Below are positions 1-64,000 of a stretch of DNA of 64,000 nt, piece after piece. Under the pieces are notes generated by a model. That model did not search any database. It was not told where the DNA came from and saw only the letters and a list, made by a program, of their open reading frames with translations. The stretch comes from Sphingomonas sp. S1-29 (lineage in GTDB: Bacteria; Pseudomonadota; Alphaproteobacteria; Sphingomonadales; Sphingomonadaceae). The stretch covers positions 3,151,501 through 3,215,500 of the forward strand of contig NZ_CP110678.1 of NCBI RefSeq assembly GCF_026167545.1. Direction: 5' to 3'. Numbering within the stretch: the first letter of the stretch is position 1; each line of letters begins with the position of its first letter. The translations under genes were made by a program, and so were the position numbers.

Positions 1-523
1 CACGGGTGTTTGTCTCGAACCCGAAGGCGATACCGGTGCCGCCCGAAGCCTGGCCATAGGCGGTTGCCGGGCGGCCGTTCACGCAGTGCGCCGCGAACAG
101 CACGGTGCGGGGGTTGATCAAGGTGCCGGTGCACAACCCTACCGATCCGCCGCCGCCATCGGTGACCATCTGGCCGATGCCGGTGATGTTCACCGGGTCG
201 CGCGCCGTGGTCGGGGTGGCGGGGTCGGCGACCAGAATGTCGGGCTCGGGCGCGATCTGCACCGTGAGCGGTGGCGGCGTGACGTTGCTGTGCGGTGCCA
301 GCTCGGCTTCGGCGCGATCGGGCAGGCCGATCGAGATCGGCGCGGCGTGCGGCGACAGTTCGGCGGTGCCCGGCGTCAGATAACCACTGCGCAGCCCCGA
401 AAACTCGGTTTGCTGTGCTTGGGCGGGCAGCGCGGCGATAGTGCCGGCAAGTGCAACCGAGCCCAGCAGTGCCCGGCGCGTGGCGACGCAACGCGAAACC
501 GAAGTAAACCCCGTGAATGACAT
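1..523 (-). CDS. Secreted trypsin-like serine protease, N-terminal part (truncated by window edge)
   Basis: Read from the ATG at 523 towards position 1, the frame stays open for 174 codons and leaves the window, so only the N-terminus is present. Residues about 1-38 look like a signal peptide: Arg-rich start, hydrophobic ALLGSVALAGTIAAL, and an AQA cleavage site. After a Pro/Ala-rich stretch comes GLCTGTLINPRTVLFAAHC, the classic S1-family block with the catalytic His in AAHC. The catalytic Asp and Ser would lie outside the window. In sphingomonads such proteins are often autotransporters with a C-terminal barrel, but that cannot be seen here. Confidence 0.8.
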   Translation of the reverse strand, partial: MSFTGFTSVSRCVATRRALLGSVALAGTIAALPAQAQQTEFSGLRSGYLTPGTAELSPHAAPISIGLPDRAEAELAPHSNVTPPPLTVQIAPEPDILVADPATPTTARDPVNITGIGQMVTDGGGGSVGLCTGTLINPRTVLFAAHCVNGRPATAYGQASGGTGIAFGFETNTR

Positions 524-659
524 TATATTCCCCCTAAACGCTTATATGGGGAAACAATCACTTGTTCGTCGGGCGGTTGTCAAGCGAGGCTAACGGACCA
601 TTAAGCCGCAGTATTCGGACCTGCCGAGGGCGGGACTGTGGCGGCAATGTCACGAAGAC

Positions 660-690
660 AAAAAAAGGGCGACCCGTTGCCGGATCGCCC
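660..690 (-). terminator. Intrinsic terminator of rplM-rpsI
   Basis: On the minus strand a GC-rich stem (GGGCGATCCGG / ACGGGTCGCCC type, 667-690) is followed by seven T residues (666-660). It lies 26 bases beyond the rpsI stop. Confidence 0.85.
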
Positions 691-715
691 CCTTTTCGCA
701 GCCATGAAGGCCGAA

Positions 716-1270
716 TCAGCGCTTCGAGAACTGGAAGCTGCGGCGGGCCTTGGCCTTGCCGTACTTCTTGCGCTCGACTGCGCGGCTGTCGCGGGTCAGG
801 AAGCCTGCTGCCTTCACCGGCGCGCGAAGCACTGGTTCATAGCGGGTCAGCGCCTGTGCGATGCCGTGCTTGACCGCGCCGGCCTGGCCCGAAAGGCCAC
901 CGCCCTTGACGGTGCACATCACGTCATACTGATCGGTGCGATCGGCGACTTCAAACACCTGGCTGATCACCAGACGCAGCGTCGGACGTGCGAAATACAC
1001 TTCCTGGTCGCGCCCGTTGACGACGATCTTGCCCGAACCCGGCTTCAGCCAGACGCGTGCGACGGCGTCCTTGCGGCGACCGGTCGCATAGGCGCGGCCG
1101 TACTGGTCGATGATCTGCTCACGCAGCGGGGTGTTCGAATAGACGGGAGCGGCTGGCTGCTGCTCGTCACCGGTGGTGGTGGCTTCGCCATTCTGCGGCT
1201 GCTGCTCGCCGACGGGCTGGCCCGCTGCGATTGCGCCGAGGTCGGCCAGGGACTGGCGGTTATCGGACAT
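716..1270 (-). CDS. rpsI: 30S ribosomal protein S9
   Basis: Small-subunit protein S9, whose C-terminal tail reaches the P-site tRNA. The core starts near residue 58 ([18 protein letters not shown]), and the protein ends in the usual basic tail with [17 protein letters not shown]. The total is 184 residues against about 130 in E. coli. The excess is an N-terminal extension of roughly 55 residues, rich in Gln, Ala, Thr and acidic residues and without a recognisable fold. The start ATG overlaps the rplM stop as TAATG, so the two are translationally coupled. No nearer in-frame Met gives a typical short S9, which supports the extension being real. Confidence 0.97.
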
Positions 1271-1749
1271 TATGCGCCCACCTTGTTCTTACGGTTCATG
1301 CTGCCGATGTCGAGGACTTCGGGGTTCTGCGCCTCGTGCGGATGCTCGGTGCCCTTGAAGATGCGCAGGTTGCGCATCTGCTGGCGGCCAAGCGGACCGC
1401 GCGGGATCATCCGCTCGATCGCCTTTTCGAGCACGCGCTCGGGGAAACGACCTTCGAGCACCTTGGCTGCGGTCACTTCCTTGATGCCGCCGGCATAGCC
1501 GGTGTGCTTGTAATAGACCTTCTTCGCCGCCTTGCCGCCGGTGAAGCGAACCTTCTCGGCGTTGATGACGATGACATTGTCACCGCAATCGACATGCGGG
1601 GTGAAGCTGGTCTTGTGCTTGCCGCGAAGCACGTTGGCGATGATCGTCGCTGCACGACCGACCACCAGGCCGTCGGCATCGACAATATGCCACTTCTTTT
1701 CCACCTCAGCCGGCTTCACCGACTTGGTGGTCTTCATGAGCGCCTTCAT
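1270..1749 (-). CDS. rplM: 50S ribosomal protein L13
   Basis: Early-assembling large-subunit protein, 159 residues. Family blocks visible are [32 protein letters not shown], and the C-terminal [17 protein letters not shown]. It is the first gene of the conserved rplM-rpsI operon and is coupled to rpsI by a one-base stop/start overlap. A second Met at residue 5 is an alternative start. The 5' leader contains a GC-rich stem-loop near 1788-1805, and a promoter-like element lies at 1817-1845. Confidence 0.97.
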
Positions 1750-1816
1750 GGGGCTTGGACCTTATGTGAGTATAAACGCAAGCCGCCGCCCCGGTGGAGG
1801 CGGCGTCGTGGCAGCG

Positions 1817-1845
1817 CTAATGCGCAGAAGGCGGCTGGAAGTCAA
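1817..1845 (-). promoter_or_regulatory. Probable housekeeping promoter of rplM-rpsI
   Basis: On the minus strand TTGACT (1845-1840), a 17-base spacer and CATTAG (1822-1817) match the sigma-70 layout. It lies about 70 bases upstream of the rplM ATG and the strand and position fit. Confidence 0.6.
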
Positions 1846-1898
1846 GGCAACCGGGCGATTGCTGACGGGTATCGGGATACCCTATGCCGCGCGAGCGG

Positions 1899-2216
1899 TC
1901 AGTCGCCGGTCGATTCGTCGATCCATTCGAGCACGGCTTCGCTGGTGGCGGCGGGCCATAATTCGATCGCGGGGGTGTCGTAGCTGTGGAGCTGGGTGAT
2001 GCGGTCGCGCAGCGCCAGCGCCTGCTCCATCCCGGTCTTGAATAGCACCGGCACCTCGATCTCGGTCTCGATATTGTCCTTCCAGCGATAGATCGAGGTG
2101 CACGACTGCATGACGTTGGCGCAGGCCGCCAGCCGCTCCTCGATCACGGCGCGCGCGACCGATTCGGCTTCCTCGGCAGTGCCGAAGGTGACGTGGAGCA
2201 GCGCGAGGTCGCTCAT
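1899..2216 (-). CDS. cutA: Divalent-cation tolerance protein CutA
   Basis: A 105-residue CutA1-family protein, a small trimeric cytoplasmic protein linked by name to copper tolerance but of uncertain function. Typical blocks are the start LLHVTFGTAEEAESVARAVIEERLAACANV, then SIYRWKDNIE, VPVLFKT, and HSYDTPAIELWP near the C-terminus. Its ATG overlaps the ctaA stop by four bases (ATGA), so it is the second gene of a ctaA-cutA pair. The start was chosen for the overlap and because it gives the usual family length. Confidence 0.95.
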   Translation of the reverse strand: MSDLALLHVTFGTAEEAESVARAVIEERLAACANVMQSCTSIYRWKDNIETEIEVPVLFKTGMEQALALRDRITQLHSYDTPAIELWPAATSEAVLEWIDESTGD

Positions 2217-3271
2217 GCCGTGCGCCGTCCGGCGGCATGCGCGCCCCACGCGGCAGACGCGACCAGCAGCGCGCCGACGACCTGATGCGTCACCGCGGCG
2301 TGGAAGTTCACCCCGCTCATCACCGTTGCGATGCCGAGCAACACCTGGATGCCGACCGCGCTGTGAATCGCGATCGATGCCGGACGGTTGCCCGCACCCT
2401 TGGCTGCGCGCGCGAGCATCACCATCGCCACCAAGGCGACCAATGCCCACCAGCGGTGGATGAAGTGGATCGCCCAAGGGTCGTTCACCAGCGCCGAAAG
2501 CACGCCGCCACTGGTATCGACCCGCGGCACCAGCCGCCCGTTCATCAGCGGCCATTCGCTGGTCACCAGTCCGGCGTTCATTCCCGCGACGAACGCGCCG
2601 AACACCAATTGGAACAGCAACACGCCGCCGGTGACCACCGCCACCTTCGTGAGGCGTGCGGCGGGCGCGGCGGGGTCGCGCGCCAGGCGCCGCATGTCGA
2701 GCGCGGTCCACACGACCGCGGCGAGGATCGCCAGCGCCATGTTGAGGTGCACCGCGAGCCGGAAATGGCTGACGTCGGTGCGCTCGGCGAGGCCCGAGGT
2801 GACCATCCACCAGCCGACCACGCCCTGCATCCCACCGGCGATCAGCAGCAGCACCAGCCGCCGCGCATAGCCCCTAGGGATCTGCCGCCGCACCGCGAAC
2901 CATAGCAGCGGCAGCGCGAAGGCAAGGCCGATCACACGGCCGAGCAACCGGTGGATATATTCCCAGAAATAGATGAACTTGAAATCGGCCAGGCTCATCC
3001 CGGCATTGATCTCGCGATATTCGGGGGTCGCCTGGTACTTCGCGAACTCGCTCGCCCATGCCGCGTCGTTCAGCGGCGGGACCGCGCCCGACACCGGCTT
3101 CCATTCGGTGATCGACAGCCCCGATTCGGTCAGCCGCGTGATCCCGCCGACCGCGACCATCAGCACGATCAACAGCGCGACGGTCCAGAGCCAGGTGGCG
3201 ATCGCCGCGGGGCGCGCGGCGGTGCGCGCCGAAGTGGCGGGCAGGGCGGAGGGGGAGGCGATATGCGACAC
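2213..3271 (-). CDS. ctaA: Heme A synthase, Cox15/CtaA family
   Basis: An integral membrane enzyme that oxidises heme O to heme A for aa3-type cytochrome oxidase. It has 352 residues and about eight hydrophobic segments. Recognisable blocks are GGITRLTESGLSITEWKPVSGAVPP near residue 42, the EYIHRLLGR helix carrying a heme-ligand His, GWWMVTSGL, FRLAVHLNMALAI, and the late IHRWWALVALV and VTHQVVGALLV histidines. No paired periplasmic Cys is seen, as expected for the proteobacterial Cox15 type. It is translationally coupled to cutA downstream and divergent from the MerC gene across about 160 bases. Confidence 0.95.
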   Translation of the reverse strand: MSHIASPSALPATSARTAARPAAIATWLWTVALLIVLMVAVGGITRLTESGLSITEWKPVSGAVPPLNDAAWASEFAKYQATPEYREINAGMSLADFKFIYFWEYIHRLLGRVIGLAFALPLLWFAVRRQIPRGYARRLVLLLIAGGMQGVVGWWMVTSGLAERTDVSHFRLAVHLNMALAILAAVVWTALDMRRLARDPAAPAARLTKVAVVTGGVLLFQLVFGAFVAGMNAGLVTSEWPLMNGRLVPRVDTSGGVLSALVNDPWAIHFIHRWWALVALVAMVMLARAAKGAGNRPASIAIHSAVGIQVLLGIATVMSGVNFHAAVTHQVVGALLVASAAWGAHAAGRRTA

Positions 3272-3429
3272 GATCGGGCCTTTAGCGTTTCGCGCATCGG
3301 GCGTCGATGGCGACTGGTGCGCATATGGGGCGTGCGTGCGCGATGTCGCTGCGGGCCAAAGCCGGTAGCGGGCACCGGCAACAGAAAAATCGCCGATGTG
3401 ATGTTGTAACCTTGCCCATGCTGGCCTAG

Positions 3430-3819
3430 ATGGCAGCCATGGCCAGTCGCATCGCTTCCCGTTTCGCCGCTGATGGCATGCTCGATCGCATCGCGATCGG
3501 CGTGTCGGCGCTGTGCGTGATGCATTGCCTTGCCAGCGCCGCGGTGCTGGCGTTGCTGTCGACCGTCGCGGGCGAATTCGTTGCCGATTGGGTGCACGAA
3601 CTGGGGCTGGGGATCGCGATCCTGCTCGGCGCGGTCGCGCTGGGGCGCGGCATCGTGAAGCATGGCTATATCATGCCGCCGGCGATCGGCGCGCTGGGCC
3701 TGGGCATCATGGGCGGCGCGATGACGCTGCCGCACGGATCGGGCGAGATCGTCTGGACGATGATCGGCGTCGGCATCCTGGCGCTTGGCCACGATCTCAA
3801 CCGCCGCGCGGTGATCTGA
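3430..3819 (+). CDS. MerC-domain inner membrane protein
   Basis: A 129-residue protein with about four hydrophobic segments. The first carries a CVMHC motif (C-x3-C) near residues 33-37, matching the metal-binding first helix of MerC, a mercury or general metal transporter. There is no merA, merR or merT nearby, so it is better seen as a chromosomal MerC-like protein than as part of a mercury operon. The next gene, 44 bases downstream on the same strand, is a Fur/Zur-family regulator with a His-rich start, which hints at a metal-handling pair (inference). A second ATG at 3439 is an alternative start, and no clear ribosome-binding site favours either. Confidence 0.75.
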   Translation: MAAMASRIASRFAADGMLDRIAIGVSALCVMHCLASAAVLALLSTVAGEFVADWVHELGLGIAILLGAVALGRGIVKHGYIMPPAIGALGLGIMGGAMTLPHGSGEIVWTMIGVGILALGHDLNRRAVI

Positions 3820-3863
3820 CCGGCTTGCTTGCCGCGCGGGCCGCTCGCGCTTACATCCCGATC

Positions 3864-4325
3864 ATGCATTCGCACGACCATCACGAGCCGCAGGGCGACG
3901 ACCTAACGGCCGCTGCGCGCAACACGCTCGAGCAGGCGGGCGAGCAATGGACCGCGATGCGCGAACGCATCTTCCAGACGCTCGCCGGGTTCGAAAAGCC
4001 TGCCTCTGCCTATGACATCGCCGAGGCCGTATCGAAGAGCGAGGGTCGGCGGATCGCCGCCAACAGCGTCTATCGCATCCTCGACCTGTTCGTGCAGGCG
4101 AACCTGGCGCGCCGTGTCGAGAGCGCGAACGCCTATGTCGCGAATTCGCACCCCGGCTGCCTGCATGACTGCATCTTCCTGGTGTGCGACCAATGCGGCC
4201 AGACCACGCATATCGACGACGACAAGATCACCGGTTCGGTACGCTCGGCGGCGACCGATTCGGGCTTTTCGCCGACGCGCCCAGTGATCGAAGTGCGCGG
4301 GACATGCGCCGATTGCACGGCTTAA
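3864..4325 (+). CDS. Fur-family (Zur-like) metal-responsive repressor
   Basis: A 153-residue member of the Fur superfamily. The N-terminus is His-rich (MHSHDHHE). It is followed by a winged-helix domain (about residues 18-90, with [12 protein letters not shown] and [10 protein letters not shown]) and a dimerisation and metal-binding part with [13 protein letters not shown] and a C-terminal CADC. The two CxxC pairs would form the structural zinc site typical of Zur and many Fur proteins. The pattern with a short acidic DDD stretch fits Zur better than Fur, but the ligand set cannot be settled by eye. Targets are unknown; the adjacent MerC gene is the obvious candidate. Confidence 0.85.
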
Positions 4326-4386
4326 TCACAATCAACGCAATACGGCAGTAACATTCGACACGTCCGAAGCGACGCGGTACACCACC

Positions 4387-6318
4387 ATGATGGTAGACGT
4401 ATCTGCGACCCCGCTGCTCGACACGGTTGATGTTCCGGCCGACCTGCGAAAGCTCAAGCCAGCCGATCTGCGCCAATTGGCCGACGAGCTGCGCCACGAA
4501 ACGATTTCGGCGGTCGGCACGACCGGCGGGCATTTGGGATCGGGGCTCGGCGTCGTCGAGCTGACCGTTGCGATCCATTATGTGTTCAACACCCCGGTCG
4601 ACCGACTGGTGTGGGACGTGGGCCACCAATGCTATCCGCACAAGATTCTGACCGGGCGGCGCGACCGGATCCGCACGCTGCGGATGGGCGGGGGCCTCAG
4701 CGGCTTCACCAAGCGCGCCGAGAGCGAATATGACCCGTTCGGCGCGGCGCACAGCTCGACCTCGATCTCGGCGGCGCTGGGCTTTGCGGTCGCCAACAAG
4801 CTGGCGGGAACGCCGGGCAAGGGCATCGCGGTCATCGGCGACGGATCGATGTCGGCGGGCATGGCCTATGAGGCGATGAACAATGCCGAGCAGGCAGGCA
4901 ACCGGCTGGTGGTGATCCTCAACGACAACGACATGTCGATCGCGCCGCCGGTCGGCGGGCTTTCGGCCTATCTCAGCCGGATCGTGTCGAGCCGCGAGTT
5001 CCTGGGGCTGCGCGAGACGCTCAAGAAATTCGCGCGCCGCCTGCCACGCCCGATGCACGCCGCTGCGCGCAAGACCGACGAGTTCGCGCGCGGGCTGACG
5101 ATGGGCGGCACGCTGTTCGAGGAGCTGGGCTTTTATTATGTCGGCCCGATCGACGGGCATAATCTCGATCACCTGATCCCGGTGCTCGAAAATGTCCGCG
5201 ATGCCGAGGAAGGCCCGATCCTGGTCCATGTCGTGACCAAGAAGGGCAAGGGCTATGCCCCCGCCGAGGAATCGGCGGACAAATATCATGGCGTCCAGAA
5301 GTTCGACGTCATCACCGGCGCGCAGGCCAAGGCACCGCCGGGGCCGCCAAGCTATCAGAACGTGTTCGGCGAGACGCTGGCGAAGCTGGCCGAGACCGAC
5401 GAGCGCATCTGCGCGATCACCGCGGCGATGCCCGGCGGGACCGGGGTCGACAAGTTCGCCGCGGCACATCCGACGCGGGCGTTCGACGTCGGGATCGCCG
5501 AGCAGCATGCGGTGACCTTCGCCGCCGGCCTTGCAGCGCAGGGGATGCGCCCGTTCTGCGCGATCTATTCGACCTTCCTCCAGCGCGCCTATGACCAGGT
5601 GGTGCATGACGTCGCGATCCAGAACCTGCCGGTGCGATTTGCGATCGATCGTGCGGGACTGGTGGGGGCCGATGGCTGTACCCATGCCGGCTCGTTCGAC
5701 GTCACTTACCTTGCGACCTTGCCGAATTTCGTCATCATGGCGCCCGCCGACGAAGCCGAATTGGTCCACATGACCTATACGGCGGTCTGCCACGACAGCG
5801 GCCCGATCGCGCTACGCTACCCGCGCGGCAACGGCACCGGCGTCGCGCTGCCCGAGACGCCCGAGCTGCTCGAGATCGGCAAGGGGCGGATCGTGCGCGA
5901 GGGCAAGACCGTGGCGATCCTGTCGCTCGGCACCCGGCTCGAAGAGGCGATGAAGGCCGCCGAGACGCTCGAGGCCAAGGGGCTGTCGACCACCGTCGCC
6001 GATCTTCGCTTCGCCAAGCCGCTAGACGAGGCGATGATTCGACGGCTGCTGACGACGCACGAAGTCGCGGTGACGATCGAGGAAAATGCGGTCGGTGGCC
6101 TTGGCGCGCACGTGCTGACGCTGGCGAGCGATCAGGGGCTGATCGATGGCGGGTTGAAGCTGCGCACGATGCGGCTGCCCGACATCTTCCAGGACCAGGA
6201 CAAGCCCGACAAGCAATATGACGAGGCGCGGCTGAACGCGGTGCATATCGTCGAGACGGTGCTGAAGGCGCTGCGGCACAATGAGGATGTAGGCCGGATT
6301 GGGGATGCGCGGGCTTAG
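4387..6318 (+). CDS. dxs: 1-deoxy-D-xylulose-5-phosphate synthase
   Basis: A thiamine-diphosphate enzyme that joins pyruvate and glyceraldehyde 3-phosphate, the first step of the MEP isoprenoid pathway. It has 643 residues, the usual length. Visible motifs are [16 protein letters not shown], the ThDP-binding [17 protein letters not shown] with the later [33 protein letters not shown], and [18 protein letters not shown]. The last block has Cys where many homologues have Pro. The first residues MMVDV allow ATG 4387 or 4390. The 60 bases upstream show no clear terminator from the Fur-family gene, so limited co-transcription is possible. Confidence 0.97.
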
Positions 6319-6338
6319 GGTTTGCCGTTCGCGCCGGT

Positions 6339-6482
6339 CCGTTCGTGCTGAGTAGCTGCTGAGCCCTTCGACCAGCTCAGGACAGGCGTGTCGAAGCGGC
6401 GTATCGAAGCACCGGTGTGTTTGGCGCCATGTCCTTCGATACGGGCCTTCGCCTTCGCTCAGTCCCTACTCAGGACGAACGG
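6339..6482. repeat. Long inverted repeat, CCGTTCG family
   Basis: The outer arms are CCGTTCGTgCTGAGTAG (6339-6355) and its reverse complement (6466-6482), with one mismatch. A nested pair, GTATCGAAG / CTTCGATAC, lies inside. The same sequence type recurs at 13456-13536 and 28081-28176. It lies in the 405-base gap between dxs and the PepSY gene, where no gene was found. Confidence 0.8.
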
Positions 6483-6520
6483 GGTTTGGGTGTTCTAGCC
6501 CGACCGATCAAAAGCCTATT

Positions 6521-6640
6521 CCTCGCCCTTTAGGGGGAGGGGGACCGCGAAGCGGTGGAGGGGCTGCCGCGAGCGTGGCGCTCGTGGCGGGCCCCCTCCG
6601 TCAGCCCGACGGGCTGCCACCTCCCCCTGAAGGGGGAGGA
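6521..6640. repeat. Palindromic intergenic repeat, CTCCCCCT family
   Basis: An imperfect inverted pair ending in GGGGGAGG-type palindromes at both sides, with a CCCCCTCCGTCAG core. It is related to the elements at 50184-50303, 50557-50675 and 51057-51107. Confidence 0.75.
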
Positions 6641-6667
6641 TGGGCCTGGACGAAAGCTACCCTTGCA

Positions 6668-6704
6668 GTTGCGAATGGTTCGCGCTAGCGGTTGCGAATG
6701 GTTC
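6668..6704 (+). promoter_or_regulatory. Tandem Fur-like boxes
   Basis: GTTGCGAATGGTTC occurs twice, at 6668-6681 and 6691-6704, exactly 23 bases apart, and ends 20 bases before the PepSY gene start. Extended, the copies read TTGCGAATGGTTCGCG and TTGCGAATGGTTCTCA, which resemble Fur half-site arrangements. The downstream genes look like an iron-siderophore locus. Factor identity is inferred. Confidence 0.55.
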
Positions 6705-6723
6705 TCAGCCGCACCTTCGCCGC

Positions 6724-7875
6724 ATGACCGGCCGGACGATCCGCGGCTGGGTGGTCGTGCACAGCTGGTCGAGCCTGGTATGCACCGCCTTCCTGCTGAT
6801 GCTCTGCGTCACCGGGTTGCCGCTGATCTTCCACCACGAGATCGACGAATTGCTCGACGACCAGCCGCCGATCGCCGCGATGCCGGCGGGGACGCCGCTC
6901 CAGTCGCTCGATACGATCATGGCGCGCGCGCTGGCCGATCGGTCGGGCGAGGTGGGGCTGTACATGAGCTTCGACGAGGATCGCCCGGTCGTGAACGTCA
7001 CCACCGGCCCCTCGCCCGATGCCGGCGGGGCCGAGATGACGCTGACCGCCTATGACCAGCGCGACGGGTCGCTGGTCGGCGCGATCGCGCAGGACGGGGT
7101 GATGGACTTCATCCTGCAGCTACACACCGACATGTTCGCCGGGCTGCCGGGGATGTTGTTCCTGGGCGCGATGGGGGTGTTGTTCCTCGCCGCGATCGTC
7201 TCGGGCGTCGTCCTCTACGCGCCGTTCATGCGCAAGCTCGACTTCGGTACCGTCCGCACCGGCCGCGCGCGGCGGACCAAGTGGCTCGACTATCATAATC
7301 TGCTCGGGGTCGTCGTGCTCGCCTGGGCGAGCGTCGTCGGGCTCACCGGGGTGATCAACACGCTCGCCGAGCCGATCATCGCGCAATGGCGCAGCGACGA
7401 CCTGGCAGCCATCACCCGCGAACATGACGCGCGCGGCCTGCCCGTGCCGACGCGGCTCGCATCGATCAACGCCGCGGTCGAGACCGCCAAGGCGGCGGTG
7501 CCCGGCAGCCGGGTGCAGTTCGTCGCCTTTCCCGGCGTCGCTTACAGCAGCCGCCAGCATTATGCGGTGTTCCTGCAGGGCGATACGCCGCTGACCAAGG
7601 GGCTGTTGACGCCGGCGCTGGTCGATGCGCGTACCGGCGCGCTGGCGGCGGTGCGGCCGATGCCCTGGTATGTCCAGGCGCTGCAATTGTCGCAGCCGCT
7701 GCACTTCGGCGATTATGGCGCGCTGCCGCTCAAGATCCTGTGGGCGGTGCTCGACCTGTTCACGATCCTGGTGCTGGGGTCGGGGCTGTATCTGTGGTTC
7801 GCCAAGCGCCACGCATCGAGCGAGGCGAAGGCGCGCGAGGTCGAAAGCGGCGGCGTGCTGGTGCCGGCTGAATGA
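6724..7875 (+). CDS. PepSY-associated transmembrane protein (PiuB-like)
   Basis: A 383-residue inner membrane protein. The N-terminal helix WVVVHSWSSLVCTAFLLMLCVTGLPLIF is followed by HHEIDELLDD. Further hydrophobic segments lie near MLFLGAMGVLFLAAIVSGVVLY, LDYHNLLGVVVLAWASVVGLTGVINT, and a C-terminal ILWAVLDLFTILVLGSGLYLWF. This His-containing helix pattern is that of the PepSY_TM family, often found beside siderophore receptors and proposed to help reductive iron release. ATG 6724 was chosen because an in-frame upstream ATG (6640) would place the tandem boxes at 6668-6704 inside the coding region. The stop overlaps the next gene by ATGA. Confidence 0.85.
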   Translation: MTGRTIRGWVVVHSWSSLVCTAFLLMLCVTGLPLIFHHEIDELLDDQPPIAAMPAGTPLQSLDTIMARALADRSGEVGLYMSFDEDRPVVNVTTGPSPDAGGAEMTLTAYDQRDGSLVGAIAQDGVMDFILQLHTDMFAGLPGMLFLGAMGVLFLAAIVSGVVLYAPFMRKLDFGTVRTGRARRTKWLDYHNLLGVVVLAWASVVGLTGVINTLAEPIIAQWRSDDLAAITREHDARGLPVPTRLASINAAVETAKAAVPGSRVQFVAFPGVAYSSRQHYAVFLQGDTPLTKGLLTPALVDARTGALAAVRPMPWYVQALQLSQPLHFGDYGALPLKILWAVLDLFTILVLGSGLYLWFAKRHASSEAKAREVESGGVLVPAE

Positions 7876-8069
7876 GCGGGGTGATGCAACGTCCGCGTTC
7901 GCGATCGACCGGCGCGATCTTCGTCGTGCCGCTGTTGCTGGCGGTGGCGAGCATGATCGGGCTGGTGGCGGCGCTGCTGGGCGACGGGGTGGCCGACATC
8001 GTGTCGTGGGTCGCCTTGGGGTTGCCGGTGGCGGCGGTGGTTTGGGCGATGCGGTTCCGGCGCGGATAG
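7872..8069 (+). CDS. Small two-helix membrane protein
   Basis: A 65-residue protein starting in the ATGA overlap with the PepSY gene. After a basic N-terminus (MQRPRSRS) it shows two hydrophobic segments, GAIFVVPLLLAVASMIGLVAALL and IVSWVALGLPVAAVVWAM, then an RFRRG tail. It has no family I can name. The translational coupling and its position between a PepSY protein and a TonB-dependent receptor suggest it belongs to the same iron-uptake unit, perhaps as an accessory of the PepSY protein (inference). Confidence 0.75.
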   Translation: MSGVMQRPRSRSTGAIFVVPLLLAVASMIGLVAALLGDGVADIVSWVALGLPVAAVVWAMRFRRG

Positions 8070-8080
8070 GGGGCAAGGCC

Positions 8081-8170
8081 CCGTTTGCTTGAAACGAACG
8101 GGGTTCGGACAGGCCCTCACCCTTCCGGCGCTGCGCGCCTCCCTCCCTCTCCCGCAGACGGGAGAGGATA
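8081..8170. repeat. Partial palindromic repeats in the gap before the TonB receptor
   Basis: A short CCGTTTG / CGAACGGGG fragment of the CCGTTCG family is followed by a CCCTCTCCCGCAGACGGGAGAGG hairpin (about 8147-8168). The latter could slow transcription between the small membrane protein and the receptor. Confidence 0.5.
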
Positions 8171-8190
8171 TTTTCTATTGGGGATTTTCG

Positions 8191-10344
8191 ATGAAGTTCG
8201 TTTTGCTTGCCGGTTGCTGTCTGTTTGCCGCCACTGTCGCACATGCGCAGGAGGCGCCGCGCGACGACGACGACATCGTCATTACCGCGCAGGCCGATAA
8301 CCAGACGCAGGTGATTCGCGGGGGGCAGGTCGGCGTGCTGGGCGACAAGGCCGCCGAGGACGTGCCGTTCAGCATCCGCGCCTATGGCGAGACGCTGATC
8401 CTCAACCAGCAGCCGCTGACGCTGGGGCAGGTGCTCGAAAACGATCCCTCGGTGCGCGCGAGCTATGGCTTCGGCAACGCCGCCGAACTGTTCGTCATCC
8501 GCGGCTTCCCGCTGTTCGGCGACGATATCGGTCTCGACGGGCTGTACGGCATGGCGCCGCGGCAGCTGATCTCGCCTGAATTGTATGAGCAGGTGCAGAT
8601 ATTGAACGGCGCGAGTGCCTTCCTCAACGGCGCGGCGCCGGGTGGGACTGGGATCGGTGGCAGCGTGAACCTGACCCTCAAGCGCGCTGGCGATCGTCCG
8701 CTGACGCGGGTGACGGGCAATTTCAGCGAGGGCGCGCATTTCGGCGGTGCGGTCGATGTGTCGCGGCGCTTCGGCGCGGGGGGCGAGTTCGGGGTGCGGA
8801 TCAACGGCGCGTATCGTGCGGGCGACGTCAGCGTGAATGACGAGTTTCGTCGCTCGGCGGTGATCGGTGCCGGCTTCGACTGGCGCGGCGAGCGGGCACG
8901 GCTGTCGCTCGACCTGGCCTATCAGCGGCTCGAAGTGCGCGGGCTTCGGCCCAAGGTGACCGTTACCGGGCTCACCAGCATTCCCGCGGTGCCGCGCGCC
9001 GATGCCAATTATGCGCAGCCCTGGACCTACACCGAATTGCGAGACGTGTTCGGGCTGGTGAAGGGCGAGTATGACCTCGCCGACAATGCGCTGCTGTACG
9101 CATCGTTCGGCGCGCGCGACGGGTCGGAGGACGGGATCTATAGCGGGCTGGCTGTTACCAACGCGGTGACCGGCGCGGCGACCGGCGACGCGCTGTTCGT
9201 GCCGCGCACCGACAATAACGAAGCCGCGCAAGCGGGGCTCCGGGTGAAGTTGGCGGCGGGCGGGATCAGCCACGAGATTAACTTCGGCGGGTCGATGTCG
9301 TGGCAGGTCAATCGCAACGCCTATGACTTCCTCGGCGGGTTCACCCGCTTTGCCACCAATTTGTACGATACCCCGGTGGTGCCGCTGCCGAGCACCGGCT
9401 TTGTCGGCGGTGACCTCGACGATCCGTTCGCGGTCTCGCGGGTGCGGCTGGGCAGCGCGTTCGTTTCGGATACGCTGGGGCTTTTCGACGATCGCGTGCT
9501 GCTGACCGCGGGGCTTCGGCTGCAGGCGATCAACGTGCGCGGCTATTCGTACACCGATGGTTCGCTGACCAGCGAATATGCCGAGGATGCGGTGACCCCG
9601 GTCGTCGGGCTGGTCGTCAAGCCGGTCGAAGGACTGTCGCTGTTCGCCAACCGGATCGAGGGGCTGGCGCAGGGCCCGACCGCGCCGACCACCGATCCGT
9701 TGATCGTCAACCCGGGCGAAGTGTTCGCGCCGTTCACATCGGCGCAATATGAGGTCGGCGGCAAGCTGACGCTGGGGCGGTTCAACGCCGGGGTGGCGGT
9801 ATTCCAGATCGAACAGCCCAGCGCCTTTGCCCGGCCGATCGATCCCGCCGATCCCACCGGACCGCGAATCTTCGCGGTCGAGGGGGGACAGCGCCATCGC
9901 GGGGTGGAGCTGACGCTCGACGGCGAACTGGTCGATGGCTTGCGCTTCATCGGCGGCGCGTCGGTGATCCAGGCCAAGCTGCGCGAGACCGAGGGCGGAA
10001 CGCTCGACGACAATACCGCGGTGGGCGTGCCCGACTATACGATCAACGCGAATGTCGAATGGGACACGCCGTTCATCCCCGGCTTCACGCTGACCGGGCG
10101 AGTGATCGATACCGGCAAACAGCAGGTCGATCGCGCCAACACGCTCGAGATTCCAGGCTGGACGCGCTTCGACCTTGGCGCACGCTATGTCGTTGCGGCG
10201 GCGCAGCGGCCGCTGACGCTGCGGCTCAACGTCGATAACGTCGCCAACGAACGCTATTGGCAGTCGGCTTTCGACAGCTTCTCGCCCAGCCTGTTGCAGG
10301 GAATGCCGCGGACGGTGAAGCTGTCGGCCTCGGTCGAGCTGTAG
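8191..10344 (+). CDS. TonB-dependent siderophore receptor
   Basis: An outer-membrane barrel of 717 residues. The signal peptide MKFVLLAGCCLFAATVAHAQ ends at an AQ site. It is followed by an acidic TonB-box region (DDDIVITAQ), a plug domain (about 45-165, with LGQVLENDPSVRASYG, FVIRGFPLF and NLTLKRAG), and a long beta-rich barrel ending in the aromatic-terminated VKLSASVEL. The plug resembles the ferrichrome/hydroxamate-type siderophore receptors rather than vitamin B12 receptors. ATG 8191 was chosen because it begins the signal peptide; an upstream in-frame ATG would add sequence encoded by the intergenic repeat. Together with the PepSY gene and the Fur-like boxes it forms an iron-uptake locus. 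Confidence 0.92.
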   Translation: MKFVLLAGCCLFAATVAHAQEAPRDDDDIVITAQADNQTQVIRGGQVGVLGDKAAEDVPFSIRAYGETLILNQQPLTLGQVLENDPSVRASYGFGNAAELFVIRGFPLFGDDIGLDGLYGMAPRQLISPELYEQVQILNGASAFLNGAAPGGTGIGGSVNLTLKRAGDRPLTRVTGNFSEGAHFGGAVDVSRRFGAGGEFGVRINGAYRAGDVSVNDEFRRSAVIGAGFDWRGERARLSLDLAYQRLEVRGLRPKVTVTGLTSIPAVPRADANYAQPWTYTELRDVFGLVKGEYDLADNALLYASFGARDGSEDGIYSGLAVTNAVTGAATGDALFVPRTDNNEAAQAGLRVKLAAGGISHEINFGGSMSWQVNRNAYDFLGGFTRFATNLYDTPVVPLPSTGFVGGDLDDPFAVSRVRLGSAFVSDTLGLFDDRVLLTAGLRLQAINVRGYSYTDGSLTSEYAEDAVTPVVGLVVKPVEGLSLFANRIEGLAQGPTAPTTDPLIVNPGEVFAPFTSAQYEVGGKLTLGRFNAGVAVFQIEQPSAFARPIDPADPTGPRIFAVEGGQRHRGVELTLDGELVDGLRFIGGASVIQAKLRETEGGTLDDNTAVGVPDYTINANVEWDTPFIPGFTLTGRVIDTGKQQVDRANTLEIPGWTRFDLGARYVVAAAQRPLTLRLNVDNVANERYWQSAFDSFSPSLLQGMPRTVKLSASVEL

Positions 10345-10418
10345 CGGAACAAAGCGCTGGTTTGGCTGCTTGTGGCGACCTAGAGGCCGATTTTGTTGTC
10401 GGCGGTCCAGGGGGAAAC

Positions 10419-11492
10419 ATGATCGAGCAGCCAACCACCGCCCAGCCGGCGGACAAGCAGTGGACGCCATCGCGGATCGCGCGGGCCGGAGTGATCTTGA
10501 TCGCACTGGTCTGCTTGGCGATGCTGCTAATCTCGCTGACCAACCTGTTCCTGTTGATCTTCGCGGCGATCGTGCTGTCGGCGGTGTTCGAAACGCTCGC
10601 CAGCCTGATGCAGCGCTGGACGAAGTTGCCGCGCGGGCTCGCGCTGACCGCGGCGGTGCTGCTGATCCTGGGGAGCTTCATCGGCATCTTCGCGATGTTC
10701 GGCGCGCAGCTCGCCGCCGAGTTCGACACGATCCGCGAGAAGTTTCCCACCGCGCTCGAGGGAATCCAGCAACAGCTCGATAGCTGGGGCGTCGGCGGCC
10801 AGGCGCGCGAGCTGGTGGCCGGCGGGACGAAGGACCTGACCAGCGTGCTGCAGGGCGCGGGCGGCTATGCGCTGTCGGCGGGTAGCGGGCTGGCCGATTT
10901 CGCGCTGGTGCTGGTGGGGGCGATCTTCCTGGCGGTCGAGCCCGGCGTGTATCGCCGCGGGCTGGTGCTGCTGATGCCCGAGCGCGCCGAGGACGTGACC
11001 GAAGCAGCGCTCGACGATGCCGGGACCGCGCTCAAGGGCTGGATGATCGGGCAGCTAATGTCGATGGTGGTGGTCGCGGCGTTCACCGCGCTGGGGCTGT
11101 GGCTGCTCGGCGTGCCCGCGGCGGGCGGGCTGGGGCTGATCGCCGGGCTGCTCGACATCATCCCGTTCATCGGGCCGATCATCGCAGCGGTGCCCGCGGT
11201 GCTGCTGGCGTTCACGGTATCGCCCTCGACCGCCTTGTGGACCGTCGGGCTGTTCCTGCTGATCCAGCAAATCCAGGGCAATCTGCTCCAGCCGCTGATC
11301 CAGAAGCGCGCGGTCGACGTGCCGCCGGGGGTGCTGCTGTTCGCGGTCGCGGGCGCGGGTATCCTGTTCGGGCTGCTGGGCGTGCTGCTCGCAGCGCCGC
11401 TGACGGTGGTGATCTTCGTGTTGGTGCAGCGAATCTATGTGAAGACGCTGCTGGGCAAGCCGATCGAGACCGCCGCAGAAAAGGCCGACTGA
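10419..11492 (+). CDS. AI-2E family transporter (PerM/TqsA-like permease)
   Basis: A 357-residue polytopic membrane protein. Two early helices (VILIALVCLAMLLISLTNLFLLIFAAIVLSAVFE region) are followed by a long soluble segment with TALEGIQQQLDSWG and then five or so helices. These contain the family signatures PAAGGLGLIAGLLDIIPFIGPII and QQIQGNLLQPLIQ. Members export autoinducer-2 or act as small-molecule or ion exchangers; the substrate here is unknown. ATG 10419 follows a GGGGGAAA ribosome-binding site. The gene sits alone between the receptor and a convergent CitE-like gene, with only six bases between the two stop codons. Confidence 0.9.
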   Translation: MIEQPTTAQPADKQWTPSRIARAGVILIALVCLAMLLISLTNLFLLIFAAIVLSAVFETLASLMQRWTKLPRGLALTAAVLLILGSFIGIFAMFGAQLAAEFDTIREKFPTALEGIQQQLDSWGVGGQARELVAGGTKDLTSVLQGAGGYALSAGSGLADFALVLVGAIFLAVEPGVYRRGLVLLMPERAEDVTEAALDDAGTALKGWMIGQLMSMVVVAAFTALGLWLLGVPAAGGLGLIAGLLDIIPFIGPIIAAVPAVLLAFTVSPSTALWTVGLFLLIQQIQGNLLQPLIQKRAVDVPPGVLLFAVAGAGILFGLLGVLLAAPLTVVIFVLVQRIYVKTLLGKPIETAAEKAD

Positions 11493-11498
11493 CGCCCG

Positions 11499-12338
11499 TC
11501 AGCGGCCGACGGTCGCCAGCACGCGCAGCGCCTGCGCGAGGTGCAAGCGTTCGACCATCCGGCCATCGAGGCGGATCGCGCCTTTGCCGGTGTGTTCGGG
11601 TAGCGCGAAGGCGTCGCGGATCGCTTCGGCCTCAGCGATCTCGGCTTCGCCGGGGCTGAACGCGCTGTTGCAGGCTGCGATCTGCGAGGGGTGGATCAGC
11701 GTCTTGCCGTCGAAGCCGAAGCGGCGGCCCTGTGCGCATTCGGCGGCGAGCCCTTCCGAATCGTCGATGCCGTTGAAGACGCCGTCGAGCGCGGCGAGGC
11801 CATGCGCGCGCGCCGCCGCGACGGTGGTGGCGAGGAAGGGGTGGAAGGGCAGGCGGTCGGTGCCGGGCTGCATCCCCATGTCCTTGGCGAGATCGTTGAT
11901 GCCCATCACCAGCGCGGCGAGCCGCGGCGCTGCGGCTATCTGGCCCAGTGCGAGCAAGGCGGCGGGGGTCTCGATCATCGCCCATAGCGCTACGTCTTCG
12001 GACAGCAGCGCGGCGCAGGCGGCGAGGTCGGCGGGGCCGTTGACCTTGGGGAGCAGGATCGCGTGCGGTGGGGTTTCGGCGAGCGCGGCGAGGTCGGCGG
12101 CGGCCCATTCCGTGTCGAGCGCGTTGATCCGCACGACCAGTTCGCGCTCGCCGAAATCGCCCAGCGCGAGCGCTGTCACCGCCTGCGCGCGCGCGGCTTC
12201 CTTCGCCTCGGGCGCGACCGAGTCTTCGAGGTCGAGGATCACCACGTCGCAGGCTAGCGTGCGCGCCTTGGCGATCGCGCGGTCGTTCGAGGCGGGGAGG
12301 TACAGCGCGCTGCGGCGGGGGCGGGGGGTGTCGGTCAT
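11499..12338 (-). CDS. CitE-like HpcH/HpaI family CoA-ester lyase
   Basis: A 279-residue TIM-barrel enzyme of the citrate lyase beta-subunit/malyl-CoA lyase family. Blocks seen are RRSALYLPASNDRAIAKA, VVILDLEDSVAPEAK (metal-ligand region), LVVRINALDTEW, AILLPKVN, MIETPAALLAL, GINDLAKDMGM, and GFDGKTLIHPSQI. There is no citrate lyase alpha or gamma subunit next to it, so it is a free-standing CitE-like enzyme. Such proteins cleave (methyl)malyl-CoA or citramalyl-CoA-type substrates; the actual substrate cannot be read from sequence. It is convergent with the AI-2E transporter gene. Confidence 0.88.
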   Translation of the reverse strand: MTDTPRPRRSALYLPASNDRAIAKARTLACDVVILDLEDSVAPEAKEAARAQAVTALALGDFGERELVVRINALDTEWAAADLAALAETPPHAILLPKVNGPADLAACAALLSEDVALWAMIETPAALLALGQIAAAPRLAALVMGINDLAKDMGMQPGTDRLPFHPFLATTVAAARAHGLAALDGVFNGIDDSEGLAAECAQGRRFGFDGKTLIHPSQIAACNSAFSPGEAEIAEAEAIRDAFALPEHTGKGAIRLDGRMVERLHLAQALRVLATVGR

Positions 12339-12411
12339 GGCGCGGGGATAGCATCGGGGGCGGGGGGATGCCTATGGGGGGCGGCTTCCTTCGCTCCCGT
12401 GCCTCCAAGTG

Positions 12412-12498
12412 CCGTCGCCCCAGCGAAAGCTGGGGCCTTCCCGTTTGGCAGGCCGCGCGTGCAAAATGGGGAGATCCCAGCTTTCGCTGGGATGACGG
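12412..12498. repeat. Intergenic palindromic repeat, CCCAGCGAAAGCTGGG family
   Basis: Two copies of a CCCAGCGAAAGCTGGG hairpin face each other, bounded by CCGTC and GACGG. The same element occurs at 42061-42140. It fills most of the gap between the CitE-like gene and cobU. Confidence 0.85.
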
Positions 12499-12511
12499 TC
12501 TGTGCAGGGCG

Positions 12512-13021
12512 CTACTTCATTCGCAACGCCAACCCCGCCGCTACCAGCGACACCGAATCCGCTGCCGCCGCCACCCGCTGGTTCAGCCGCCCCGCTTCAT
12601 CGCGAAACCGGCGCGCCAGCGCGTTTTCGGGGACGATTCCCATGCCGACTTCGTTCGACACCAGCTTCACCGGACAGCGTGCGCTGGCCAGCGCCGCGAC
12701 CAGTGCATCGGCGGCGGGCTCGATCGGGTGGTCGCCCAGCATCAGGTTGGTCAGCCACAAGGTGAGGCAGTCGACCAGCAGCACCGATCCGTCGCCACCC
12801 TCGCGTTCGATCGCGGCGGGCAGGTCGAGCGGGCATTCGACGGTGCGCCAGCGCGCGCCGCGATCGGCGATGTGGTGCGCGATCCGGTCGGTCATTTCGG
12901 CGTCGAACGCCTGTGCTGTCGCGAGATACACCAGTGTCCCCGGCAGCGCTTCGGCCGCGGCCTGCGCCAGCCGGCTCTTGCCCGATCGGGCGCCGCCGAT
13001 GAAGAAATGTACGCGATCCAA
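12512..13021 (-). CDS. cobU: Adenosylcobinamide kinase / adenosylcobinamide-phosphate guanylyltransferase
   Basis: A bifunctional cytoplasmic enzyme that phosphorylates adenosylcobinamide and then activates it with GMP, the step before joining the lower ligand. It has 169 residues. The P-loop GGARSGKS is at residues 9-16. Other blocks are YLATAQAFDAEMTDRI, DCLTLWLTNLM, and the diagnostic VSNEVGMGIVPENALARRFRDEAGRLNQ. It is divergent from the large B12 operon, and the riboswitch between them is oriented towards btuB. cobU is therefore probably transcribed from its own unseen promoter and not under that switch. Confidence 0.95.
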   Translation of the reverse strand: MDRVHFFIGGARSGKSRLAQAAAEALPGTLVYLATAQAFDAEMTDRIAHHIADRGARWRTVECPLDLPAAIEREGGDGSVLLVDCLTLWLTNLMLGDHPIEPAADALVAALASARCPVKLVSNEVGMGIVPENALARRFRDEAGRLNQRVAAAADSVSLVAAGLALRMK

Positions 13022-13062
13022 GCCTCTTGCCTCCGCTTCGACCGCATATTAGGGGCGATCGG

Positions 13063-13239
13063 GTGACAGGTTCCCAGAGATGGGATCAAAAGGGAACCCG
13101 GAAGCGGCCAAGCCGTGATCCGGGGCTGTACCCGCAACTGTGACCGGCGAGCGTTCGCCCATCCATGCCACTGGACCCTTAGGGTCCGGGAAGGCGGGAC
13201 GAACGTGGTGACCCGGGAGCCAGGAGACCTGCCTGTCAC
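13063..13239 (+). ncRNA. Cobalamin (adenosylcobalamin) riboswitch
   Basis: A perfect 8-bp P1 helix pairs GTGACAGG (13063-13070) with CCTGTCAC (13232-13239). Inside are the conserved GGGAACCCGG, the GGGGCTGTACCCGCAACTGTGA core, ATGCCACTG, GGGAAGGCGGGACG, and the B12 box AGCCAGGAGACCTGCC (13218-13233). It lies upstream of btuB and the B12 salvage operon in the same orientation and should lower their expression when cobalamin is abundant. Confidence 0.96.
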
Positions 13240-13366
13240 GGTCGGTCCTTCGCGCGGACGGGAATATCCGGGCGATCGAGGTTTTTTTCCTCGTGTGACG
13301 ACACCGTTGGGGTGGCGCGCGTGGAGGGTTCCCACGATAGCATCATCGTGCCCGTCGGGCGCGCGA

Positions 13367-13387
13367 CCCCTTGTTGTTGATAAGGGG
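13367..13387 (+). promoter_or_regulatory. Hairpin sequestering the btuB ribosome-binding site
   Basis: CCCCTT (13367-13372) can pair with AAGGGG (13382-13387), which is the Shine-Dalgarno sequence of btuB just before AAC-ATG. This looks like a translational expression platform for the riboswitch. No T-run terminator of matching strength was seen between the aptamer and the start codon. Confidence 0.5.
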
Positions 13388-13393
13388 AAGAAC

Positions 13394-15445
13394 ATGACTA
13401 TCCGTACATATCCAAGCGCTTACCAGCACTGTTCGCTTTTTGCGGCCCAGCCAGTCCGTTCGTTTCGAGCGCAGTCGAGAAACGGTGATGGCATCCTGTG
13501 CGGCGAAAGTTTCTCGAATGCGCTCGAAACGAACGGGCTGAGGGCGAGCGCGGTGCTAGCAGCGCTGGCCATCGCTTTGGCCGCATCACCGGCTTACGCC
13601 CGCGACATTCCCGAAACCCCCGACGACACGATCGTTGTCACCGCCAACCGCAGCGAGCAGCCGCTCGACCGGGTCGGCCAGAGCATCAGCATCCTCGACG
13701 CCGAGGACATCGAAATCCGCCAGACGCAGGCGGTCGCCGATCTGATGCGGACGCTGCCCGGCGTCACCGTTACGCGCAACGGGGGGATCGGCACCTCGAC
13801 ATCGGTATCGATCCGCGGTGCCGATGGCGACCAGACCGTTGCGCTGATCGACGGGGTCAAGCTCAACGATCCCTCGTCGCCCGGTGGCGGGTTCAATTTC
13901 GGCAATCTGCTCGTCGGCAATATCCAGCGGATCGAGGTGCTGCGCGGGCCGTCATCGATCCTGTGGGGCAGCCAGGCGATCGGCGGCGTCGTCAATTTGC
14001 TGACCGCGCCGCCGACCGAGGCGCTGGCGGTGAATGCCCGCGCCGAAGTTGGCTGGCGCAACACCGGTCAGGCGGTCGCTAACATCTCGGGTAAGGCGGG
14101 GCCGTTGTCGGTGAGCGCGGGCGGCGGCTATTTTCGCAGCGACGGCATCTCGGCGTTCAGCGAGGCGCGCGGCGGCACCGAGCGCGACGGCTATCGCAAC
14201 TGGGGTGCGAACCTGAACCTGAACCTGGCGCTGACCGACGCGATTTCGGTCGACGCGCGCGGCTATTATTCGGACGGGCGGGTCGAGATCGACGGCTTCG
14301 CCGCCCCCACCTTCGCGTTCGGCGATACCGAGGAATATAGCACGACGCGCGAGTTCGTCGGCTATGCGGGGCTCAATGCCGCGCTGTTCGAGGGGCGGTT
14401 CCGCAACCGGCTGGGCTTTGCCTATACCGATTCGGATCGCGGGAGCTTCGACCCCGCCGAGACCTTCGCGGCCAAGGGTCGCAACGAGCGGCTCGAATAT
14501 CAGGGCGTCGTCGATATCGTCGCGGGCAGCCAGGCGACCTTCGGGATCGAGCGCGAAACCTCGCGCTTCACTTCGGCGAGCTATGGCGGCCCCGAGGCAC
14601 GCGGGCGTGCACAGATCGACAGCGTCTATGGCCAGTTGGTGGCGACGCCGATTACCGGGCTGACGCTGACCGGCGGGCTGCGCCACGACGAGCATAACCG
14701 CTTCGGCGGCGCGACCACCGTGGGCGCGAGCGGGGTGTTCTCGCCCAATGACGGCGCGACGATCCTGCGCGCGAGCTATAGCGAGGGCTTCAAGGCGCCG
14801 TCGCTGTACCAGCTGCAGAGCGAGTACGGCAATCAGACGCTTCGGCCCGAACGCGCGCATGGGTGGGACGCCGGGGTGACGCAGCGGCTGCTCGATGGCG
14901 CGATCGAAGCGAGCGCCACCTATTTCCGGCGCGACAGCCAGGACCTGATCGTGTTCGTGTCGTGCAACGCGCCGCTGAGCGGCATCTGCGCCGGACGGCC
15001 GTTCGGCACTTACGACAATATCGCCGAGGCGACCTCGAAGGGCGTCGAGGTGGCGCTGGCGCTGCAGCCGGTGCCAGCGCTGCGCATGCAGGGGAGCTAC
15101 ACGCATATCGATGCGCGCAACCGTTCGCCGGGTGACGCCAATTTCGACCGGCGGCTGGCGCGGCGGCCGAGCGACAGCGTGACGACGACGGTCGATTACA
15201 GCTGGCCGTTCGGGCTGCAGACCGGGGCGACGCTGACTCATGTCGGCACCAGCTTCGACAATGCCAGCAACGCGCGGCGGATCGAGGGCTATGTGCTCGC
15301 CGACCTACGCGCGGCGCTGCCGGTGACGCGCAATGTCGAGCTGTACGGGCGCGTCGAGAATGTGTTCGACGAGCGGTATGAGACGCTGTTCCGCTACGGC
15401 ACGTCAGGACGCGCTGCCTATGGCGGCGTTCGGGTGCGCTACTGA
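13394..15445 (+). CDS. btuB: TonB-dependent vitamin B12/cobinamide receptor
   Basis: An outer-membrane receptor of 683 residues, first gene behind the cobalamin riboswitch. The hydrophobic signal core (ASAVLAALAIALAASPAYA) comes only at about residues 50-68, because a palindromic repeat encodes roughly residues 21-48. The mature part starts RDIPETPDDTIVVTANRSEQ, with the TonB box, followed by a plug (VADLMRTLPGVTV, VSIRGADGDQTVALIDGVKLND, IEVLRGPSSILWGSQAIGGVVN) and a barrel ending VRVRY. The position after the switch and before corrinoid genes fixes the substrate class. ATG 13394 has a good ribosome-binding site (AAGGGGAAG). The stop overlaps the next gene as TGATG. Confidence 0.95.
   Translation: MTIRTYPSAYQHCSLFAAQPVRSFRAQSRNGDGILCGESFSNALETNGLRASAVLAALAIALAASPAYARDIPETPDDTIVVTANRSEQPLDRVGQSISILDAEDIEIRQTQAVADLMRTLPGVTVTRNGGIGTSTSVSIRGADGDQTVALIDGVKLNDPSSPGGGFNFGNLLVGNIQRIEVLRGPSSILWGSQAIGGVVNLLTAPPTEALAVNARAEVGWRNTGQAVANISGKAGPLSVSAGGGYFRSDGISAFSEARGGTERDGYRNWGANLNLNLALTDAISVDARGYYSDGRVEIDGFAAPTFAFGDTEEYSTTREFVGYAGLNAALFEGRFRNRLGFAYTDSDRGSFDPAETFAAKGRNERLEYQGVVDIVAGSQATFGIERETSRFTSASYGGPEARGRAQIDSVYGQLVATPITGLTLTGGLRHDEHNRFGGATTVGASGVFSPNDGATILRASYSEGFKAPSLYQLQSEYGNQTLRPERAHGWDAGVTQRLLDGAIEASATYFRRDSQDLIVFVSCNAPLSGICAGRPFGTYDNIAEATSKGVEVALALQPVPALRMQGSYTHIDARNRSPGDANFDRRLARRPSDSVTTTVDYSWPFGLQTGATLTHVGTSFDNASNARRIEGYVLADLRAALPVTRNVELYGRVENVFDERYETLFRYGTSGRAAYGGVRVRY
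13456..13536. repeat. Palindromic repeat lying in frame inside btuB
   Basis: The arms at 13456-13483 and 13509-13536 are 28 bases each and complementary with one mismatch. They start with CCGTTCGTTTCGAGCGCA and end with GAAAC, enclosing a 25-base loop. It is the same family as the elements at 6339-6482 and 28081-28176. Here it is read through as protein between the btuB start codon and the hydrophobic part of the signal peptide. Confidence 0.9.
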
Positions 15446-16461
15446 TGGCGCAGGCCGCCCGCATCGCTTTCGCGTCGCCCGATATCACATGCTTTGCCGT
15501 GCATGGCGGGCGGATCGATGCCGCCCGGGCGGCCTATCCCGCGGTCGCCGACTGGATCGACCTTTCGACGGGGCTCAGTCCCTGGGCCTGGCCCGCGACG
15601 ATCGACGCCTCGGCGCTGACGCATCTGCCGACGCCCGAGGCGTTGGATCGGCTCGAGGCGACCGCCGCTGCTGCGTTCGGCACGAGCGCGGCGCGCGTGG
15701 TGGCGGTGCCGGGCAGCGATCTGGCGCTGCGATTGCTGGGCCGGATGATCGGCGGGCATGCCGCGGTGGCGGGGCCGGGCTATTCGGGGCATCTGGCGAT
15801 GTGGGCGGGGCGCGCGGTGGCTGCGGGGCTCGGGTCGCTTGGCGATAGCGCGCGCGCGGGCGAGACGGCGGTGGTCGCGCGGCCGAACAATCCCGACGGG
15901 CAGGTCGTTGATCTCGCGACGCTAGAACGCCTTGCCGAGCGCGACGACTGGCTGATCGTCGACGAAGCCTTTGTCGACGCAACGCCCGAGCTGAGCCTGG
16001 CGGGGCAGGCATGGGATTCGCTGATCGTGCTTCGGTCGTTCGGCAAATTCTATGGGCTTGCCGGGGTGCGGCTGGGGTTCGTGATCGCGCCACCGGCGAT
16101 CGTCCAGGGGCTGCGCGAGCTGCTTGGCGACTGGCCGGTGTCGGGGCCGGCGATCGCGATCGGGACGGCGGCCTATGCCGATCGCGCTTGGGCGGCGATG
16201 CAGGCGGCGCGGCTGACCGAGGCGGCGGCGCGGCTCGATGCGCTGCTTGCCGGCGCGGGGCTGCGCGTGGCGGGTGGCACCGCGTTGTTCCGGCTGATCG
16301 AGACGCCGCACGCGTACGCGCTGTTCGACCATCTGGCGCGAAGCGGCATCCTCACCCGGCCCTTCGCCGATCGGCCGCAGGCGTTGCGGCTGGGGTTGCC
16401 CGGCACCCCCGCGGCATGGGATCGCATCGCCTCCGCGCTCAACGACTGGAGCAAGCCATGA
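15445..16461 (+). CDS. cobD: Threonine-phosphate decarboxylase
   Basis: A PLP-dependent enzyme that makes (R)-1-amino-2-propanol phosphate, the linker of the B12 nucleotide loop; it is named cobC in Pseudomonas usage. It has 338 residues with an aminotransferase class I/II fold. The start DITCFAVHGGRIDAARAAYP and IDLSTGLSPWAWP match the family, RPNNPDGQVVD and LIVDEAFVD follow, and the PLP lysine lies in LRSFGKFYGLAGVRLGF. The start codon overlaps the btuB stop (TGATG) and the end overlaps cobO by four bases, so it belongs to the same riboswitch-controlled transcript. Confidence 0.94.
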   Translation: MAQAARIAFASPDITCFAVHGGRIDAARAAYPAVADWIDLSTGLSPWAWPATIDASALTHLPTPEALDRLEATAAAAFGTSAARVVAVPGSDLALRLLGRMIGGHAAVAGPGYSGHLAMWAGRAVAAGLGSLGDSARAGETAVVARPNNPDGQVVDLATLERLAERDDWLIVDEAFVDATPELSLAGQAWDSLIVLRSFGKFYGLAGVRLGFVIAPPAIVQGLRELLGDWPVSGPAIAIGTAAYADRAWAAMQAARLTEAAARLDALLAGAGLRVAGGTALFRLIETPHAYALFDHLARSGILTRPFADRPQALRLGLPGTPAAWDRIASALNDWSKP

Positions 16462-17069
16462 CCGACACGCCCGACGACTATGCCCGCCACAATGCCCGAT
16501 CGAAGCGGATCCAGGCCGCGCGCGAACGGATGCAGGCGCGCCACACGCTCGAACGCGGGCTGCTGATCATCCATACCGGCAACGGCAAGGGCAAATCCTC
16601 CTCGGCCTTCGGCATGGCGATCCGTTCGCTTGGCTGGGGGATGAAGGTCGGCATCGTCCAATATGTGAAGGGGGCGTGGGAAACCGGCGAGAAGAACTTC
16701 TTCCAGGCATCGCCCGACTTACTGACGTTCGAGGTGATGGGCGAAGGCTTTACCTGGGACACGCAGGACCGCGCGCGCGATATCGAGGCGGCGCGCGCGG
16801 CGTGGGAGCGATCGAAGGAATTGATCCTCGACCCCGCTTATGAATTCGTCATCCTCGATGAACTCAACATCGTGCTGCGCGACGATACGCTGCCGATCGG
16901 CGAGATCGTCGATTTCCTGCGCGATCGTCCGCTGACCAAGCATATCTGCATCACCGGGCGCGGCGCGAAGCCCGAATTGCTCGAAATCGCCGATCTGGTC
17001 ACCGGCTTCGCCGAGGTGAAGCACCCGTATAAGGCGGGCTTCAAGGCGCAGCGGGGCGTTGAATATTGA
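16458..17069 (+). CDS. cobO: Cob(I)yrinic acid a,c-diamide adenosyltransferase
   Basis: An ATP:corrinoid adenosyltransferase of the CobA/BtuR/CobO type, which adds the upper adenosyl ligand to cob(I)alamin or its precursors. It has 203 residues. The P-loop is IHTGNGKGKSSSAFGMAIR (about residues 36-54). Further family blocks are VGIVQYVKG, EVMGEGFTWDTQD, EFVILDELNIVL, and ICITGRGAKPELLEIADLVTG. The ATG overlaps the preceding stop by four bases and the gene ends inside the TTGA overlap with the next one. Confidence 0.95.
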   Translation: MTDTPDDYARHNARSKRIQAARERMQARHTLERGLLIIHTGNGKGKSSSAFGMAIRSLGWGMKVGIVQYVKGAWETGEKNFFQASPDLLTFEVMGEGFTWDTQDRARDIEAARAAWERSKELILDPAYEFVILDELNIVLRDDTLPIGEIVDFLRDRPLTKHICITGRGAKPELLEIADLVTGFAEVKHPYKAGFKAQRGVEY

Positions 17070-17884
17070 AGCGCGCGGGGCTTCTGGCGGCGTTGCTGTG
17101 CGTGGGGGCCGCTCCCGCGCCGGTGCCCTTGCGGGTGGTTTCGATCAACCCCTGCGCCGATTCGGTGCTGATGCGGGTCGCCGATCGGGGCCAGATCGCC
17201 GCCGTGAGCCATTATTCGCACGACCCTGAGGCAAGTTCGATCCCGGTGGAAATCGCGCGACGGTTCAAGGCGACGTCGGGCACTGCCGAGGAAGTGGTGG
17301 CGCTGGCCCCCGATGTGGTGCTGTCGGGCCGGCATGTCGCGCGTTCGACGATCCTGACACTGCGGCGGATGGGGGTGCGGCTGGTGCAACTCGACGTGCC
17401 GACGACGATCGCCGAGAGCGTGGCGCAGGTCCGCCTGATCGCCGACACGGTGGGCCGGCCCGAACGCGGCGCGGTGCTGGCCGAGGCGATCGAGCGATCG
17501 GTGCGCGCCGCCAAGCCAGCCGATAGCCGCGCGATCCCCGCGTTGATCTGGCAGGGCGGGGGGCTGGTGCCGGGTACCGACACGCTGTCTAGCGACATGC
17601 TGCGCGCCGGGGGGTTTCGCAACCTCAGCGCCGATTACGGCCTCAAGAACTGGGACATATTACCGCTCGAACGGCTGGTGGCGAAGCCGCCGCGCATGTT
17701 GTTGACGGTGGGCGAAGGGGAGGGGGCCGGCGACCGGCGGCTTAGCCATCCGGTGCTTCGCCCGCTTGCGCGCCACATGACCCGCGCGGCGTGGCCCGAG
17801 CGGCTGATGCATTGCGGCGGGCCGACGATCGTCGATGCGATGACTCGCCTGCGCGCAATCCGCAGCCGATTGCCCGCCGCATGA
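17066..17884 (+). CDS. btuF: Corrinoid ABC transporter, periplasmic binding protein (BtuF-like)
   Basis: A 272-residue periplasmic binding protein of the helical-backbone (cluster A-II) type. A short signal peptide ends near VGAAPAP, then RVVSINPCADSVLMRVADRGQIAAVSHYSHDPEA opens the first lobe, VVALAPDVVLSG follows, and the second lobe contains IWQGGGLVPGTDTLSSDMLRAGG. Neighbouring permease and ATPase genes and the B12 riboswitch make corrinoid the likely ligand; by fold alone it could bind siderophore or heme. The start is a TTG overlapping the cobO stop as TTGA, and no ATG fits the signal peptide as well. Confidence 0.85.
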   Translation: MKRAGLLAALLCVGAAPAPVPLRVVSINPCADSVLMRVADRGQIAAVSHYSHDPEASSIPVEIARRFKATSGTAEEVVALAPDVVLSGRHVARSTILTLRRMGVRLVQLDVPTTIAESVAQVRLIADTVGRPERGAVLAEAIERSVRAAKPADSRAIPALIWQGGGLVPGTDTLSSDMLRAGGFRNLSADYGLKNWDILPLERLVAKPPRMLLTVGEGEGAGDRRLSHPVLRPLARHMTRAAWPERLMHCGGPTIVDAMTRLRAIRSRLPAA

Positions 17885-18840
17885 GGCTGAACCTGACGCT
17901 GGCCGTCGGCATCGCCTTTGCGGTGGTTCTTTCGCTGATCGCGGGGAAGGTGTGGTTGCCCGCCGAAGCTTGGCGCGTGGGCGATCCGCGCTTCCTCATC
18001 ATCTTCGAACTGCGGATGCCGCGCACCGTGCTGGCGCTGGCGATCGGCGCGGCGCTTGGGCTGTCGGGCGCGGCGATGCAGGGCTATCTTCGCAATCCGC
18101 TCGCCGATCCGGGGCTGTTCGGGGTGTCGGCGGGGGCGGCGCTGGGGGCGGTGCTGTCGATGTTCTTTGGCTTTGCGCTGTCGGCCTGGCTGCTGCCTGC
18201 CTTTGCGCTGACCGGCGCGGCGGCGACGATGACGTTGCTGGCATTGCTGGCTGGCCGATCGGCGAGCGTGCTGGTGTTCACGCTGGCGGGGGTGATCGTG
18301 TCGAGCGTCGCAGGGTCGATGACCGCGCTCGCCATCAGCCTTGCCCCTACGCCCTTCGCCGCGAGCGAGATCGTGACCTGGCTGATGGGCGCGCTCACCG
18401 ATCGTAGCTGGGACGACGTGCTGCTGGCGCTGCCGATCATCGGCGTCGGCGCGGCGTGCATCGCCTTTACCGGGCGCGCGCTTGACGTGTTGACGCTGGG
18501 TGAGGCGGCGGCGCGGTCGATGGGGGTCGATCGCCTGCGGCTGCAATGGCTGATCGTTGTCGGCGTCGGGCTGTGCGTCGGCGCGTCGGTGGCGGCGGCG
18601 GGAATCATCGGTTTCGTCGGGCTGATCGTGCCGCATCTGGTGCGCCCGTTCGTCGGCAACCGGCCATCGGCGACGCTGCTCCCCTCGGCGCTGGGCGGCG
18701 CGCTGCTGCTGCTGCTTGCCGACAGTCTGGTACGCGCCGCGCCGACGGTGAGCGAATTGCGGCTGGGGATCGCGATGTCGATGCTGGGCGGGCCGTTCTT
18801 CCTGGTGTTGCTGGTGCGGATGCGAAGGAAGCTGGCATGA
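17881..18840 (+). CDS. btuC: Corrinoid ABC transporter permease (FecCD family)
   Basis: A 319-residue permease with about nine to ten membrane helices. FecCD signatures are LRMPRTVLALAIGAALGLSGAAMQGYLRNPLADPGLFGVSAGAALGA in pieces near residues 42-90, MGALTDRSWDDV, LGEAAARSMGV (the coupling region for the ATPase), and the late GIIGFVGLIVPHLVRPFVG. It pairs with the binding protein and ATPase on either side, coupled by ATGA overlaps at both ends. Substrate assignment to corrinoids rests on the operon. Confidence 0.92.
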   Translation: MRLNLTLAVGIAFAVVLSLIAGKVWLPAEAWRVGDPRFLIIFELRMPRTVLALAIGAALGLSGAAMQGYLRNPLADPGLFGVSAGAALGAVLSMFFGFALSAWLLPAFALTGAAATMTLLALLAGRSASVLVFTLAGVIVSSVAGSMTALAISLAPTPFAASEIVTWLMGALTDRSWDDVLLALPIIGVGAACIAFTGRALDVLTLGEAAARSMGVDRLRLQWLIVVGVGLCVGASVAAAGIIGFVGLIVPHLVRPFVGNRPSATLLPSALGGALLLLLADSLVRAAPTVSELRLGIAMSMLGGPFFLVLLVRMRRKLA

Positions 18841-19610
18841 CCGGGTTGCTGGTTCGCGAGCTGCGGCTGTCGCTTGGCGGCGCGGCGGTGCTCGGCGGGA
18901 TCGACGCCGGCTTCGCGCGCGGGCGGGTGGCGGCGGTGCTGGGGCCGAACGGCGCGGGCAAAAGCAGCCTGCTCGCCTGTCTCGCCAGCCTGCGCGCGCC
19001 CGACAGCGGCACGATTACCCTCGACGGGCAGGCGCTGGCGGCGATCGACCCGCGCGATCGCGCGCGGCGGATCGGGCTGCTGCCGCAGACCGCCGATGTC
19101 CATTGGGACGTCGATGTCGCGACCTTGGTGGCGCTGGGCCGCTATCCCCGGCGCGGACGCTGGGGCGAGAGCGAGCAGGATCGCGCGGCGGTGGTGCGCG
19201 CGATGGCGGCGACCGACGTGACACGCTTCGCCGATCGCCGGGTCGAGACGCTGTCCGGGGGCGAGCGCGGGCGGGTGCTGCTGGCGCGGGTGCTGGCGGG
19301 CGAGCCCGAATGGCTGCTTGCCGATGAACCGCTCGCCAGCCTCGACCCTGCGCACCAGCTCGACGTGCTCGATCGGCTGCGCGCGGTGGCGGGCGAGGGG
19401 GCTGGGGTCGTGGTGGTGCTTCACGACCTGAACCAGGCGGCGCGGGTGGCCGATGATGTCGTGCTGATGCGCGGCGGGCGGATCGTTGCGGCGGGGGCAC
19501 CTGAAGCCGTGCTGACGCCGGCGCTGATCGCGCAGACTTACGGCGTCGAGGCGCATGTCGGGCACACGCCCCAGGGGCAGCGCTATGTGATCCCGGTGCG
19601 GCGGACGTGA
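18837..19610 (+). CDS. btuD: Corrinoid ABC transporter ATP-binding protein
   Basis: A 257-residue ABC ATPase. Walker A is GPNGAGKSS near residue 37, the Q-loop is in GLLPQTADVHWD, the signature is LSGGERGRVLLARVL, Walker B is LLADEPLASLDP, and the switch His is in VVVLHDLNQAA. The MRGGRIVAAGAPEAVLTPALIAQTYGV tail is typical of siderophore/B12 importer ATPases. ATGA overlap with btuC; the end overlaps cbiB. Confidence 0.94.
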   Translation: MTGLLVRELRLSLGGAAVLGGIDAGFARGRVAAVLGPNGAGKSSLLACLASLRAPDSGTITLDGQALAAIDPRDRARRIGLLPQTADVHWDVDVATLVALGRYPRRGRWGESEQDRAAVVRAMAATDVTRFADRRVETLSGGERGRVLLARVLAGEPEWLLADEPLASLDPAHQLDVLDRLRAVAGEGAGVVVVLHDLNQAARVADDVVLMRGGRIVAAGAPEAVLTPALIAQTYGVEAHVGHTPQGQRYVIPVRRT

Positions 19611-20524
19611 TGCTTGGCCGCGAGGAACAATTGCTCGCGGCGCTGATCGTCGAGGCGGCGGTCGGCTATCCGGCGGCGGTGTATCGGCGGATCGGCCATC
19701 CGGTGACCTGGATCGGCGCGCTGATCGCGGCGATCGAGGTGCGGATGAACCGTGGCGGCTGGGGTGCGCGGCGGGTTTCGGGATGCGCGTTGCTCGCGGT
19801 GTTGGCGCTGGTGGCGGGCGGTGCAGGCTGGGCGATCGAGGAGGTCGCAGGCGCGGCAGTTATCGTGCTGCTGGCGACCACTGGCCTTGCGCAGCGCAGC
19901 CTGTACGATCATGTCGCGGCGGTGCTGAAGCCGCTGGCGGCTGGCGATATTGCGGACGCGCGGGGGGCGCTGGCGATGATCGTCGGGCGCGACACTGCGT
20001 CGCTTGACGAAGCGGGGATCGCCACCGGCGCGATCGAGAGCCTGGCCGAAAGCTTCTGCGACGGGGTCGTCGCACCCGCTTTCTGGTTCGCGGTTGCCGG
20101 ATTGCCGGGGCTGGCGATCTGCAAGGCGATCAACACCGCCGACAGCATGGTTGGCCATCGCGACGCGCGCTACGCCGCGTTCGGCTGGGCCTGCGCGCGC
20201 GCCGATGACGTGGTGAACTGGCTGCCGGCGCGGCTGTCGGGGGCGATGCTCTGTGTTGTCGGGGGCGGCGGCTGGCGGACGATGCTGCGCGATGCCCGCG
20301 CGCATGCTTCGCCCAATGGCGGCTGGCCCGAAGCGGCGATGGCGGGGGCGCTGGGCGTCCGGCTCGGCGGCCCGGTCAGCTATGACGGCGAAGCGGCGGC
20401 GCGGGCGTGGCTTGGGCAGGGCCGTGCGCCCGACGCCCGCGATCTGCGCCGCGCGCTGGCGATGTATCTGCGCGCCTGCCTGTTGCTGTGGGGAATTGTG
20501 GGAGTGCTCGCATGGCTACGGTGA
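19607..20524 (+). CDS. cbiB: Adenosylcobinamide-phosphate synthase
   Basis: A membrane enzyme (CbiB/CobD) that attaches aminopropanol phosphate to adenosylcobyric acid. It has 305 residues and several hydrophobic segments. Family blocks include [18 protein letters not shown] near the start, [73 protein letters not shown], and [22 protein letters not shown]. The start is either GTG 19607 (GTGA overlap with btuD) or ATG 19610. It overlaps cobQ by 13 bases. Confidence 0.94.
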
Positions 20525-21981
20525 TGTTGCAGGGCACTGGCTCCGACGTCGGCAAATCGGTGCTGGTCGCGGGGCTATGCCGGCTGTTCGCCAATCGTGG
20601 GCTTACGGTTCGCCCGTTCAAGCCGCAGAACATGTCGAACAACGCCGCCGTCACCCAGCCCGACGCCAATGGCCGGCGCGGCGAGATCGGGCGCGCGCAG
20701 GCGTTGCAAGCACTCGCCTGCCGCACCGCGCCGACGATCGACATGAACCCGGTGCTGATCAAGCCGCAATCCGATGTCGGCGCGCAGGTGATCGTGCATG
20801 GCCAGGTGCGCGGCCAGTTCGCGGCGCGCGATTATCAGGCGGCCAAGGTTTCACTGCTGGGCGCGGTGCTCGACTCCTATGCGCGCCTGTCGGCCGAATG
20901 CGACCTGGTGATCGTCGAGGGTGCGGGCAGCCCCGCCGAGACCAATTTGCGCGCCGGGGACATCGCCAATATGGGTTTCGCCCGCCCCGCGCGGGTGCCG
21001 GTGGTGCTGGTGGGCGACATTGATCGTGGCGGGGTGATCGCCTCGCTGGTCGGCACCCATGCGGTGCTCGATGCCGAGGATGCCGCGATGATCCGGGGGT
21101 TCCTGATCAACAAGTTCCGCGGCGACGTGGCGCTGTTTGACGATGGGCTGCGCGAGATCGAACGGCGTACCGGCTGGCCCGGCCTTGGCGTGATCCCCTG
21201 GCTCGCCGCCGCGCGCTCGCTGCCTGCCGAGGATGCGGTGGTTCTCGATTCGGCCGCGTCGGGCGAGGGCGCGGTGGTGATCGCGGTGCCGATGCTGTCG
21301 CGGATCGCCAATTTCGACGATTTCGATGCACTCGCCGCCGAACCTGGCGTGCGGCTGGTGATGGTGCCGCCCGGATCGCCGCTCCCCGCCGACGCTGCGC
21401 TGGTGATCCTGCCGGGGACCAAGGCGACGATCGCCGATCTGGGCTTTTTGCGCGCGCAGGGGTGGGACATCGACCTGGCCGGGCATGTCCGGCGCGGCGG
21501 GCAGGTGCTGGGGATTTGCGGCGGCTATCAGATGCTGGGGGCGACGATCGCCGATCCCGATGGGGTCGAGGGGACGCCGGGTCAGGTCGCGGGGCTGGGG
21601 CTGTTGCCGGTCGATACCGTGCTGACCGGCGACAAAAGGCTCGAGGACGTGACCGGCATCAGCATCGCCGATGCCGCCGCCTTTGCCGGCTATGAAATCC
21701 ATGCCGGGCGCACCAGCACCGCGCCGGGGACGCCGCCGATGCTGCGCTTCGCCGATGGCGGCGAGGATGGCGCGGTGCTCGGCAAGATCGCTGGCTGCTA
21801 TGTCCACCGCCTGTTCGATCACCCCGCACAGCGCGCCGCGTTGCTCGCGCGGCTGGGTGCTGCGTCGAACGGCATCCACGAAACCGCGCGAGTCGATGCC
21901 GCGCTCGATTCGCTCGCCGCCGCGCTCGACCGCGTGGTCGATGCCGACCGTCTGCTCACTATCGCAAGGACTGCCGCATGA
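20512..21981 (+). CDS. cobQ: Cobyric acid synthase (glutamine-hydrolysing)
   Basis: It amidates the four remaining carboxylates of adenosylcobyrinic acid a,c-diamide. It has 489 residues. The N-terminal dethiobiotin-synthetase-like ATPase has the P-loop [15 protein letters not shown] and [12 protein letters not shown], then [19 protein letters not shown]. The C-terminal glutamine amidotransferase domain has the catalytic Cys in [11 protein letters not shown] and a late YEIHAGRT and CYVHRLFDH. Its presence with CbiB indicates that cobyric-acid-type precursors can be used as well as cobinamide. ATG 20512 lies inside the end of cbiB; the end overlaps cobT by four bases. Confidence 0.96.
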
Positions 21982-22991
21982 TCGACGAAGCCGCCGCCTG
22001 GGACCATCTCGACGCGCTTGCCAAACCGCGCCGGAGCCTGGGGAAGCTTGAAGCGCTGGCGGTGCGGCTGGCCTGCATCCAGCAGCGGCTCGATCCGGTT
22101 ACGCGCCCGCGCCGCATCGTGCTGTTCGCCGCCGATCACGGCGTCGTCGCCCAAGGGGTGTCGGCCTGGCCCAGCGACGTCACCGGGCTGATGGTGGCGA
22201 CGATCGCGATGGGCCGCGCGGCTAGCAACGCACTGGCGGCGGCACATGGTTGCGACTTGCGGCTGGTCGATATGGGGGTGGCATCGCCGCCGGGCGGGGC
22301 GATGCCCGATCATTTCCGCGATGCGTCGCTGGGCAAGGGCAGCGCCGATCTGGCGACCGGCCCCGCGCTGACGCTCGAACAGTTCGACGCGGCCTGGGGT
22401 GTGGGAGCCGAGGAGGCCGAACGCGCGGTGCAGGCGGGGGTCGCGGTGTTGATCGCGGGTGAAATGGGTATCGGCAACACCACGCCAGCCGCCTGCCTCA
22501 CCGCGTTGCTGGCCGACGTCGCGACCGAAACGGCGGTGGGACCGGGGGCAGGGGCCGATGCCGAGGTGCAGGCGATCAAGCAGCGCGTCGTGCGCGAAGC
22601 CGTCGTGCGCGCCCGCAGCGAGGCCGATCCGCGTGCCGCCATCGCCTCGGTCGCCGGGTTCGAGATCGCGGCGATGGCGGGCTATTTCGCAGCCGGTGCT
22701 GCGGCGGGGGCGACGCTGTTGCTCGACGGCTATGTCGCCACCGCCGCCGCGCTGATTGCCGAGCGGCTGGCTCCGGGCACCGCGCGCGCGATGATAGCCG
22801 CGCATCGTTCGGCCGAGCCGGGGCATGGCGCCGCGCTCGCGCATCTGGGGCTCGAGCCGCTGCTCGATTGGGAGATGCGGCTGGGCGAGGGCACCGGCGC
22901 GCTGGTGGCGCTGCCGTTGCTCGACAGTGCCGCGGCGATCCTGTGCGATGTCGCATCGCTCGCCGATCTGGGGGTGGGGCGTGCCGACTGA
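21978..22991 (+). CDS. cobT: Nicotinate-nucleotide--dimethylbenzimidazole phosphoribosyltransferase
   Basis: It makes alpha-ribazole phosphate, the activated lower ligand of cobalamin. It has 337 residues. Typical blocks are [42 protein letters not shown], the conserved [55 protein letters not shown] in pieces, and [37 protein letters not shown] overlap with cobQ. No bluB-type dimethylbenzimidazole synthase is in the window. Confidence 0.96.
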
Positions 22992-23769
22992 GGCGCCGGG
23001 CTGGGCACCGCCGCTGCTGGCGGTGCAGTTCCTGACGCGAATCCCGGTGCCGATGACCGCGCGGCTGTCGCGCGAGCAGGTCGTCGACGGGCTTGCGCGC
23101 GCGGTCGGCTGGTTTCCTGCGGTCGGCACGTTGGTTGGCTGCGTCACTGCGGCGGTGGCGGTTTCGGCGAGCGCGGTGTGGCCGGTGCCGGTGGCGGTGG
23201 TGCTGGCGCTGATCGTCGAGGCACTGCTGACCGGCGCGTTTCACGAGGATGCGGTCGCCGATTTCTGCGACGCATTCGGCGGCGGGCTGACATCGGAGGA
23301 TGTGCGGCGGATCATGAAGGACAGCCGCATCGGCAGCTATGGCGCGGTCGGGCTGGTGCTGGCGATCAGTTTGCGCGTGGGGACGATGATTGCGCTGGTG
23401 CAGGCACTGCCGCCGGTCGAGGCGTTCGTGGCGATCGTCGCGGCGGCGACTTTCGGGCGGCTGCTGGTGGTGGCGACGATGGCGGCGATCGACCCTGCGC
23501 CGGCGGGGACGGGGCTCGCCAAGGACATCGGCGCGGTTACCGATATCCGGCGGCTGGGGTTCGCGGTGCTGGTCGCGCTGCCGGGGTTGGTTTGGTTCGC
23601 GGTGATCGATCCGGCTGCCTTGCTGTTCGCCTGCCTCGCGGCGGGTGCGTTTCTGTGGTGGTTCCGTCGGCTGCTGCGGCGGCGGATCGGCGGCAGCACC
23701 GGCGACTGCCTCGGCTTCGCGGCCTATGCCGGGCAGCTGATCGCACTGCTGGCGGCGAGCGCGGCGTGA
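22981..23769 (+). CDS. cobS: Adenosylcobinamide-GDP ribazoletransferase (cobalamin synthase)
   Basis: A membrane enzyme that joins adenosylcobinamide-GDP with alpha-ribazole phosphate, the last assembly step; it is called cobV in Pseudomonas usage. It has 262 residues and about six hydrophobic segments. The family acidic motif appears as HEDAVADFCDAFGGG, and MKDSRIGSYGAVGLVL, VLVALPGLVWF and a final RRRIGGSTGDCLGFAAYAGQL match CobS. The start GTG 22981 overlaps the cobT end by 11 bases, and no ATG gives a full N-terminus. The next gene starts in a GTGA overlap. Confidence 0.93.
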   Translation: MPTEAPGWAPPLLAVQFLTRIPVPMTARLSREQVVDGLARAVGWFPAVGTLVGCVTAAVAVSASAVWPVPVAVVLALIVEALLTGAFHEDAVADFCDAFGGGLTSEDVRRIMKDSRIGSYGAVGLVLAISLRVGTMIALVQALPPVEAFVAIVAAATFGRLLVVATMAAIDPAPAGTGLAKDIGAVTDIRRLGFAVLVALPGLVWFAVIDPAALLFACLAAGAFLWWFRRLLRRRIGGSTGDCLGFAAYAGQLIALLAASAA

Positions 23770-24302
23770 TCCTGCTGGTGCGCCATCCCGCCGTGGCGCG
23801 CGCGTGGGCGGGGCGCTGCTATGGGGTGAGCGATGTCGGGCTGAGCCGGGCGGGGGCGATGCAGATGCACGCGCTGCTGCCCGCGCTGGTTGCGTGGGGG
23901 CCGACGCAGATCGTCCATTCGGGGCTGCGCCGCGCTGCGGTGCTGGCGGAGGCGGTGGCGAAGGCTTCGGGCGCGCCGATCGCGGTCGACCCCCGCTGGC
24001 GCGAACGCGATTTCGGCGCGTGGGAGGGGCGAAGCTGGCAGGCAATCTATCGCGCCACTGGCAACGCGATGGACGGGATGATCGACGCCCCCGACAGCTT
24101 CCGCCCCGGCGGCGGGGAAACGACCAGCGAACTCGCTGCCCGCGCGGTTGCTGGCTGCGACGCGCTGCCTGCAGGCCGCGTGCTGGTGGTGAGCCATGGC
24201 GGCCCGATCGCGGCGTTGCTGGGAAGCAGAGCGGGTGCGCCCCCGCGCGATTGGCTGAAGCTGGTCCCGCCGACGGGCGGAACCGCGCGACTGCGGCGGT
24301 AA
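23766..24302 (+). CDS. cobC: Histidine phosphatase, probable alpha-ribazole phosphatase
   Basis: A 178-residue phosphoglycerate-mutase-like protein, last gene of the B12 operon. The catalytic motif is LLVRHPAVAR near residue 5, with RHP in place of the usual RHG. Further conserved parts are GVSDVGLSRAGAMQM, SGLRRAAVLAEAVA, WRERDFGAWEGRSW, and the second catalytic His in VLVVSHGGPIAALLG. In this operon the likely role is removing the phosphate from alpha-ribazole or cobalamin phosphate. The start is a GTG overlapping the cobS stop (GTGA). Confidence 0.88.
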   Translation: MILLVRHPAVARAWAGRCYGVSDVGLSRAGAMQMHALLPALVAWGPTQIVHSGLRRAAVLAEAVAKASGAPIAVDPRWRERDFGAWEGRSWQAIYRATGNAMDGMIDAPDSFRPGGGETTSELAARAVAGCDALPAGRVLVVSHGGPIAALLGSRAGAPPRDWLKLVPPTGGTARLRR

Positions 24303-24341
24303 CTCACCGCGCGCGCCCGAAGATTCATAAAATAAGAAAAA

Positions 24342-24418
24342 TGGTCGGGGAAAGAGGATTCGAACCTCCGGCCCCTGCCTCCCGAAGGCAGTGCTCTACC
24401 AGGCTGAGCTATCCCCCG
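24342..24418 (-). tRNA. tRNA-Pro, anticodon CGG
   Basis: On the minus strand a 77-base cloverleaf begins CGGGGGATAGCTCAGCC and ends TTCCCCGACCA, so CCA is encoded. The acceptor arm CGGGGGA pairs with TTCCCCG with one wobble. The anticodon loop TTCGGGA sits in a CTGCC/GGCAG stem, giving CGG (proline), and GGTTCGAATCC is the T-loop region. Confidence 0.97.
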
Positions 24419-24507
24419 ACCGGGGCGCTTGTCCGGCGATGCCGGCCAGCGAGCCGCGGCATATATCACCATGGTCGCGGTTTTCAAGCGTCGCGTTGCG
24501 CGCCGGC

Positions 24508-25344
24508 TCAGCGCGCGACTGGCGCCGCCTCCGAGGCGTTTTCGGGCAGGCCACCCATCTCGGTCACCAGCTTGGTATAGGCATCGAGATAGGCGAGCAC
24601 GATGACCTGGCCGATCTCGGTATTCTGGTAGCCGCCGCCCGCGGCGCCGAACGCCCCGCCGCTGCCGAATGCGCCGCCGCCCACACCGAAGCTGAGGTCG
24701 CTCTTGCGGGCATAGCCTTCGGTCAGCACTTCTTCCTCGGTGGTCCGGGCGTTGACGATCGACAGCGTGACGTTCGCCTCGGCCTTGCGGGTGTTGATCC
24801 CGCCGGCGATCGCGCCGACCCCGCCCAGGATCCCGCGGCTACGGCCGAGCAAGCCGCCGAGCACGCCGCCCACGGCGTTGCCGCCCGAATTGGCGTTCGA
24901 GGTCACGATGTCGGGCTGGAGGAAATAATCCGCCGCCTTCACCTGCGCGCGGCCGAGGTTCGAATTGTCCTGCAATTCGCCCTGGTCGGCCAGCGCGCGT
25001 TCCATCGCGCGGCTCTGCATGCTGCGCCCGCGATTGACCATGGTGAAGCACCCCGATTGCTGGACGAACACGCGCAGGATCGCCTCGGGGCTGCCGAGGT
25101 TGAATTCGCGCCACCATTGATTGTCGGGCTCAACGATCGCGACGGTGCCGAGCTTGCGGGTGCAGCGCGGCACCTGTCGCATCGCGCGTTCCTGATCCTT
25201 GCGTCCCGAAGACGCACCGCGGGTGGTGCCGTCGCGGTTCTGGCGGCCCGAAGAGGTCGCGGTCTGCGCCTCGGCGGGCACCGCGAGCAAGGGTGTGGTG
25301 GCGAGCAGCGCGGCGATGGCGGCGGCGGAAGACAGGTTGCGCAT
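24508..25344 (-). CDS. CsgG/HfaB-family secreted protein
   Basis: A 278-residue exported protein. The signal peptide is MRNLSSAAAIAALLATTPLLAVPAEAQ. A basic, Gly/Ser/Thr-rich stretch follows, and then a CsgG-like domain from about residue 60 (KLGTVAIVEPDNQWW, ILRVFVQQSGCFTMVNRGRSMQSRAMERAL, KAADYFLQPDI). Near 150-170 a Gly/Leu-rich GGVLGGLLGRSRGILGGVGAIAGG segment may be amphipathic, and it ends with GQVIVLAYLDAYTKLVTEMGG. It lacks a lipobox Cys. CsgG relatives form outer-membrane secretion channels for curli or holdfast, but no curli genes are nearby, so the role is open. Confidence 0.8.
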   Translation of the reverse strand: MRNLSSAAAIAALLATTPLLAVPAEAQTATSSGRQNRDGTTRGASSGRKDQERAMRQVPRCTRKLGTVAIVEPDNQWWREFNLGSPEAILRVFVQQSGCFTMVNRGRSMQSRAMERALADQGELQDNSNLGRAQVKAADYFLQPDIVTSNANSGGNAVGGVLGGLLGRSRGILGGVGAIAGGINTRKAEANVTLSIVNARTTEEEVLTEGYARKSDLSFGVGGGAFGSGGAFGAAGGGYQNTEIGQVIVLAYLDAYTKLVTEMGGLPENASEAAPVAR

Positions 25345-25520
25345 GTGGACAACTCCCCTGAAGTCGATGGTACGCCAGCGAACAGGGGCGATCGCCCGGC
25401 GTGCTGCATATCAGACCGGATTGCGCCGCGCGAGCGGGAACGAAAGCCCGTTTTGGCAAGCGCCCGCGAAGCTGCTATCGGGCCGCCAACTCCTCGAATT
25501 TCGGAAATGACCCAGGCATC

Positions 25521-27317
25521 GTGGCAACCCCTCTCGACAAGATCCGCAACTTCTCGATCATCGCGCATATCGATCACGGCAAATCGACTCTCGCCGACCG
25601 GCTGATCCAGCGCACCGGCGGGCTTACCGAGCGCGAAATGTCGGCGCAGGTGCTCGACAATATGGACATCGAGAAGGAACGCGGAATCACGATCAAGGCG
25701 CAGACGGTGCGCCTCGACTGGAAGGGCTATGTCCTCAATCTAATGGACACGCCCGGGCATGTCGATTTCGCCTATGAAGTTTCGCGCAGCCTGGCGGCGT
25801 GCGAGGGCGCGTTGCTGGTGGTCGATGCGGCGCAAGGCGTCGAGGCACAGACGCTGGCCAACGTCTATCAGTCGATCGAGCATGACCATGAAATCGTGCC
25901 GGTGATCAACAAGATCGACCTGCCCGCCGCCGAACCCGAAAAGGTGCGCGCCGAGATCGAGGACGTGATCGGCATCGACGCCAGCCGCGCGGTGCTCGCC
26001 AGCGCCAAATCGGGGATCGGCATCGAGGAAATCCTCGACGCGATCGTCGAACGAATCCCGCCACCCAAGGGCGATGCCGATGCGCCACTGAAGGCGATGC
26101 TGGTCGATAGCTGGTACGACCCGTATCTGGGCGTCGTGATCCTGGTGCGCGTCATGGAAGGGACGCTGAAGAAGGGCCAGCAGATCAAGTTCATGCAGGC
26201 GGGCACCGTCCACCTGATCGACCGCGTCGGCTGCTTCCGGCCAAAGATCGAGCAGTTGACCGACCTTGGCGTCGGCGAAATCGGCTTCATCACCGCGCAG
26301 ATCAAGGACGTGGCGCAGGCGCGCGTCGGCGACACGCTGACCGATGCCAAGCGCCCTGCCGCGCAGGCGCTCGAGGGGTTCAAGGAAGTTCAGCCGGTGG
26401 TGTTCTGCGGGCTGTTCCCGGTCGATGCCAACGACTTCGAGAAACTGCGCGAATCGATCAGCAAGCTTCGGCTGAACGATGCGTCGTTCAGCTTCGAGAT
26501 GGAGACGTCGGCCGCGTTGGGCTTTGGCTATCGCTGCGGCTTCCTGGGGCTGCTGCATCTGGAAATCATCCAGGAGCGGCTGACGCGCGAATATGACCTC
26601 GACCTCATCACCACCGCGCCCAGCGTGGTGTACGAGATCGACCTGACGCATGGCGGCGGTCATATCGAACTGCACAACCCCGCCGACATGCCCGATCCGA
26701 GCAAGATCGAGACGATCAGCGAACCGTGGATCAACGCGACGATCTATGTGCCCGACGAATATCTGGGGTCGATCCTGAAATTGTGCCAGGATCGGCGCGG
26801 TATTCAGAAGAACCTCACCTATGTCGGCGGGCGCGCGCAGGCGACCTATGAGCTGCCGCTCAACGAAGTGGTGTTCGATTTCTACGACCGGCTGAAGTCG
26901 CTGTCGAAGGGCTATGCGAGCTTCGATTACCAGCAGATCGGCTATCGCGAGGGCGATCTGGTGAAGATGGGCATCCTGGTCAACGAAGAGCCGGTCGATG
27001 CGCTGAGCATGATCGTCCACCGTTCTACCGCCGAAGTGCGCGGTCGCGGCATGGTCGAGCGGCTCAAGGAGCTGATCCCGCGCCATTTGTTCAAGATCCC
27101 GATCCAGGCGGCGATCGGCGGCAAGGTGATCGCGCGCGAGACGATCAGCGCGATGCGCAAGGACGTGACCGCGAAATGCTATGGCGGCGACGCGACGCGC
27201 AAGCGCAAGCTGCTCGACAAGCAGAAGAAGGGCAAGGCGAAGATGCGCGAATATGGGAGCGTCAGCATCCCGCAGGAGGCTTTCATCGCGGCGCTTCGGA
27301 TGGGGGATGAGACCTGA
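25521..27317 (+). CDS. lepA: Elongation factor 4 (ribosome back-translocating GTPase LepA)
   Basis: A translational GTPase of 598 residues. The G1 motif is in [18 protein letters not shown], the switch region is [14 protein letters not shown]3 is [10 protein letters not shown]4 is VINKIDLP, and the LepA-specific C-terminal domain has [34 protein letters not shown] and [20 protein letters not shown]. The start GTG 25521 ([13 protein letters not shown]) gives the standard N-terminus; earlier in-frame Met codons would add about 40 unrelated residues. It is divergent from the CsgG-like gene. Confidence 0.97.
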
Positions 27318-27320
27318 TCT

Positions 27321-27525
27321 TGTCCCTCTCCCGCGAGCGGGAGAGGGCTGTGAAGGCTTGGTTCGCGTTCTTCACGCGGACCTAGTCGTAGCTGGGTGAG
27401 GGTGCTGCGGTCGCTTGCGACCGCGCGGCGCGAGAGCGCCGCACCACCCTCATCCAACCTTCGCTAGGCCGCTTCGCGACCAAGCTTCGGTATCCTTCTC
27501 CCGCCAGCGGGAGAAGGTTTGGGGG
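27321..27525. repeat. Paired CCCTCTCCCGC palindromes between lepA and the phasin gene
   Basis: CCCTCTCCCGCgaGCGGGAGAGGG at about 27324-27347 and CCTTCTCCCGCcaGCGGGAGAAGG at about 27490-27513 bracket a less conserved middle with its own inverted TGGTTCGCG / CGCGACCAAG matches. No gene was found in the 286-base gap. Confidence 0.75.
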
Positions 27526-27603
27526 GCGGAACCTACCTGCGGTTTGCGCGTCCATCGGGGGAGCGGTTCGACGACGAAACCGCCGACTAGCAGGAGATTC
27601 CCG

Positions 27604-27990
27604 ATGGCGAACGAGACCAGCAACAAGGCTGCCGACGCAGCGAACGAAGCGACGCGCAACGCGGCCGATGCCGCAACTGGCGCGGCCACCCAGGCTACCG
27701 ATCAGATGCGCGCGGGCGCCGAAAAGCTCCAGGCAGCCGGTGGCGCGATGGCCGATACCGGGTCGCAGCTAGGCATGAAGATGCTCGACCAGGCCGAAAC
27801 CAACACCGCCGAGGCGTTCAAGGCGATGCGCGCCGCCGCCGCCGCCAACGACGTGAGCGAGATCATGCGCATCCAGAGCGAGTATATCCGCGAACAGGGT
27901 TCGCGATCGGTGGGGCAGGTGCGCGAAATCAGCGAGCTGATCGCCAATTTCGGGCGCACCGCGATGGGGCAGATGACCGGGCGCAGCTGA
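27604..27990 (+). CDS. Phasin family protein
   Basis: A 128-residue, mostly helical, Ala-rich protein. The first third is repetitive (KAADAANEATRNAADAATGAATQATDQM). A phasin-type amphipathic region follows, with AETNTAEAFKAMRAAAAANDVSEIMRIQSEYIREQGSRSVGQVREISELI, in pieces. Phasins coat polyhydroxyalkanoate granules; some relatives in this order have other structural roles. ATG 27604 follows a GCAGGAGATT ribosome-binding site. A perfect 12-bp inverted repeat lies just after the stop. Confidence 0.82.
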   Translation: MANETSNKAADAANEATRNAADAATGAATQATDQMRAGAEKLQAAGGAMADTGSQLGMKMLDQAETNTAEAFKAMRAAAAANDVSEIMRIQSEYIREQGSRSVGQVREISELIANFGRTAMGQMTGRS

Positions 27991-28000
27991 GAAATCGCGG

Positions 28001-28037
28001 GCGGTCTATCGCGGTGGATGCGCGCGCGATAGACCGC
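28001..28037 (+). terminator. Stem-loop after the phasin gene (no T-run)
   Basis: GCGGTCTATCGC (28001-28012) is perfectly complementary to GCGATAGACCGC (28026-28037). It lacks a following T-run, so it may be a processing or stability element rather than a true terminator. Confidence 0.5.
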
Positions 28038-28080
28038 TGGGATGCCTTGCACCGGCTCCCAAAGACCGTACCCGTCCCCC

Positions 28081-28176
28081 CCGTTCGCCCTGAGCTTGTC
28101 GAAGGGCGGCCTGCACTTTCGGCTGCCCCGCTGGATGTTGGTACGGGCCGGGCTTCGACAAGCTCAGCCCGAACGG
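28081..28176. repeat. Palindromic repeat overlapping the modA start region
   Basis: The arms CCGTTCGCCCTGAGCTTGTC..GAAG (28081-28104) and the complementary copy at 28153-28176 have two mismatches over 24 bases. The family is the same as at 6339-6482 and 13456-13536. A potential GTG start for modA sits immediately after the right arm. Confidence 0.88.
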
Positions 28177-28944
28177 GTGTGGGGGCGGTGGCTGCCAATT
28201 GCCGTCGCGCTGTTGGCGTTGGTTTTTGCCTCCGCGCCTTTATCCGCCCAATCCGGTGGCCCACTCGTCCTCGCCGCCGCCAGCATGCAGGAGGCGCTGA
28301 CCGCCGCCGCCGATCGCTTCGCGGCACGCGGTCAGCCGCGTCCGGTGTTGTCGTTCGCCGCCTCATCGGCGTTAGCGCGACAGATCGCCGCCGGTGCGCC
28401 CGCCGACCTGTTCGTCTCTGCCGATGATGGCTGGATGGCCTCGGTCGAGGAGGCGGGCTTGCTCGCCCCCGGCACCCGCGCGACGGTGGCGGGCAATCGT
28501 CTCGTCCTGATCGCGCCGACCGCGGTCCGGCTGCCCCCCATCCGCACGGGCGCGCAGATCGTGGCGGCGCTCGGCAATGGGCGCATCGCGATCGCCGATC
28601 CGCAGGCGGTACCCGCTGGCCGCTACGCCCGCGTCGCCCTCGTCCGCATGGGAGCTTGGCGAGCCATCGCTCCCCGCGTCGCCGCCGCCGAGAATGTCCG
28701 CGCGGCGCTGGCGTTGGTCGAGCGCGGCGCGGCGCCGTTGGGGGTAGTCTATGCCACCGATGCCCGCGCATCGAGGGCGGTGCGGGTCGTTGGTGTCTTC
28801 CCCGCTGCCAGCCATCCGCCGATCCGTTACTTGGTCGCCCGGCTTGCCCGCTCGCGCGACCCGTCCGCCGAAGCCTTTCGCCGCTTCCTGCTGTCCCCCG
28901 TCGGCCGTGCGATCCTGCGGGCGCACGGCTTCAGCGCGCCCTGA
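28135..28944 (+). CDS. modA: Molybdate ABC transporter, periplasmic binding protein
   Basis: A periplasmic molybdate-binding protein. The signal core RWLPIAVALLALVFASAPLSAQ is followed by PLVLAAASMQEALTAAADRF, the family start, then LSFAASSALARQIAAGAPADLFVSADDGWM, PQAVPAGRYARVAL, and a C-terminal RFLLSPVGRAILRAHGF. The start is uncertain. The frame is open from an ATG at 28042, through ATG 28135 and GTG 28177, and a palindromic repeat occupies 28081-28176; none has a convincing ribosome-binding site. ATG 28135 is a compromise giving a 269-residue protein. The stop overlaps modB as TGATG. Confidence 0.88.
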   Translation: MLVRAGLRQAQPERVWGRWLPIAVALLALVFASAPLSAQSGGPLVLAAASMQEALTAAADRFAARGQPRPVLSFAASSALARQIAAGAPADLFVSADDGWMASVEEAGLLAPGTRATVAGNRLVLIAPTAVRLPPIRTGAQIVAALGNGRIAIADPQAVPAGRYARVALVRMGAWRAIAPRVAAAENVRAALALVERGAAPLGVVYATDARASRAVRVVGVFPAASHPPIRYLVARLARSRDPSAEAFRRFLLSPVGRAILRAHGFSAP

Positions 28945-29633
28945 TGCTGTCGGGCGAGGAATGGGAGATCGTTCGGCTGTCGCTGCTGGTCGGCGGCACC
29001 GCGGTTGCGCTGACATTGCCGGTGGCGTTCGTGCTCGCCTGGCTGCTGGCGCGCGGGCGGTTTCCGGGCAAGGTGCTGCTCGACGGGATCGTTCATTTGC
29101 CGTTGGTGCTGCCCCCGGTCGTTACGGGCTGGTTGCTGCTGCTAGCCTTCGCGCCTACCGGCCCGATCGGTGGCTGGCTGCAGGATTGGTTCGGCGCGAG
29201 CGTGCTCTTCCGCTGGACCGGCGCGGCGATTGCGGCGGGGGTGATGGCGCTGCCGCTGATGGTGCGCGCGATCCGCTTGTCGATCGAGGGCGTGGATCGC
29301 AAGCTGGAGGCGGCGGCGGCGACCTTGGGGGCGGGCAGGGGCCGGGTGTTCGCCACCGTTACGCTGCCGCTGGCGGTGCCCGGCATCCTCGCGGGCGCGG
29401 TGCTCGGCTTCGCGCGGGCGTTGGGCGAATTCGGCGCGACGATCACCTTCGTGTCGAACATTCCGGGTGAAACCCGCACGCTGCCGATTGCGATCTATTC
29501 GGCGCTGCAGATACCGGGTGGGGATTCGGTCGTCCTGCGGCTGGCGATCGTGTCAGTGGTGCTGTCGCTCGCCGCTTTGATGCTGTCCGAATGGCTGGCG
29601 CGTCGGTCAGGAAGGGGCGGGCATGTCCTTTGA
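28944..29633 (+). CDS. modB: Molybdate ABC transporter permease
   Basis: A 229-residue inner-membrane permease with about five to six helices. MLSGEEWEIVRLSLLVGGTAVAL opens it. The binding-protein-dependent transport signature is in LEAAAATLGAGRGRVFATVTLPLAVPGILAGAVLGFARALGEFGATI, in pieces near residues 115-165, and SNIPGETRTLPIAIYSALQIPGGD is the ModB-type C-terminal part. It starts within the modA stop codon and overlaps modC by 11 bases. Confidence 0.94.
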   Translation: MLSGEEWEIVRLSLLVGGTAVALTLPVAFVLAWLLARGRFPGKVLLDGIVHLPLVLPPVVTGWLLLLAFAPTGPIGGWLQDWFGASVLFRWTGAAIAAGVMALPLMVRAIRLSIEGVDRKLEAAAATLGAGRGRVFATVTLPLAVPGILAGAVLGFARALGEFGATITFVSNIPGETRTLPIAIYSALQIPGGDSVVLRLAIVSVVLSLAALMLSEWLARRSGRGGHVL

Positions 29634-30243
29634 CATCTCGGTCGTGAAGCGGCGCGGCGACGTGCTGGTCGCGGGCAATGTGGCGGGAGGCGCGGGGGTG
29701 ACGGTGCTGTTCGGCCCCTCGGGCGTCGGCAAGAGCAGCGTGCTCGACATGGTCGCCGGCCTGCTTCGCCCCGATACCGGCCATGTCCGCGTTGCTGGCG
29801 AGACGCTGTATGATGCCAGCGCCCGGATCGACGTGCCCGCGCATCGCCGGCGGGCGGGCTATGTGTTCCAGGACGCGCGGCTGTTCCCGCATCTGCGCGT
29901 CGCCGCCAATTTGCGCTATGGCGAGCGGCTGGCCGCCCCTGCCGATCGCTGGATCGACTTCGGCACGGTGGTCGCCTTCCTCGATATCGAGCGCCTGCTG
30001 CGCCGCTGGCCCGCGACGCTGTCGGGTGGCGAGGCGCGCCGCGTCGCGATCGGGCGCGCGCTCCTCTCAGCCCCGCGCTTCCTGCTGCTCGACGAGCCGC
30101 TGTCGTTCCTTGACCATGCCCGCCGTGAGGAGATCGCGCGGGTGATCGAGGACGTCCGCGACCGGCTCAAGCTGCCGATCCTGCTCGTCACCCACGACCG
30201 CGCCGAAGCCGAGCGTTTGGGCACCCGCATCGTCACGATGTAG
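29623..30243 (+). CDS. modC: Molybdate ABC transporter ATPase, short form without TOBE domain
   Basis: An ABC ATPase of 206 residues. Walker A is FGPSGVGKSSVLD near residue 32, the Q-loop is in GYVFQDARLFPHL, the signature is LSGGEARRVAIGRALL, Walker B is RFLLLDEPLSFLDH, and the switch His is in ILLVTHDRAEAERLG. It stops right after the nucleotide-binding domain. The usual ModC has about 350 residues with a C-terminal TOBE (molybdate-sensing) domain, which is absent here. There is no frameshift remnant in the 36 bases before the terminator, so the short form looks natural. Confidence 0.9.
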   Translation: MSFDISVVKRRGDVLVAGNVAGGAGVTVLFGPSGVGKSSVLDMVAGLLRPDTGHVRVAGETLYDASARIDVPAHRRRAGYVFQDARLFPHLRVAANLRYGERLAAPADRWIDFGTVVAFLDIERLLRRWPATLSGGEARRVAIGRALLSAPRFLLLDEPLSFLDHARREEIARVIEDVRDRLKLPILLVTHDRAEAERLGTRIVTM

Positions 30244-30277
30244 CGCGCCCGGCACCGCCGCCCGCGCACCCCAAAAC

Positions 30278-30310
30278 AAAACCGCCGCCCGGTTGCCCGG
30301 ACGGCGGTTT
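30278..30310. terminator. Bidirectional terminator between modC and rpoC
   Basis: AAACCGCCGCCCGG (30278-30291) pairs with CCGGACGGCGGTTT (30297-30310) with one mismatch. Runs of A and T on both sides let it serve the convergent modC (plus) and rpoC (minus) genes. Confidence 0.8.
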
Positions 30311-30335
30311 CGCATCTTCAAACCAGCAGTGCCGA

Positions 30336-34616
<4,281 letters not shown>

Positions 34617-34635
34617 GTTTCTTCATCCTTCAACC

Positions 34636-34777
34636 CCTCTCCCGCTTGCGGGAGAGGAAGGGGCCCGCCCGCAAAGCGGGTGGGAAGGTGAGGGTGTGTC
34701 GGGCCATCTTCGAGCGCGGTCTGCAACCGGCCCCGTCAGGCCCTCACCCCGACCCTCTCCCGCAAGCGGGAGAGGGA
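34636..34777. repeat. Palindromic repeats between rpoB and rpoC
   Basis: CCTCTCCCGCttGCGGGAGAGG (34636-34657) and CCCTCTCCCGCaaGCGGGAGAGGG (34754-34777) are each perfect hairpins. They bracket inverted CTTCCCC/GGGTGAG-type sequence in an unusually long rpoB-rpoC gap. Confidence 0.85.
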
Positions 34778-34787
34778 GAGGGCGCGA

Positions 34788-38969
<4,182 letters not shown>

Positions 38970-39043
38970 GGGTGCTGTTCGCCTCTCAGCTCAAGAAACT
39001 TCGATGTCGGCCGCCGGGGAGGGCGGCGCGCATGCGAAGACGC

Positions 39044-39076
39044 AAAAAGCCGCGCGCTCCATAGCGGAGCCGCAGC
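39044..39076 (-). promoter_or_regulatory. Terminator-like hairpin in the rpoB leader
   Basis: On the minus strand GCTGCGGCTCC (39076-39066) pairs with GGAGCgCGCGGC (39060-39049) with one bulged G and one wobble. Five T residues (39048-39044) follow, 75 bases before the rpoB ATG. It could attenuate transcription into rpoBC. A second hairpin with GAAGCGC/GCGCTTC arms lies upstream at about 39116-39138. Confidence 0.6.
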
Positions 39077-39165
39077 TTTCGGCGTCGTTGCAAACCCCTG
39101 CCGACCTATCCGTACGAAGCGCTGCGCGACGGCGCTTCATTTCCCGGTCGTCGGGGTGAGTGGCG

Positions 39166-39194
39166 GATATAGGTCACCAGCGGGGGCGTGTCAA
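39166..39194 (-). promoter_or_regulatory. Consensus-like promoter of rpoBC
   Basis: On the minus strand TTGACA (39194-39189), a spacer of exactly 17 bases and TATATC (39171-39166) form a near-ideal sigma-70 promoter. The predicted leader to the rpoB ATG at 38969 is about 190 bases. The 301-base gap between rpoB and the plus-strand gene at 39271 is otherwise accounted for by this leader. Confidence 0.7.
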
Positions 39195-39270
39195 ACCGCC
39201 GAGGCGGGTTTCGGTTCCCGATGGCGATGTTCGGACTAGCGGGAAGCCGCCGCGCGCGATAGGCGACTGC

Positions 39271-40620
39271 ATGGTTCGTTTACCCTCGTCTCCCGGGCAG
39301 GCCCCGGTGCGTGCCCTTGCCGCTTCGATCTTAGCCCTCGCGACGATGCTGGTGCTGGGCGCCCCCGCGTCCGCGCAGGATGCGCCGCCCGAGCGGATCA
39401 CGCCGCCGATCCGCTATTCGCTGCCCCCCGGCGAGAGCAGCGAGACCCCGCCGCCCGCGCCGGCGCCAACGCCCACGCGCGCGCCGCCACCGCTGATCGT
39501 CGTCCCGACGCCGGCCCCCGAGCCGACGCCGCGCGCACGGCCGACGCTGCGGGCGACGCCAGCGATCGTGCCCACACCGACGCCGACGCCCACCGCGCCC
39601 GCGCCTTCGGCACAACCGACCGGCGCGCCGATCGAGCTTTCGCCCACCGCGGCGACGCCGGTGCAGCCGCTGCCTGCGCCATCGCCCGAAATCACCGCGG
39701 CGCCTGCGGCGCAGCCTGACGAAGCCGATTGGACGTGGTGGATGCTCGCGGGCGGGCTCGCGTTGGTGGCCGCGGCGGCGTTGCTGGCGTGGCGCCGCCG
39801 CGACGCAGCCGCCGCGGCAGACTATGCCGAACCGGCAGTCGACCTCGCACCGCCGGTGCTGGCTCCGACACCGCCGATGCGGCGGGCGGCTACCCCGGTT
39901 GCGGAACCCGAAATGGCCGAAGCGCCGGCGGCGGCAGCCCCACGCGGCAGCGACACCCAGTTCCTGACCGTGCCGGCCCGCCCTGCAGCACCCGCGCCGG
40001 TCGTGGCGCCTGACGGTACGCTCAAGGCGTTCCAGAACCGACCGCGCGCGCCCGCCCCGCCACCGCCCGCTGCCGATGCCGGGTTCATTACCGCGTTCCG
40101 ATCACCCGCCGCGCCGGCGCCGATGCTCGGGCTCGAGCTGCAGCCGATCCGCGCGGGGTGCACCGAGGATACGGGATTCGTCGAATATACCTTCGCGGTC
40201 ATCAACCCCTCGGACGTCGTGGTCGGGGACCTGCTGGTCTCGGCCTGGCTGGTGTCGGCCAACCCGCAGCAGGACCGCCAGCTGCTCGATTATCTCGCCG
40301 AGCCCGCCGACCCGTCGCGCCACAATATCTTCGCGCTGCGTCCCGGCGAGCATCGCGAGTTGCGCGCGGCGATGGGGGTGCCGTTCGACCAACTGCATCT
40401 GGTCGAGGCGGCAGGCCGGCGCTTCTTCGCGCCGATGCTGCTGCTCGACGCGCGTTATCGCACGCAGAGCGGCGTCGCGGGGCGCACGTCGGCGGCGTAT
40501 ATGATCGGTCGGCCGCATCCCTCGAGCGGGAAGCTGGCGCCGGTGTTCGTCGATCGCGGCCCGCGCGTGGTCGAGGGGCTGGCGGCGCGTCCATATAGGC
40601 TGCCGCGCCCCGCAGCCTGA
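39271..40620 (+). CDS. Pro-rich single-pass membrane protein of unknown function
   Basis: A 449-residue protein I cannot assign to a named family. Residues about 1-37 form a signal peptide (VRALAASILALATMLVLGAPASAQ). About 60 to 145 is a Pro/Thr/Ala-rich linker with PTPTPTPTAP-type repeats. A membrane helix, WWMLAGGLALVAAAALLAW, lies near 155-173, then a second low-complexity Ala/Pro stretch, and a folded-looking C-terminal domain from about 300. That domain contains LGLELQPIRAGCTEDTGFVEYTFAVIN, in pieces, and RHNIFALRPGEHRELRAAMG. The layout suggests a periplasmic N-terminus spaced away from the membrane and a cytoplasmic C-terminal domain. It is divergent from rpoB and followed by threonine synthase after 48 bases. 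Confidence 0.75.
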   Translation: MVRLPSSPGQAPVRALAASILALATMLVLGAPASAQDAPPERITPPIRYSLPPGESSETPPPAPAPTPTRAPPPLIVVPTPAPEPTPRARPTLRATPAIVPTPTPTPTAPAPSAQPTGAPIELSPTAATPVQPLPAPSPEITAAPAAQPDEADWTWWMLAGGLALVAAAALLAWRRRDAAAAADYAEPAVDLAPPVLAPTPPMRRAATPVAEPEMAEAPAAAAPRGSDTQFLTVPARPAAPAPVVAPDGTLKAFQNRPRAPAPPPPAADAGFITAFRSPAAPAPMLGLELQPIRAGCTEDTGFVEYTFAVINPSDVVVGDLLVSAWLVSANPQQDRQLLDYLAEPADPSRHNIFALRPGEHRELRAAMGVPFDQLHLVEAAGRRFFAPMLLLDARYRTQSGVAGRTSAAYMIGRPHPSSGKLAPVFVDRGPRVVEGLAARPYRLPRPAA

Positions 40621-40668
40621 GGGCGGGGTGAGCTTGACGCCCGCAGCGGCTCGCCGCATCCACCGCGC

Positions 40669-41907
40669 ATGCAAAGCAACGCCAACCTCGTCACCGAGCG
40701 TCCGACCTTCGTCTCTCACCTCGAATGCGGCCTGACCGGCGAACGCTACGAAGCCGATCGCCTCCACGGCCTGTCCGCCGCCGGGCGCCCGCTGCTGGTC
40801 CGCTACGACCTACCCGCGGTGCGTGCTGCGCTCACCAAGGAAGCGCTCGCGCAGCGCCCGCGCGACCTGTGGCGCTGGCGCGAATTGCTCCCCGTGCGCG
40901 ATACCGCGAACATCGTCAGCCTGGGCGAGAACGAAACCCCGCTGGTCACGCTCGACCGCACCGGCGAGCGCCTGGCGGCGCGCGCGCCGATCGTGAAGGA
41001 CGAAGGGCGACTGCCCACCGGATCGTTCAAGGCGCGCGGGCTGGTGATGGCGATCAGCATGGCCAAGGCGCTGGGCGTCGAGACAATCGCGATGCCGACC
41101 AACGGCAATGCCGGCGCGGCGGCGGCGGCCTATGCGACGCGCGCGGGGATCGAGAGCATCATCTTTTGCCCCGACGACACGCCCGAGATCAACGTGCGCG
41201 AGATCGCGGCGCAGGGCGGCCGGGTCTATCGCGTCAACGGGCTGATCGACGATTGCGGCAAGATCGTCGGGGAGGGGGCCAAGGCCAATGGCTGGTTCGA
41301 CCTCTCGACGCTCAAGGAGCCGTATCGGATCGAGGGCAAGAAGACGATGGGGCTCGAGCTGGCCGAACAATTCGGGTGGGAGCTGCCCGACGCGATCTTC
41401 TACCCCACCGGTGGCGGTACCGGCTTGATCGGCATGTGGAAGGCGTTCGACGAGCTCGAGGCGATCGGCTTCATCGGCTCGCGCCGCCCGCGCATGTATG
41501 CGGTGCAGGCATCGGGCTGCGCGCCGATCGTCCGCGCGTTCGAGGCGGGCGAGCGCCACGCCGAACGCTGGGAAGACGCGCACACGCTGGCGGCGGGGAT
41601 CCGCGTGCCCAAGGCGGTGGGCGATTTCCTGATCCTCGACGCGGTGCGCGAAAGCGGCGGCAAGGCGCTTGCGGTGGGCGATCCTGCGATCGTCGCTGCG
41701 GTTGAGGAGGCGGCGAAGGACGGGCTGCTGCTGTGCCCGGAGGGCGGCGCGACGCTGGCGGCGTATGAGCGCGCGCTCGCCGATGGCGAGATCGGGCGCG
41801 ATGAGCAGGTGGTGTTGTTCAACTGCGCGACGGGGTTGAAATATCCGATGCCCGACAAGTCGCGGACGCTCGATCGGCATGGGGCGATTGATTTGGCGGG
41901 GCTCTGA
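40669..41907 (+). CDS. thrC: Threonine synthase
   Basis: A PLP enzyme converting O-phosphohomoserine to threonine, 412 residues. The PLP lysine is in DEGRLPTGSFKARGLVMA, the phosphate-binding loop is in PTNGNAGAAAAAYA, and GGGTGLIGMWKAFDEL is the fold-type II glycine loop. N-terminal HLECGLTGERYEAD is typical of the plant-type/class I branch. There are no other homoserine-pathway genes in the window. A ribosome-binding site is not obvious, so the ATG was chosen for the fit of the N-terminal block. Confidence 0.92.
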   Translation: MQSNANLVTERPTFVSHLECGLTGERYEADRLHGLSAAGRPLLVRYDLPAVRAALTKEALAQRPRDLWRWRELLPVRDTANIVSLGENETPLVTLDRTGERLAARAPIVKDEGRLPTGSFKARGLVMAISMAKALGVETIAMPTNGNAGAAAAAYATRAGIESIIFCPDDTPEINVREIAAQGGRVYRVNGLIDDCGKIVGEGAKANGWFDLSTLKEPYRIEGKKTMGLELAEQFGWELPDAIFYPTGGGTGLIGMWKAFDELEAIGFIGSRRPRMYAVQASGCAPIVRAFEAGERHAERWEDAHTLAAGIRVPKAVGDFLILDAVRESGGKALAVGDPAIVAAVEEAAKDGLLLCPEGGATLAAYERALADGEIGRDEQVVLFNCATGLKYPMPDKSRTLDRHGAIDLAGL

Positions 41908-42040
41908 CTCCCCTCCCTGAAAGGGAGGGGCTGGGGGTGGGTAGGGTGCTCGTGGTACGGCGGCGCAGCGCCCGGGGCATCCGTATCGCCAGGCCTCGAC
42001 CCACCCCCGACCCCTCCCTTTCAGGGAGGGGGGAAGAAGG
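41908..42040. repeat. Inverted repeat after thrC, CCCTCCCTTTCAGGGAGGG family
   Basis: A CTCCCCTCCCTGAAAGGGAGGGG hairpin begins right at the stop codon (about 41908-41932). It is mirrored by CCCCTCCCTTTCAGGGAGGGG at about 42011-42031, with GGGGGTGGGT and ACCCACCCCC arms in between. It may also act as the thrC terminator. Confidence 0.8.
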
Positions 42041-42060
42041 CTACGACCGCCATAATCCTC

Positions 42061-42140
42061 GTCACCCCAGCGAAAGCTGGGGTCTTTCTGTTACGAAGCG
42101 CGCGATTGCCGCGGGAGACACCAGCTTTCGCTGGGGTGAC
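42061..42140. repeat. Intergenic palindromic repeat, CCCAGCGAAAGCTGGG family
   Basis: A second copy of the element at 12412-12498. GTCACCCCAGCGAAAGCTGGGG on the left faces CCAGCTTTCGCTGGGGTGAC on the right. With the preceding repeat it fills the gap between thrC and the convergent lipoprotein gene. Confidence 0.85.
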
Positions 42141-42182
42141 GGATGGGAGGGGAGCCTTGGCGCAAAGTGACCCCCCGGCAAC

Positions 42183-42485
42183 CTACTCCCGAACCGGCAC
42201 TTCCTCCTGCGTCGTGCCGTCTTCCGAACGATCGACCCGCGAGGTCATGCCCGTCGCTTCGGCATCGTCGAGCATCTGCTCGTCGGGCGCGATCGGTTCG
42301 GGCTCTTCGGTGGGCGTCGGCTCGGGGCTGGGCTCGGGCAGGGGCGCGGGTTCGGGTAGCGGCTCGGGTTCGACATAAGCGGGCGCCTCGTCGGTCACCG
42401 CCTCGCTCGGGGGCGGGCCGGTTTCGGGTTCGGCCGAACAGGCGGCCAGCGCCATCAGCCCGAGCAATGCGGTCTTCTTCATCAT
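42183..42485 (-). CDS. Small acidic Pro/Glu-rich lipoprotein
   Basis: A 100-residue protein. MMKKTALLGLMALAACSAEPE is a lipoprotein signal with a LMALAAC lipobox (Cys16). The rest is low-complexity and acidic, with PEPLPEPAPLPEPSPEPTPTEEPEPI near residues 40-65, in pieces, and a short end TTQEEVPVRE. No family recognised. Twelve bases separate its start from the L,D-transpeptidase stop upstream, so the two are probably co-transcribed. A Pro-Glu tether beside a cell-wall enzyme would fit an envelope role, but this is only inference. Confidence 0.75.
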   Translation of the reverse strand: MMKKTALLGLMALAACSAEPETGPPPSEAVTDEAPAYVEPEPLPEPAPLPEPSPEPTPTEEPEPIAPDEQMLDDAEATGMTSRVDRSEDGTTQEEVPVRE

Positions 42486-42496
42486 GCTATCCTTTT

Positions 42497-44008
42497 TCAC
42501 CGGCTCGCGACCTGCGCGGCCGAACGGCGTTCGATCTTGTCGGCCAGCACCGCGTCCCATTTATACGGATCGGCGCGGAAGCTCATCTGCCCGTTCGCGC
42601 TCGCAAACGCGGTCCAATAGAGCAGATACACCTGCACCGGGGTGTTGAGCCGCGCGCGGACGGTCTTGGTGGTGGTCGTCACCTGCTCGTCGATCGCCGC
42701 CTCGCTCCATTCGGGAACGTCGCGCAGTAGCAATTTGGCGAGCTCGGCGGGCTTTTCGAGCCGGATGCAACCATGGCTCGCCAGCCGGTCAAAGCGCGAG
42801 AAGCCAGCCTGCGCCGGGGTGTCGTGCAGATACACCGCGAACGGATTGTCGAAGTCGAATTTGAAGCGGCCGAGCGCGCTGGTGTCGCCCGATGCCTGTT
42901 GTAGGCGGCGGTTGGGGCCTTCGCCGATGATGCGGAAGTTGTTGGCCTTGAGATAGCCATCGCCCTTCGGGAACAGCTCGCGATTGGCGATGCTCGACGG
43001 CACGTTCCACGGCGGATTGAGCACCACCGAGTGGATCGTCGATTGCAGCATCGGCGTCTCGCCGCCGCCGGGTTTGCCGGTGACCGCCTTCATCGACATC
43101 ACCGGGCTGTCACCCTCGAACACCGTCAGCACCGCGGCGGCGATGTTTACCTGGATCCGGTTCTTGGGCAGCTCGTGCGGCAGCCAGCGCCAGCGCTCCA
43201 TATTCGCCATGATCTGGCGCACGCGGTCGCGGGCGGGCACGTTGAGCGCGCCGATCGTCTGGGTCGAAACGGTGCCGGTGGGGTTCAGCCCGTAGCGGCG
43301 CTGCGCGCGCTGTACTGCCGCCTTCAACGTGGCGTCGAAGCTGTCGCCGGTCGCGACCACCTCGGGATCCTCGATCGCCAAGCGCTTGCGTAGCGCGGCG
43401 ACACGCGCGCCCTTCGATCCCATCGACAAGTCGGCGCCGGCGGGGATCGCCTGCCAGCCGCCCGCGGTGACGATACCGCGATAGCGCGTGAGGCCCTCGC
43501 GCAAGCCGTCATAGCCGGCCCAGGGGGGCGGCAGCGCGGCGAACCACTGCGCGATCCGATCCTCGGCCACCGCCTTGGCAAAGGCAGGGCGGGGGTCGTA
43601 GGCAGCGGGGCGCAGCGCCCAATCCTCCTGGAAATCGGCGGTATCGAGCCGCCCGGCATGCACCGCATGCGCATGATCGAGCGCAGCGCGAACCAACGCG
43701 TCGTTCGCCTGCGGGATCGAAACCGCAGCATCTACCGACCGCAGTCCCTGCACCGCGCCATCCTGCTCCAGCAACGCTGCCAGCTGGGTTGCCTGGACCG
43801 GGGTAAGCACCGGGAGCGGCGCGACCGGCTGCACCATCGGCACCGGGATCGATGGCGGTAGCGGGGTGGTCTGCATCGCCGGCGGGATGATCCGCGCGGG
43901 CGGGGCGGCGGGCATTGCGGGCGCGCGCGGCGACGGCGCCTGCGTCTGCGCGGCCGCGGGGGCGGCGAGCGAGGTCAGGAGCAGGGCAGTCAGGCGGATA
44001 TTGCGCAT
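42497..44008 (-). CDS. L,D-transpeptidase, YcbB/LdtD-like
   Basis: A periplasmic cell-wall cross-linking enzyme of 503 residues. The signal peptide is MRNIRLTALLLTSLAAPAAAQ, then a Pro/Ala-rich spacer to about residue 65. A scaffold region follows, a peptidoglycan-binding-like stretch (GSKGARVAALRKRLAIEDPEV, AVQRAQRRYGLNPTGTVSTQT), and the YkuD catalytic domain with VLNPPWNVPSSIANRE, FPVYLHD-type FAVYLHDTPAQ, and the active-site Cys in RLASHGCIRLEKPAELA. ATG 44008 gives the signal peptide; an in-frame upstream ATG would add a non-signal leader. Its insertion between rplL and rpoB breaks the usual gene order. Confidence 0.92.
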   Translation of the reverse strand: MRNIRLTALLLTSLAAPAAAQTQAPSPRAPAMPAAPPARIIPPAMQTTPLPPSIPVPMVQPVAPLPVLTPVQATQLAALLEQDGAVQGLRSVDAAVSIPQANDALVRAALDHAHAVHAGRLDTADFQEDWALRPAAYDPRPAFAKAVAEDRIAQWFAALPPPWAGYDGLREGLTRYRGIVTAGGWQAIPAGADLSMGSKGARVAALRKRLAIEDPEVVATGDSFDATLKAAVQRAQRRYGLNPTGTVSTQTIGALNVPARDRVRQIMANMERWRWLPHELPKNRIQVNIAAAVLTVFEGDSPVMSMKAVTGKPGGGETPMLQSTIHSVVLNPPWNVPSSIANRELFPKGDGYLKANNFRIIGEGPNRRLQQASGDTSALGRFKFDFDNPFAVYLHDTPAQAGFSRFDRLASHGCIRLEKPAELAKLLLRDVPEWSEAAIDEQVTTTTKTVRARLNTPVQVYLLYWTAFASANGQMSFRADPYKWDAVLADKIERRSAAQVASR

Positions 44009-44234
44009 GGGCAGGGATACTCTCACTCGTTCTTCGACACCGAACGCCGCGCCGAACCGTTCGCCGCAAGCCTTAACGCCTGTCGTGCCCGCTCGCAAAG
44101 GCGAAGCGACACGCAACACATCCTGCGACAATAAAAGGGTTTGTCCGGAAGGTGCGAACGGCGCCAGGGGGGCATGATCAAACGAAACGACCTGGGTAGC
44201 GCCCTCAGAGTTCAGCGCGCACGCTCTTCAAACG

Positions 44235-44262
44235 AAAAAGGGCGACCCCGATGGGGCCGCCC
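44235..44262 (-). terminator. Intrinsic terminator of rplJL
   Basis: On the minus strand GGGCGGCCCC ATC GGGGTCGCCC (44262-44240) is followed by TTTTT (44239-44235), 44 bases past the rplL stop. It separates rplJL from the downstream transpeptidase gene. Confidence 0.88.
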
Positions 44263-44305
44263 TCCTTCGATCGTATCGCCGCCCGTTGCCGGGGGGCAAA
44301 GCCGA

Positions 44306-44680
44306 TTACTTGACTTCGACGGTCGCGCCGGCGGCTTCCAGCTGGGCCTTGATCTTGGCGGCTTCGTCCTTCGACACGCCTTCCTTGACGGCCTTGGGAG
44401 CCGACTCGACCAGCGCCTTTGCTTCGGTCAGGCCGAGTGCGGTGATCGCGCGGACTTCCTTAATCACGTTGATCTTCTTGCCACCGTCGCCGGTGAGGAT
44501 CACGTCGAATTCGGTCTGCTCTTCAGCAGCAGGAGCGGCAGCGCCGCCGCCAGCGGCAGGTGCTGCAACTGCGGCAGCAGCCGAAACGCCCCACTTCTCT
44601 TCGAGCATCTTCGAAAGCTCGGCGGCTTCCAGGACGGTCAGGGCGCTCAGGTCGTCGACGAGCTTGTTCAGGTCAGCCAT
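44306..44680 (-). CDS. rplL: 50S ribosomal protein L7/L12
   Basis: A stalk protein of 124 residues. The N-terminal dimerisation part is [31 protein letters not shown], in pieces. An Ala/Gly-rich hinge ([16 protein letters not shown]) follows, and then a C-terminal factor-binding domain ([37 protein letters not shown], ending ATVEVK). It lies 60 bases downstream of rplJ and has a strong terminator after it. Confidence 0.98.
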
Positions 44681-44740
44681 GGTAATACTCCAATATTCAA
44701 AGGGTTCGGGTCAGTAAATAAGCCTTGGGGAAGCGCCGTT

Positions 44741-45256
44741 TCAGGCGGCTTCCTTCTCCGCATATGCCGAAAGCACGCGCGCGATCTGCGCGGCCGGTGC
44801 CTGAGCGATCGTCGCGATCTTGGTTGCAGGTGCCACGATGAGCCCCACAAGCTTGCCACGAAGTTCGTCCAGCGACGGCAGCGTCGCCAGCGCCTTCACG
44901 CCATCGACGTCGAGCATCTGGCTGCCCATTGCGCCGCCGACGATTTCGATCTTGTCGTTCGTCTTGGCGAACTCGGCGATCACCTTGGCCGCAGCCACGG
45001 GATCGGTCGAGGTAGCAAGGGCTACGGGGCCGGTCAGCAGGTCCGACAGACCTTCATACTCGGTGCCCGCAAGGGCGATGCGAGCAAGGCTGTTCTTGCT
45101 GACCTTGTAGCTGGCACCGGCTTCGCGCATCTTCGTGCGGAGTTGCGTCGACTGGGCGACGGTCATCCCGAGGTTGCGGGTGACGACCACCACGGCAACT
45201 TCGTTGAAGGTGCTGTTCAGCGCGGCGACGGCGTCGGTCTTTTGCGAACGATCCAT
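44741..45256 (-). CDS. rplJ: 50S ribosomal protein L10
   Basis: The base of the ribosomal stalk, 171 residues. It starts [32 protein letters not shown], has [30 protein letters not shown], and ends with the L12-binding helix [19 protein letters not shown] 45256 follows a GAGGAGA ribosome-binding site; an upstream in-frame Met would start inside the leader hairpin. L10-L12 usually represses its own operon by binding the leader, which is present here. Confidence 0.97.
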
Positions 45257-45507
45257 GCCGGTCTCCTCAAAAAAGGCCTTCACTGCGAAGGCCCGGTTAC
45301 GTCGGAAGTCGGGCGACTGCCCGGCTCCCTCGTCCGAGGGGCATGATCGTCAAGCGGCGGGTGGCCCCGCGCATGACCCGAACCTTCCTGGCGGAAGTAT
45401 CCGGCGAAAATGCATTCCCCGTCTTGGCAGGACATTAAGGCCGGGCAAATCCCTGGCCACCTGCTGTCTCGGACGGATGCCGACACGGACGAATCCGTCT
45501 CGGCAAG
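45257..45507 (-). promoter_or_regulatory. rplJ leader RNA (L10-leader candidate) with terminator-like hairpin
   Basis: This is the leader between the predicted start site and the rplJ ATG. Its last structure is GGCCTTC GCA GTGAAGGCC (45293-45275) followed by TTTTTT (45274-45269). The GAGGAG ribosome-binding site starts at once after the T-run. Upstream there are further GC-rich arms (for example CGGGCAGTCGCCCG). Position and layout fit autoregulatory L10 leaders, but the consensus fold was not checked. Confidence 0.55.
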
Positions 45508-45513
45508 GGGGCG

Positions 45514-45541
45514 CTGATAGCGGGAAGCGGGGGAAAGTCAA
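45514..45541 (-). promoter_or_regulatory. Probable promoter of rplJL
   Basis: On the minus strand TTGACT (45541-45536), a 16-base spacer and TATCAG (45519-45514). It is upstream of the hairpin leader of rplJ. It lies in the 435-base gap to the plus-strand gene at 45692, where no other gene was found. Confidence 0.5.
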
Positions 45542-45691
45542 CGGCGGCGGGGGCTGGGACGGACGTTAACCTTAGCGCATTGTCTGCGCCCGGATCCGTC
45601 CAACATCGGCACAGCGCAAAACAACGACTGGCGAAACCCAGGCGAACAACCAATACACTTAAGCAACGACAAGACACAGAAGGCAACACCA

Positions 45692-46360
45692 ATGGTTAAC
45701 GGCAACATCCTGCGAAAGACACGGTCGCTTCGACTGGCTGCGCTGGTCTTGGCGGCAACGCTCGCGCCGCAGGTTGCCCAGGCGCGCACCCCCGAGGTTC
45801 GCAGCGTGCTCGCACTCGAGGCGCCTTTGGTGCCGGGTGAATATGCCTGGAACGCCGATGGCGTCGCCGCGGGCCCGACGCGGATCGTGATCGATCTGAC
45901 CGCGCAGAAGCTGTACGTCTATCGCGGCGGGGTAGAGATCGGGCGCGCGTTCATCCTCTATGGCGCCGACCACAAGCCGACGCCGATAGGTACCTTCCCG
46001 ATCCTGCAGAAGAAGCGCCACCACATCTCGAACCTATACAACGCGCCGATGCCGTACATGCAGCGGCTGACCTGGGGCGGGGTGGCGATCCATGGTAGCG
46101 AGGTCGAGGCCAATGCCGCGACGCATGGCTGTGTCGGCGTCCCCGACGAATTCGCGGCGCTGCTGTTCGACGCGACCAAGATGGGCGACGTCGTGACGGT
46201 CACGCGCAAATGGATGCCGGCGCTGTACGCGGCCGAGATCGACGCGCCCGACCCGCATGCGATCGAAGAAGTGGTCGAGTCGGTCGCGGAAGCCCCGGTG
46301 GCCGTTGCGGCGAACGAAGTCGTTGGCGCGCCTTATGCAGTCCTCACCCCGCCCGAGTGA
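45692..46360 (+). CDS. Short L,D-transpeptidase, YkuD fold
   Basis: A secreted protein of 222 residues. The signal peptide is RSLRLAALVLAATLAPQVAQA, followed by the YkuD domain: TRIVIDLTAQKLYVYRGGVEIGRAFI, KPTPIGTFPILQKKRHHIS, WGGVAIHGSEVEANAATHGCVGVPDEFAALLF, in pieces. The catalytic Cys is in THGCVGV, where most relatives have SHGC[VI]R; the Arg is replaced by Gly. The C-terminal 30 residues are an Ala/Val/Glu-rich tail. It sits on the plus strand between rplJ and rplA and shares a bidirectional terminator with rplA. Confidence 0.88.
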   Translation: MVNGNILRKTRSLRLAALVLAATLAPQVAQARTPEVRSVLALEAPLVPGEYAWNADGVAAGPTRIVIDLTAQKLYVYRGGVEIGRAFILYGADHKPTPIGTFPILQKKRHHISNLYNAPMPYMQRLTWGGVAIHGSEVEANAATHGCVGVPDEFAALLFDATKMGDVVTVTRKWMPALYAAEIDAPDPHAIEEVVESVAEAPVAVAANEVVGAPYAVLTPPE

Positions 46361-46387
46361 TCGCCGCCCGACCGCAGCAACGAAAAA

Positions 46388-46420
46388 GGGCCGGGAGATC
46401 GCTCTCCCGGCCCTTTTTTT
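46388..46420. terminator. Strong bidirectional terminator
   Basis: GGGCCGGGAGA TCGC TCTCCCGGCCC (46388-46413) is followed by seven T and preceded by five A residues. It serves the plus-strand transpeptidase and the minus-strand rplKA. Confidence 0.93.
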
Positions 46421-46441
46421 ATGCCGTGATGATCTGAAGGA

Positions 46442-47131
46442 TCAGACGCCGACTTCGGCGACGTCGACCTTGATCCCCGGGCCCATCGACGAGCTGACCG
46501 CGATCTTGCGGACATACTTGCCCTTGGCGCCGGTCGGCTTGGCCTTGACCACCGCGTCGACCAGCGCATCGAAGTTGGCGCGCAGGTCTTCGGCCGGGAA
46601 CGACGCCTTGCCGATGCCCGAATGGATGATGCCGGCCTTTTCGACGCGATATTCGACCTGGCCGCCCTTGGCTGCCTTGACGGCTTCGGCGACGTTCATC
46701 GTCACGGTGCCGAGCTTGGGGTTGGGCATCATGCCCTTCGGTCCCAGGATCTTGCCGAGGCGGCCGACGACGCCCATCATATCGGGCGTGGCGATGCAGC
46801 GGTCGAAGTCGATCTTGCCGCCCTGGATGATCTCCATCAGGTCTTCGGCACCAACGACGTCGGCACCTGCTTCGCGTGCTTCGTCGGCCTTGGCGCCCTT
46901 GGCGAACACGCCGACGCGAACGGTCTTACCCGTTCCTTTCGGGAGCGTAACGACGCCGCGGACCATCTGGTCTGCATGACGCGGGTCGACGCCGAGGTTC
47001 ATCGCGACTTCGATCGTCTCGTCGAACTTCGAGGTCGCGTTGCTGCGGGCCAGCGCGATCGCTTCGTCGATCGGGTGCAGCTTCTCACGGTCGATCGTGA
47101 GTGCCTTCTGCTTCTTGCTCAGATTGGCCAT
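46442..47131 (-). CDS. rplA: 50S ribosomal protein L1
   Basis: L1-stalk protein of 229 residues. Blocks are [78 protein letters not shown], in pieces, and [12 protein letters not shown] at the end. It is four bases downstream of rplK and followed by a terminator, so rplKA forms a two-gene unit here. Confidence 0.98.
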
Positions 47132-47135
47132 CGGA

Positions 47136-47567
47136 TCAGCCCTCCACTACCTGGAGGCCCATCGCGCGTGCGGAGCCTTCGATGATCTTCGTTGCGGCGT
47201 CGATGTCGTTGGCGTTCAGATCCTTCATCTTCGCGGTCGCGATTTCCGAAAGCTGCGAGCGCTTGATCGATCCGGCCGAAACCTTGCCCGGCTCCTTCGA
47301 ACCCGATTTCAGGCCAGCGGCCTTCTTGATCAGATACGTGGCGGGCGGGGTCTTGGTCTCGAAGCTGAACGAGCGATCGGCATAGACGGTGATGACGGTG
47401 GGCAGCGGGGTGCCGACCTCCTGGTCGCCGGTCGATGCGTTGAACGCCTTGCAGAACTCCATGATGTTCACGCCGCGCTGACCCAATGCGGGGCCGATCG
47501 GCGGCGAGGGGTTCGCCTTGCCTGCAGGAACCTGCAGCTTGATATAGCCGGTAATCTTCTTTGCCAT
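47136..47567 (-). CDS. rplK: 50S ribosomal protein L11
   Basis: A GTPase-centre protein of 143 residues. It starts [43 protein letters not shown], in pieces, with the Pro-rich hinge, and ends with [28 protein letters not shown], in pieces. ATG 47567 gives the standard N-terminus and length. nusG-secE, normally directly upstream, is 13 kb away in this window. The 270 bases upstream show no clear promoter. Confidence 0.98.
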
Positions 47568-47789
47568 GATACTCACTCTGTTGCCGGGCACGAATGCGCG
47601 CCGGTGCAAGTTTAGCGGTTCGTGCGACGGCCCAGGGCCGCCTCCCGCAACATCCATCGCTAGCGTTGGAAGCTGGCGCGCTTAGCGCAAAGCGCGGCGC
47701 GATGCAACGGGGCGGGCGCAGCGGGCGGCGCTGCCACTGATCGCTTTTACCGCTCGCGCTGACGAAGTTTAATCACTTTGTCCGATTAA

Positions 47790-50075
<2,286 letters not shown>

Positions 50076-50115
50076 GGTGAGAGGCCCCCGGCGGTGTCGG
50101 GGGGTTGAGGATGGG

Positions 50116-50149
50116 GCCGGGAGCGCGGGTGCGCTTCCGGCTTTTTTTT
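50116..50149 (+). terminator. Intrinsic terminator of katG
   Basis: GCCGGGAGCGC GGGT GCGCTTCCGGC (50116-50141) followed by eight T residues, 41 bases past the stop. The duplicated copy at about 50486-50521 has one stem mismatch. Confidence 0.85.
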
Positions 50150-50183
50150 GTTGGCGGGGGTGGGCAAAACGGGCGGCGCGTTT

Positions 50184-50303
50184 CCGCCCCCTCCGTCAGC
50201 CTTCGGCTGCCACCTCCCCCTGGCGGGGGAGGATTTGGGTGAGGTCTTTCCTCCCCCGCCAGGGGGAGGTGGCGGGCGCTTTAGCGGCCGTCGGAGGGGG
50301 CGG
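50184..50303. repeat. Palindromic repeat, CCCCCTCCGTCAG family, copy 1
   Basis: CCGCCCCCTCCGTCAG at the left faces GTCGGAGGGGGCGG at the right. Inside are CCTCCCCCTGGCGGGGGAGG and CCTCCCCCGCCAGGGGGAGG hairpins. Confidence 0.88.
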
Positions 50304-50366
50304 ATGGGGGGCGGGTGGTGGTGGTGCGGTTCGCGGTGACCGAGCCACCGGTGGCCGGGGTTTAAT

Positions 50367-50702
50367 TGGGCGAGGATGCCGCGGGGATGTTCGTGAAGGC
50401 TTGGGTGAAGGTGATGCATGCCGATCGGTTCGATATGACGGTGTGAGGTGAAACGCTCCCGGCGGTGTCGGGGGTTTAGGATGAAGGGCCGGGAGCGCGG
50501 GTGCGCTTCGGGCCTTTTTTGTTTGGCGGGGGTGGGCAAAACGGGCGGCGCGTTTCCGCCCCCTCCGTCAGCCTTTGGCTGCCACCTCCCCCTGGCGGGG
50601 GAGGATTTGGGTGAGGTCATTCCTCCCCCGCCAGGGGGAGGTGGCGGGCGCTTTAGCGGCCGTCGGAGGGGGCGGATGGGGGGCGGTGGGTGGTGGTGCG
50701 CT
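50367..50702 (+). pseudogene. Tandem duplication, second copy with decayed katG tail
   Basis: Codons here read [21 protein letters not shown] then DMTV and a stop, against [25 protein letters not shown] and DLTV in katG. A 12-base deletion between direct TTCGT repeats and several substitutions separate them. No start codon or upstream katG sequence is attached, so this is a non-functional fragment. The 577 bases between katG and the DUF559 stop hold only these repeats. Confidence 0.85.
50557..50675. repeat. Palindromic repeat, CCCCCTCCGTCAG family, copy 2
   Basis: Near-identical to 50184-50303. The right end overlaps the 3' end of the minus-strand DUF559 gene. Confidence 0.88.
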
Positions 50703-51051
50703 GGTCGGCAACGGCTAGGATTTGGCGGACTACTGCGTCCAGGTCCGTCATTACTTCGGTGGCGGTGAATCGCAGGACCTCTACGCCTTGCGCCCTGAGC
50801 CATTCGGTCCTCGCCGCATCGCGTTCGGGGCGGTCGCCGCGGTTGTGGGCTTCGCCGTCGACTTCGATCGCGAGGCTGGCGGAGGCGCAGTAGAAATCGA
50901 GCACGTAGTTGCCGGCGGGGTGTTGGCGGCGGAAGCGGGGGGCGGATGCGTGGCGGCGTAGGGCTGGCCATAGGGCTAGTTCGGGCGGGGTCATTGCCTG
51001 GCGGAGGTGGCGGGCGGTGGTTTTGGCGTTTCGCGTGCCTGCGAGGCGCAT
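50653..51051 (-). CDS. DUF559 endonuclease-like protein
   Basis: A 132-residue protein of the DUF559 family, which has a very-short-patch-repair/restriction endonuclease-like fold. Typical blocks are MTPPELALWPALRRHA, RFRRQHPAGNYVLDFYCASASLAIEVDGEAHN with the acidic core, RDAARTEWLRAQGVEVLRF, and VVRQIL. The function of these small proteins is unknown. The last dozen residues (about TTHRPPSAPSDGR) are encoded by the palindromic repeat, which supplies the stop codon. The start region is flanked by another copy of the repeat family (51057-51107), so the gene is bracketed by repeats. Confidence 0.85.
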   Translation of the reverse strand: MRLAGTRNAKTTARHLRQAMTPPELALWPALRRHASAPRFRRQHPAGNYVLDFYCASASLAIEVDGEAHNRGDRPERDAARTEWLRAQGVEVLRFTATEVMTDLDAVVRQILAVADQRTTTHRPPSAPSDGR

Positions 51052-51056
51052 CGTTT

Positions 51057-51107
51057 CCTCCCCCTCCGTCATGCTGCGCATGCCACCTCCCCCTGGCGGG
51101 GGAGGAT
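51057..51107. repeat. Palindromic repeat, CCCCCTCCGTCA family, half element
   Basis: CCCCCTCCGTCATGCTGCGCATGCCACCTCCCCCTGG sequence, in pieces, with a CCTCCCCCTGGCGGGGGAGG hairpin. It corresponds to one half of the longer elements at 50184 and 50557 and lies between two divergent genes. Confidence 0.8.
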
Positions 51108-51147
51108 TCGACTTGTAATGTTGGATTTCCGCGAACACAACGGGAAC

Positions 51148-52146
51148 ATGGCTCGACCGTTCGATCGTGCGCAGGGGTTGGAGAATGCGGCGTTTATCGC
51201 GGCGCTGACGCGGACCGGTAATGTCCGGGCGGCGGCGCGGGCGATTGGGCGGGCGGCGGCGACGATGCATGGGCGGCGCGCGGCGCATCCCGCCTTTGCG
51301 CAGCAATGGGACGTGGCGGTCGCGATGGCCGATGCGCGGTTGCTCGAGGACGGCGGTGGGCGGCTGGCGGATAGCGCGGCAAAGGCGGGTGGGGCTGTCG
51401 GCCATCGTTCCGCCAGCGATCGTACCGCCAGTCATCGAACCTTGGGGGGCGAGGCGGTGGTGGTGCAGCGGCGCGACGGCAAGCTGCAGGTGCGCAGCGC
51501 CCAGCCGGGCAAGATCACGCGGCAGTGCGAACAGGCGTTCCTGGCGGCGCTGTCGGCGACCGCCAACATCCGGCTGTCGGCGGCGGCGGCGGGGGCTTCG
51601 CCCGCGGCCTTTTATCGGCGGCGGCGGCGCAACCCGGGGTTCGCGCGCGAGATGCACCTGGCGCTCGAGATGGGCTATACGCGGATCGAGGAGGGGTTGC
51701 TCGAAAGCTTCGAGGTCGGGGCGCACGAGCATGACGCATGGCGCCATAACGAGCCGCCGCCGCTGCCCGCGATGACGGTCAACCAGGCGCTGCAATTGCT
51801 GTATCTGCACCACAAGACCGCGCGGCTATGGGCGCAGGCGCCGCATATGACCCGCCGGCGTGGCGAGAGCAGCCAGCAGTGGAGCGAGCGTCGCGCCGCC
51901 GAGTATCGCGCGGCCAAGACGCGCGAGACCGAGGCGCTCAAGATGGCGGCGACGAATGCGGCGTTGCACGCGGCGCTCGACCGGATCGCGCCGCTGCCGC
52001 ACGAGCCGCCGCCGCCGGTGCTGCCCGCGCTCGACCAGGTGACCGGCTGGTCGCAGGCCGATGCCGACAAGACGCCGCACGACCCGACGCGCGCGCTGTT
52101 CGGCGGGTGGCGGTTCGAGGACCTCGAGCGGCGTCGCCGGGAGTAG
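51148..52146 (+). CDS. Protein with two helix-turn-helix-like repeats
   Basis: A 332-residue basic protein without a family I can name. It has an internal duplication. Residues about 15-67 (AFIAALTRTGNVRAAARAIG.., HPAFAQQWDVAVAMADARLLE) match about 129-186 (AFLAALSATANIRLSAAAAG.., NPGFAREMHLALEMGYTRIEEGLLE), each looking like a helix-turn-helix plus a helical extension. A C-terminal helical region follows (WSERRAAEYRAAKTRETEALKMAATNAALHAAL, in pieces). The motif recalls phage terminase small subunits, but there is no phage gene nearby. ATG 51118 is an alternative start, ten codons upstream, with a GGAGGA sequence from the repeat in front of it. Confidence 0.65.
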   Translation: MARPFDRAQGLENAAFIAALTRTGNVRAAARAIGRAAATMHGRRAAHPAFAQQWDVAVAMADARLLEDGGGRLADSAAKAGGAVGHRSASDRTASHRTLGGEAVVVQRRDGKLQVRSAQPGKITRQCEQAFLAALSATANIRLSAAAAGASPAAFYRRRRRNPGFAREMHLALEMGYTRIEEGLLESFEVGAHEHDAWRHNEPPPLPAMTVNQALQLLYLHHKTARLWAQAPHMTRRRGESSQQWSERRAAEYRAAKTRETEALKMAATNAALHAALDRIAPLPHEPPPPVLPALDQVTGWSQADADKTPHDPTRALFGGWRFEDLERRRRE

Positions 52147-52258
52147 GCGCGGGGGCAGCGCGGCGTCGGGCGGCGTGCGCGGGTTGGCCGCAGCGGTTTT
52201 TATCGCCATAGCAGATACATAGCCCGGCCGACCTTCGACTGGGCGACGGGAGTAGCGC

Positions 52259-53770
52259 GTGTCCGACATTTCGATACCAGCAGGCGGCGGCGGTGCCGTG
52301 TCGTCGGGCTCGCCCGCGCTCGACCGCATCCTCGACGGCGGTTACGCCTTCAACCGCGTCCACTTGCTGGAAGGCGAACCCGGATCGGGCAAGACTACGC
52401 TTGGGATACAGTTCCTGCTCGCCGGCGTCGCCGAGGGCGATCGCTGCATGTACATCACCTTGTCCGAAAGCCGCGAGGAGCTGTTGCAGGTGGCGGGCAC
52501 GCATGGCTGGGACGTGTCGGCGATCGAGATCTTCGAGCTGGTGCCCCCCGAGCTGAGCCTCGACCCCGAGCGCGAACAATCGATCGTCTATTCGTCGGAC
52601 CTCGAGCTCGGGGAAACGGTGCGGATGGTGATGGCCGAGGTCGAGCGGGTAAAACCGACGCGACTGGTGTTCGACAGCCTGTCCGAAATCCGGATGCTGG
52701 CGCAAGGGGGGTTGCGCTTCCGCCGCCAGGTGCTGGCGATGAAGCATTATTTCGCGCGACGCGGGTGCACCGTGGTGTTCCTCGACGATCTTACCCAGAC
52801 GATCGAGGATTTCAGCCTGCACAGCCTGGCGCACGGCGTCATCCGGCTCGAGCAGACCGCGCAGCCCTATGGCGCCGAGCGCCGGCGGCTGCGGGTATAC
52901 AAGATGCGCGCGCGTGGGTTTCGCGGGGGGTTCCATGATTTCGTGATCCGTCCCGGCGGGCTCGACATCTTTCCGCGGCTGAGCGCGGCGGCGCATCCCG
53001 ACGCGGGCTATCGCGACCGGGTCGCCTCGAGCGGGATTGCCGAGCTCGACCTGCTGGTGGGCGGCGGGCTCGATTACGGGACCTCGACGCTGTTCATGGG
53101 GCCGTCGGGCGCGGGCAAGACGACGATGGCGATGCAATATGTGTTCGAGGGACTGAAGCACGGCGAAAAGGCGCTGTTCGTGAGCTTCGACGAGACCGAG
53201 CGGGTGTTTTTGCGCCGCGGGGTGGGGCTCAACATGGACGTCCAGCAGGCGACCGCCGAGGGGCGGTTCGTGTTCGAGCAGGTCGATCCCGCCGAAATGT
53301 CGCCGGGCGAGCTGGCGCAGCTGATCCGCAGCCATGTCGAGAGCGGGACGACGATGGTCGTGCTCGATTCGCTGTCGGGCTACCAGCATGCGATGCCCGA
53401 GGAGCGCTACATGCTGCTCCAGATGCACGAGCTGGTGACGTATCTGAACCAGCAGGGGGTGCTGGCGCTGCTGGTGCTGACGCAGGCCGGGCTGATCGGC
53501 GCGATGCAGTCGCCGGTCGACCTGACCTATCTGTCGGACAATGTGCTGTTGGTGCGCTTCTTCGAGGCCGAGGGCGAGATCCGCCGGGTGATGTCGGTGA
53601 TGAAGAAGCGCACTGGGCATCACGAAAAGGCGCTGCGCGAATTGATGATCGATTCCGAAGGACTTCGCGTCGGGCCGAAACTCAATGGGTTCAGTGGCGT
53701 TCTGACGGGCGTGCCGCAACTGGTCGCGGCGGGAAAACTTATGACGAACCGTGACGACGCCGAAGCCTGA
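52259..53770 (+). CDS. KaiC-like double RecA-domain ATPase
   Basis: A 503-residue homologue of the circadian ATPase KaiC, with two KaiC domains in tandem. The first has Walker A GEPGSGKTT (residues 39-47) and the second GPSGAGKTT (281-289). Catalytic acidic residues appear in ITLSESREE and SFDETERVF. At the position of the KaiC autophosphorylation Ser/Thr pair the sequence reads Thr-Tyr (423-424, DLTYLSD). The C-terminal KaiA-binding tail is short or absent. No kaiA or kaiB is in the window. The start is GTG. The 3' end overlaps the histidine kinase gene by 20 bases, which suggests a functional pair. Confidence 0.92.
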   Translation: MSDISIPAGGGGAVSSGSPALDRILDGGYAFNRVHLLEGEPGSGKTTLGIQFLLAGVAEGDRCMYITLSESREELLQVAGTHGWDVSAIEIFELVPPELSLDPEREQSIVYSSDLELGETVRMVMAEVERVKPTRLVFDSLSEIRMLAQGGLRFRRQVLAMKHYFARRGCTVVFLDDLTQTIEDFSLHSLAHGVIRLEQTAQPYGAERRRLRVYKMRARGFRGGFHDFVIRPGGLDIFPRLSAAAHPDAGYRDRVASSGIAELDLLVGGGLDYGTSTLFMGPSGAGKTTMAMQYVFEGLKHGEKALFVSFDETERVFLRRGVGLNMDVQQATAEGRFVFEQVDPAEMSPGELAQLIRSHVESGTTMVVLDSLSGYQHAMPEERYMLLQMHELVTYLNQQGVLALLVLTQAGLIGAMQSPVDLTYLSDNVLLVRFFEAEGEIRRVMSVMKKRTGHHEKALRELMIDSEGLRVGPKLNGFSGVLTGVPQLVAAGKLMTNRDDAEA

Positions 53771-55469
53771 CGACGCCGCGATGCACGCATTCCTTGTCGT
53801 CGCGCCCGAGGGCCGCGACGGCGAGGTGATCGCGCAATTGCTGCGCAGCGCGGGGCTGTCTTGCGTGCTCGATCGCGATGGCGAGGCGCTGATCGCCGCA
53901 GTGGCGGCAGGCGACAACGAAGGCGCGATCGTCACCGACGACGCGCTGGCGCGGATCGATCCCGAGCGGCTGCGGCAGGCGATCGAGCAGCAGCCGCCTT
54001 GGTCGGACTTTCCCTTCATCCTGCTGTCGAAGCGCGGCGGCAGCCGACCGGGGCTTAGGGTGAACGAGGAACTGGTGAACGTCACCGTGCTCGAGCGGCC
54101 GCTGCATCCGGCGTCGTTAGTGTCGGCGGCGCGGGCGCTGGCGCGGGCGCGGCGGCGGCAGCGGCTGGCGGCCGAGCATCTGCAGGAACGCGAGCGTGCG
54201 CGCGCCGAACTGCGCCGCTTCGCCGACACGCTCGAGCGCAAGGTGGCCGAGCGCACCGCCGAGCTCGCCAGCGCGAACGACCGGCTGACCGCCGAGATCG
54301 CCGAGCGCGAGCGCGCCGAGGCGCGGCTGATCCAGGCGCGCAAGATGGAGGCGATCGGCCAGCTGACCGGCGGTATCGCGCACGATTTCAACAATCTGCT
54401 GACCGCGGTGATCGGCTCGCTCGACCTGCTGCTGCGCCGAACCGACGACGAGAAGGTCCGCCGGCTGGCGCGGATGGCGTTGCAGGCGGGCGAGCGCGGC
54501 GCGTCGCTCACCTCGCAATTGCTGTCCTTCTCGCGCAAGCAGCAATTGTCGCCCGCGCCGGTGCAGCCCAACCACGTCGTCGCGGCGATGAGCGAGATGC
54601 TCGCGCGCGTCATCACCGACGATGTCGTGGTCGAGACCGCGCTGGCCGACGATCTGTGGCCCGCACTTGCCGATCCGACGCAGCTCGAAGTGATGCTGCT
54701 CAACCTGGCGATCAACGCGCGCGATGCGATGCCCGACGGCGGCACGCTGCGGATCGCCACGCGCAATGTCGCCACGGTTCCCGCCGAAGTCGCGGGCGAG
54801 CTGGCCGAGGGGCATTATATCGCGATCGCAGTGTCGGACACCGGCACCGGCATGTCCGAGGCGGTGATCGCGCGCGCGTTCGAGCCGTTCTTCACCACCA
54901 AGGAAAAGGGCAAGGGCACCGGGCTTGGCCTCGCGCAAATCTATGGCTTCGCGCGCCAGTCGGGGGGCACGGTGCATATCGCGAGCGAAGTGGGGCGCGG
55001 CGCCACCGTCACGCTATACCTGCCACGCACCCACGATCTGGTCGCCCCCGCGCCGCGCGACACGACCCGCGATTCGATTACCGCGGGCAACGCGCACATC
55101 CTGGTGGTCGACGACGATGACGAAGTGCGCGCGATCGCGGCGCAGATGCTGGGCGAGATCGGCTACGAGGTCACCGCGTGCGAGAGCGCGCGGCATGCGC
55201 TCGCCGATTTCGCGGGCGAGCGGTTCGACATGGTGCTGACCGATATCCTGATGCCGGGGATGAACGGCCTGGAATTCGCGCGGCGGGTGCGCGCGATCGA
55301 TCCGGCGATGCCGATCCTGTTCGCCAGCGGCTATGCCGACATGGCGGACACCAGGAGCGAGCTGACCGAGGAAACGCTGATCCGCAAACCCTATCGTCTG
55401 GCCGAGCTGGCCGATCGGATCGCGGACACGCTTGCGCGCGCGCAGGGCGCGGCGCGGCAGCAGGCCTAG
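53751..55469 (+). CDS. Hybrid histidine kinase with N-terminal pseudo-receiver
   Basis: A cytoplasmic 572-residue protein without membrane segments. Residues about 11-125 look like a receiver-like input domain. A coiled coil follows (RARRRQRLAAEHLQERERARAELRR.., about 130-195), then HisKA with the phospho-acceptor His211 in GGIAHDFNNLL, an HATPase domain with NLAINARDAM, DTGTGM and GTGLGLAQIYG, and a C-terminal receiver (ILVVDDDDEVRA.., phospho-acceptor Asp498 in LTDILMPGMNG, and KPYRLAELADRI). The start GTG 53751 overlaps kaiC; ATG 53781 is an alternative. The likely input is the state of the KaiC-like protein, by analogy with KaiC-linked kinases (inference). Confidence 0.9.
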   Translation: MTTPKPDDAAMHAFLVVAPEGRDGEVIAQLLRSAGLSCVLDRDGEALIAAVAAGDNEGAIVTDDALARIDPERLRQAIEQQPPWSDFPFILLSKRGGSRPGLRVNEELVNVTVLERPLHPASLVSAARALARARRRQRLAAEHLQERERARAELRRFADTLERKVAERTAELASANDRLTAEIAERERAEARLIQARKMEAIGQLTGGIAHDFNNLLTAVIGSLDLLLRRTDDEKVRRLARMALQAGERGASLTSQLLSFSRKQQLSPAPVQPNHVVAAMSEMLARVITDDVVVETALADDLWPALADPTQLEVMLLNLAINARDAMPDGGTLRIATRNVATVPAEVAGELAEGHYIAIAVSDTGTGMSEAVIARAFEPFFTTKEKGKGTGLGLAQIYGFARQSGGTVHIASEVGRGATVTLYLPRTHDLVAPAPRDTTRDSITAGNAHILVVDDDDEVRAIAAQMLGEIGYEVTACESARHALADFAGERFDMVLTDILMPGMNGLEFARRVRAIDPAMPILFASGYADMADTRSELTEETLIRKPYRLAELADRIADTLARAQGAARQQA

Positions 55470-55491
55470 CCCACGCCGCGCCTACCGCGCG

Positions 55492-56658
55492 TCAGTTGCC
55501 GAAGGCTTCCTTGAAGTCCTGCGCCGCGCGCGGGAATTGGTTGTTGCTGAGCATGCCACGGAAGTCGGCGTTCGAATCCCAATAGCTGTGATATTGGACG
55601 TTGTGCCGGACGAACCAGGCTTTTGCCCGCTTGATGAAGGGGCCGGCGGTGTCCGAATTTACCCCCCATTCGGCATAGGCGGTGGGCTTCTTGTGCGCGG
55701 CGGCGAATTGCTGGTGCCAGGCGAGGCCGTATTTTTCGTTGACCATGTAGATCCACGCCGCCTCGGGGTCCTTGGGATGCCACTGGGTATTGTAGTAGAA
55801 ATCCATGCCGATCACGTCGACATAGGCATCGCCCGGATAGGCGAGCGCGGGGTCCATCCCGTGATCGCCGACATTGGGGGTCCATTCGAATTCGAAGCGG
55901 TCGGTTTCCTGGCGGAAGACCTGAACCATCCGCCGGAAGGTGCCCTTATAGGCTTCGGGGTTCTTCAGTGCCCCCCAAGGCTGCCAATCGGCGTTGAATT
56001 CCCAGCCGAGCCTGACCGGAATTTTCTGCCCCGCGGGGGTTGCGCGGTTGAGCGTACGCGCCTGATCGCGATAATGCTCGTCATAGGCACCCGCCGCCGC
56101 CTTCTCGAGCGTCTCGCCCAGCGGAAACATCGGAATCGACCAGCGAATATCGACGCCGCGGCCGGCAAAGAGGCCCGCTGCCCATCCCGATGAGCCGCGC
56201 CAGTCTGCCCAACTGGCGCGGCCGGCGAACAGCTGCACCGCGTCGGGTTTGCGCTCAAGCCAGCGCTCGACGACGCCGATCTGGTTGGGGTCGTTGCCGA
56301 CATAGAAGGAGGTTTGCATCGCCGCCGAGGGCGCAGGGGCGGGGGCGGGGCTGGGGCTGGGGCTGGGCGCGGGCGTCACCGCCGCGGGGCTGGTTGCCGG
56401 CGTGGGTGTGGGCGTGGGGGCGGGGGCTGGCACGGCGGGTGCGGGCGTCGGCGTTGGGGTCGCTGCGGGGGGCGTTACCGTGCCCGCGCCAGCACCCGGC
56501 GCGATCACCACCGATCCCGCCGATTCGGTCCCGCCACTATCCTCGCCGCCGCATCCCGCCAGCAGCAGGCACAAAGTTAGCGACAGGCTGGTCGCATTAC
56601 GGAAGAGCCGCCGCCGAGGAACTGCGGGGCCGACGAGGGGGGGCGGGGTCGCGAGCAT
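55492..56658 (-). CDS. GH26-like glycoside hydrolase, lipoprotein
   Basis: A 388-residue secreted protein. A basic start and CLLLAGC give a lipobox (Cys36). Residues 50-112 are a Pro/Thr/Ala/Ser-rich linker. From about 116 an (alpha/beta)8-type glycosidase domain begins (TSFYVGNDPNQIGVVERWL, FAGRASWADW). The probable acid/base is Glu220 in PVRLGWEFNADWQPWG and the probable nucleophile Glu330 in PTAYAEWGVN, the spacing and surroundings expected for GH26 mannanase-like enzymes. The substrate is unknown and there are no polysaccharide-utilisation neighbours. It is convergent with the histidine kinase gene. Confidence 0.78.
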   Translation of the reverse strand: MLATPPPLVGPAVPRRRLFRNATSLSLTLCLLLAGCGGEDSGGTESAGSVVIAPGAGAGTVTPPAATPTPTPAPAVPAPAPTPTPTPATSPAAVTPAPSPSPSPAPAPAPSAAMQTSFYVGNDPNQIGVVERWLERKPDAVQLFAGRASWADWRGSSGWAAGLFAGRGVDIRWSIPMFPLGETLEKAAAGAYDEHYRDQARTLNRATPAGQKIPVRLGWEFNADWQPWGALKNPEAYKGTFRRMVQVFRQETDRFEFEWTPNVGDHGMDPALAYPGDAYVDVIGMDFYYNTQWHPKDPEAAWIYMVNEKYGLAWHQQFAAAHKKPTAYAEWGVNSDTAGPFIKRAKAWFVRHNVQYHSYWDSNADFRGMLSNNQFPRAAQDFKEAFGN

Positions 56659-56908
56659 GGAACCAAGCGTAGGGCGGAGCGGTTACCGGTTGGTTTATGC
56701 CAGGCGGGGGATTCTTCGAACCGCGACGGGTGGACCGCAGGGTGCGGCAGGCGGACCTTGGGCAGCCGCGAGCATCGGTTCGGGTGTCGCTGGTTCGAAC
56801 GCGAACCGCCGGCGGCCGGGCGCGGCTTCGCTCGACGGAAGCTAGCCGGTTGCGTGCCGTGGGCGGCTTGGCATGCGCGCGACAGGTGCGCGCACGGACC
56901 GATCAGCG

Positions 56909-59836
56909 CTAGCGCGGGGGCGGGGTGGCGCGTTCCTGATTGAGCCGGAAGAGGCGCGCCAGTATCTCGTCATCGGTGAGCAGCCCCGCGCGCCAGTCCG
57001 CGCCCCAGCCATAGGCGTCCGCCACCGCCGCATCGAGCGCGGCGTGCGCATTGGCCAGCCATTGCGGGCGCGCATTGTAGAGATTGGTCAGCGTGCGCTT
57101 TTTGAGCTCCTTCGCCGCGTCGGCGTCCTTCGGCAGGATGCGATCGGGGTAGCCGGGCACCACTTCGGGTTCGCGCACGACGAGGTCGGCGGGGTTGAGC
57201 CAGTTCTCGCGCAATTCGTTGAGCCGTGCGGCGGCGGTCGCGATCGCCTGCGCGCGCGGGTCGTCGGCATAGGCGGCGGCGGGGATGTCGGGGGTCAGGC
57301 CTTCGGGGAAGGGGAAGGTCTCGAAGGTCGTTGAGGGCGTGTAGCGGGGATCGTTGCCGACCCCGAGGAAGGTGCCCATGCGCAGCGACCAGAGTTCGTG
57401 GAAGCGCGAATGGAGGATGCCGAAGCTGGTGTCGTCGTCGCGGGCGATGGCAATTATAGCTGAATCAGCCAGCACCGACTTATCGGCCCACACAAAAACT
57501 CGGTGCTTGGAGACTCGAGGACTTAGGATAAATCGCTCCTTGGTGAGCAAGGCGCGGCGCATTTCCCCTCGGGCGCGTTGATGTAGCCACCAGCCGTCAA
57601 GCGCTCGGGTTTCTCGCCCTCGTAGCGGGGGCTTGCCAAGAATCTCTCGCTTAGCATTCTCTGAATCAATAGCGTCTCGCAAATACGCGAACGGAGTTTC
57701 AAAGAGAGCAGCTTCGCTCTCAATCATACTCGTGCCGAAATCTATAATCCACTGGCCAGAGGGCCTCCGAACGAGGTCCATTCCGTTAGCCCACGGTCTT
57801 AGCACATCCACATTGCCCTGCCCGTTTGGGTTAACGGGTAGCTTTATCCACTGTCGAGCCAGCTCGCCGGTCACTTCAAAGGGTCCGGTTTTAATCGTAC
57901 CCTGAAATGCAACCGCGGAATTTTGCCGCAGCGGGCGGGCCGCGGTCAGATCAGTTGAACCTTCTGCTCCTGTCAGATCGGAAAAGATCTGTTGAACCAA
58001 ATGTCCGTTTAGTTGTCCGGCCACGCCAATGTCCCGGTCGAAGCAGATGAGCGAAACCCGCACTGCAGCACCGTCAACGGTCCAATCCTCGTCGCTCCAA
58101 GCTTCAGAAATGCGACCATGCTCAACGACTGGCTTGATAACTTCTCTGTTCGCCCCGCCCCTTATAGAATTGGTTGCAACTAGTCCCGCACGCTCAAGTC
58201 CGCCTGAAACCATCATCTCCCAAGCCTTCGAGAACCAGTAACAGACAAGATCAATACCGCCCGGCACGTCCGGCCATGCCTTACGCAAAGCGCGAGTATA
58301 ATCCTCGCCCAGTTCGGCGATCATCTTCTTGTTGCCCAAGAACGGCGGGTTCCCAATGACCACGTCCGCGTTAGGCCACTCGGCCCGAGTCCCGTCCTCA
58401 TTCAGCACTGCATCCCGGCACTCGATGGTCTCCAGCGGGCGCAAGATCGGGTTCTTCGACGCCTCGAAGCCATTGCGGCGCATCCACTGGATTTCGCCGA
58501 TCCAGACCGACACGCGCGCCAGCTCGGCGGCATAGGGGTTGAGTTCGATCCCCAGCACGCATTCGGGGCCGACGCGCGGGAAGCCGCGCGGAAGCCCGAG
58601 CGCTTCGGCATCGAGATTGGCGCGATGTTCGATATCCTTGAGCGATCGCAGCGCGACGTAAAGGAAATTGCCCGAGCCGCAGGCGGGATCGAGGACGCGG
58701 AAATCGGCCAGCCGCTCGATGAACGCCGAATGCAGCGCGGTAGCGTCGTCGAGTGCCTTCTGCGCCTTGCGCTTCTCCGCCGGGGTTAGCAGGCGCTCGG
58801 CGGTGCGCCGGGGCGCATTTTCGAGCAGCGCGGTCATGCGCGCCAGCGTAGCGGCCCATTCGGCTTCGAGCGGTTCGATGATCACCGGGCGCACGATCAG
58901 CATGATCTTGTCGCGATCGGTGTAATGCGCGCCCAGCTGGCTGCGCTTTGCAGGGTCCAGCCCGCGTTCGAACAGCGTGCCGAGGATCGAGGGGTCGATC
59001 TGGCTCCAGTCGCGTCGCGCGGCGCGCAGCAGCTGGTCGATGTCGTCGCCGTCGACCGCAAGGACATGGTCGTCCTCGAACAGCCCGCCGTTGAACCATT
59101 CGATCGCGGTGAAGCCGACCTTGCCGCCGGGGCGCGCCATCGCGCCGAACAGCGTGGCGGCATTCGCGGCGAACTCGGCCGGATTGCGCCGGCTGACCTC
59201 GAGCATCCTGGTGAACAGGTGATCGGGCAGCAGCCCGACATCCTCGGCGAACATGCAGAATACCAGCCGGTTGACGAAATGCGCCACCTGGTGCGCTTCG
59301 TTGCCACGGTCGCGCAGCCGCTGCGCGAGGCCGGCGAATTCGGCGGCGGTCTCCTCGGTAAGCTCCTGCCGCGACTTGGCGGGGCGGAATGCCTCGGGAT
59401 TGACGAACGCCGCCTTGATCCGGTCGCGCACCGCGCCATCGACCAGGTCGTCGAGGACGAATTCGTGCTTTTCCTGCACGCTGTTGGTCCAATTGGTGCG
59501 GATCACGATCCGCGCCATGTCCGACACGATCAGCAGCGGCGGGTTTTCCAGCGCGACGGCATATTGCAGCAGCTGGGCGTTGGCCTTGTCGAGATTGGCG
59601 TGGCGGCCCTTATATTCCCAGGCGAAATGCCCCTTGCGCCAGACATCGGCCCAGCCTTCGCCGCCGCTGGTCTTGCTCGCGCCCTTTTCGAAGGTGAACC
59701 AGTCGCCGGTCGGATCGGCCGAGACGGGATCGGGCAGGCCGAGCAGCGCGCACAGGTCGTTGAAATGGCTTTGCGACGCCGAGCGTTCCTTGAGCTCGTT
59801 GGCGCGCCATTTGGTCAGGAATTCGTGCGGTGTCAT
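56909..59836 (-). CDS. Single-chain type IIL (MmeI-like) restriction-modification enzyme
   Basis: A 975-residue fusion of nuclease, methyltransferase and target recognition. The N-terminal PD-(D/E)xK site is D64..E74-x-K76 in GWADVWRKGHFAWEYKGRHANLDKA. A helical spacer (about 160-375) has GLLPDHLFTRMLEV and LFERGLDPAKRSQLGAHYTDRDKI. The methyltransferase has motif I VLDPACGSGNFLY (382-393) and motif IV GNPPF (495-499). A target-recognition and C-terminal part follows (about 650-975). All key residues are present, so it looks active. About 57450-58430 (residues about 465-795) has visibly lower GC than the rest. ATG 59836 gives the standard start MTPHEFLTKW. It is alone, with no separate methyltransferase. 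Confidence 0.88.
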   Translation of the reverse strand: MTPHEFLTKWRANELKERSASQSHFNDLCALLGLPDPVSADPTGDWFTFEKGASKTSGGEGWADVWRKGHFAWEYKGRHANLDKANAQLLQYAVALENPPLLIVSDMARIVIRTNWTNSVQEKHEFVLDDLVDGAVRDRIKAAFVNPEAFRPAKSRQELTEETAAEFAGLAQRLRDRGNEAHQVAHFVNRLVFCMFAEDVGLLPDHLFTRMLEVSRRNPAEFAANAATLFGAMARPGGKVGFTAIEWFNGGLFEDDHVLAVDGDDIDQLLRAARRDWSQIDPSILGTLFERGLDPAKRSQLGAHYTDRDKIMLIVRPVIIEPLEAEWAATLARMTALLENAPRRTAERLLTPAEKRKAQKALDDATALHSAFIERLADFRVLDPACGSGNFLYVALRSLKDIEHRANLDAEALGLPRGFPRVGPECVLGIELNPYAAELARVSVWIGEIQWMRRNGFEASKNPILRPLETIECRDAVLNEDGTRAEWPNADVVIGNPPFLGNKKMIAELGEDYTRALRKAWPDVPGGIDLVCYWFSKAWEMMVSGGLERAGLVATNSIRGGANREVIKPVVEHGRISEAWSDEDWTVDGAAVRVSLICFDRDIGVAGQLNGHLVQQIFSDLTGAEGSTDLTAARPLRQNSAVAFQGTIKTGPFEVTGELARQWIKLPVNPNGQGNVDVLRPWANGMDLVRRPSGQWIIDFGTSMIESEAALFETPFAYLRDAIDSENAKREILGKPPLRGRETRALDGWWLHQRARGEMRRALLTKERFILSPRVSKHRVFVWADKSVLADSAIIAIARDDDTSFGILHSRFHELWSLRMGTFLGVGNDPRYTPSTTFETFPFPEGLTPDIPAAAYADDPRAQAIATAAARLNELRENWLNPADLVVREPEVVPGYPDRILPKDADAAKELKKRTLTNLYNARPQWLANAHAALDAAVADAYGWGADWRAGLLTDDEILARLFRLNQERATPPPR

Positions 59837-59996
59837 GTCGCCCCAAGATGATAGGGGGCATCCAGCAAATCGCGTGCCGCTCCCCCATCCGACGTAGTAA
59901 TCGATCGGGCCGACAGGGCAATGTTTGCCCGCGCCTGCATCGCCGCGATCGGGAAGGTTGCTGACCGTCGACGCGGCAGCGGCTATCGCCCCCGGC

Positions 59997-60251
59997 ATGG
60001 CACGAAAGAAGCGCATCCTGACCGCGACGATGGCCGATGGCTATGTGAAGACGATCGGCCCTACCGCCGCGGCGTTCACGCATTTCTGGCGGATCGTCGC
60101 CGAGCTGGCCAATGGCAAGACCGAGGTTTTCTGGGGACACGCCAAGTCGCTGAAGGAAGCGACGGGCAAGCGGGCGGCGGCGCAGGACGCGGCGCGGCAG
60201 CGCGGGTGGGTGCGCTTTGCGTTCGAGGTGGTCGAGCTGCGCGAGGAATAG
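59997..60251 (+). CDS. Conserved small protein of unknown function
   Basis: An 84-residue protein that I do not recognise. It starts MARKKRILTATMADGYVKTIGPTAAAFTHFWRIV, in pieces, continues ANGKTEVFWGHAKSLKEATGK, and ends WVRFAFEVVELREE. It is basic at the N-terminus and acidic at the C-terminus, with a Trp/Phe-rich middle and no membrane segment. Codon use matches its GC-rich surroundings. It diverges from the restriction-modification gene across 160 bases. No neighbour indicates a function. Confidence 0.6.
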   Translation: MARKKRILTATMADGYVKTIGPTAAAFTHFWRIVAELANGKTEVFWGHAKSLKEATGKRAAAQDAARQRGWVRFAFEVVELREE

Positions 60252-60293
60252 GAGGGGCGCTGCCGGGCCGGGGCGCGCGGCGCTGGACTGGAG

Positions 60294-60320
60294 CAAAAAG
60301 GGCGCGGGCAAAGCCCGCGC
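60294..60320 (-). terminator. Intrinsic terminator after nusG
   Basis: On the minus strand GCGCGGGC TTT GCCCGCGC (60320-60302) and then CC plus a T-run ending near 60295. A second hairpin, AGGATTAG CGCGG CTAATCCT (60374-60394), lies between it and the nusG stop. Confidence 0.75.
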
Positions 60321-60407
60321 GTGACGTCGGACGGGCTCGCTTCGCGCCCCGCCGGCCGGGCCGGCGCCGTCGCAGGATTAGCGCGGCTAATCCTGGGCGG
60401 CTTGGCC

Positions 60408-60944
60408 TTATTTGCTTCTTTCGACCTGCTCGAAATCGAGCTCGACCGGGGTCGCGCGGCCGAAGATCGATACCGATACCTTGACCTTCGACTTGTCGAA
60501 ATCGAGCTCCTCGACCATGCCGTTGAAGCTGGCGAACGGGCCGTCGAGCACCTTCACATTGTCGCCGATCTCGTAATCGACCTTGATCTGCTGCTTGGGC
60601 GCGGCGGCGGCTTCTTCCTTGGTGTTCAGGATCCGCGCGGCTTCGCCTTCGCTGATCGGCTGCGGCTTGCCCATGCTGCCGAGGAAGCCCGTCACCTTCG
60701 GCGTGTTCTTCACCAGGTGATAGACGTCGTCGTTCATGTCGAGCTTGGCGAGCACATAGCCCGGGAAGAACTTGCGCTCGGACTGCACCTTCTTGCCGCG
60801 GCGGACCTCGGTGATCGTCTCGACCGGCACCTCGACGCTTTCGACTAGCGCGTCGAGCCCCAGCCGGGTCGCGTCGGCCAGGATCTGGTCGCGGACCTTG
60901 TTCTCGAAGCCCGAATAGGCGTGAATGATGTACCAGCGCGCCAT
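60408..60944 (-). CDS. nusG: Transcription termination/antitermination factor NusG
   Basis: A factor that binds RNA polymerase and links it to ribosomes or Rho, 178 residues. The NGN domain is MARWYIIHAYSGFENKVRDQI.. with ERKFFPGYVLAKLDMND and TPKVTGFLG. The C-terminal KOW domain is DNVKVLDGPFASFNGMVEELDFDKSKVKVSVSIFGR, in pieces, ending ELDFEQVERSK. It is 17 bases downstream of secE and followed by two hairpins, so the normal continuation into rplK is absent. Confidence 0.98.
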   Translation of the reverse strand: MARWYIIHAYSGFENKVRDQILADATRLGLDALVESVEVPVETITEVRRGKKVQSERKFFPGYVLAKLDMNDDVYHLVKNTPKVTGFLGSMGKPQPISEGEAARILNTKEEAAAAPKQQIKVDYEIGDNVKVLDGPFASFNGMVEELDFDKSKVKVSVSIFGRATPVELDFEQVERSK

Positions 60945-60961
60945 GCGTGTTGTTCCGTTTC

Positions 60962-61159
60962 TTAGTCGGCGAGGGAGAGCAGGAACTTCACCAGCGCGTC
61001 GAAGAAGCTGTCGACGCCAAGGAAGAAGATCGCCAGCAGCGAGGTCATGATCACGACCATCACCGCGGTCATCACCGTTTCCTTGCGCGTCGGCCAGACG
61101 ACCTTGGCGGTTTCGGCGCGGACCTGCCGCATGAACTCGATCGGGGTCGTTTTCGCCAC
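60962..61159 (-). CDS. secE: Preprotein translocase subunit SecE
   Basis: A small essential Sec translocon subunit, 65 residues. The amphipathic N-terminus TPIEFMRQVRAETAKVVWPTRKE carries the conserved VxWPxRxE signature, then a single membrane helix, VMTAVMVVIMTSLLAIFFLGVDSFF. The start is a GTG at 61159, since upstream in-frame sequence is not SecE-like. It lies between tRNA-Trp and nusG, as in many bacteria, though the gap to the tRNA here is 455 bases and contains a small plus-strand gene. Confidence 0.96.
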   Translation of the reverse strand: MAKTTPIEFMRQVRAETAKVVWPTRKETVMTAVMVVIMTSLLAIFFLGVDSFFDALVKFLLSLAD

Positions 61160-61445
61160 TGGCGTGCTGCCCTTTGACAATGGGTTCGTTGGTTCGCCGA
61201 CCGCCGGGCAAAGGGCCGCTGCCCGGTTCCTGAAGAGGAAACCGGCGCTGCCCATCCAGACTGTCGGATTGGGACCGGTATCTAGCGAAGGATCAGGGGC
61301 AGTGCAAGCATGTGCGCCGGGGCGGGAACGAAGCGGCGCCATATCCTGGCGAAAACGCGCGTACACCCTATATTAAGCATAGGCATATCGGAGGACCGAG
61401 GTGGCGATTGCAGCCATCCGCCCGGTCGGCCCTAGGAGAGCAGTC

Positions 61446-61595
61446 ATGCGGTCGCGCGTCAAAGCCAACCCGATTCAGCCAGGTCCGCGGACTGGCCCGG
61501 TGTTGCGACAGGCGCTGCCGATCCGCGGGCTGCTCTATTCGCTGCCGATCGCGGCGCTGTTGTGGGCGATCCTGCTGCTGCCGCTGTTCGTCTGA
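61446..61595 (+). CDS. Small single-pass membrane protein
   Basis: A 49-residue protein with a good ribosome-binding site (AGGAGAG, about 8 bases before ATG 61446). The N-terminal half is basic (MRSRVKANPIQPGPRTG) and the C-terminal half is one hydrophobic segment, LLYSLPIAALLWAILLLPLF, ending one residue later. An in-frame upstream ATG at 61401 is possible but less well placed. It lies antisense between tRNA-Trp and secE. The family is unknown. Confidence 0.6.
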   Translation: MRSRVKANPIQPGPRTGPVLRQALPIRGLLYSLPIAALLWAILLLPLFV

Positions 61596-61614
61596 ACGCC
61601 GCCGCAGGTGCGGC

Positions 61615-61690
61615 TGGCAGGAGTGGAGGGACTCGAACCCACGGCCCTCGGTTTTGGAGACCGATGCTCTACCAACTGAGCTACACTCCT
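61615..61690 (-). tRNA. tRNA-Trp, anticodon CCA
   Basis: On the minus strand a 76-base cloverleaf starts AGGAGTGTAGCTCAGTTGG and ends CACTCCTGCCA with encoded CCA. The acceptor stem AGGAGTG/CACTCCT is perfect. The anticodon loop CTCCAAA in the TCGGT/ACCGA stem gives CCA. It lies upstream of secE-nusG, a common arrangement. Confidence 0.97.
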
Positions 61691-61763
61691 GCAGCGCGAT
61701 TGCCCTAGCCGCGCGTTTCGCGCGCCGCAAGAAAAACCGAACCCGCATACGCAGGTACGTCGA

Positions 61764-64000
61764 TCAGGCGGCGATGCTCTCGCCGCGCTTGCGCCGCGTC
61801 GCCAAATGGCGTGCCTCGTCGGTGGGAAGCGGGCGGCCGAAATAATAGCCCTGCACCTTGGTGCAGCCGAGCTCCTGGACCATCTGGTGCTCCTCCTCGG
61901 TCTCGACGCCCTCGGCGGTGGTCGCCATGCCGAGCGACTGCGCGAGCGCGACCACCGCGCGGATGATCGCGATCGCCTCGCGCACCCCCTTCGACGCGCT
62001 CTGGACGAAGCTGCGGTCGATCTTGATCGAGGAAAATTTGGTGCGCGAGAGATAGCCGAGCGAGGAATAGCCGGTGCCGAAATCGTCGAGGCTGAGGCGG
62101 CAGCCGAGCTGGAGGATGTGTTCGAGCACGCGGACCGCGCCGGTGCCTTCGCGCAGGAAGACGCTTTCGGTGACCTCGAGCTCGAGCCGGTCGGGCGAGA
62201 TGCCGGTCTGGGTGATCGCCTGCGCGATGACCGCGACAAAAGCGGGGTTGTGGAGCTGTTCGGGCGAGACGTTGACCGCGATTCGGATATCGTCGTCCCA
62301 CGTCGCCGCCTCGGCGCAGGCGTTGCGCAGCACCCATTCGCCGATCGGCGCGATCAGCCGCGCATCCTCGGCGAGCGGGATGAACTTGGCGGGGCTGATC
62401 GGGCCGAGCGTCGGGTGCGTCCAGCGCAACAGCGCCTCGAACCCGGTGAGCGCGCCGGTGCCGGCATGGACCACCGGCTGGTAGTTGAGCGTGAGCTCGT
62501 CGTTCTGCAGCGCGTTGCGCAGCGCGATTTCGAGCACGCGGCGCTCTTCGGCGACGATATGCAATTGGGGCTCGTAGACGTTGAAGACGCCGCCGCCGGC
62601 GTCCTTCGAGCGGTAGAGCGCGAGATCGGCCGAGCGGACGAGCATCTCGGCGCTGCGGCCGTCGCGCGGACCGACCGCCAGGCCGACGCTGGCGCCGATG
62701 TAGAGCGTGTGCTGGTCGACCTCGTACGAGCGCGAGAGCGTGGCGATGATCGTGCGCGCTAGGCGCTCGAGCCGCTCGGTATCGCGTGCGTCGCGGACCA
62801 CGACGGCGAATTCGTCGCCGCCGAGCCGACCGATCACTTCGTTGTCGGTGACCAGATGCGCGAGCCGTTCGGCGACTCGCTGGAGCAGCCGATCGCCGAG
62901 CGGGTGGCCGAGCGAATCATTGACCGCCTTGAAGCGATCGAGATCGATCATCATGAAGGCGCAGCGCCCGCCCCATTTCTCGGCCTCGGCCATCGCGCGC
63001 GCGAGCGCTTCGTTGAGCAGCAGCCGGTTGGGCAGGCCGGTGAGCATGTCATAGCGCGCCATGCGGTTGATCTTGTCGGTCGAAGCGCGCGCTTCGGTCA
63101 CGTCCGAGCCAACGCCGCGAAAGCCGATGAAGCTGCCGCGTTCGTCGAAGCGCGGGCTGGCGGAGATTTCCCACCAACGTTCCTCGTCGCCGATGCTGAC
63201 GGGCAGCAGCAGGTCGCGGAACGCATCGCGCGCCTTGAGCCGCTCGGCGAGCTGGTGGAGCCCGGCGGGGAAGCTGCCGGTTTCCCAATGCGGGCCGGCG
63301 AGCACCTGGAGGAAGGGCATGCCGTCGATCTTCACCGGATCGAGGCCTACCGAATAGGCGAAGCGCGGCGAGGCGCGGACGACGCGGCGCTGCGCGTCGG
63401 TCTCCCACAGCCAGTCGGCGCCGTGATCCTCGAACTCGCGCAGCAACAGGCTGACGGTCTCGTCGCGTTCGGCGACCGCGATCTCGCCCGCGCGGATGAC
63501 CACCAGCGCCTTGCCGCGCGCGAAGCAGGCGACGATGAGCAGGGCGGTGAAGAACGCCGCCGCCGCCGCCAGCACCGGGCCGGTGGCGATCAGCAGCGAT
63601 ACCGACACCGAGGTGCCGACGACGCTGAGGAAGATGATCGTCGCGAGCGGCAATGCGGCCAGCGCGACCGCCGATGCGGTCATCAGGATCGACAGCGTCA
63701 GCCACAAGGCGAGCGCCGATTCGCCCTGCGCATAGGGGCCGAAGACGACCGGCGCGATCGACCAGATGATGCCGAGCGCGAGCCCTTCATACGCGGTGTC
63801 GCGAATGTCCTCGATGCTCGCCGAAATCTGGGTGCGCGCGCGCGAGGACAGGCGGCGGATGCCGACTGCCGCGGAAATCACCGCGACCAAGGCGCCCCAG
63901 CCAAACAACAGCCAGACCGGCAAGAGATTGCGAAACTGGAGGATCAGCAGCGCCGCGCCGAAAACATTGGCGGCGAGCAGGAACAGCGCGAGCTGGCTAC
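61764..64000 (-). CDS. Membrane-anchored PAS-GGDEF-EAL cyclic-di-GMP protein (5' end outside window)
   Basis: The frame is open to the right edge, so the N-terminus is missing; codons before 63923 continue a hydrophobic helix (SQLALFLLAANVFGAALLIL). Within the window come about five membrane helices, then a PAS domain (FEDHGADWLWETDAQRRVVRASPRF.. FIGFRGVGSDVTEARAS). A GGDEF domain follows with the intact active motif RLGGDEFAVVV, and an EAL domain with FEALLRWTHPT, NVSPEQL, DDFGTGYSSLGYL and AEGVETEEE all intact. Both synthesis and breakdown of cyclic di-GMP are therefore possible. It is a sensor controlling a motile/sessile type switch, signal unknown. Confidence 0.93.
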   Translation of the reverse strand, partial: SQLALFLLAANVFGAALLILQFRNLLPVWLLFGWGALVAVISAAVGIRRLSSRARTQISASIEDIRDTAYEGLALGIIWSIAPVVFGPYAQGESALALWLTLSILMTASAVALAALPLATIIFLSVVGTSVSVSLLIATGPVLAAAAAFFTALLIVACFARGKALVVIRAGEIAVAERDETVSLLLREFEDHGADWLWETDAQRRVVRASPRFAYSVGLDPVKIDGMPFLQVLAGPHWETGSFPAGLHQLAERLKARDAFRDLLLPVSIGDEERWWEISASPRFDERGSFIGFRGVGSDVTEARASTDKINRMARYDMLTGLPNRLLLNEALARAMAEAEKWGGRCAFMMIDLDRFKAVNDSLGHPLGDRLLQRVAERLAHLVTDNEVIGRLGGDEFAVVVRDARDTERLERLARTIIATLSRSYEVDQHTLYIGASVGLAVGPRDGRSAEMLVRSADLALYRSKDAGGGVFNVYEPQLHIVAEERRVLEIALRNALQNDELTLNYQPVVHAGTGALTGFEALLRWTHPTLGPISPAKFIPLAEDARLIAPIGEWVLRNACAEAATWDDDIRIAVNVSPEQLHNPAFVAVIAQAITQTGISPDRLELEVTESVFLREGTGAVRVLEHILQLGCRLSLDDFGTGYSSLGYLSRTKFSSIKIDRSFVQSASKGVREAIAIIRAVVALAQSLGMATTAEGVETEEEHQMVQELGCTKVQGYYFGRPLPTDEARHLATRRKRGESIAA

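Follow-up and report, generated by a model that had tools for sequence, protein, structure and literature searches.

The btuB locus and its palindromic element

The DNA analysed here, referred to as the window, is a 64,000-nucleotide stretch of the genome of Sphingomonas sp. S1-29 (contig NZ_CP110678.1, positions 3,151,501 to 3,215,500). The source chromosome is a single contig of 3,376,213 bases (3.38 Mb). In the window, a cobalamin riboswitch precedes a gene for a TonB-dependent receptor, and a palindromic element lies between the ATG of this gene and the hydrophobic core of its signal peptide (Table 1). This placement and an open frame throughout had been described in an earlier note on this DNA, and both stand: no stop interrupts the btuB frame across the two arms and the loop (ORF 13115-15445; ATG 13394). 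The encoded protein matches the plug and barrel families of Pfam above cut-off. Its top NCBIfam match is the TonB-dependent B12 receptor TIGR01779, which scores 300.9 bits, under the cut-off of 599.7, and starts at residue 51, past the element. This best match and the riboswitch are our grounds for using the name btuB. The cleavage site of the signal peptide was judged by eye.

Table 1. Features of the btuB locus, in positions of the window
Feature	Position	Strand	Basis
Cobalamin riboswitch (Rfam RF00174)	13051..13250	+	116.4 bits (gathering score, 31.5)
Ribosome-binding site AAGGGGAAG	13382..13390	+	Read by eye; identical in 37zxx (aligned to L001)
btuB-like TonB-dependent receptor, likely ATG start and 69-residue presequence	13394..15445	+	Open frame, profile matches
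Leader segment of about 50 nt, missing from both near relatives	13406..13455	+	Alignment to L001
Palindromic element, 81 bp, read in the btuB frame	13456..13536	+	
Left arm CCGTTCGTTTCGAGCGCAGTCGAGAAAC, read as (V)RSFRAQSRN	13456..13483	+	
Loop, 25 nt	13484..13508	+	
Right arm GTTTCTCGAATGCGCTCGAAACGAACGG, read as SFSNALETNG	13509..13536	+	
Hydrophobic core and cleavage region of the signal peptide (ASAVLAALAIALAASPAYA)	13544..13600	+	Compared with the L001 and L102 signal peptides
GTG, rival start, nearest in-frame ATG/GTG/TTG after 13394	13553..13555	+	At the start of the hydrophobic core

A repeat search found inverted arms at 13452-13483 and 13509-13540, each of 32 nt, 94% complementary and spaced by 25 nt. 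With the boundary shared by the repeat family, CCGTTCG...CGAACGG, the element is delimited to the 81 bp of Table 1 (27 codons), with 28-bp arms carrying one mismatch; the 28-bp-arm repeat of the earlier note is therefore real. As RNA, positions 13440-13545 have a predicted fold of -68.3 kcal/mol (z -8.75), and 0 of 200 shuffles folded as low. The element is separated from the ribosome-binding site by 65-74 nt, in agreement with the view that it follows this site closely and could fold in the mRNA. We rejected the idea that it is not a real feature, based on the shuffles and on a reversed control pattern with 0 matches.

A dispersed family of REP-like repeats

The arm pattern TTCGAGCGNAGTCGAGAA, searched with up to 2 mismatches, gave 80 and 86 matches on the two strands of the genome and none when reversed. 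At least 79 copies were located, 70 with both arms and 9 half copies, mostly with perfect arms, in 61 sources (60 chromosome stretches and the window). Two more full copies, at 2087213 (intergenic) and 2978057 (overlapping the end of a short ORF with a low score), stand outside these counts. Full copies measure 68-83 bp (n=70) and consist of a pair of 28-bp units in inverted orientation, with a loop of about 20-25 nt between them. Both inverted orders occur, and the copy in CarA is reversed. A covariance model of 21 copies gave at least 148 strand-matches in the genome, which would correspond to about 74 full copies if each matched on both strands, as well as 44 matches in the near relative G163 and 5 in the near relative 37zxx. 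Counts of the arm on the two strands were 74 and 75 in this genome, 17 and 21 in G163, and 1 and 3 in 37zxx. Across the genus, 90 of 295 genomes carry at least one arm with up to 1 mismatch. Collectively, these counts identify the btuB element as a member of a REP-like family of palindromic repeats. The earlier note had called it the same type as intergenic elements elsewhere; this holds for the genome, with 78 other copies, but not for the window, where the btuB copy is the sole family copy found at up to 3 mismatches.

According to a simple gene caller, 65 of the 79 copies are intergenic (the btuB copy being counted there), 12 lie within ORFs and 2 straddle the end of one. For 52 of the 65 intergenic copies, the nearest gene end is a 3' end. 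None of the 70 full copies has three or more identical flanking bases that would indicate a target-site duplication, and identity of 1-2 bases was within the shuffle range. The consensus of 21 copies starts with CCGTTCG and ends with CGAACGG, and a GTAG or CGTC tag is absent from it. A PF01797 search of the genome found no RAYT flanked by the repeat; the sole match to this family (Y1 transposase), at 2623036-2623391, is a single ORF broken across two frames, and the nearest copy among the matches listed is about 22 kb away. The consensus arms are free of stops in every frame, save one frame of a T variant.

The btuB site in relatives

The btuB N-termini and upstream DNA of relatives were aligned, as the earlier note had proposed. 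Sphingomonas sp. 37zxx (L001), the nearest named relative found, and G163 (L102) are 91% identical to the window over the btuB stretch compared, and the L001-encoded protein is 91% identical to the BtuB-like protein of the window. Both relatives retain the cobalamin riboswitch, the ribosome-binding site (GAGGGGAAG at the equivalent position in G163) and the ATG, and both are without the element. From 13250 to the ATG, L001 shows few differences from the window, after which it has MSVRISSLSLAAALAASPVYA; after its ATG, G163 has MPVRISLLSLAVVLAASPAYA. Their signal peptides are about 21 residues long, whereas 69 residues precede the matching cleavage point in the window, a net gain of 144 nt. The element contributes 81 of these, and a further 63 nt lie outside it. 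The statement that removal of the element would leave a normal signal peptide is therefore not supported as worded, since the presequence without the 81 bp would still have 42 residues. A genome-wide search for a second copy of 13388-13455, the 68 nt before the element, found none, the best other matches being 14-15 bases.

The signal peptide of btuB is likewise short in the more distant G188 and G099 (L103 and L104). Over joined conserved blocks (1452 nt), the source genome of the window, G000, shares 95.0% identity with G163, 93.3% with 37zxx, and 80-81% with G188 and G099; the grouping of G000 with G163 has a support of 0.956 in FastTree, but only 59 in IQ-TREE. In a wider set of 54 distinct btuB-like sequences from 65 loci, arms of at least 20 nt within 210 nt before the mature N-terminus occur in only three: the window btuB, G231 and G228. 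The latter two (L107 and L109) carry a different palindrome, in frame and directly after the signal peptide. The best-scoring start lies 20-38 codons ahead of the motif used in 49 of the other 53 sequences; the four exceptions are L015, L016, G231 and G228, and in L015 and L016 the GTG starts probably lie in the leader.

Origin and probable translation of the btuB copy

Since the near relatives keep the riboswitch, ribosome-binding site and ATG without the element, the btuB copy is a lineage-specific insertion. All four relatives are short here, and a single gain in the G000 line is therefore the simplest history. An ancestral element that later disappeared from the relatives is very hard to credit, because this requires losses in 37zxx and G163 as well as in the more distant G188 and G099, all with short signal peptides, and because the arm counts show that the family is amplified in this genome relative to G163 and 37zxx; on these grounds, we rejected it. 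Of the earlier view that the insertion was tolerated because it kept the frame, an in-frame insertion is borne out by the two near relatives, whereas its removal does not restore the short signal peptide.

Translation probably starts at ATG 13394, which is retained together with its ribosome-binding site at a position common to L001 and L102. It is unlikely, although arguable, that the element sits in a 5' untranslated region, with the old start displaced and the receptor beginning at GTG 13553 behind GAGGGCGAG. This GTG is in frame, has GAGGGC 8-13 nt upstream and was picked by the simple gene caller; moreover, a published caution holds that N-terminal REPs are often not coding (available text of PMC3733652). 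However, the peptide from GTG 13553 (MLAALAIALAASPAYA) would have no positively charged n-region, whereas both near relatives have arginine at position 4 and, by eye, most other btuB-like sequences have K or R near the start. The retention of ATG 13394 and its ribosome-binding site also argues against the later start, as does TolB, where the matching GTG codons have no visible ribosome-binding site while the upstream ATG has a strong one. On the side against ATG 13394, codon scores were slightly negative, at -3.2 for the 21 codons of leader before the element and -2.3 for the 21 codons after it, but they did not separate the two starts. Openness and frame could also arise by chance: in a simple random model, the probability that a leader stays open and in frame after such an insertion is about 0.16. 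It is still less probable that the hairpin is retained for a role in the mRNA, slowing the first ribosomes or guarding the transcript downstream of the riboswitch. The strength of the predicted fold and its short distance past the ribosome-binding site would suit such a role, but the hairpin is missing in both near relatives, which have the same riboswitch, and 51 of the 54 btuB-like sequences lack an inverted repeat with arms of at least 20 nt. The family is, furthermore, scattered throughout the genome, mostly intergenic (65 of 79) and mostly closest to gene 3' ends (52 of 65).

Copies in other coding regions

The search for in-frame copies elsewhere in the genome, also suggested by the earlier note, showed the family in at least eight other named genes. 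ValS, DnaE, MetH, PutA, HrpB, MurB, CarA and TolB, all assigned by NCBIfam above the curated cut-off, carry it in frame: full copies in the first six (at the N-terminus in MurB), two half copies in CarA and a half copy in TolB. The btuB insertion is thus not a lone oddity. The earlier idea that it was tolerated as an in-frame insertion is for the most part correct.

ORFs with an NCBIfam or Pfam match contain nine full copies, or overlap them at one end, namely the first six of these genes and a beta-lactamase-like, a VanY-domain and an acetyltransferase-domain ORF. Eight of the nine share the reading phase PFVSSEVEK, and those that read the right arm obtain FSTSLETNG, or something close to it, from it. 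The ninth, at 3135597 in the acetyltransferase-domain ORF, uses a different phase and may precede the true start. In the beta-lactamase-like ORF (2995899), which scores 43.8 bits against the NCBIfam cut-off of 200 and 80 bits against the Pfam Beta-lactamase2 cut-off of 22, the copy is at the C-terminus and a stop falls inside the loop; the left arm alone is read, and the length is unconstrained. The copy at 3027033 is close to the start of the VanY-domain ORF (Pfam above cut-off) and in the usual phase. Two copies in ORFs with no NCBIfam or Pfam match, 3119018 (usual phase) and 1106257, were left out.

All 7 full copies counted as coding have a length of 2 mod 3, compared with 28 of the 62 other full copies, among which 3027033 and 3135597 are placed for this count, their ORF starts being uncertain, although they belong to the nine scored for phase. 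Such a length is what a constant frame through the element demands. In CarA, the two half elements stand in reverse order and both yield the usual peptides. The same phase also appears in genomes G114 (ValS and HrpB), G049 and G082 (both CarA). The btuB and TolB copies use a different phase, in which the left arm gives RSFRA-xSRN, a basic peptide, although a sample of two does not establish selection for charge. Like btuB, TolB has its copy in the signal-peptide region, where a strong ribosome-binding site and ATG are followed by the in-frame copy and then a hydrophobic core; by eye, the left arm of the TolB copy is itself broken by another palindrome. The ValS site corresponds to a position between residues 472 and 476 of the ValRS structure 1gax_A, which we take to be a loop, and the CarA site to about residues 184-186 of 1cs0_B, presumably in the linker between two domains.

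Other palindromes at the same sites

The six internal sites and the MurB N-terminus are mostly not empty in G163 and 37zxx. G163 carries the same element in DnaE and at the beta-lactamase-like C-terminus, and has other palindrome-like peptides at the ValS, CarA, MetH, PutA, HrpB and MurB sites. In 37zxx, other palindrome-like peptides occupy the DnaE, CarA, MetH, PutA, HrpB and MurB sites, the MetH site being out of frame with 97 nt in a draft assembly, and the ValS site holds a short remnant-like piece. Palindromes were measured for ValS, CarA and HrpB, while DnaE, MetH, PutA and MurB were judged from recurrent peptides.

For the three measured sites, we compared 21 genomes, 5 of them near relatives or controls and 16 chosen by btuB similarity or family richness and hence not randomly sampled. 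We recovered the ValS site from 20 genomes and the CarA and HrpB sites from 19 each. Strong palindromes, with arms of at least 16 nt and up to 2 mismatches, are present at 11 ValS, 13 CarA and 6 HrpB sites, that is, in 30 of 58 site sequences. The insert is in frame at 28 of these 30 sites, and both out-of-frame sites are in G082 (ValS, length 136; HrpB, length 110). In 20 shuffles of each of the 30 palindromic sites, none reached the arm length of the site, and arms of 16 nt occurred in 14 of 600 random 120-nt segments of this genome taken away from the element. Among the palindrome-free sites, 6 of 9 at ValS and 5 of 6 at CarA are only 21-27 nt long. The stems at common sites are plainly different, as in TTCGAGCGAAGTCGAGAA, CCCCTCCCGCTTGCGGGAGGGG and CCCCTCCCCTTCAGGGGAGGGG. 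Since unrelated stems occur at one site, the sequences favour hotspots for insertions of different origin over the divergence of one old insertion.

Comparison with known systems

In-frame palindromes are best known from Rickettsia. Rickettsia palindromic elements (RPEs) were reportedly described by Ogata et al. in 2000 and 2002. The available text of three reports presents RPEs as dispersed palindromes that lie in frame in many unrelated housekeeping proteins, including DNA polymerase III alpha, and add a recurrent peptide at exposed places (PMC3767692, PMC10969869, PMC2229807). Within the same limits, the R. japonica paper places RPEs of different groups close together in orthologous genes and does not decide whether such places are hotspots for insertions of different origin or reflect the divergence of one old insertion (PMC3767692). 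We consider RPEs the closest analogue of the Sphingomonas family. As far as that text describes them, RPEs resemble it in being alphaproteobacterial, in frame in unrelated genes and the source of a recurrent peptide (here one phase in 8 of 9 full copies), and differ in size, at about 100-150 bp compared with 68-83 bp for full Sphingomonas copies. The host also differs, being Rickettsia in one case and, in the other, a free-living organism with mostly intergenic copies. This likeness is one of features rather than of compared sequences, and the Sphingomonas families at one site have plainly different stems. By analogy, the element probably works as RPEs do, as tolerated repetitive DNA that becomes extra peptide in permissive places.

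The family also fits the general description of REPs, with many copies that are mostly intergenic, near gene ends and in inverted pairs. In the available text of Di Nocera et al. 2013 (PMC3733652), REPs with GTAG and CGTC tags form inverted pairs, mostly intergenic and near gene 3' ends; intragenic REPs are given for tRNA synthetase and truB genes of S. alaskensis and E. litoralis, and two Xanthomonas species are noted as having different REPs at roughly one position in recB. The same text cautions that REPs annotated at N-termini may in many cases be non-coding. In contrast to these REPs, the Sphingomonas family has neither tag, and its outer CCGTTCG is paired in the doublet; unlike RAYT-mobilised REPs, it has no matching transposase in this genome by the PF01797 search. 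MITEs are likewise short dispersed inverted-repeat DNA able to form in-frame fusions, but they have a target-site duplication, which is found in 0 of 70 full copies here. Perfect inverted repeats of up to 284 bp in coding sequence are known from mitochondrial genes of Nematomorpha (available text of PMC6649704); these also lie in protein-coding genes, but differ in their mitochondrial location and in that length. Among the papers listed from open-licence literature, none describes this Sphingomonas family, judging by title and start of abstract, and the matches listed for the arm sequences as text looked unrelated by title. The part of PMC12306157 available to us has no word with 'sphingomon' and names Erythrobacter once, in a table.

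A model for coding palindromes in Sphingomonas

Based on these observations, we propose that a REP-like copy was inserted in this lineage into the n-region of the BtuB-like signal peptide, is translated from ATG 13394 and is tolerated there, which we consider probable. In this model, palindromes would spread mostly between genes. Since the consensus arms are free of stops, some copies may survive inside genes, provided that they lengthen the gene by a multiple of three at a permissive place. Permissive places would be linkers, loops, protein ends and signal peptide n-regions, which could take about 25 extra residues. The btuB copy would be read as about 27 extra residues of a cleaved presequence, and it might persist because it leaves the frame open, occupies a segment that is cleaved off or under little constraint, and spares the hydrophobic core and cleavage site. 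None of this requires the element to have a function. We infer the tolerance, as well as the reason for the common phase, from the sequence patterns described above.

A broader and more tentative suggestion, which we hold to be somewhat less than an even prospect, is that fixed slots (the ValS loop, the CarA linker, HrpB, PutA, MetH, DnaE and the MurB N-terminus) continue to carry coding palindromes while one resident family gives way to another from lineage to lineage, perhaps through insertion of one palindrome into the next. Selection might then pick the phase, giving a near-neutral PFVSSEVEKP in cytosolic proteins and a basic RSFRAxSRN in the n-regions of BtuB and TolB.

The wider pattern, with several unrelated families of coding palindromes in common slots of a free-living genus, is more interesting than the modest btuB case. 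Palindromes in genes of these bacteria are not automatically annotation errors. Moreover, in free-living hosts, both the effect of an insert on an essential enzyme and the turnover of inserts are directly testable.

Element copies near predicted protein starts

Besides btuB, the palindrome is found within a signal-peptide region in a second gene of the Sphingomonas sp. S1-29 chromosome, tolB, where an ATG with a strong ribosome-binding site is followed by an element copy and then by the hydrophobic core, the whole stretch being in frame. The left arm of this copy is broken up by another palindrome. A further copy lies in the ORF of a VanY-domain protein, for which a start at the ATG preceding the element is uncertain. 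For the acetyltransferase-domain ORF, the 78-bp copy in its upstream part is read in a phase that differs from the usual one (PFVSSEVEK), and the true start may be the ATG immediately 3' of the element. Separately, in btuB of two other species (G231, L107; G228, L109), a different palindrome is located in frame immediately 3' of the signal peptide.

Features and coordinates (L, fetched locus; chr, chromosome)
Feature	Position	Remarks
tolB region with element copy	L076:1940-2200; chr 2038300-2042400	
VanY-domain protein (Pfam PF02557), region with element copy	L091:1950-2124	copy immediately 3' of ATG, 5' of lipoprotein-like signal RSVLGITAALTLAAC
Acetyltransferase-domain ORF (PF13480)	L096:1813-2955	
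Palindrome of another family	window 28080-28177	same CCGTTCG-like outer end (CCCGTTCGCCCTGAGCTTGTCGAAGGGC)
Palindromes with CCCAGCGAAAGCTGGG stems	window 12412-12498; 42060-42141	
Y1 transposase ORF	L133; chr 2623036-2623391	

Out-of-frame sites in relatives

In genome G082, the ValS site (L225) spans 136 nt and the HrpB site (L224) 110 nt, both out of frame; these lengths may reflect either an assembly error or a real frameshift. The metH site of Sphingomonas sp. 37zxx (L176) has 97 nt between its flanks and, in that genome's draft assembly, does not seem to keep the frame.

Related palindromes, transposase and flanks

Judged against the text of PMC3733652 and general background, the CCCAGCGAAAGCTGGG-stem palindromes resemble CGTC-type REPs. 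The sole Y1 transposase ORF of the chromosome is divided between two frames, and the adjacent opposite-strand sequence looks, by eye, like a candidate TnpB. Across the 70 full copies in this chromosome, the left flank is C-rich and the right flank is G-rich.
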